DNA from: Bacillota bacterium
GTDB taxonomy: Bacteria; Bacillota; DTU030; DUMP01
Direction: 5' to 3'
Assembly (NCBI GenBank): GCA_012839445.1
Contig: DUNI01000216.1
Span: 1-37,138 of the forward strand
Length of the DNA stretch: 37,138 nucleotides
The notes beneath the pieces are model-generated. The model was not told the origin of the DNA and did not search any database. It saw only the letters and a program-made list of their open reading frames with translations. Shown here piece by piece: positions 1 through 37,138 of the stretch (its first letter is position 1; each line of letters begins with the position of its first letter). A program made the position numbers and the translations under genes.

Positions 1-234
1 AACAAACGCTCCAGGGCCCTCTTAGAGCAACCCTGGAGCTTTTGTTTACAACCAGCCTAATGGATCTTGCGGTGTACCGTTTACTCGCACTTCACTAAAG
101 TTGGCAGCACCGGTGTTTCTACGGGACCGCATTTACACTTTGAAGTGCGAGTAAACGGTACACCGCAAGATCCATTAGGCTGGTTGTAAACAAAAGCTCC
201 AGGGTTGCTCTAAGAGGGCCCTGGAGCGTTTGTT
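1..234. repeat. Perfect long inverted repeat: left arm 1-94, 46-bp unique centre 95-140, right arm 141-234
   Basis: The reverse complement of 141-234 (TGAAGTGCGAGTAAACGG...GGGCCCTGGAGCGTTTGTT) is identical by eye to 1-94 (AACAAACGCTCCAGGGCCC...TTTACTCGCACTTCA). Confidence 0.97.
95..189 (+). pseudogene. 3' end of an M23 (LytM-type) metallopeptidase, truncated at the inverted-repeat junction
   Basis: Frame ending TAA 187-189 reads [31 protein letters not shown], containing the M23 [15 protein letters not shown] signature. The same frame meets a stop (TAA 58-60) inside the left arm, so the upstream coding sequence is missing. Confidence 0.85.
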
Positions 235-235
235 T
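196..235 (+). terminator. Rho-independent terminator after the M23 stop codon (inverted copy at about 1-40)
   Basis: GCTCCAGGG / CCCTGGAGC stem followed by GTTTGTTT, 6 bp after the stop. Confidence 0.7.
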
Positions 236-247
236 GCAAAAAGAAAC

Positions 248-276
248 TTGGCAATTATTTATTACAAACTTGTAAC
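248..276 (+). promoter_or_regulatory. Candidate promoter for the TRAP operon with an overlapping palindrome
   Basis: TTGGCA (248-253), 17-bp spacer, TGTAAC (271-276). The inverted repeat TTACAA-AC-TTGTAA (262-275) overlaps the -10 region. Confidence 0.4.
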
Positions 277-343
277 AGAAAGCAGGAGTTTAGCGGATAG
301 TGGTCGAATAGAGAATACAGAATAATCGCAGGGAGGGGTTCAA

Positions 344-1336
344 ATGCTAAGAATCAGAAAACGGAGTCTCATGATCCTAATGGCTGCTTTCTTGGTGTTA
401 GTCTTGGCAGCAGGTTGTGCTCCGGCAGCAGAACCGTCGGCAGAAAAAGAACCGGAAGAACCAGCTGAGACACAATTCGTCAACATTGCCACCGGTGGTA
501 CTGCTGGAACTTATTTCCCCTTGGGCGGGGCTGTGGCTGACATTCTTAACAAAAACGTTGACGGTGTTAATGCAAGCGCACAAAGTACAGGAGCTTCAGT
601 AGCCAATATCAACATGCTCAAAGACGGCAGTGTAGAGATGGCTTTTATCCAGAACGACATTACCTATTATGCCGCTAACGGCGAAGAGATGTTCGAAGGC
701 CAAAAGGTAGGCGGACTGTACGGTATTTCCACGCTTTATCCGGAAACCATTCAGATTGTGACGCTGGCCAGAACAGGTATCGAGAAGATTGAAGACATGA
801 AGGGCAAACGCGTGGCTGTAGGTGCTGCTGGCAGCGGTACGGAAGCTAATGCCCGTCAGATTTTAGAGGCTTATGGTATTACTTACGACGATATTACAGT
901 TCAGTATCTGTCATTTGCGGAAGCAGCCAGCAACCTTAAGGACGGCAATGTGGATGCGGCGTTTGTTACGGCTGGATTCCCCACCGCTGCTATCCAGGAC
1001 ATTGCAGCTCAGCACGAAGTAGTGCTGCTGGAAGTGAGCGAGGAAATCGCTGACAAATTAATCGAAAAATATCCGTTCTATACAAAGGTTGTTATTCCGG
1101 CCGAGACCTATCCCAAACAAGGCGAAGATGTTAATGCTGTAGCTGTTATGGCCATGTTGGTGGTAACGGAAGATATGGATGAGGATTTGGCCTACGAAAT
1201 TACCAAAGCTATCTATAGCAATTTGGACCGCTTGGAGACGGCTCATACTGTGGGCAAGTTGATCACCAAAGAGGGAGCATTAGATGGCATGTCGGTGGAA
1301 TTGCATCCAGGTGCCGACAAGTATTTTAACGAATAA
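344..1336 (+). CDS. TRAP transporter solute-binding protein, TAXI family (lipoprotein)
   Basis: Lipobox LAAGC; ATGGTAGTYFPLGGAVADILN typical of TAXI receptors; SD AGGGAGG upstream of ATG. Confidence 0.93.
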   Translation: MLRIRKRSLMILMAAFLVLVLAAGCAPAAEPSAEKEPEEPAETQFVNIATGGTAGTYFPLGGAVADILNKNVDGVNASAQSTGASVANINMLKDGSVEMAFIQNDITYYAANGEEMFEGQKVGGLYGISTLYPETIQIVTLARTGIEKIEDMKGKRVAVGAAGSGTEANARQILEAYGITYDDITVQYLSFAEAASNLKDGNVDAAFVTAGFPTAAIQDIAAQHEVVLLEVSEEIADKLIEKYPFYTKVVIPAETYPKQGEDVNAVAVMAMLVVTEDMDEDLAYEITKAIYSNLDRLETAHTVGKLITKEGALDGMSVELHPGADKYFNE

Positions 1337-1409
1337 ATAGAGCTTTTATTCCGGGACGTGCTCTGGTTGGAGGTGACTGGGCACTGGTTCGTCCAGTGCC
1401 CAGCTCTAT

Positions 1410-1913
1410 ATGAGAAAAATACGTTTTACACTGCTCTTGGCAGTGGTCTTATTATTAGGACAGGTCTCTTTACCTCTGCCCTATCTATCTGTTACTGACG
1501 GTGACGGCCAGGTTGTTTTGCAGCCATTTATAGGGCTGGAAGGCCGTTTTACGTTGGCTTACCGACACTCAGTTCAAAAGACGCTTTGCTGGGAGGATTT
1601 TGAGGTTAGGAAAAACGGTGAGATAGTATTGGTAGCCACGAGATATGAGTCATTGGGAGTAGGATTGCCGTTTCTTGTCGGGGAAGGTCAACTGACTAAC
1701 AACCAAGGCCAGTTTCATTTAACAGGATTGGATAGGCACTTTCCATCTTTAGCGTTAAGGGCGATGCCTATTGCTGAACAAGCGCTCATTGTGAGCGAAC
1801 GGATTTATAAATTTAATGATTTTTTTGCTCCCGGTGCCATGATTGAAATTAGAGCCAGGAGATTGTCGCTGTTTCAGGTTCTGAGCTATAAACTGAGCAA
1901 GGGGGAAGGATAA
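1410..1913 (+). CDS. DUF1850-like protein, between TAXI receptor and TRAP permease
   Basis: AYRHSVQKTLCWEDFEV and R(Y)ESLGVGLPF resemble DUF1850; typical position between the TAXI receptor and the fused permease. Confidence 0.75.
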   Translation: MRKIRFTLLLAVVLLLGQVSLPLPYLSVTDGDGQVVLQPFIGLEGRFTLAYRHSVQKTLCWEDFEVRKNGEIVLVATRYESLGVGLPFLVGEGQLTNNQGQFHLTGLDRHFPSLALRAMPIAEQALIVSERIYKFNDFFAPGAMIEIRARRLSLFQVLSYKLSKGEG

Positions 1914-1914
1914 C

Positions 1915-3870
1915 TTGGTGGATACACCCAGGGTTCAACCGGAAGAAACAATTGATATGGAAGAGTTCTTGGCCAAATACGACCGGGAGTCGGATTATCG
2001 TCGTTTGACTGGATTTGCCAGTCGGGTGATAGCAGCGATTGCTATTTGTTTTTCACTGTTTCAGCTATATACAGCTATTTTTGGCGTCTTGGATGCTCAA
2101 ATCCAACGTTCAATACACTTGTCCTTTGGCATGGCGCTGGTGTTCCTGCTTTATCCCACCAAGAAGAGTTGGTCCCGTACCAAGCTACATCCTGTGGATG
2201 TAATGTTAGCCATAATAGCGGCAGCCGTTCCGATGTATATTGTTATTTGTTATCAAGATTTGGTGCTTCGAGCCGGAACTGTGACACCGGCGGATTTGGT
2301 AGTAGGATTTTTAGGTGTTTTGTTTGTGCTGGAAGCAGCCCGACGAGTGGTAGGGATACCTATTGTGGTAGTAGCATGTATCTTCTTAAGTTATGCGTTC
2401 TTGGGGCCTAAGATGCCTGGGTTGTTGGCACATAAAGGTGTAGGTTTAGGTCAATTGGTATATCACTTATACTTTACTACGGAGGGTATTTTTGGTATTC
2501 CGCTAGGGGTATCATCGACCTTTATCTTTTTGTTTATTCTTTTCGGAGCGTATTTGGAAAAGACAGGGATGGGTAAGCTGTTTATTGATTTGGCTAATGC
2601 TTTAGCCGGTTGGGCCAGCGGTGGTCCAGCGAAAGTGGCTGTCCTTTCCAGTGCCCTTATGGGAACAGTTTCCGGTAGTTCGGTGGCTAATGTGGCTGGC
2701 ACAGGAAGTTTTACTATTCCTATGATGAAGAACCTAGGTTACAGTCCTGAATTTGCCGGTGCCGTAGAGGCAGCTGCTTCCACCGGTGGCCAGCTTATGC
2801 CACCGATTATGGGAGCTGCGGCTTTTCTCATGGCGGAGTTCACCGGCGTCCCTTATATTCAGGTGGTAAAAGTAGCAGTGATCCCGTCGGTGTTATATTA
2901 TATCGGTATATGGTCTGGGGTACATTTAGAAGCCAGACGGCTGGGACTAAAAGGGATACCGCGTGACCAGCTACCTAAGGTAGGTCCCTTGTTATTGGAG
3001 AAGGGACATTTGGTGTTACCGTTGATAGCCATTGTTTATCTGTTAGTTACAGGACGCACGCCCATGAGGGCTGCTTTATGGGCCATCTTTTTGGCCATTG
3101 TTTCGTGTATGCTGCGACGTTCAACTAGAATTGGTTTCAAAGATATAGTGGATGGATTGGAACAAGGTGCCCGCGGAGCGCTGGGTGTGGTGATTGCTTG
3201 CGCAACGGCTGGCATTATTATCGGTGTGGTTACGAAAACAGGATTAGGCTTAAAGATGGCTACTGCCTTAGTGGACTTGGCAGGTGGAAAACTACTGCCA
3301 ACCTTGTTCTTTACCATGATTGCTTCTATTATTTTAGGGATGGGTGTTCCTACTACGGCTAACTATGTTATTACCTCTACTATTGCTGCACCGGCTTTAC
3401 TTAAACTTGGTGTGCCGGTGATAGCAGCTCATATGTTTGTTTTTTATTTCGGAATTATTGCTGACGTGACTCCGCCGGTGGCACTGGCAGCCTATGCCGG
3501 TTCCGGGATTGCCAAGGGCGATCCTATGAAGACAGCTTTTAACGCTTCTAAGTTAGCCATTGCAGCATTTTTAGTTCCCTATATGTTTGTTGTATCGCCG
3601 GCACTGCTTATGATTGATGCTACCTTACCCTTAGTGCTGAGGGTAATGGGAACTTCTATCATCGGTATGATCGGTATTGCTGCAGGTATAGCCGGCTATC
3701 TGTTTACTGATGCTACCTGGCCTGAACGGGTGCTACTGTTTGCCGGTGGACTTATGATGGTTCATCCGGGAAGTATCACTGATTTTATCGGTTTAGCCTT
3801 ATTGGCAGCTGGGTTTATTATCCAGCGGGTAAAGGTTAGAAGAGAACAGGTAAAGACAACAGCAGTATAA
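1915..3870 (+). CDS. TRAP transporter fused 4TM/12TM permease
   Basis: 651 aa, multi-TM; GTVSGSSVANVAGTGSFTIPMMK and GMGVPTTANYVI motifs of fused TRAP permeases; TTG start. Confidence 0.93.
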   Translation: MVDTPRVQPEETIDMEEFLAKYDRESDYRRLTGFASRVIAAIAICFSLFQLYTAIFGVLDAQIQRSIHLSFGMALVFLLYPTKKSWSRTKLHPVDVMLAIIAAAVPMYIVICYQDLVLRAGTVTPADLVVGFLGVLFVLEAARRVVGIPIVVVACIFLSYAFLGPKMPGLLAHKGVGLGQLVYHLYFTTEGIFGIPLGVSSTFIFLFILFGAYLEKTGMGKLFIDLANALAGWASGGPAKVAVLSSALMGTVSGSSVANVAGTGSFTIPMMKNLGYSPEFAGAVEAAASTGGQLMPPIMGAAAFLMAEFTGVPYIQVVKVAVIPSVLYYIGIWSGVHLEARRLGLKGIPRDQLPKVGPLLLEKGHLVLPLIAIVYLLVTGRTPMRAALWAIFLAIVSCMLRRSTRIGFKDIVDGLEQGARGALGVVIACATAGIIIGVVTKTGLGLKMATALVDLAGGKLLPTLFFTMIASIILGMGVPTTANYVITSTIAAPALLKLGVPVIAAHMFVFYFGIIADVTPPVALAAYAGSGIAKGDPMKTAFNASKLAIAAFLVPYMFVVSPALLMIDATLPLVLRVMGTSIIGMIGIAAGIAGYLFTDATWPERVLLFAGGLMMVHPGSITDFIGLALLAAGFIIQRVKVRREQVKTTAV

Positions 3871-3908
3871 AGTATGAAAGGTACGTGTCATATAAAAGGA
3901 TAGATGAG

Positions 3909-3960
3909 AAGACGATGGCTGTCCGCTTTGACAGGAAAAAGCGGGCAGTCGTCTTGTTTT
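3909..3960 (+). terminator. Rho-independent terminator after the TRAP operon
   Basis: AAGACGA..GCTGTCCGCTTT / AAAGCGGGCAG.TCGTCTT stem followed by GTTTT. Confidence 0.75.
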
Positions 3961-4085
3961 ATATGTTCACTGCTGGGATTTTTGAAGGTTTTGTGAACAT
4001 GTGGTATCTTGTATGGACAAGAGACTAACTTGGGTAGTACAATTATAATAAGAAGAAATGGTAAGTTTCAGGAGGTGTAAGTCAG

Positions 4086-5276
4086 ATGGGTGACTTTTGG
4101 CGCCGCTTCAGGGACAAGAAAAGTTATATATTGGTGGCAGCAGTTGCTCTTCTGATCGGGGTTGTAGTAACAGTTGGCTGTATGGCTGCTCATAAAGCAG
4201 TGGCTGAACAGAATGAAGATAGGGGACAGGTACAAGCAGCACCCCTAACGAAAACTCCAGGAGTGTCGTCCACCCGTTTGCCCGGTGGGGATCCTGACAC
4301 TATTGCCGACATGGTGGATCAAGTAGGGCCGGCGGTGGTCATGATCAATACGACTGTCGTTGAAAAAAGTCAGGGAATGGACCCGTTTTTTGATGATCCG
4401 TTTTTCCGCGAGTTTTTTGGTCGGCGCTTCCAATTGGAACCGGAAGAACGGCGGAGCCAAGGCTTAGGCAGTGGTTTTATTACTAGTTCTGACGGCTATA
4501 TTCTTACCAACGAACACGTGGTTGCCGGAGCCGAGGAAGTACAGGTTACAGTCTCGGGGTATGACGATGCCTTCCCGGCTAAAGTGGTGGGAACGGACAA
4601 AGAACTTGACTTGGCTATACTAAAAATTGATGCCCCGAAGCCATTGCCCACTATTGAACTGGGTGATTCTGATAACACACGTGTAGGCGAGTGGGTGGTA
4701 GCCATTGGCAATCCTTATGGACTGGACCACACGGTTACGGTGGGCGTAGTGAGTGCTAAAGGGCGCCCGGTGCCGGTACAAGATAGGATCTATAAGAATT
4801 TGCTGCAGATTGATGCTGCTATTAATCCGGGCAATAGCGGTGGACCCTTGCTAAACTTAAACGGTCAGGTGGTTGGTATCAATACTGCTGTTAACGCTCA
4901 GGGCCAGGGTTTGGGATTTGCTATTCCCATTAATACAGCCAAGGAAGTAATGGATTCTCTACAAACAAAAGGCAAGGTAATACGTCCTTGGATTGGAGTC
5001 TCTATTTTAGATGTTACAGCTGATCTACAGCAGTACTTTAAACTGCCAGACCGCCGTGGAGCTATAGTGGGTGAAGTTATTAGCGACAGTCCGGCTGCCA
5101 AGGCAGGTCTTCAGGTGGGCGACGTTATTCGAAAAGTGGATGATGATATAGTGGAGAGTGCCCAGAATTTAGTGGAAATGATTCAGGAGAGGGAAATCGG
5201 TGCCAACGTAGGCCTGGAAATATATCGTAATGGCCGCACATTGTTCCGGCTGGTAAAGATTGAGGAAAAACCATAA
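4086..5276 (+). CDS. htrA: HtrA/DegP-type S1C serine protease with PDZ domain, N-terminal membrane anchor
   Basis: H/D/S motifs (LTNEHVV, LDLAILKI, NPGNSGGPLLN) and C-terminal PDZ segment; SD AGGAGGTG. Confidence 0.93.
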   Translation: MGDFWRRFRDKKSYILVAAVALLIGVVVTVGCMAAHKAVAEQNEDRGQVQAAPLTKTPGVSSTRLPGGDPDTIADMVDQVGPAVVMINTTVVEKSQGMDPFFDDPFFREFFGRRFQLEPEERRSQGLGSGFITSSDGYILTNEHVVAGAEEVQVTVSGYDDAFPAKVVGTDKELDLAILKIDAPKPLPTIELGDSDNTRVGEWVVAIGNPYGLDHTVTVGVVSAKGRPVPVQDRIYKNLLQIDAAINPGNSGGPLLNLNGQVVGINTAVNAQGQGLGFAIPINTAKEVMDSLQTKGKVIRPWIGVSILDVTADLQQYFKLPDRRGAIVGEVISDSPAAKAGLQVGDVIRKVDDDIVESAQNLVEMIQEREIGANVGLEIYRNGRTLFRLVKIEEKP

Positions 5277-5401
5277 ACGCAAAAGGATATTATGTTTGAG
5301 TGGGGCTGCATTGATGGCGGCCCCATGCTCTTATCTAGTAAGTTTTGGGCGACATTGCTGGGATCTAAGGCTTTGTGGTAGAATGGAACCGGGGAATTAG
5401 G

Positions 5402-5427
5402 GCGGGCGTAATAGGCCCGCGCTTTTT
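5402..5427 (+). terminator. Short GC-rich hairpin with T-tract upstream of uvrB
   Basis: GCGGGC gtaatag GCCCGC then GCTTTTTG. Confidence 0.45.
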
Positions 5428-5493
5428 GTCGGGAACGGATTTTCACGATATGAACCGTAGATGAGGTTTGGGTTTAATAGAGGAAGTGGTGTG

Positions 5494-7482
5494 ATGGAAC
5501 AGAGACTGCGTTTGAAAACGGATCTTGTTCCCCGTGGCGATCAACCAGAAGCCATTGCTGCATTAGCTAAAGGGGTACAAGCAGGACATAAGTATCAAAC
5601 CTTGCTTGGGGTTACTGGTTCCGGTAAGACTTTTACCATGGCTGGGGTAATAGAAGCTGTTCAAAAACCAACTTTGGTAATTGCCCACAACAAGACGTTA
5701 GCAGCTCAATTGTGCGGTGAATTCAGAGAGTTTTTCCCTGAGAATGCAGTGGGGTACTTTGTTAGCTATTATGATTACTATCAACCGGAAGCCTACATTT
5801 CTCAAACAGATACCTATATTGAAAAAGATGCTTCCATTAACGATGAAATTGACAAGTTACGCCATGCTGCTACCAGTGCGCTATTGGAGCGACGGGATGT
5901 AATTGTGGTGGCCAGCGTCTCTTGTATTTATGGCCTGGGTTCACCGGAAGAATACCGAGAACAGGTACTATCTTTATGGCAAGGGGACGAACGGGATCGA
6001 GACGAAGTTTTGAAAAGACTGGTGGAGATGCAGTATAGCCGCAACGATCTGGAGCTAACACGTGGAAAGTTTCGCGTGCGCGGCGATGTGGTGGAAATCT
6101 TTCCGGCTGCAGCCACGGCTCGGGCTATTAGAGTAGAGTTTTTCGGCGATGAAATTGATGCTTTAGTAGAATTTGATACTATAACCGGCGAGGTGATAGG
6201 GAAGCGTAATCATGTGGCTATTTACCCGGCCAGTCACTACGTGACTTCTATTCAGACGCGTCAGCGGGCAACTGCCAGCATCGAAGCTGAGCTGAGACAA
6301 CGTTTGGCTGAACTTAAAAATAAAGACAAGCACTTTGAGGCTCATCGCTTGGAGCAACGGACCCGTTATGATCTGGAGATGTTAGCGGAGGTAGGTTATT
6401 GCAAGGGAATCGAAAATTATTCCCGACATCTTACCGGCCGGGAACCGGGGGAGCCGCCTTATACTCTTCTAGACTTTTTTCCCGAGGATTATCTTATTAT
6501 TATTGATGAATCACACATGACTATTCCGCAGTTGCATGCTATGTATGCCGGTGATCGTTCACGTAAAGACAGCTTAGTGGAACATGGATTTCGGTTACCT
6601 TCTGCTTACGATAATAGGCCACTTACTTTTGATGAATTTATTACTCGGGTCAATCAGGTAATCTTCACCACGGCAACTCCGGGACCGTTTGAGCTAGAGG
6701 TTAGTCAGCAAGTGGTGGAACAGGTAGTTAGGCCAACGGGGCTGATAGATCCCGCCATAGAAGTACGGCCTACGCAGGGCCAAATAGACGATTTGCTCCA
6801 TGAGATCAATCTCAGAGTTGAGAAAAATCAACGAGTTCTTGTAACCACTTTGACCAAGCGTATGGCTGAAGATTTGACTGATTATTTATTGGAATCAGGT
6901 GTAAAGGTGCGCTACTTACACTCGGACGTTGTTACTCTTGAACGAATGGAGATAATTCGTGACCTGCGCTTAGGTGAGTTTGATGTTTTGGTAGGTATCA
7001 ATCTTCTGCGCGAAGGCCTGGATTTGCCGGAAGTGTCCTTAGTGACGATTCTAGATGCAGATAAAGAAGGTTTTCTGCGATCCCAGCGCTCCTTAATTCA
7101 GACCATTGGCCGAGCGGCGCGTAATGTTGAGGGTCGGGTAATCATGTATGCTGACACCATCACGGATTCCATGCGTCAAGCCATAGACGAGACGAATCGG
7201 CGACGACAAATTCAGCAGAAGTACAATAAAGACTACAATATTACACCGCAAACGGTACAAAAAGCCATCCGCGATGTGATTGAAGCTACTTCAGTAGCAG
7301 AAAAGATGGAAGAGTATTTGCCCAAAGAAAAAAGTATCAAAGCCATGTCAGCAGCAGAACTGCGACAGTGGGTTACTGAACTGGAAGACAAGATGCATGC
7401 TGCAGCTAGACAATTAGCGTTTGAGGAAGCAGCCCAGTGGCGGGATTTGCTGTTGGAAGCCAAGATGCTACTAAGCAAATAG
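5494..7482 (+). CDS. uvrB: Excinuclease ABC subunit B
   Basis: [10 protein letters not shown] Walker [17 protein letters not shown]-like hairpin, [10 protein letters not shown]-terminal UVR motif. ORF opens at 5461, but ATG 5494 ([10 protein letters not shown]) follows an SD-like AGGAAGTGG. Confidence 0.96.
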
Positions 7483-7512
7483 ATTATTAATGCCTGGCTG
7501 GCAGAAAAAACC

Positions 7513-7541
7513 TGTACAAATAGCGAAAAAGAGGGTACAAT
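7513..7541 (+). promoter_or_regulatory. Candidate sigmaA-type promoter upstream of the glutaredoxin-like gene
   Basis: TGTACA, 17-bp spacer, TACAAT. Confidence 0.4.
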
Positions 7542-7570
7542 AAAAGTAAAGTTTTGAAGGAGGAATAAAG

Positions 7571-7813
7571 ATGACGGTACAAACTTCGGTTATTGTGTAT
7601 TCTACCCCTACCTGTCCCTATTGTACTTTGGTAAAAAACTTTCTTGCTGATCATAATGTGACCTACGAAGAAAAAGATGTGGCGGCGGATAAGGAAGCGA
7701 GACAGGAGATGCTAAGCTTGACCGGCCGCACGGCGGTACCGGCGCTTAAGATTGGTGACGATGTTGTGGTTGGTTTTGATCGGGCTCGCATTAGCGAACT
7801 GTTAGGCTTATAA
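7571..7813 (+). CDS. Glutaredoxin/NrdH-like protein with CPYC motif
   Basis: YSTPTCPYCTLVKNFL; cis-Pro region TAVPALKI; SD AAGGAGGAA. Confidence 0.88.
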   Translation: MTVQTSVIVYSTPTCPYCTLVKNFLADHNVTYEEKDVAADKEARQEMLSLTGRTAVPALKIGDDVVVGFDRARISELLGL

Positions 7814-7847
7814 AATTACAGACCATAGAGACAGATTGCAGTGTGAT

Positions 7848-7894
7848 CTCGCCGTTTCCTTCGTATTGATACGCAGAAAACGGCGAGGTTTTTT
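7848..7894 (+). terminator. Rho-independent terminator
   Basis: CTCGCCGTTT / AAACGGCGAG stem (10 bp) followed by GTTTTTT. Confidence 0.85.
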
Positions 7895-7960
7895 GCAAAA
7901 TATGAGTAGCGTTGAGCAAGTTATAGGCATGAACCTCCTTCAATGAGAATAATAGTATAG

Positions 7961-7985
7961 CACATTTGCATAAATGTGATATAAT
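7961..7985 (+). promoter_or_regulatory. Palindrome next to the candidate -10 of the PEP synthase gene
   Basis: CACATTT-GCAT-AAATGTG (7961-7978) followed by TATAAT (7980-7985). Confidence 0.4.
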
Positions 7986-8017
7986 GTAGCCATGAGTAAA
8001 AAAGGGAGGTTTTTGCC

Positions 8018-10390
8018 TTGCACCGGTACCAGTATATCAAGTGGCTGGGCGAAGTAGCTAAAGATGACGTAGCGCTAGTGGGAGGGAAAGGGGCTAATTT
8101 GGGCGAACTGACCCAAAGCAAGATAGAGGTGCCACCTGGTTTTTGCGTAACGGCAGCTGCATATCGAGAATTTCTTCGTTCTGCCGGACTGGAGAAGAAA
8201 ATAGCGAACATTATCAACGAGCTTGATGTAGAGGATTCGGATCAACTCCAGACAGAAACTGCCCGGATTCGAGATCTTATTGTTAAGGCTCCCATACCGG
8301 AGAAAATTGTCGCTGAAGTGAAGGACGCTTATGAGGAATTGGGTGGAAACATAAACATAAAGCATCCCTCAGTGGCTGTACGCAGTTCTGCTACAGCAGA
8401 AGACCTGCCGGAGGCGTCTTTTGCCGGACAACAGGACACATATCTTCATGTTTGCGGTCCGGATCAGGTGGTAAAACATGCCCGTCGGTGTTGGGCGTCA
8501 CTTTGGACTGCCAGAGCAGTATACTATCGGGAAAAGCAGGGGTTTGATCACTTAGAAGTTTCACTGAGTGTTGTGGTTCAAAAAATGATTAACAGCGGTA
8601 AATCAGGAGTAATGTTTACGGCTCATCCTGTAACCAACAATACTGAACAAATAATGATAAATGCTAGCTGGGGTTTAGGAGAAGCAGTTGTATCCGGTCT
8701 AGTTACTCCTGATGAATATTTGGTGGATAAGAATACATTGAGTGTTATCGATAAGAATATAGCGGAAAAATCGGCAATGATTGTGGATTGCCCGGATGGA
8801 TCGGGAACCAGAGAAGTAAACGTAGCCAACCACTTGGGTCCTGATATGGTTTCAAAGCAATGTCTGAGTGAACGAGAAATTATACAGCTAGCGCAATACG
8901 GACAAAAAATTGAGGAACTTTATGGTTGTCATCAGGATATTGAATGGGGCTACGATCGGGATACTGAGGAACTGTATATTTTGCAAGCTCGTCCTATTAC
9001 CACCTTAGGAGGAGAGGAAGAAGCCGTGACTGCTAATAATGCTGAGAACTTAGAAGTTTTGGTACGAGGAATATCTGCTTCTCCCGGGATAAGCGGCGGA
9101 ATGGTTAAAAAGATTAAGGATGTAAGCGAAATTGCCCGGGTTGAAGAGGGCGACGTATTGGTCACAGTGATGACTAATCCGGATATGGTTCCAGCTATGC
9201 GAAAAGCCAGTGCTGTTGTTACTGATGAGGGCGGCCGGACTTGTCATGCGGCCATTGTGTCCAGGGAACTGGGTATTCCTTGCATTGTGGGAGCTAAGAG
9301 GGCAACTGAGGTACTAAAAGAAGGCAGCCGAGTTACAGTAGATGCTACCTGCGGGGTAGTCTATGCAGGAGAAGTGATGTTGGAACAACAGACTAAGCAA
9401 AATGATAATGGTCTGGCCGCTGCTGTTCTCAGTGAAGATCTTCTAGCTCAATTGACACCGGTTACAGCTACCAAGATTTACATGAATTTGGGCCAGCCGT
9501 CACTAATAAACAAGTATCGCGCGTTACCGCTGGATGGCATTGGTCTCATGCGTACTGAGTTTATATTTACAGATATGATTGGGGCCCATCCCATGTATCT
9601 GGTAAAGACCGGACAGGGGAAGATCTTGGTAGATAAAATGGCAGAAGGGATAAGCACTGTGGCTCAGGCGATCAATCCCCGGCCAGTGGTGGTAAGGCTT
9701 AGCGACTTTCGCACCAACGAGTTTCGTGGTTTAAAGGGAGGCGAGGAAGTTGAGCCGATAGAAAACAACCCCATGATTGGCTGGCGGGGTGTGGCCCGTT
9801 ACATTTCACCTGAATATGAAGAGGGTTTCCGACTGGAGTGTCAGGCTATCCGCAAGGTACGGGAAGAGTTTGGGCTAACTAATGTTTGGGTCATGTTGCC
9901 TTTTGTCCGTACCATTTGGGAACTAAAACATGTTAAAGAAATCATGGCCGGTGAAGGGTTAGTCCAAAATAATAACTTTAAGCTTTGGATTATGGCCGAA
10001 GTACCGTCGGTCATTTTTGAGGCGGAGGAATTTGCCCAAGAAGTGGACGGTTTTAGTATCGGAAGTAATGATCTTACACAGCTGATTATGGGAGCCGATA
10101 GGGATTCGGGTATACTCAATCGGATGGGGTACTTTGACGAAAGGAACACAGCGGTCAAGAGGGCTATTGCCATTTTGATCCAGGCAGCCCATAAGTACAA
10201 TAAAACGGTTTCTATTTGTGGTCAGGGCCCGTCTCAATACCCGGAATTCGCCACCTTCTTAGTGCAACAGGGCGTGGATAGTATGAGCGTCAATCCGGAT
10301 ACAGTGGTGTACACCAAGCGTTTAGTAGCCTCAGTTGAGCGCAAGATAATGTTACAGAACATGCGCCAAGATGGATGTAATGAATGCTAA
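8018..10390 (+). CDS. ppsA: Phosphoenolpyruvate synthase
   Basis: N-terminal PPDK/PEP-binding domain (VGGKGANLGEL), phosphohistidine region TDEGGRTCHAAIVSRELGIPCIVG, C-terminal GSNDLTQL; TTG start with SD GGGAGG. Confidence 0.92.
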   Translation: MHRYQYIKWLGEVAKDDVALVGGKGANLGELTQSKIEVPPGFCVTAAAYREFLRSAGLEKKIANIINELDVEDSDQLQTETARIRDLIVKAPIPEKIVAEVKDAYEELGGNINIKHPSVAVRSSATAEDLPEASFAGQQDTYLHVCGPDQVVKHARRCWASLWTARAVYYREKQGFDHLEVSLSVVVQKMINSGKSGVMFTAHPVTNNTEQIMINASWGLGEAVVSGLVTPDEYLVDKNTLSVIDKNIAEKSAMIVDCPDGSGTREVNVANHLGPDMVSKQCLSEREIIQLAQYGQKIEELYGCHQDIEWGYDRDTEELYILQARPITTLGGEEEAVTANNAENLEVLVRGISASPGISGGMVKKIKDVSEIARVEEGDVLVTVMTNPDMVPAMRKASAVVTDEGGRTCHAAIVSRELGIPCIVGAKRATEVLKEGSRVTVDATCGVVYAGEVMLEQQTKQNDNGLAAAVLSEDLLAQLTPVTATKIYMNLGQPSLINKYRALPLDGIGLMRTEFIFTDMIGAHPMYLVKTGQGKILVDKMAEGISTVAQAINPRPVVVRLSDFRTNEFRGLKGGEEVEPIENNPMIGWRGVARYISPEYEEGFRLECQAIRKVREEFGLTNVWVMLPFVRTIWELKHVKEIMAGEGLVQNNNFKLWIMAEVPSVIFEAEEFAQEVDGFSIGSNDLTQLIMGADRDSGILNRMGYFDERNTAVKRAIAILIQAAHKYNKTVSICGQGPSQYPEFATFLVQQGVDSMSVNPDTVVYTKRLVASVERKIMLQNMRQDGCNEC

Positions 10391-10402
10391 CAAGATGATT
10401 TG

Positions 10403-10428
10403 AGAGAGGGGCAACCCTCTCTTTTTTT
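10403..10428 (+). terminator. Rho-independent terminator
   Basis: AGAGAGGG GCAA CCCTCTCT followed by TTTTTT. Confidence 0.9.
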
Positions 10429-10477
10429 GTGGTTAGACGGTGAAAATCTTATCAGTAATCCTTCCAATTATTTCTGT

Positions 10478-10504
10478 TTGCTTTCATATTTGTTGTGTTA
10501 TAAT
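10478..10504 (+). promoter_or_regulatory. Candidate uvrA promoter
   Basis: TTGCTT, 15-bp spacer, TATAAT (10499-10504). It lies inside the computed GTG-start ORF extension. Confidence 0.4.
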
Positions 10505-10550
10505 GAAGGGCGAGAAAGCTGACGTTACGAAAGCGAGGATTGAAGCCTTC

Positions 10551-13391
10551 ATGGCAGAGCAATATATTAAGGTGCGCGGTGCTCGACAGCATAATCTTAA
10601 AAACATAAGTATCGACTTACCTCGAAACAAGTTGATTGTGATAACAGGGTTATCGGGCTCCGGCAAATCCTCTTTGGCCTTTGACACTATTTACGCTGAG
10701 GGCCAGCGCCGATATGTGGAATCTCTGTCAGCCTATGCCCGCCAGTTCTTGGGCCAAATGGACAAACCTGATGTGGATTCCATAGAAGGGTTATCACCGG
10801 CTATTTCCATAGACCAGAAAAGCACCAGTCATAACCCGCGCTCAACAGTAGGTACAGTGACGGAGATATACGATTATCTGCGATTGCTTTTTGCGCGAAT
10901 TGGCCAGCCGCACTGTCCTGATTGTGGCAGCTCTATTAGACAACAGACAGTGGACCAAATGGTTGATCGTGTGCTCAAGCTTCCGGAAGGAAGCCGGATT
11001 CTGATTCTGGCACCGTTGGTTCGGGGGCGCAAAGGTGAGCACCAACGTATCATTGAAGAAACCAGGAGAAGCGGCTTTGTTCGCATGCGTGTCGATGGAC
11101 AAGTAAGAGAATTATCGGAAGAGATTAAGCTTGAGAAGAATAAGAAACATACATTAGAAGTTGTGGTGGATCGGCTGCGTATACGAAGCGGTATTAGAAA
11201 GCGGCTGGCTGATTCGTTGGAATTGGCATTGGGTTTAAGCGGTGGTTTGGTGTTGGTTTCTATGCTGGAGGGGGACGAGTTTACCTTTTCACAGAATTTT
11301 GCTTGTCCTGAATGTGGTTTTAGCTATGAGGAATTGTCACCGAGATTATTTTCGTTTAATAGTCCATACGGGGCTTGTCCCACTTGTACAGGACTGGGTA
11401 TAACCATGGAAATTGATCCTGATTTAGTTATTCCCGACCCTAACAAATCGATTGCCGAGGGAGCTATCGCGCCCTTTAGCCGGTCCACTAATTATTTCCC
11501 ACAGATTTTAGAAGCTTTGGCTGCCCATTATCACTTCAGTACGGAAGTTCCAGTAAAGGACCTGAAGCCGGAACATTTAAATATTCTTTTATACGGTAAT
11601 GACGGCCAGCGTTTCCGGGTGGACTATGAGACTCGTTGGGGCGAATCGCGTATCTTCACCACGGATTTTGAAGGTGCTATTCCAATTTTACAGCGCCGTT
11701 ACCGGGAGTCCCAATCTGCCACTGCGCGCACAGAGTATGAAGAATATATGAGTTCGCGTCCTTGTCCGCACTGTCAGGGCCAGCGGCTAAAGCCGGAAGC
11801 GTTAGCGGTGACAATTGGCAATAAAAATATTGCCGAAGTAACGGTCTGTTCTATTGAAGAGGCGCAGCAATTTTTCGCGTCGTTGGAATTGACCGAGCGT
11901 GAACAATTGATTGCGACGCGCGTTCTGAAGGAGATTCAGGCTCGCTTGGGTTTCTTGATTAATGTGGGCTTGGATTACTTGACACTGGACCGGGTGGCAG
12001 GGAGCCTTTCCGGGGGCGAGGCCCAGCGCATTCGTTTGGCAACCCAGATCGGTTCTGGTTTAACCGGAGTTTTGTATATCTTAGACGAGCCCAGCATTGG
12101 TCTTCATCAGCGTGATAACAAACGCCTTATGGAGACGCTGGAGGATCTTAGGGATTTAGGGAACACGGTAATTGTGGTGGAACATGATAAAGAAACCATG
12201 GAAACGGCTGATTTCTTGGTGGATGTTGGTCCTGGAGCCGGGGAGCAGGGCGGCGAGGTGGTGGCGGCCGGATCTTTGGATGATATCAAGTCTTGCCCGC
12301 GTTCGATTACTGGTCAGTACCTTAGTGGGCAACGGCGCATTCCTGTACCTAAGACCCGACGGGAGCCAAACGGTAACTGGCTGACGGTTATAGGTGCGGC
12401 TGAACACAATCTTAAGAATATCGATGTAAAGATACCGCTGGGTGTATTTGTTTGTGTTACCGGTGTATCTGGTTCAGGGAAAAGCACTTTAGTAAACGAT
12501 ATATTATACCGGCGATTAGCTCAGGAGCTACATGGATCTCGGAAGCAACCAGGACGTCACAAAGATATCCTAGGCAAAGAGTATCTGGATAAGGTGATCG
12601 CCATCGATCAAGCACCCATTGGTCGCACACCCAGATCTAATCCTGCAACTTACACCGGGGTCTTTGATCCTATCCGTGAGTTGTTTAGCCTTACTCCTGA
12701 AGCTAGAATGCGTGGCTACAAGCCGGGCCGCTTTAGTTTCAATGTACGCGGCGGCCGCTGCGAAGCTTGTCGGGGTGATGGTATCCTCAAGATTGAGATG
12801 CACTTTTTGCCCGATGTGTATGTACCATGTGAGGTGTGCAAGGGCAGAAGATACAACCGAGAAACCTTGGATATAAAGTATAGAGGAAAGAGTATAGCCG
12901 ATGTATTGGAAATGACAGTTACAGAAGCGTTAGCCTTTTTTGCCAACGTACCGCGAGCGGCTACCAGATTGCAAACCTTATACGATGTAGGTTTGGGCTA
13001 TATTCGTTTAGGTCAGCCAGCTACCACTCTTTCCGGAGGCGAGGCTCAGCGGATTAAACTGGCGACGGAGCTTTCTCGGCGCTCCACTGGACGTACGTTG
13101 TATATTCTGGATGAACCAACCACAGGGTTGCATTTCGCCGATATTGAAAAACTTGTTCAAGTGCTGCAGCGCCTGGTAGATACAGGCAATACAGTGCTGG
13201 TTATTGAGCATAACCTGGATGTAATTAAGGCGGCGGATTACGTGATTGACCTGGGACCTGAGGGCGGGGAGAAGGGCGGTCAGGTGCTGGTAGCAGGGAC
13301 ACCGGAGGAGATTGCTCAGTGTGCACGTTCTTATACCGGACATGAACTGTGGCGGGTGTTGCATGAGAAGGCTATACTGGCCGGACGCTAG
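10551..13391 (+). CDS. uvrA: Excinuclease ABC subunit A
   Basis: [35 protein letters not shown], two ABC signatures, zinc-finger Cys pairs. ATG 10551 ([16 protein letters not shown]) fits UvrA better than the computed 10440 GTG. Confidence 0.96.
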
Positions 13392-13411
13392 GGCGTGTGA
13401 GGTGGGTTAAT

Positions 13412-15214
13412 ATGGACTTGGAGAAAAAACTGGAGTTGTTGCCGGAACAGCCAGGTGTCTATCTAATGAAGGATAGGTTGGAAAATATTATTTACGTGGG
13501 TAAAGCAGTTAATTTGAAGAATCGTGTGCGATCCTATTTCCGCAGCCACGACCACCCGCCCAAAGTTAAAGCTATGCTGGAACATGTTCAAGACTTTGAG
13601 TATATTGTCACTGGTTCCGAAATAGAAGCGTTGGCGTTGGAATGTAACTTTATTAAGAGCCATCAACCACACTACAATATCCTGCTTAGGGATGATAAAC
13701 AGTACCCATATTTAAGATTGACTGTAAATGAAAAATTCCCCCGTCTAATGGTAACCCGGCGGATAAAAAATGATGGGGCCCGTTATTTTGGTCCTTATAC
13801 CGATGTTGGTGCTCTCAATGAGACAATGAAGCTATTAAAGAAGATTTTCCCTTTGCGTACCTGCAGTGCCTACGGTTTTGCCCGTCGGGAGCGACCATGC
13901 CTTAATTATCATATCGAGCGTTGCTTGGGCCCATGCCAGGGAACGGTGTCGGTAAAGGAGTATGGGGAACTGGTCCGTGAGTTGATCTTGTTTCTGGAGG
14001 GGAGACAAGATGTAATTCTAAAACGACTCAAAGAACGGATGGAGATTGCTGCCCAGGAACTTAGATTCGAAGATGCAGCTAAATTGCGGGATCAGGCTGC
14101 GGCAGTGGAAAGAGTGCTGGAAAAGCAAACAGTGGTGTCTTTAGGTGGGGAAGATCAGGATGTTATCGGTTTAGCTCGGGGAGTGACCGAGGCTTGTGTG
14201 CAGGTATTTCAGGTGCGTGCAGGAAAGCTTACGTCTCGAGAGACGTTTTTTCTTAAAGGTACCGAAGGTTATGAACGGTCTCATTTACTGGCAGCGTTCT
14301 TAAAAGAGTACTATTCACGTGCCGCTATTGTACCGCCGCGGATTATTTTAGGCGAACAAGCTCAGGAGCAGGATCTACTGGCAGCTTATTTAAGCCGGCG
14401 CAGCGGGCATAAAGTTATACTGCATGTACCGCAACGAGGACCTAAAAAGGCACTGGCCGACATGTCCGCTGAAAACGCAGTGTTAGCCCTGCGCGAGGCT
14501 GAAGAGCTCTGGGCACAGCAGGTTGTGAGGACAGAAGGAGCACTGGCAGCGCTGCAGATAGCGCTGGAGTTGCCGACTTTGCCACATCGCATTGAGGGTT
14601 TTGATGTTTCCAATTTACAAGGGCAAGAAGCTGTGTCTTCAATGGTAACGTTTGTAGATGGGAAGCCGCTTAAGTCCCATTACCGGCGCTTTCGTATTCG
14701 TACGGTCTTTCAAGCCAATGATTATGCCATGATGACAGAAACCGTGAAACGGCGTTACAGCGGGACTTTACGAGACAAAATGCCCCTGCCGGATCTTATT
14801 TTGATCGACGGTGGCAAGGGCCAGCTCTCGGCTGCATGTTCAGTACTGACTGAACTAGGGCTAGATCATATACCTATTTTTGGGTTGGCCGAAGAATATG
14901 AAGATCTTTATGCCAAAGACCGAACAGAACCGATCCGGCTTCCTCGGGATTCAGTAGCGCTACAGCTTTTACAACGAGTTCGGGATGAGGCTCATCGATT
15001 TGCCCTGAATTATCATCGGTTGAGGCGTCGGCGTAGTGCGCTAAGATCGGAATTGGACGAGGTGCCAGGGATCGGTCCCCGACGGCGGCAAGCGTTGATT
15101 AAACAATTCGGTTCTTTGAAAAAGTTGAAAGAAGCATCATTAGAGGATTTACTGGCGGTTCCGAAGTTGACGCGCCCTGTGGCAGAAGCTCTCTATAACC
15201 ATTTGCACAGCTAA
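13412..15214 (+). CDS. uvrC: Excinuclease ABC subunit C
   Basis: LPEQPGVYLMKD...IIYVGKAVNLKNRVRSYF GIY-YIG domain, UVR motif, C-terminal HhH. Start ATG 13412 preferred over GTG 13397. Confidence 0.96.
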   Translation: MDLEKKLELLPEQPGVYLMKDRLENIIYVGKAVNLKNRVRSYFRSHDHPPKVKAMLEHVQDFEYIVTGSEIEALALECNFIKSHQPHYNILLRDDKQYPYLRLTVNEKFPRLMVTRRIKNDGARYFGPYTDVGALNETMKLLKKIFPLRTCSAYGFARRERPCLNYHIERCLGPCQGTVSVKEYGELVRELILFLEGRQDVILKRLKERMEIAAQELRFEDAAKLRDQAAAVERVLEKQTVVSLGGEDQDVIGLARGVTEACVQVFQVRAGKLTSRETFFLKGTEGYERSHLLAAFLKEYYSRAAIVPPRIILGEQAQEQDLLAAYLSRRSGHKVILHVPQRGPKKALADMSAENAVLALREAEELWAQQVVRTEGALAALQIALELPTLPHRIEGFDVSNLQGQEAVSSMVTFVDGKPLKSHYRRFRIRTVFQANDYAMMTETVKRRYSGTLRDKMPLPDLILIDGGKGQLSAACSVLTELGLDHIPIFGLAEEYEDLYAKDRTEPIRLPRDSVALQLLQRVRDEAHRFALNYHRLRRRRSALRSELDEVPGIGPRRRQALIKQFGSLKKLKEASLEDLLAVPKLTRPVAEALYNHLHS

Positions 15215-15227
15215 GGGCTCGTCATTG

Positions 15228-16118
15228 CTACCTAGATACAAAGAAACGGCGCAAGGCGTTAAATATTCCTTGCGCGACTTTTTGTTTATAGTCAATATCG
15301 CGCAGCAAACCTTCGTCGATGCGATGGGATATAGAGCCTACTTTCACCACTGCCCCAGGTGCCTGTATCTCTCTTAGTAGATGAGATGACGTGGTTCCTT
15401 CTGAAATCAGAGAAAGTGGCAGTTTTTGTTGCAGTTCTTGTTTCAGGACGTTAGCCAGACGTGGGCTGCCAGGGGAGGCTGGTAGATACAGAATACCGAA
15501 CCCAGAGCGCGGTTGGGTCGGATTGTAAAGGGTTGCCAGGGAGAGTACCACATGGCACCGATGGCCGCTTCTAATGGCAGTAGGGGAAAGAGTGGGAAAG
15601 GCCGGTGAAAAACTGCTAAAATGTGGATTGGCGTTAACAGCGGCTAGCAAGCGGCCTAATCGCCGGGCGATATCATAGGTAGGGATTGTTTCCGCCAGAC
15701 CGGTTGGACTAACAACACAGGGGCGAGCCCAAGGATCTAGCAATATTACCTTATTAGCAAAGAATGGGAAGAGCGGGGAAGGATCTATGTAAACGTGATA
15801 GTGGCACAGTGGCCCAGGATCCTTATTTATATGCCAGGGTCCGGGAAAATATCGTTCGATGGTGAGCTCTACCTTTTGCGAGTCCTGTTCGAATATTGTA
15901 ACAGCTTTAACCACGGCATCGGTGACCCGAAATTCTCCGCTGGGCATATTTAGAGCGGTGGAGCTAAAAGTAAAAACAATGTTGGGGCCATCTTCTCTAA
16001 CGGTATAAGAAGGCTCACCCCAAAAATCGACGCCGATAACTGAGCCGGCGGCTAAGGTGGTATCGCCGGCCTGGGCATGATGCGTACGCAAGTTGACTAG
16101 CAGTGCCGGTTGTGCCAT
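15228..16118 (-). CDS. Degenerate N-acetylmuramoyl-L-alanine amidase (Amidase_3-like) with N-terminal AMIN-like region; probable pseudoenzyme
   Basis: C-terminal layout follows Amidase_3 (VILLDPxxxP..GLAETIPTYDIARRL...SLATLYNP...GFGILYLP...SPRLA..L...AVVKVGSIS), but key residues are replaced. Start ATG 16118 follows AGAGGTGA. Confidence 0.6.
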   Translation of the reverse strand: MAQPALLVNLRTHHAQAGDTTLAAGSVIGVDFWGEPSYTVREDGPNIVFTFSSTALNMPSGEFRVTDAVVKAVTIFEQDSQKVELTIERYFPGPWHINKDPGPLCHYHVYIDPSPLFPFFANKVILLDPWARPCVVSPTGLAETIPTYDIARRLGRLLAAVNANPHFSSFSPAFPTLSPTAIRSGHRCHVVLSLATLYNPTQPRSGFGILYLPASPGSPRLANVLKQELQQKLPLSLISEGTTSSHLLREIQAPGAVVKVGSISHRIDEGLLRDIDYKQKVAQGIFNALRRFFVSR

Positions 16119-16248
16119 GATGCTCACCTCTGTAACCAATTTGATGCCTTATACATAATTTATGCGGCATCTTGGAAAAAGTGACCCAACTCCCCTGTAA
16201 CAAAAATGCCATGATAAACATAGCATGCCGAGAGGGGGAGGTGAAAAA

Positions 16249-16899
16249 ATGGCGGTTAAAATCCCTCTGCGTACGCACCTAATTACCGAAAAAGATGATA
16301 TTGTTAGTGTAGTTGAACATTATGCTGGGAAAGTTGCCGAGCCGGGAGATTTAGTTGCAGTGGCAGAAAGCGTTGTTGCTATTGCTCAGGGTCGGTTTAT
16401 CCGTCAGGAAGACGTTAAGACGGGGTTTTTAGCCCGCTTTCTCTGCCGTTTTCCCCAACGGCACGGTAGCCTAACTTCAGCGGCAGCTATGCAGTTGGCC
16501 ATAAATGAGGTGGGTGCCGGTCGTATTTTGGTGGCTGCCGGCGCCGGTGCCGTAGGTAGGATATTTAGATGCCGCGGGTTGTTTTATCGTGTGGCTGGCC
16601 CAGCAGCAGCTTTGATCGATGATGTGGCCGGGACCATGCCGCCGTATCATGTTTTCATTGTTCTCGGACCGAAAAACGCTGATCAGGTAGCTCAAGCCAT
16701 CTGTGACCGTCTAGGGGTGGATGCAGTGATCATGGATGCTAATGACTTAGGGCTGGCAGATGTAGTTGGGGCTTCCGTGGGTGTGCCTCGCCCCTATATC
16801 CCAATGTTGTTTGCCGATAATCCAGCTGGAAACTATGAACAGCAGACTCCTTTAACGGTAATCAAAAATTATCGCACAAAACTAAAGGGGTGGGGTTGA
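16249..16899 (+). CDS. Coenzyme F420-0:L-glutamate ligase (CofE)-like protein
   Basis: IPLRTHLITEKDDIVSVVEHYAG...GDLVAVAESVVAIAQGR and VIMDANDLGLADVVGAS resemble the F420 ligase family; SD GGGGGAGGTG before ATG 16249. Confidence 0.7.
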   Translation: MAVKIPLRTHLITEKDDIVSVVEHYAGKVAEPGDLVAVAESVVAIAQGRFIRQEDVKTGFLARFLCRFPQRHGSLTSAAAMQLAINEVGAGRILVAAGAGAVGRIFRCRGLFYRVAGPAAALIDDVAGTMPPYHVFIVLGPKNADQVAQAICDRLGVDAVIMDANDLGLADVVGASVGVPRPYIPMLFADNPAGNYEQQTPLTVIKNYRTKLKGWG

Positions 16900-18357
16900 A
16901 TGTCCGTTGACCAGACACGTGCTCCACTGGCAGAAGCGCTAGCGTCCTACGTAAGAGATCAGGTGGTACGTTTTCATATGCCTGGGCACAAGGGAGGCCG
17001 TGGGATTTCTCCAATGGCCGAAAAGATTTTAGGAAGACGTTTGTTCGAACTCGATATTACCGGCGTTGAAGGCATGGATGATCTGTTACAGCCTACAGGG
17101 GTGATCAAAGCGGCTGAGGAATTACTGGCTCAGGCGTTTGGGGCTGAAGAGAGTTTTTACCTTATCAATGGCACTTCTTCAGGACTGCAGGCTTTGATCC
17201 TAAGTGTTTGCAACACTGGGGACACAATTTTGGTACCGCGTAACATGCACAAGTCTATGGTGGCCGGTGTTATTTTGAGCGGAGCAAAGCCGGTATTTTT
17301 GTCACCGGAGGTGAATGAAGAATTTGGTATCGCCCTGGGGGTGACATCGGAGAAGGTGCGAACAGCACTCAAGGATCATCCTGAAGCTAAAGCAGCATTA
17401 CTTATCAATCCTACTTACTATGGCACTACCTGTGATTTGGGTGCTTTGGCTGACCTAATTCACCGTCATCGGCGACCATTGCTAATAGATGAAGCTCATG
17501 GCCCCCATTTTTATTTTCATGATGATTTACCTGCCGGAGCCTTGTCTTTGGGTGCTGACGCCAGTGCCCAAGGTGCTCATAAGACATTGTGCAGTTTGAC
17601 ACAGGGATCATGGCTTCATATACAGGGGCCGTGGCTGGATCGTGAACGGTTGCAAACTACTTTGGCTATGCTACTTAGTACCAGTGCTTCCTATCTTTTG
17701 TTAGCTTCGTTGGACTTGGCCCGGCAGCAAATGGTTATGGAAGGACAGGCTATTTTGGAGCGTACCATTGAGTTGGCCGAAGGTTTGCGGCATAAGCTCA
17801 AGGCTTTACCTGGCCTATCGGTGTTTGATCATGAACATTGCGATAACGCTGCGGCGCTGGAACTGGATCCTACTAAAGTTACTGTCAATGTCAGTCAACT
17901 TGGGCTTACGGGCCAACAAATAGAACTTTATTTGCGGCACAAATATGGCATCCAAGTAGAACTTTCTGATTTGCACAACGTTTTATTTATGGTTGGACCT
18001 GGTAACACCAGGGCCGATGTTGAAGTACTGGTGACAGCTTTTGAAGAACTGGTACAACAATATCGGGGTAAGAAGGTTAGGTCTTTGTCGGCTACTTCGC
18101 CACCGATACCTTGCCAGATTATGACTCCTCGAGAAGCATTTTTGGCTCTGGCAGAAAGTATACCTTTGCTCGAAACTGTGGGACGCATCAGTACCGAAAC
18201 GGTAACTTGTTATCCCCCGGGGATTCCAATTTTGTGTCCAGGAGAGGAAATAACTGCTGACATAGTAGAATATATTGGGTTAATGATTCGGGAAGGCTAT
18301 CGTGTGCAGGGCCCACGGGACGGAGGATTGACGTGTTTACGGGTTGTTAAACATTGA
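16900..18357 (+). CDS. Orn/Lys/Arg decarboxylase family (PLP, fold type I)
   Basis: RFHMPGHKGG, DEAHGPHFYFH, and PLP-lysine motif GAHKTLCSLTQGSWLH. Confidence 0.9.
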   Translation: MSVDQTRAPLAEALASYVRDQVVRFHMPGHKGGRGISPMAEKILGRRLFELDITGVEGMDDLLQPTGVIKAAEELLAQAFGAEESFYLINGTSSGLQALILSVCNTGDTILVPRNMHKSMVAGVILSGAKPVFLSPEVNEEFGIALGVTSEKVRTALKDHPEAKAALLINPTYYGTTCDLGALADLIHRHRRPLLIDEAHGPHFYFHDDLPAGALSLGADASAQGAHKTLCSLTQGSWLHIQGPWLDRERLQTTLAMLLSTSASYLLLASLDLARQQMVMEGQAILERTIELAEGLRHKLKALPGLSVFDHEHCDNAAALELDPTKVTVNVSQLGLTGQQIELYLRHKYGIQVELSDLHNVLFMVGPGNTRADVEVLVTAFEELVQQYRGKKVRSLSATSPPIPCQIMTPREAFLALAESIPLLETVGRISTETVTCYPPGIPILCPGEEITADIVEYIGLMIREGYRVQGPRDGGLTCLRVVKH

Positions 18358-18459
18358 TCTTTGGAAAATCATGGATGGAAGGAATCTCCTCGGATACTTT
18401 TATCCCTCCCTAAGAATACTAATTTCGGAGGAAATGCTAAGGCCAGGGAGGTGACAAAA

Positions 18460-19008
18460 GTGAAATCGAGGTACCCGACGAAAATCCTCTTATTATGTTT
18501 GGCTCTGTTGACGATCTTGATAGTGACCGGTTGCCGAGCTGCACAAAGAAAACCTTTGTCCACCAAGACACCGACCCCCACTACGCCTTCACCCATGGGG
18601 ACGACTCCTAGAACTACGCCTGCTCCCACTACACCAACAGGACCGCTTCCAACACGCACGGAAGAGGTAGTGCGTTTGCAGGATGAACTGGCAAAAGAAG
18701 CGGAAAAGGTTTCCGGTGTGAAGAAAGCGTGGGTGGTTATTTCCGGAGGAACTGCTTTAGTGGGAACGGAACTCAAAACTGATATGCCACGTGGTAGTCA
18801 AGGTGATGCAGCTGGGGTAAAAAATGACGTTATTATGCGAATTCGCAGGGCTGATTCAAGGCTGACAGGGGTGGCAGTAGCTACTGATGCCGGTACTGTA
18901 AATCAATTGCGCAAAGTCGTGGAAGGGATGCGGGCCGGTAAACCAACTACCACCTTTACTCGAGATGTAAACGATTTGGTCAGAAAAATGACATCTGGTA
19001 TGAAATAA
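18460..19008 (+). CDS. YhcN/YlaJ-family sporulation lipoprotein with Pro/Thr-rich linker
   Basis: GTG 18460 after GGGAGGTGAC; lipobox LIVTGC; TPTPTTPSPMGTTPRTTPAPTTPTGP linker; C-terminal KAWVVISGGTALVG...VNDLVRKM. Confidence 0.7.
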   Translation: MKSRYPTKILLLCLALLTILIVTGCRAAQRKPLSTKTPTPTTPSPMGTTPRTTPAPTTPTGPLPTRTEEVVRLQDELAKEAEKVSGVKKAWVVISGGTALVGTELKTDMPRGSQGDAAGVKNDVIMRIRRADSRLTGVAVATDAGTVNQLRKVVEGMRAGKPTTTFTRDVNDLVRKMTSGMK

Positions 19009-19011
19009 GAA

Positions 19012-19034
19012 ACCCGGGGCAAGCCCCGGGTTTT
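19012..19034. terminator. Terminator hairpin between convergent genes
   Basis: ACCCGGGGC AA GCCCCGGGTTTT; near-symmetric stem. Confidence 0.8.
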
Positions 19035-19056
19035 CGGCCTAGATAAAAGAAAACCC

Positions 19057-20589
19057 TCAAGTTAATGATGGCAAAGCGTCCCAATGCTGGCTATAATCAG
19101 CGGCCAAACCTTCTGATTTCAAAAATAAACGCTGTAACAGCTCCCAACCATAGTCCATTCCTTGTGCACCTAGCAAAAGCAGCAGATCTCCCGGCCCTAT
19201 TCGATCGAGCACTGTTTTCAAGGCTGGCTGAAGTTTAGGAAAGTGTGCTGGGAAGATGCCGGCAGCAGTAAGGGCATCAAAGAAAGCAGCCTCTTCCTCG
19301 CTGCTTACAAGATCCTGCTCACAGACACATTCGTGGCTGCAGGTGGTGAGGAAGTCGTGAAAACGAAGTCGTTTAGCCCACCAAGCCAGTGTTAGTGCAT
19401 TGGCCCGGTTTACAGCTGGACTGCGGTTACCGCGCAAAGCATAGGTCACCAGCAGGCGCCGATAGGGAAGAGTGGCAACGCACTCAAACACAGCATCAAA
19501 GCTAGCTGGGTTAAGAGCAGTATCGTCGACCACGATAAATTCGCCCAAGCGGTGCAACTGTAATCGTCGGCTAACACCTGGAAAAGTAGCCAGAGCTTGT
19601 TGAATGGCTATTGGATCAATACCATAAAAAAGGGCAGTTATGGCGGCTGTTAGTGCGTTGGCTATATTGTGCCGGCCGGGAACATTAACGACTAACGGCA
19701 ATTCTAGAGGTTGAATGATTTTCCCGTTAGTTGATAGTGGTCGTGAAATAGTTAATAAGAATGAGCTGTTTTGGGACATTAGTTGCACGGCGTTGGCCTG
19801 CACTTGGGCAAAGGGACCTAGGCCATAGGTGAAATAAGGTGTACGTAACTTTGTCAAGAGAGATCTGGCACCTAGGTCGTCGGCATTAAGAAGAACTGTA
19901 CCGTCAGGGGCTAACATATTTATGAAACGGTTTTTTGCTTCCCGGTATTCGAGAAAGTTGGCATGGGTATCTAAGTGATCCAATGTAATGTTAGTGAGTA
20001 TACCAAGATCAAAATGTAGCTCAGCTATGCGGTGAGTGTTAATTCCTTGCGAAGAGACTTCCATTACGGCAAATTCTAAACCTTCATCAACCATAAGAGC
20101 TAGGTATTGCTGTAGTGTATCAGCGACAGGAGTAGTGAGTTTGGATGGGAAAGTGTGCGTTTGGCATTTTACTTCTAAAGTGCTGATAAGACCGGCCGAT
20201 CGAGCGGCTATACGAAAGATGTGGCTTAACATGTAAGCAGTTGTTGTTTTGCCGTTGGTGCCGGTAATACCTACTAGCTTCATCTTTCGAGACGGCTGGT
20301 CCCAGAAACAGGCGGCCAGTTTAGCCAACGCTTTCCGGCTGTCTGAAACTGTGATTAATGGGCAACTGTAGTTGGATGTGGGCTTTTCAATTACTACTGC
20401 CTGCGCACCTCGGTTTATAGCCTCAGTTATAAAATCATGGCCGTCCTGGACAGTTCCAGGTATAGCCACAAACAGATAACCGAATTGCACTTGTCTTGAA
20501 TCGGAAGTAATACCAAGTATATCCATGTTAGGGACAGATAAGGGATCAATTCCCAGCGCCGACACAAGTTTTCCAAGGGGAACACCCAT
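19057..20589 (-). CDS. Mur ligase family protein, MurE-like (divergent)
   Basis: GITGTNGKTTTAYML ATP site, VMEVSSQGINTHR, TNITLDHLDTHANFLEYREAKNRF. ATG 20589 (MGVPLGKLV) follows AGGAGGTGA; the computed ORF start at 20736 is too far upstream. Confidence 0.85.
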   Translation of the reverse strand: MGVPLGKLVSALGIDPLSVPNMDILGITSDSRQVQFGYLFVAIPGTVQDGHDFITEAINRGAQAVVIEKPTSNYSCPLITVSDSRKALAKLAACFWDQPSRKMKLVGITGTNGKTTTAYMLSHIFRIAARSAGLISTLEVKCQTHTFPSKLTTPVADTLQQYLALMVDEGLEFAVMEVSSQGINTHRIAELHFDLGILTNITLDHLDTHANFLEYREAKNRFINMLAPDGTVLLNADDLGARSLLTKLRTPYFTYGLGPFAQVQANAVQLMSQNSSFLLTISRPLSTNGKIIQPLELPLVVNVPGRHNIANALTAAITALFYGIDPIAIQQALATFPGVSRRLQLHRLGEFIVVDDTALNPASFDAVFECVATLPYRRLLVTYALRGNRSPAVNRANALTLAWWAKRLRFHDFLTTCSHECVCEQDLVSSEEEAAFFDALTAAGIFPAHFPKLQPALKTVLDRIGPGDLLLLLGAQGMDYGWELLQRLFLKSEGLAADYSQHWDALPSLT

Positions 20590-20717
20590 AGTAGTTGTCA
20601 CCTCCTTTGAATTCAAAATACCGCTACATGTTATGCATGCGGCTGAAATTTGTTCTGTTCTAATGACTACAATATATTTCTGCCAGGATGATTGAACCTC
20701 TGAAGGGAAGAACTGAT

Positions 20718-21407
20718 ATGAAAATAGTAAGTACACGTTGGCTTGGACTGGTGCTTATACTGACGGCAATAAGCGGTTGTTGGTGGTTTGAAAGGATTGC
20801 GACTGATGTAAGCTTAGAAGGAAAAGATGTCAGCGGTCTTACTGAGCGCCAAGCAGAATATTTGGTGCAAAAGCTGGCTCACGAGGACCCGGATATAAAA
20901 GTACCAGAGACGGTAGCAGTGTTACTTGAGGCCCAGCCAGGTACACGAGTGGTAGCAGTCCGAAAGCAAAAGCTACTGGCTTTATATTCAACACCATTGC
21001 TAGATCGCGAGCCTAACCGGGTACATAATATTCGCGTAACAGTGCAAAAACTTGATGGGCAGAAAATAGATCCAGGTAAGGTATTCTCTTTTAACGAGAC
21101 AGTGGGGCAACCTACTAAAACGGCGGGGTATAAGTTGGCCACGGTGTTAGCTGATGACGGTAGTAAGATTAGAGAATTGGGTGGAGGTATGTGCCAGGTA
21201 TCATCGACCTTATATAATGTGGCGCTGGAGGCAAATCTTGAAATTGTTGAGCGTCATTCCCATGCTAAGCCAGTAAAATATGTTCCCGAAGGACGTGATG
21301 CCACTACATATACAGATTTGGATCTAAAGTTTAGGAATAGTACTGATAAGGTGTTGTTTTTAAGGGGCACAGTGGGGAAGGATAGGGTACAGTTATGGCT
21401 CTATTAA
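20718..21407 (+). CDS. VanW-like lipoprotein
   Basis: GKVFSFNETVGQPTKTAGYK...GGGMCQVSSTLYNVALEANLEIVERHSHAKPVKYVPEGRDATTY; lipobox AISGC; start ATG 20718. Confidence 0.88.
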   Translation: MKIVSTRWLGLVLILTAISGCWWFERIATDVSLEGKDVSGLTERQAEYLVQKLAHEDPDIKVPETVAVLLEAQPGTRVVAVRKQKLLALYSTPLLDREPNRVHNIRVTVQKLDGQKIDPGKVFSFNETVGQPTKTAGYKLATVLADDGSKIRELGGGMCQVSSTLYNVALEANLEIVERHSHAKPVKYVPEGRDATTYTDLDLKFRNSTDKVLFLRGTVGKDRVQLWLY

Positions 21408-21438
21408 CCTAAGTATGTAACAGAAAAGAACATAAGGA

Positions 21439-21486
21439 GCTCCCCTTCGGCGTAAGCATGGGAAAGAAGGAGGGGGAGCGTTTTGT
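21439..21486 (+). promoter_or_regulatory. Hairpin plus T-tract containing the SD of the downstream flippase gene
   Basis: GCTCCCCTTC (21439-21448) pairs with GGAGGGGGAGC (21469-21479), followed by GTTTTG. AGGGGG is the apparent SD for TTG 21483. Confidence 0.65.
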
Positions 21487-23009
21487 CATTGGGCAGGGAT
21501 GTTTTATCGCTATTTTTAGCCGGATTATTCAGCAAGTTGATCGGGGTTTTTTATCGGGTGCCCCTTAGCTATCTATTAGGCGCAGAGGGCATAGGCCTTT
21601 ATCAAATGGCGTACCCTGCTTTTACATTGGCTGCCATTGTGGCAGCTGGCGGCTTGCCTTTGGCCATAGCCAAACATGTTGCTGAACACTTGGCAGTAGG
21701 CAAGGACGAGGTTGCCTGGCATGTGTTTCAGGTAGGACGGTTGCTTCTTTGGCTGCAAGGAATGGTGCTAGGGATAGCTTTTTATTTGTTGGCACCGATG
21801 ATAGCCACCAATGTCTTAGGTGACCCGCGGTCTGAATTAGCACTTAAAGCTCTGGCTCCGGCTGTGTTTTTGCTTTGTGTGGAAGGGAGCTTGCGCGGAT
21901 ATTTTCAGGGGAAACAAAACCACATGGTGTTAGCTAAAAACCAGGCGTTGGAACAAGTTTGTCGGGTGGGGACCATGCTTGTTTTGGCTTTTATCTTGGT
22001 TCCTTATGGATTAGAATATGCAGCTGGCGGAGCTGCCGCTGGGGCCACCGGCGGGGCTTTGGCAGCTGTAATTTTCTTACGTGTGCATTTGCAAATGGAT
22101 CGGGCTGTTAAGTCTCGCTCAAGATGGCAGAACTGGTATAAAACAGCTAGTTCTTTGAAAGCCTTTGCTCTTCCGGTAATGCTGGGGTCTTTTGTTATGC
22201 CGGTGATGCAAATGGTGGATGCTGCCATTGTACCTTTGCGTTTGCAGACCGGTGGTATCCCCATGCGTGAGGCCACAGCACTATTTGGGCAACACGCCGG
22301 AATGGCTCTTTCACTGGTAGGTTTACCCACAGTGGCAACTACGGCTTTGGCAACGGCGTTAGTACCGGATTTGGCCGGTGCTTTAGCCCGTGGCGATAAT
22401 ACAAGGGTGGTGGAACGAGTGTCTCAAGCCTTGAAGTTGACAGTTGCGTTAGCTATGCCGGCTGCTGTAGGGTTGCATGCTTTGGCAGAGGAGATTTGTC
22501 ATGTTCTTTTTGGCACACCGGAAGCTGCAATTCCATTGCAATGGCTGGCTTTTGGGACAGTGGGGCTTTGTTTGATGGAAACAAATAGCTCGTTGCTTCA
22601 TGCTTTAGACCAGGGGCGTTGGGCAGTGGTTGCCATTTTTACCGGTGGTGTTCTTAATGCCGGCATTGACTATCATTTTTGTGCTCTTCCGGCTTTAAAC
22701 ATTAGAGGCGCTGCTTTAGGTACAGGCTTAGGTTTTACAATTGCGGCGTTGTTAACCCTAGTGGCATTGAGCCGTTGTGTTCCAGGATTTTGGCATCCAG
22801 GCATGCTATTTGTTCCACTAATGGTTTCTTTACCTCTAGCTCCATTAGTACGGTGGTTCTTGGCCTTTGGTCTGAGTCGTAGTTGGCCGTTGGCAGTAGC
22901 TCTTTTTGGTGCCATTGGAATCGGCCTGGTATTTTATATCTTTGTGGCTCAAATCATTGGGTTGATAGATGTTCGGTTGTTCCGCGTGTCCCCACATAAG
23001 TTTTTGTGA
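21483..23009 (+). CDS. Polysaccharide biosynthesis / SpoVB-like MOP-superfamily flippase
   Basis: LAGLFSKLIGVFYRVPLSYLLGAEGIGLYQMAYPAFT matches SpoVB/Wzx N-termini; multi-TM throughout. Confidence 0.88.
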   Translation: MSLGRDVLSLFLAGLFSKLIGVFYRVPLSYLLGAEGIGLYQMAYPAFTLAAIVAAGGLPLAIAKHVAEHLAVGKDEVAWHVFQVGRLLLWLQGMVLGIAFYLLAPMIATNVLGDPRSELALKALAPAVFLLCVEGSLRGYFQGKQNHMVLAKNQALEQVCRVGTMLVLAFILVPYGLEYAAGGAAAGATGGALAAVIFLRVHLQMDRAVKSRSRWQNWYKTASSLKAFALPVMLGSFVMPVMQMVDAAIVPLRLQTGGIPMREATALFGQHAGMALSLVGLPTVATTALATALVPDLAGALARGDNTRVVERVSQALKLTVALAMPAAVGLHALAEEICHVLFGTPEAAIPLQWLAFGTVGLCLMETNSSLLHALDQGRWAVVAIFTGGVLNAGIDYHFCALPALNIRGAALGTGLGFTIAALLTLVALSRCVPGFWHPGMLFVPLMVSLPLAPLVRWFLAFGLSRSWPLAVALFGAIGIGLVFYIFVAQIIGLIDVRLFRVSPHKFL

Positions 23010-23088
23010 GCAGGAAATATGGCTATTTTAGCGAAGTAATACTTTAGCAATAGAAGTACTGGGGGTTTGTGAAAGGGGGCTACAACCC

Positions 23089-23424
23089 ATGGGGTATGCA
23101 CCGAAATGGCGTGATGAACTCACTGACCAGCTTTGCTATGCGTTCTTAGCCTTGGAGACTCGAGAAGAATGTTGCCGGTTGCTAGAGGATATTTGCACCA
23201 TTGGTGAGATTCAGGCTTTGGCACAACGGCTGGAAGCTGCCCGGATGCTTCGGGCTGGGAAAACCTATGATGTTATTGCTGCTCGAACTGGCATGAGCAC
23301 CGCCACTATCAGCAGGGTAAAAAAATTTCTTCAATATGGTGCCGACGGCTACAAGTTGATATTGGACCGTATGGAAAAGGAAGGAAGACTGTCCGCCCCT
23401 GGTTCTAAAAACAAGGATGAATAA
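23089..23424 (+). CDS. YerC/YecD-type TrpR-like DNA-binding protein
   Basis: LCYAFLALETREECCRLLEDICTIGEIQALAQRLEAARML...TGMSTATISRVKKFLQYG. Confidence 0.88.
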   Translation: MGYAPKWRDELTDQLCYAFLALETREECCRLLEDICTIGEIQALAQRLEAARMLRAGKTYDVIAARTGMSTATISRVKKFLQYGADGYKLILDRMEKEGRLSAPGSKNKDE

Positions 23425-23425
23425 C

Positions 23426-23455
23426 AAAAAACGCCCTTGGCAGGGGCGTTTTTTT
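23426..23455 (+). terminator. Rho-independent terminator after yerC-like gene
   Basis: AAAAACGCCC ttggca GGGGCGTTTTTTT. Confidence 0.8.
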
Positions 23456-23533
23456 GACAGGAGAAAGTATAACGAATGTCGAAGACAGATTAGGCTTTTA
23501 GGGGAATACTTAGTACTTAAGGTGGATGATGGA

Positions 23534-25726
23534 ATGCAGGATCATTTGACAGATCTTAATGAACAGCAGCGATTGGCGGTGGAACACGGTCCGGGACCGT
23601 TATTGATACTGGCGGGAGCCGGTAGCGGTAAAACGCGAGTGTTGACCCACCGCATAGCTTACCTATTGGAACGAGGAGTTCTCCCAGAAGAAATTTTGGC
23701 TATCACTTTTACTAACAAGGCAGCCACTGAAATGCGCCGTCGGGTGGAACAGATGGTGGGTTCCACCGTTACAGACGGGATTTGGCTCGGGACGTTTCAC
23801 GCCATCTGTGGACGAATTTTGAGAAGCGAGATTGCTCGAGTCGGTTATAATTCCAACTTTGTTATTTATGATGCCGGTGATCAATCGAGGTTGATTCGCC
23901 AGGCCTTGAAAGAACTAAACTTAGACGATAAACTATTCAATCCGCGCACGGTACAGGCTATCATTTCTCGAGCCAAAAATGAGTTAGTGGAACCTGAGAG
24001 CTTAGAGAATTATTGGTTAAGGGAAGGTCCTAAGGACTATAGTGCCTATTTTCTGCAGCGAGTGGCGGAAATATATACCAGGTATCAGCGTATCTTAAAA
24101 GAAAACAATGCTTTAGATTTTGATGATTTGTTGCGGCTTACGGCGGTAATTTTACAGACCTGGCCTGATGCTTTAGCTAAGTGGCAAGGACGTTTTCGTC
24201 ATGTATTAGTAGATGAGTATCAGGATACAAATAGGGCGCAGTATGTATTGGTGCGACTATTGGCCGGGGTACATGAAAACCTGTTTGTTGTAGGGGACGA
24301 CAACCAGTCCATTTATGGTTTTCGTGGAGCTGACATTCGCAACATTTTAGAGTTTGAACGGGATTTTCCGCGAGCTCGTGTGGTTAAACTGGAGCAAAAT
24401 TACCGTTCCACGCAAACAATTTTAGATGCAGCCAATTATGTAGTAGCTAACAATAGTCGTAAAAAAGAAAAACGGCTGTGGACAAGCAATGGTCAAGGTG
24501 ATCGAGTGCGTTTATATAAAGCCTGGGACGGCAAAGAAGAGGCCTATTTTGTGGCTCGTGAGTTGCAGCATCTTATGGGACGCGGGTTCACTCTTCAGGA
24601 CTGTGCAATATTATACCGTACTAATGCACAATCAAGATTGTTGGAAGAGGTGCTTCTTTCGGAGCGACTGCCTTATCGGATGCTGGGGGGCATACGTTTT
24701 TACGAACGATTGGAAATTAAAGATACATTGGCCTATCTGCGATTGTTGCTAAATCCTGTTGATGCTCTAAGTTTGGAACGGGTAATTAATACTCCTCGCC
24801 GTGGTGTAGGGCCCAAAACTCTGGAGCGCATATTGGCTTTTGCCCAAGATGAGAAGTTGGACCTGATCACAGCGTGTTCGCGCGCTGATAAAATACCCAG
24901 AATTCAAAAAAGAACCGCTCAAGACGTCATGGATTTTGGCCGGACGCTGCAACAATTACAAGCTCTGGTGCCAGTGACACCGCTCATGGAGCTAATTGTT
25001 AGAGTGTGGGAAGAAACAGGTTATCGGGCTTTGCTAGAAGATGAGCGTACAGTGGAAGCCCAAGGACGGTTAGAAAACCTGGATGAATTTCTGTCTGTGG
25101 CTGCGAGTTTTGTCAAAAATAGTGACGACAGTTCATTGGCTGCTTTTTTGGCTACGGTTTCACTTTATACAGATCAAGATTCGTATGATGAACAGGCTGA
25201 GGCGGTAACACTTATGACGTTGCATAGTGCCAAAGGGCTGGAATTTCCAGTGGTTTTTCTGGTGGGTTTAGAAGAAGGGCTATTTCCTCACAGCCGATCG
25301 CTGGAGGATGAAGACAGCGTTGAGGAAGAACGACGACTTTGTTATGTAGGCCTTACACGTGCTAAGAAGCGTCTGTATCTTACTCATGCCGGCCAGCGAA
25401 TTCTCTATGGCCGAGAGCAATACTGCAGTCCGTCACGATTCATAAAAGAGATTCCGTCTAGGTTTTTGCTTGAGGTATTTCGTCCCGGGCAGGAAGAAAA
25501 CAAGAAAATCATCCCCTTCCCTTCACGACCAGTAGAGACCAAGAGCGATGATAGTTCCTCTACGCAAACTTGGCGCCCAGGCGACAAGCTGCAGCATCCA
25601 AAATTTGGAGAAGGAACAGTGGTATCGTGCCGGGGAGACAGCCCGGATGCAATAATCACCGTAGCTTTTCCGGATGCAGGGGTTAAAGACTTAGCCATAC
25701 GGTATGCTCCTATTAAGAAGCTTTAG
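23534..25726 (+). CDS. pcrA: ATP-dependent DNA helicase PcrA/UvrD
   Basis: LNEQQRLAVEHGPGPLLILAGAGSGKTRVLTHRIAYL; VDEYQDTNRAQY; TLHSAKGLEFPVVFLVG. ATG 23534 preferred because the computed start (23417) is inside the previous gene and reads through its terminator. Confidence 0.95.
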   Translation: MQDHLTDLNEQQRLAVEHGPGPLLILAGAGSGKTRVLTHRIAYLLERGVLPEEILAITFTNKAATEMRRRVEQMVGSTVTDGIWLGTFHAICGRILRSEIARVGYNSNFVIYDAGDQSRLIRQALKELNLDDKLFNPRTVQAIISRAKNELVEPESLENYWLREGPKDYSAYFLQRVAEIYTRYQRILKENNALDFDDLLRLTAVILQTWPDALAKWQGRFRHVLVDEYQDTNRAQYVLVRLLAGVHENLFVVGDDNQSIYGFRGADIRNILEFERDFPRARVVKLEQNYRSTQTILDAANYVVANNSRKKEKRLWTSNGQGDRVRLYKAWDGKEEAYFVARELQHLMGRGFTLQDCAILYRTNAQSRLLEEVLLSERLPYRMLGGIRFYERLEIKDTLAYLRLLLNPVDALSLERVINTPRRGVGPKTLERILAFAQDEKLDLITACSRADKIPRIQKRTAQDVMDFGRTLQQLQALVPVTPLMELIVRVWEETGYRALLEDERTVEAQGRLENLDEFLSVAASFVKNSDDSSLAAFLATVSLYTDQDSYDEQAEAVTLMTLHSAKGLEFPVVFLVGLEEGLFPHSRSLEDEDSVEEERRLCYVGLTRAKKRLYLTHAGQRILYGREQYCSPSRFIKEIPSRFLLEVFRPGQEENKKIIPFPSRPVETKSDDSSSTQTWRPGDKLQHPKFGEGTVVSCRGDSPDAIITVAFPDAGVKDLAIRYAPIKKL

Positions 25727-25760
25727 GTTAGGGCTCAACAAAGAAGTTCAGGTTGGTAGC

Positions 25761-25788
25761 TTGTACGTAACTGGGCGTGGGATATAAT
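25761..25788 (+). promoter_or_regulatory. Candidate sigmaA-type promoter for ligA-gatCAB
   Basis: TTGTAC, 16-bp spacer, TATAAT. Confidence 0.6.
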
Positions 25789-25804
25789 AGTAAGAGTAGG
25801 GTAA

Positions 25805-27838
<2,034 letters not shown>

Positions 27839-27852
27839 AAAGGATGGTGACC

Positions 27853-28149
27853 ATGGTTAAAATCACCGACGTCGAGGTGGAAAAAATAGCTCGTTTGTCG
27901 CAGCTAGAGCTTACCTCGGAAGAGAAACGGATGTTTACTCAGCAACTAAGCGATATCTTGACCTTTGCTCAGCACTTGGCTCAGGTCAATACTGACGGCG
28001 TGCCGCCCACAATATCTGTCTTGGATTTGGTAAATGTATGGCGAGATGATGAGGTTAAGGAATGGCTGAGCCGGGAAGAAGCTTTGGCTGAGGCTGCGGT
28101 AGTGGAAGATGGTTGCTTTAAGGTACCTCGTATCATGGATGAAGAATAG
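27853..28149 (+). CDS. gatC: Asp-tRNA(Asn)/Glu-tRNA(Gln) amidotransferase subunit C
   Basis: VEKIARLSQLELTSEEKRMFTQQLSDILTF; followed by gatA and gatB. ATG 27844 is an alternative start. Confidence 0.92.
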   Translation: MVKITDVEVEKIARLSQLELTSEEKRMFTQQLSDILTFAQHLAQVNTDGVPPTISVLDLVNVWRDDEVKEWLSREEALAEAAVVEDGCFKVPRIMDEE

Positions 28150-28166
28150 TAGAGGGGGCTCTTAGG

Positions 28167-29645
28167 TTGGAATTATGGGACTTAACCGTGCACGAATTGA
28201 GCCGTCTGCTAGCTACTGGCGAAGTGAGTGCTGTTGAGGTTACACAGGCGGCTTTGGAGAGAGCACAACAGGTGGAGCCAGCAGTACGTGCTTTTGTTAC
28301 CAGTACGGCTGACCAAGCTGTCGTGGAAGCAAATACAGTGGACGCTGCCCGGGCCCGGGGAGAACAGGTAGGCCCTTTGGCCGGTATACCCATGGCTCTG
28401 AAAGATAACATATGTACGCGCGGTGTCCGGACCACTTGCTGTTCGCGCTTATTGGAGAAGTTTGCACCGTCGTATGATGCTACTGTGGTAAGACGGTTAC
28501 AAGAAGCCGGTGCTATCTTGATGGGCAAAACTAATATGGATGAGTTTGCAATGGGGTCATCCACTGAGAACTCGGCTTTCTTTCCCACTCATAACCCTTG
28601 GGATCTAGAGCGTGTTCCGGGAGGTTCCAGCGGTGGTTCGGCAGCAGCAGTGGCGGCGGGAGAAGCAGTGTTTAGCCTAGGTTCCGATACCGGTGGCTCT
28701 ATCCGTCAGCCGGCGGCGTTTTGTTCCGTAGTTGGGTTGAAGCCAAGCTATGGACGGGTGTCGCGCTTTGGAGTGACAGCTTTTGCTTCGTCTTTAGATC
28801 AAGTGGGTCCGTTCACCAAGGATGTCACTGACTGTGCTCTGGTTTTAAATGCTATTGCCGGAAAAGACGAACTTGATCCCACGTCAGTTGTGGATACACC
28901 GCCGGATTACAGACAGTTTCTGGGGAAGGATATCAAGGGATTGAGAATCGGTCTGCCGAGGGAATATTTTGCTGAAGGCATCGATGACGAGGTTAAAGAA
29001 GTGATCATGAAAGCCGTAGGTGTGCTGGAAGGTTTAGGAGCAGTGGTGGAAGAGACTTCACTGCCACATACTGAGTATGCACCTTCGGTTTACTATATCT
29101 TAGCTCCAGCAGAGGCGTCTTCTAATATGGGACGTCTTGACGGTGTTCGCTATGGGCGTAGGGTTGAGGCACCGGATGTAGATACTTTGTACAACAGAAC
29201 ACGGAGCCAGGGTTTTGGGGCTGAAGTACGCCGTCGGTTAATGATCGGGACTTATGCTTTAAGCGCCGGTAATTACGAAGTGTTTTATCAGAAAGCACAA
29301 CAGGTGCGTACGCTTATTGTCCGTGATTTTGAGCAGGCCTTCACTCAGTATGACGTGCTGCTTACTCCCACATCACCTACTACCCCGTTCAAAATAGGAG
29401 AAAAAATAGATGATCCGCTCCAGATGTATCTATCGGATATATGTACCATTCCGGTGAACTTAGCGGGGATTCCAGGATTATCGCTGCCATGTGGTTTTAG
29501 CCAGGGACTCCCGGTGGGGATGCAGCTGCTGGCCAAGCCTTTTGCCGAAAGTACATTGCTTCAGGTTGCTTATGCTTTCGAGCAAAATACTGATTACCAT
29601 AAACAACGCCCACAGGTTACCGTAGGGGGTGAGAGTAATGCGTAA
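28167..29645 (+). CDS. gatA: Asp-tRNA(Asn)/Glu-tRNA(Gln) amidotransferase subunit A
   Basis: Amidase signature [38 protein letters not shown] start. Confidence 0.96.
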
Positions 29646-31083
29646 GGAAGATTTAGAAACGGTTATCGGTCTAGAAGTACACGTGGAGCTGTCCACTGAG
29701 AGCAAAGCTTTTTGTCGTTGTAGCACTGCTTTTGGGGCAGAGCCCAACACTCAGGTTTGCCCTGTTTGTTTGGGATTACCGGGAGCATTGCCGGTACTCA
29801 ATAAGAGGGTATTGGAATATGCCATTAAGACCGGCCTTGCACTTAATTGCTCTATTGCCAGCCAGAGTAAGTTTGATCGAAAAAACTATTTTTATCCTGA
29901 TTTACCTAAGGCTTATCAGATTTCGCAGTTTGACCAACCTATCGCCTATGACGGCTATGTGGACATTACTGTAGATGGACAAGCAAGGCGTATCGGCGTT
30001 AAAAGGGTTCATATGGAAGAAGATGCGGGCAAATTGATCCACACCGGTGATGATATTGCTACTGCTACCAGCAGTTTAGTGGACTTAAACCGGGCTGGGG
30101 TACCTCTTATTGAGATAGTTACTGAACCGGATATCCGTTCACCGGAAGAAGCACGTCTTTACCTTACTAAGTTAAAGACAATTATCCAGTATCTTGGGGT
30201 TTCGGATTGCAAGATGGAAGAAGGTTCCCTCAGGTGTGACGCTAACTTGTCGGTAAGACCACGAGGAAGCAGCAAGCTTGGTACTAAATCAGAGATTAAG
30301 AATATGAACTCTTTCCGCGCTGTTTTTCGGGGCCTCTCTTTCGAAGAAGAACGGCAAAAAGAGGCGTTTTTGGCTGGTGAGGAGATAGTACAAGAAACGC
30401 GGCACTGGGACGAAAGTCGTGGAATAACCGTGGGCATGCGGAGCAAAGAAGAAGCCCAAGATTACCGCTATTTTCCTGACCCGGATCTTCCGCCGCTAGC
30501 CATTGATCCTACTTGGGTGGAAGATATCCGCGCCGACTTACCGGAGTTACCCGATGTCCGGGTTGCCCGATTTATCAAAGAATATGGTCTGCCGGATTAT
30601 GATGCGGAGGTTTTAACTACTTCGCAGCGGGTGGCTGATTTTTACGACGACTGCGTTCGCCTGCATGCAGATCCTAAGGCAGTTAGCAACTGGATCATGA
30701 GCGAAGTTTTGCGCTTGCTGAATGCAGAAGGAAAGGAACTGGAGGAGACACCTCTTACTCCTGAGCATGTGACCAAGGTATTAAAACTGATGGATGAAGG
30801 CGTTATTAGTGGTCGTATTGCTAAAGACGTTTTTGAGGAGACGTTCCACACGGGTCGGGATCCGGAAGAAATAGTCAAAGAGCGTGGCCTAGTACAAATC
30901 TCCGATGAGGACGAGCTTGGTCGTATCGTGGCGGAAGTGTTAGAAGCCAATCCCAATGTGGTGGAAGATTACCGTAACGGTAAGGATAAGGCTCTGGGTT
31001 ATTTAATTGGTCAAGTGATGAAAGCCACTCGAGGCAAAGCTAATCCTCAGATGGTGAACAGGCTTTTTAAGGAAAAACTGTAG
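29638..31083 (+). CDS. gatB: Asp-tRNA(Asn)/Glu-tRNA(Gln) amidotransferase subunit B
   Basis: [41 protein letters not shown]; start overlaps gatA by 8 nt (ATGCGTAA). Confidence 0.96.
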
Positions 31084-31099
31084 GCACATTGCGAATAGC

Positions 31100-31141
31100 T
31101 CTCCTCCGGTCTGGGAAAGCCTAAGGCCGGAGGAGATTTTT
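31100..31141 (+). promoter_or_regulatory. Terminator-like hairpin whose 3' arm is the SD of the next ORF
   Basis: TCTCCTCCGG (31100-31109) pairs with CCGGAGGAGA (31127-31136), then TTTTT directly abutting ATG 31142. Confidence 0.8.
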
Positions 31142-31603
31142 ATGCCGAAGAATCAACCAAAATTGCTACCAGAACTAAGCGGTAGCCAACGTCTTCACTT
31201 GAAGCAAATGCTTAGCGAAATCGTGGATCAGTTGGTTGACCAACAGACTCAGATTGAGCAAACGATCAGTCAAGGATTGCCTGATTTAGCAGTGGGCCTA
31301 AGCAGTGCTGGCAAGATGCGTGAATTAGAGACCATGCTAAGGGAATTATCGTCGTCTCAGGGCAATTATCGAAAAGAATTAGCTAAAGAAGCATTGACTT
31401 CGGCGGCGGCCATGTCTTGGCGGGAGGAACGGTCTTGGGCCCAGGCTCGTGAGCAAGCGTTAGAAAAGGGAGTGGCTAATCTTTTGCAAGCGGCTTGGCT
31501 GGGAACGGCTCTTAAGAGACAAGCAGTGCTTACTGAAGGGCTCACAGTAGTCAAGGGATTGCTGGATCATAAGGAGGACGGCGTAAGTGAAGAAGATCAC
31601 TAA
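31142..31603 (+). CDS. Hypothetical protein, predicted largely helical
   Basis: Intact 153-aa ORF, good RBS, overlaps the next gene by 17 nt; no family recognised. Confidence 0.75.
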   Translation: MPKNQPKLLPELSGSQRLHLKQMLSEIVDQLVDQQTQIEQTISQGLPDLAVGLSSAGKMRELETMLRELSSSQGNYRKELAKEALTSAAAMSWREERSWAQAREQALEKGVANLLQAAWLGTALKRQAVLTEGLTVVKGLLDHKEDGVSEEDH

Positions 31604-32309
31604 GTTTTTGCACCTACATGTATCGGATCTGTGGTTGGTTCTCAGAGCCACGGTGCTTTACGCCATGTCTTTGCTTGCTATTCGGTTGGTGGGAAAGCGG
31701 ACTATTGGACAGTTGTCCCCCTTTGATCTATTGGTGATTGTAATATTGGGTGCAGCGGTGGCAATTCCTATGGAAGATGAAAAGCTGCCTTTTACCCATG
31801 GCCTGATACCTATAGTCATGGTTACTTTGATCAGCTGGTTAATCTCTAAGGTCATTTTGCGTAGCCGACGCATTGAGAATGTTTTACAGGGGAAGCCGTG
31901 TGTGTTAATCGAAAACGGCGAAGTGGTGGTTAAGAACATTAAACAGGAGCGGATTTCCATGACTGATTTAGCCATAATGCTACGGGAGAAGGACGTCAAT
32001 AATATCCAGGATGTTCAAGAAGCGGTGCTGGAGCCGAATGGCTTGCTAAGTGTAATTCTAAAGCCGGAATGCCAGCCTTTGCGGCCTAAGGATATTGGTA
32101 TCAGTACAACAGAAGGGATTTATCCAACGGTGCTGGTGATGAACGGGGAGGTTATTTATGACAACCTGGATCGAGTTCGGCTAGGATTGCCCCAGCTCAT
32201 GAGGGAGTTAGCCGAACGGGGCATTAGGCGGGTACAAGAAGTGAGATCAGCTACCTTAGACGAGACCGGGCAGGTGACAGTGCAGTTAGAAGAAGGGGGC
32301 GAACGCTAA
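31587..32309 (+). CDS. DUF421 (YetF-like) membrane protein
   Basis: N-terminal TM region LAIRLVGKRTIGQLSPFDLLVIVILGAAVAIPM; C-terminal YetF-like domain with repeated 'xxGxYPTVLVMNGEVIYDNL'; GTG start. Confidence 0.88.
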   Translation: MKKITKFLHLHVSDLWLVLRATVLYAMSLLAIRLVGKRTIGQLSPFDLLVIVILGAAVAIPMEDEKLPFTHGLIPIVMVTLISWLISKVILRSRRIENVLQGKPCVLIENGEVVVKNIKQERISMTDLAIMLREKDVNNIQDVQEAVLEPNGLLSVILKPECQPLRPKDIGISTTEGIYPTVLVMNGEVIYDNLDRVRLGLPQLMRELAERGIRRVQEVRSATLDETGQVTVQLEEGGER

Positions 32310-32587
32310 TGGCAGGCGATCAAGAGAAAAAGAAACAGGGACTGACTCTAACAGTTCCGGAAGGTAAGGTGGATTGTTCCGCTATCGAGCGGAAATTGGG
32401 TACCAGTTTAGGCCCACTGTTAGATGCCTTTTCCTTGGGTTTAAGCGATGAAAAAGCAGCTGAATTGGCCGAAGTAAGTGAACACGATGTCCGGGAACTA
32501 AGAGCTAAGTTAGGACAAGTGGGGAGTTCGCTTGGCTTAAGTTTTAAGAAACCGATTTGCCAGAATAAGAAAGAACAGCCGGAGTAA
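32309..32587 (+). CDS. Hypothetical protein with HTH-like C-terminal segment
   Basis: Starts in a TAATG overlap with the DUF421 stop; segment LGLSDEKAAELAEVSEHDVRELRAKLG is HTH-like. Confidence 0.65.
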   Translation: MAGDQEKKKQGLTLTVPEGKVDCSAIERKLGTSLGPLLDAFSLGLSDEKAAELAEVSEHDVRELRAKLGQVGSSLGLSFKKPICQNKKEQPE

Positions 32588-32651
32588 TACTCTTTGCTGT
32601 TTTGAGATCTTTACCTGGATAAGCGATCCTTGGAAGGGTGTTCCTAACAGG

Positions 32652-33077
32652 CTATGGTGCCAGAAGGCGATCGAGGGTAGTATTAAGATCAGCAATCATT
32701 TGTTCTAGGGTGGTATAGGTTTGGCTGTCCAGCATGGCCCCTTGGGCCTGGGCCAGAGCGGCAACGGCTTGTTGTAAGCCTTGGGTTATTTGGTTATCGG
32801 TCTCACGGATTTGCTGGCGCAGCTGCCCTTCAATTTGTTCTGCTTGGGATTGATAGGATTGCAAAGTTGCTACAGTGAGGTTGTTGTTGGTGAGGCCGTT
32901 TTTAATTTGGGTCAAGCCTTGAATGATTTGATCCAGTCGTTGCCGATCAGACTGGGCTGTGGAGGCTTGGCTGAGTGTAACTTGGTTATTTTGGTCAGCC
33001 TGCAACTGTTGTTGATGAACAGTGTCCAATAGTTGGTTAACAAGATTGGCAATGTGACTCTGTTGTTGTGAGCTCAT
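32652..33077 (-). CDS. Glutamine-rich hypothetical protein
   Basis: ATG 33077 (MSSQQQSHIANLVNQLL) downstream of AAAGGAGAG; about 31 Gln in 141 aa, predicted helical/coiled-coil. Confidence 0.65.
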   Translation of the reverse strand: MSSQQQSHIANLVNQLLDTVHQQQLQADQNNQVTLSQASTAQSDRQRLDQIIQGLTQIKNGLTNNNLTVATLQSYQSQAEQIEGQLRQQIRETDNQITQGLQQAVAALAQAQGAMLDSQTYTTLEQMIADLNTTLDRLLAP

Positions 33078-33239
33078 TTTGTGCAGCTCTCCTTTACATA
33101 GGCTTTTAATTATCATTACCTGAGAACTACTTCAATAATCTTGCGCAGCAAGATTTGTTTTTCTTCTGCCTTGTTTTCGCCTTTTCTAAGACACCGTGTT
33201 TTTAGATGTGTAGCGCTGCCTGCAATTGGTGAATCCTTA

Positions 33240-33268
33240 TGCTGTGCCAAGGTATAGCCTTGGCAGCA
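33240..33268. other. Intergenic hairpin without T-tract
   Basis: TGCTG(TG)CCAAGG / CCTTGGCAGCA with TATAG loop, 2-nt bulge. Confidence 0.5.
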
Positions 33269-33327
33269 GGAAACTGCAGGCTTAGGAACGAATAAATCTA
33301 ACAGGAGAGAATATGGGAGGGATAACC

Positions 33328-33882
33328 ATGCAGTTATGGGAGAAGAGTGGCAAAGAGAACACAAAGTCAACTGTAAATGCAGTTATAACTAAGGCTCAAG
33401 AGTTAGGAATAGGTCACGTAGTAGTAGCTTCTAATACAGGGGCTACTGCTCGTCAGTTTTTAAACTCAGGTTTAAAGATAGTATGCGTAACACATCAAGT
33501 GGGATTTCGTGAACCGGGTAGCGACGAAATGCCGGCTGAAGTACGGCAGGAATTTAAAGAATTAGGGGTTAAGGTGCTGACAACTACCCATCTTTTCCGC
33601 GGAGTAAATCGCGGGTTTACCCAGGTCCATGGAGGTTTTGACCCAGGAATGGCAGTGGCGGATACACTTCGTTTGTTTGGCCAAGGTACCAAGGTGGCAG
33701 TGGAAGTGGCAGTTATGGCCTTAGATGCCGGTTTGATCCCCTATGGTCAAGATATTATTGCCGTTGGCGGTTCCGGCCGCGGTGCTGATACGGCATTGGT
33801 TTTGCGTCCGGCTCATTCGGGCGAATTTCTGCAAACTAAGATCCGTGAGATAATATGTAAACCGAGGGAATGGGAGAGGTAA
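33328..33882 (+). CDS. Stand-alone pyruvate kinase alpha/beta (C-terminal)-like domain protein
   Basis: NTKSTVNAVITKAQELGIGHVVVASNTGATARQFLNSGLKIVCVTHQVGFREPG; ATG 33328 after GGGAGGG. Confidence 0.8.
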   Translation: MQLWEKSGKENTKSTVNAVITKAQELGIGHVVVASNTGATARQFLNSGLKIVCVTHQVGFREPGSDEMPAEVRQEFKELGVKVLTTTHLFRGVNRGFTQVHGGFDPGMAVADTLRLFGQGTKVAVEVAVMALDAGLIPYGQDIIAVGGSGRGADTALVLRPAHSGEFLQTKIREIICKPREWER

Positions 33883-33884
33883 GA

Positions 33885-35261
33885 GTGAAGAGGCCGCCAG
33901 TAACAAAAGATGATTTACTACAGCTAACCATCGAAGACTTAACATCCAACGGAGAAGGGGTAGGACGATTCAAAGGCTTTACCGTGTTTGTTCCTGGCGC
34001 CTTGCCACAGGAGACTGTTACCGCCCGGGTGATTTCAGTGCAAAAGCACTATGCCCGGGCTTTGCTAAGAGAACTAATACAAACGTCTCCACAAAGAACA
34101 GAAAGCAAGTGCCGCACCTATCGGCGCTGTGGAGGTTGTCAGTTGCAGCACTTAAGTTATGGTGAGCAACTGCAGTTTAAGCAGCGGGTGGTGGAACAGG
34201 CTTTCATGCGGATTGGCAAGGTAGAGAAAGTACGGGTATTGCCTACTATGGGCATGGATAATCCTTGGGCCTACCGAAACAAAGCTCAGTTTCCTTTGAC
34301 GGAAAGAAACGGACATATAGTCGCGGGGTTTTTTGCGCCTCGGAGTCATCAGGTAGTGGAAATATCTGAGTGTTTTCTCCAGCATCCCCAAATAAATATG
34401 GTTTTACAGAGATTCTTGTCTGTAGCTAATGAGTTAGAAATTCCAGTGTATAATGAAAATAGTGGCACTGGGTTTTTGCGTCATTTGCTGGTTCGAGTAG
34501 CAGTAACTACAGGTGAACTAATGGTGGCTGTAGTGACCACCAGCGCCGATACGCCACGGTTAACAGAGTTAGTGAAGGGTATGACCACTGGTATTCCTAA
34601 GATCACTAGTTTCTTATTGAACATCAATTCTAAACGGACCAATGTTATCCTGGGATCTAGATGGCGGGTTCTTTATGGATCACCGACTATAACTGATTAT
34701 TTGGGCCCCTATCGCTTCTGTATTTCGGGGGGCTCGTTCTTCCAAGTGAATCCTTTTCAAACTGTCAGATTGTATGAACAGGCTCGGGCCTATGCCGGGC
34801 TCACCGGACACGAAGTAGTGATTGACGCTTACTGCGGTATAGGTAGTATTTCCCTGTTTTTGGCTGAGCAAGCCCAATTTGTTCATGGAATAGAGGTAGT
34901 GCCGGCGGCCATTGATGATGCTAGACAAAATGCCCTCGAGAATGGGGTGAAGAACGCTGAGTTTCATGTAGGAGAAGTGGAAAGGGTATTACCGCAGCTA
35001 ACGGCCCAAGGGATTTTGTGCCCGGACGTTGTGGTACTTGATCCACCCCGACGAGGGTGCCGACCGGAAGCATTGTTAGCATTATCTTCTGTACGACCGG
35101 ATAGGATTGTCTACATATCCTGTAATCCGGCTACTTTGGCGCGGGACATAGGAGTTCTAACAGTTCGGGGCTATGAAGTTCAAGAAGTACAGCCGGTGGA
35201 CATGTTTCCCCAGACGTATCACGTGGAAACAGTCGTTAAACTCAAGAGAAAAAAGAAATAA
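33885..35261 (+). CDS. rlmD: 23S rRNA (uracil-C5)-methyltransferase, RlmD/TrmA family
   Basis: TRAM-like N-terminus, Fe-S motif CRTYRRCGGCQLQH, DAYCGIGSISLFLA, DPPRRGC, YISCNPATLARD. Start GTG 33885 or ATG 33870. Confidence 0.9.
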   Translation: MKRPPVTKDDLLQLTIEDLTSNGEGVGRFKGFTVFVPGALPQETVTARVISVQKHYARALLRELIQTSPQRTESKCRTYRRCGGCQLQHLSYGEQLQFKQRVVEQAFMRIGKVEKVRVLPTMGMDNPWAYRNKAQFPLTERNGHIVAGFFAPRSHQVVEISECFLQHPQINMVLQRFLSVANELEIPVYNENSGTGFLRHLLVRVAVTTGELMVAVVTTSADTPRLTELVKGMTTGIPKITSFLLNINSKRTNVILGSRWRVLYGSPTITDYLGPYRFCISGGSFFQVNPFQTVRLYEQARAYAGLTGHEVVIDAYCGIGSISLFLAEQAQFVHGIEVVPAAIDDARQNALENGVKNAEFHVGEVERVLPQLTAQGILCPDVVVLDPPRRGCRPEALLALSSVRPDRIVYISCNPATLARDIGVLTVRGYEVQEVQPVDMFPQTYHVETVVKLKRKKK

Positions 35262-35276
35262 AGAAGGTGATTAGAA

Positions 35277-36029
35277 ATGAATATGTTTTGGGAGGGCAAG
35301 GATATAAAAAACGAAGTCGAAATGCTGGCCTTGTTAATGAAAGATTCAAGAAATACGGTAGTGCTAACAGGAGCAGGAATGGACACAGAAAGTAACATAC
35401 CGGATTTTAGGGGTAAAAGCGGATGGTGGAGAAACATAGATCCTAGTAGAGTGGCCAGTGTTCAAACACTTCAACAAAACTACACGTTGTTTCACGAATT
35501 CTACTCTATGCGAATAGAGCTCTTACAAGATGTTAGGCCCCATAAAGGACATTATATTTTGGCAGATTTTGAACAGAAGGGAGTAATAAAAAGTATCGCA
35601 ACGCAAAATGTATCCTGTTTGCACCGCCAGGCAGGAAGCAAGACAGTATATGAACTTCATGGCAATATTAAGACAATAAGATGCAATAGTTGCAATCACG
35701 AAGCTGCGTTACAGGATTTCTTAGATAAGAAAAACTGTAGTATATGTGGAAGGAATGCATTAAGACCTAACGTTGTCTTGTTTGGAGAATACTTACCGAG
35801 AGATGCCTGGAGTTTAGCTGAAAGGGACATTAGAGGATGTGATTTGCTGATTGTCATCGGTACAAGTTTGAAAGTTCATCCGGTAAATCAGCTTCCGATG
35901 CTAGCTACAGGTAAGGTTGTACTTATTAATGATGAGGATACAAGTTCTGGCTGTAAGTTTGATCTGAAGATTATTGGTAAGGCAAGAGAAGTCTTAGAAG
36001 AACTAACTGAGATCTACAAAAGTGCCTGA
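35277..36029 (+). CDS. Sir2 family NAD-dependent protein deacetylase-like protein, with variant motifs
   Basis: LTGAGMDTESNIPDFRG, TQNVSCLHRQAG, ELHGN, zinc ribbon CNSC...CSIC, GTSLKVHPV. Confidence 0.9.
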   Translation: MNMFWEGKDIKNEVEMLALLMKDSRNTVVLTGAGMDTESNIPDFRGKSGWWRNIDPSRVASVQTLQQNYTLFHEFYSMRIELLQDVRPHKGHYILADFEQKGVIKSIATQNVSCLHRQAGSKTVYELHGNIKTIRCNSCNHEAALQDFLDKKNCSICGRNALRPNVVLFGEYLPRDAWSLAERDIRGCDLLIVIGTSLKVHPVNQLPMLATGKVVLINDEDTSSGCKFDLKIIGKAREVLEELTEIYKSA

Positions 36030-36210
36030 CATTAGCTCATTGAGGCATGAAGTACCAGGAGAAGGCCAAGGGAAAGGGCATGTACTTCAGCCATGTTTCC
36101 AAGAATGTTATTGGCAGCCGTGATGATTTGGTGTATTATATTATACTAAGAAGAGGCTGATAAAGTTGGCATCGCTATTATTTTCATCGAAGTGAAAACG
36201 GAGAAACATC

Positions 36211-36735
36211 ATGAGAAGCGTTTATATAGTCTTGAGTCAAACAGGTACAATGGTTTCTAGAATCATTCGCCAATATACCAGGGATCCTTATAATCATGCC
36301 TCCATTGCTTTTGATCCTTCTCTTGAGGTAATGTATTCTTTTGGAAGAAAGCACCGCTATAACGTGCTTATTAACGGCTTCATAGAAGAGAATTTTAACC
36401 GAGGTTTATTTGCTGTTTTCCCAAATGCCAGCTGCTGTATTTTGGAGATTTCCGTTACTGAAGAACAGTTCAAAACCATGCTTGAATCAGTGGACTTCTT
36501 TTTGCGTCGCAAGGAAGTCTACCGTTACAATATGGTTGGATTGCTGGGCTATATGCTTGGTATCCGGTTTGCACCGCGAGACCGTTTTTTCTGCTCGCAA
36601 TTTGTATCCTATATTCTGAGGAAGGCTACATTGTGGAACGGTGTTCCTGAATTAACGAAGCCGATGGATTTTCTAAGAATTCCCCACAGAGTTGTTGTGT
36701 TTGAGGGCAATATAAGGGAATATAGATTAGCGTAA
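36211..36735 (+). CDS. Permuted NlpC/P60 (YiiX-like papain-fold) protein
   Basis: N-terminal DPYNHASIAFD and C-terminal FFCSQFVSYIL give the permuted His...Cys order. Confidence 0.6.
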   Translation: MRSVYIVLSQTGTMVSRIIRQYTRDPYNHASIAFDPSLEVMYSFGRKHRYNVLINGFIEENFNRGLFAVFPNASCCILEISVTEEQFKTMLESVDFFLRRKEVYRYNMVGLLGYMLGIRFAPRDRFFCSQFVSYILRKATLWNGVPELTKPMDFLRIPHRVVVFEGNIREYRLA

Positions 36736-36809
36736 GGTTGCTGGTAATTATCGTTATTGCTTAGAAAGCAAACAGTTGGTAAGCCATATTTCTTGGGAAC
36801 AGTGGATAA

Positions 36810-37138
36810 CTAAGGGCGCTGCTTCCAGGAAAAGCGCCAGGGAAGTTGTGCCCATTCATCGGCGTAATCCACGTTGATTCTAGGTCCGGTGGTAATGTCC
36901 TGTGGTGATACTGTTTCAGCAGGAGCTATGAAGAGAGTGTCTCCTGTGAGATCATGACCATATTGTTCTTTGGTGATTGCCAAGGCTTGGCAAAGTTTTC
37001 CGGGACCGTTTGTGAGTTGACACAACCTCTTTGTTTTAATGTGCTGGTGATTTGTCTTGAATTGGCGCCTGGCAAACATAAGATCAATACCGTCTTTTGG
37101 CTTCAGGGCGCGGATAAGTACTGCTTGGGGCTGGCCTT
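36810..37138 (-). CDS. 3-methyladenine DNA glycosylase (MPG/AAG family), 5' part outside the window
   Basis: Reverse strand reads GQPQAVLIRALKPKDGIDLMFARR...LTNGPGKLCQALAI...; frame is open to the right edge. Confidence 0.88.
   Translation of the reverse strand, partial: GQPQAVLIRALKPKDGIDLMFARRQFKTNHQHIKTKRLCQLTNGPGKLCQALAITKEQYGHDLTGDTLFIAPAETVSPQDITTGPRINVDYADEWAQLPWRFSWKQRP

Follow-up and report, generated by a model that had tools for sequence, protein, structure and literature searches.

A predicted promoter of sporulation type is nested in a hairpin that sequesters the Shine-Dalgarno (SD) sequence of ORF153 in the window, the whole 37,138-nucleotide stretch of DNA from an uncultured member of the Bacillota analysed here, and this arrangement probably blocks expression of ORF153 and the following yetF-like gene from RNA that reads through from the genes upstream. 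As far as searches of open papers show, this is a known read-through-blocking mechanism at a gene not earlier linked to it, to which a probable terminator role and a counterpart with a mother-cell-type promoter are added.

Gene setting of ORF153

ORF153 lies behind gatB at the end of the housekeeping group ligA-gatC-gatA-gatB, in which ligA (at 25823) and gatB were identified by Pfam, and gatC and gatA are named by position and size. Its product of 153 amino acids has no Pfam match and no convincing NCBIfam match, is predicted with low confidence (mean pLDDT 68.6) to fold into two long helices, and has no relative among viral contigs. The gene that overlaps its end encodes a YetF-like DUF421 protein. 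Two inner-membrane proteins of B. subtilis, YetF and YdfS, are made in the forespore and required for spore wet-heat resistance, and yetF, which is part of a gene cluster, is transcribed from a sigma-F promoter that belongs to it alone (PMC10126465). The B. subtilis gene is likewise located downstream of another gene with a sigma-F promoter of its own, while its description mentions neither an SD-sequestering hairpin nor an ORF153 partner. In a distant family of the phylum (L299, L300), an ORF153-like gene is followed by yetF without the hairpin described below, indicating that the gene pair predates the hairpin element; no gatB match was found in the distant-family locus examined. ORF153 was not found in the assemblies G002 and G007, an absence that is uninformative since gatB was not found in them either.

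The hairpin upstream of ORF153

The sequence-only reading had claimed an SD-sequestering hairpin at 31100-31150, and this hairpin is present as described. Perfect complementarity exists between TCTCCTCCGG (31100-31109) and CCGGAGGAGA (31127-31136), and RNAfold extends the pairing to a stem of 16 bp with one bulged A and a 4-nt loop (Table 1). Of 200 dinucleotide shuffles of the 82-nt hairpin region, not one matched the stability of the native sequence (-29.7 kcal/mol; z = -3.9). The SD, GGAGGAG, is entirely inside the stem, which is followed by five T residues and then directly by the ATG of ORF153 at 31142. A simple terminator scan did not list this hairpin, probably owing to the bulge, and no Rfam match was found in the window at gathering score.

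Table 1. Coordinates of genes, promoter elements and hairpin parts in the window
Feature	Position	Strand	Basis or remark
gatB	29629..31083	+	Pfam GatB_N 9e-126, GatB_Yqey 5e-58; last gene of ligA-gatC-gatA-gatB
Predicted -35 element GAATA (GCATA in most relatives)	31093..31097	+	Sole pattern match; conserved in families f1 and f2
5' arm of hairpin	31100..31115	+	RNAfold; 31100-31109 is the anti-SD arm, within promoter spacer 31098-31113
Predicted -10 element GGAAAGCCTA, apical part of hairpin	31114..31123	+	Pattern match, conservation
3' arm of hairpin	31120..31136	+	RNAfold; bulged A31123
Predicted transcription start	31129..31131	+	Placed 6-8 nt downstream of the -10; matching change in computed SD accessibility
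SD GGAGGAG of ORF153	31129..31135	+	Sequence, RNAfold, computed accessibility
T-tract, probably the terminator tail of read-through RNA from gatCAB	31137..31141	+	Sequence; degraded in genus g2
ORF153, conserved helical protein, yetF partner	31142..31603	+	Conserved in six family genomes and beyond
yetF-like DUF421 gene, overlaps end of ORF153	31587..32309	+	Pfam DUF421 3e-36
Sigma-E-like promoter of spoVB-like gene, ACATAA-N14-GCGTAAGCAT	21430..21435, 21450..21459	+	Conserved in seven f1 genomes
Second hairpin	21439..21479	+	Arms 21439-21448 and 21470-21479; SD in 3' arm; start codon TTG at 21483

A predicted forespore promoter within the hairpin

The hairpin overlaps a match to promoters of the sigma-F/G type, with a 16-bp spacer between the -35 and -10 elements, a feature that the sequence-only reading had overlooked. 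The pattern G[ACT]ATA-N15-16-GGNRANNNTA has this single match in the window, against 0.18 expected. GCATA or GAATA followed by 15-16 nt and GGNRANNNTA is the form that sigma-F and sigma-G promoters have in B. subtilis. Two deviations weigh against this assignment: the -10 upstream of ORF153 differs from the strict consensus by a C in place of A, and the -35 of the window is GAATA, not the GCATA of most relatives. Genes of the sigF/sigG type are present in all 13 genomes of the class, with two strong ones in most of them, and the promoter pattern gives 90 matches versus 37 for the reversed pattern. As some of these matches stand at the starts of spoVAC, gpr and alpha/beta SASP genes, the pattern marks forespore promoters in this clade, and the motif pattern suggests that the promoter upstream of ORF153 would be recognised by sigma-F and/or sigma-G. 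A forespore-promoter-like motif also stands before an apparent ribonucleotide reductase gene in L135 (G000:C138:4249-4277, minus strand), where chance is possible.

The anti-SD arm is formed by the promoter spacer, and transcription is predicted to begin inside the 3' arm, at about 31129-31131. For this reason, read-through RNA would have the whole hairpin, whereas RNA from the sporulation promoter would lack the 5' arm.

Computed effect of the transcript start on the SD

The computed accessibility of the SD depends strongly on where the RNA begins. In RNA from gatCAB the SD is paired with a probability above 0.99 (mean P(unpaired) 0.000-0.003), and opening it costs 16.9 kcal/mol; in RNA begun at 31129-31131 the cost is 3.1-3.9 kcal/mol. 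Even when freed, the SD still pairs weakly with the coding sequence, at a P(unpaired) of 0.24-0.50.

These values are consistent with the following sequence of events. Read-through RNA of ligA-gatCAB would contain the complete hairpin, at which most transcripts would probably be terminated, and in the RNA passing beyond it the ORF153 SD would remain buried, so that growing cells would make neither ORF153 nor the product of the coupled yetF. Polymerase carrying sigma-F (and/or sigma-G) would, in the forespore, use the -35 and -10 elements within the hairpin and initiate in the 3' arm, giving RNA with no anti-SD arm and a free SD.

The sequence-only reading had instead named ribosomes finishing the upstream gene, temperature or an RNA-binding protein as possible triggers. 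A conditional RNA switch of this kind, in which one of these or a small RNA opens the hairpin on the gatCAB transcript, would suit the complete burial of the SD and the conserved loop. The conservation of the loop is, however, accounted for by the -10 element, an opening cost of 16.9 kcal/mol is ill suited to a thermometer, and Rfam offers no match; moreover, the gatB stop lies 16 nt before the stem, and a ribosome that terminates there would reach no further than the base of the stem. We therefore consider such a switch very unlikely, and the proposed triggers have found no support. Given the forespore-type promoter within the hairpin, the switch would be which promoter made the RNA: silent and translated RNAs would be told apart by the promoter used, and a signal from temperature, ribosome or protein would be unnecessary.

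Conservation in the window's family and its sister family

The gatB-hairpin-ORF153 order is found in all six genomes of the window's family (f1) that hold the locus. The element, GCATAGCTCTCCTCCGG-(loop)-CCGGAGGAGATTTTTTATG, is nearly invariant among them, promoter spacer included, although the neighbouring gatB retains just 27-33% identity at its four-fold degenerate sites. This invariant block is unexplained by the hairpin alone, and the promoter lies within it. CTCCTCC...GGAGGAG occurs in one copy in the window's own genome and in one copy in each of its two congeners, always at the ORF153 locus. A covariance model (R2) searched across the class found the element in f1 alone; a single further match, in G009, is apparently a terminator unrelated to it. 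Covariation within the stem is weak, as the stem hardly varies.

The promoter is conserved at the six f1 loci and at five loci of the sister family (f2). In f1, pairing between spacer and SD exceeds that of shuffled spacers at 6/6 loci, with p from 0 to 0.006 (3000 shuffles), values that are not to be multiplied since these orthologous loci are not independent. In f2, it exceeds shuffles at 0/5 loci (p 0.15-0.45), while the promoter is kept at all five examined, three of them with GCATA-N15-GGAAAAAGTA, and is located upstream of ORF153 homologs or, in G010, behind gatB at the contig end. Selection on the pairing itself is supported chiefly by this contrast between two families that both keep the promoter.

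A simpler explanation would be that the hairpin is a plain intrinsic terminator of gatCAB, which overlaps the SD only because the intergenic space is short and the arm rich in purines. The stem is strong and GC-rich, with a tract of 5-7 T behind it at four of the six f1 loci (those of the window and three relatives); no other terminator was seen between gatB and ORF153 in f1, whereas at three f2 loci gatB is followed by a terminator-like hairpin of its own. In genus g2, however, the T-tract is degraded (ATTCTTATG, ATTTACTTATG) yet the anti-SD arm and the SD pairing are intact, so that of the two functions it is pairing with the SD that is better conserved. A plain terminator also leaves unexplained the conserved promoter embedded in it and the same layout at sigG and spoVB, the latter lacking a good T-tract. 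Termination as the whole explanation is thus unlikely; as an additional property of a hairpin that insulates ORF153 from read-through, termination of gatCAB transcription is probable. The idea of a terminator doubling as an RBS-sequestering switch is accordingly retained in its SD burial, with the terminator role probable and secondary to SD pairing.

The same layout at spoVB and sigG

The recurrence of the arrangement at 21439-21486, also noticed in the sequence-only reading, was borne out: the gene concerned is spoVB-like (TIGR02900, 3e-85, under the model cut-off), and a third case was added at sigG. At spoVB, ACATAA-N14-GCGTAAG is common to seven f1 genomes and the 5' arm is again located in the spacer. 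No good T-tract was seen at this hairpin. The stem sequence differs between species, and a species' own arms on average pair better (mean -20.1 kcal/mol) than swapped arms (-17.3 kcal/mol), with 6 of 5040 permutations as good. Compared singly with shuffled spacers, three of the seven are clearly better (p 0.0005, 0.0025, 0.0145), a fourth is borderline (0.05) and the other three do not stand out (0.17-0.26).

At sigG, which follows sigE, a long hairpin overlapping GCATA-AAACCTCTCCTCGGT-GGCAATACTG hides both the SD and the start codon (L194:4560-4650, G000:C29; also L060, L061, L063, L066, L067 and L068). All six f1 genomes that cover the region have this hairpin, in one of them cut at the contig start. 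It is absent from four f2 genomes, where the same promoter is followed by a longer leader.

These loci bear on a further possibility, namely that a dimeric regulator binds the inverted repeat in the DNA as an operator overlapping the promoter. The repeat at ORF153 is perfect, lies over the promoter and has arms conserved family-wide, all as an operator might be. Against this, it is limited to one locus per genome in the window's own genus, the spacing between its arms differs by one base between genera, and the arms at spoVB and sigG differ in sequence, each being complementary to its own SD. An operator is accordingly highly improbable, and pairing with the SD is the preferred function of the arms.

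More tentatively, and with slightly less than an even chance of being correct, promoter spacers may have been recruited in f1 as anti-SD arms in at least three sporulation genes situated behind other transcription units, as a general rule of insulation of developmental genes from read-through. The cases are ORF153-yetF, sigG and spoVB, and include promoters of both forespore and mother-cell type. A fourth candidate, an alpha/beta SASP gene (L212:3977), was rejected since its arrangement is unconserved in most relatives. Its SD hairpin (L212:3920-3985, G000:C189) lies over a possible sigma-G promoter, and its upstream neighbour is apparently divergent.

Comparison with known read-through-blocked leaders

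A large hairpin at B. subtilis sigG (spoIIIG) has been proposed to prevent translation of RNA that reads through from PspoIIG, whereas RNA started at PsigG cannot fold into it (Mearls et al. 2018, PMC5942855, and works cited there). ORF153 resembles this case in that a sporulation gene is located behind another transcription unit, that the SD hairpin belongs to read-through RNA only, and that the gene's own forespore promoter is predicted here to initiate inside the hairpin. It differs in that ORF153-yetF lies behind gatCAB and that its hairpin has a T-tract and probably terminates transcription too. The layout of f1 is also found at spoVB with a promoter of mother-cell type. In phage T4, late genes and homing endonuclease genes (I-TevI, segB, soc, e) have SD hairpins in early and middle read-through RNA only (PMC2988022). 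The likeness to T4 is that RNA from the stage promoter is without the sequence required for the inhibitory hairpin; unlike in T4, sporulation sigma factors would take the place of phage late promoters, and the sequences are not homologous.

Of the features of such a leader, those found at ORF153 are, by sequence and computed folding, an SD-pairing hairpin and a predicted stage promoter whose RNA would lack its 5' arm, and, as a sign that the pairing is under selection, the f1 versus f2 contrast (6/6 against 0/5) together with the spoVB permutations (6/5040). In this manner a compact genome could set a stage-specific gene right behind a constitutive operon and still avoid leaky expression, with some 45 bp acting at once as promoter, SD, lock against read-through and probable terminator. 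What has been proposed for a single gene of B. subtilis would thereby be extended to several sporulation genes and to both promoter types, and a promoter spacer complementary to the downstream SD offers a sequence rule by which other spore formers can be screened.

Genome-wide rank of SD sequestration

The pairing energy of the SD region with the 50 nt upstream was computed for 548 SD-bearing genes, obtained by simple gene calling from 755 kb of the 2.04-Mb assembly (37%, 101 contigs). ORF153 ranks first among the 548 genes, with a duplex energy of -26.6 kcal/mol; sigG ranks third and spoVB fifth. The remaining two of the top five are, as judged from sequence, an apparent start inside a cysK-like gene and an apparent smc behind a terminator. 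Three genes reach -22 kcal/mol or lower, against 0.05 expected from dinucleotide shuffles, and five reach -20 kcal/mol or lower, against 0.95 expected; at -14 kcal/mol and weaker there is little excess. The suspected recurrence of such hairpins therefore holds against shuffled controls in the most stable bins of the 755 kb and fails as a general one, and the arrangement appears to be real but rare and no general habit of this genome. A strong SD-sequestering hairpin (-19.6 kcal/mol) also precedes an IS transposase gene (DDE_Tnp_1; L017:1700-1775, G000:C10), where it possibly protects against read-through.
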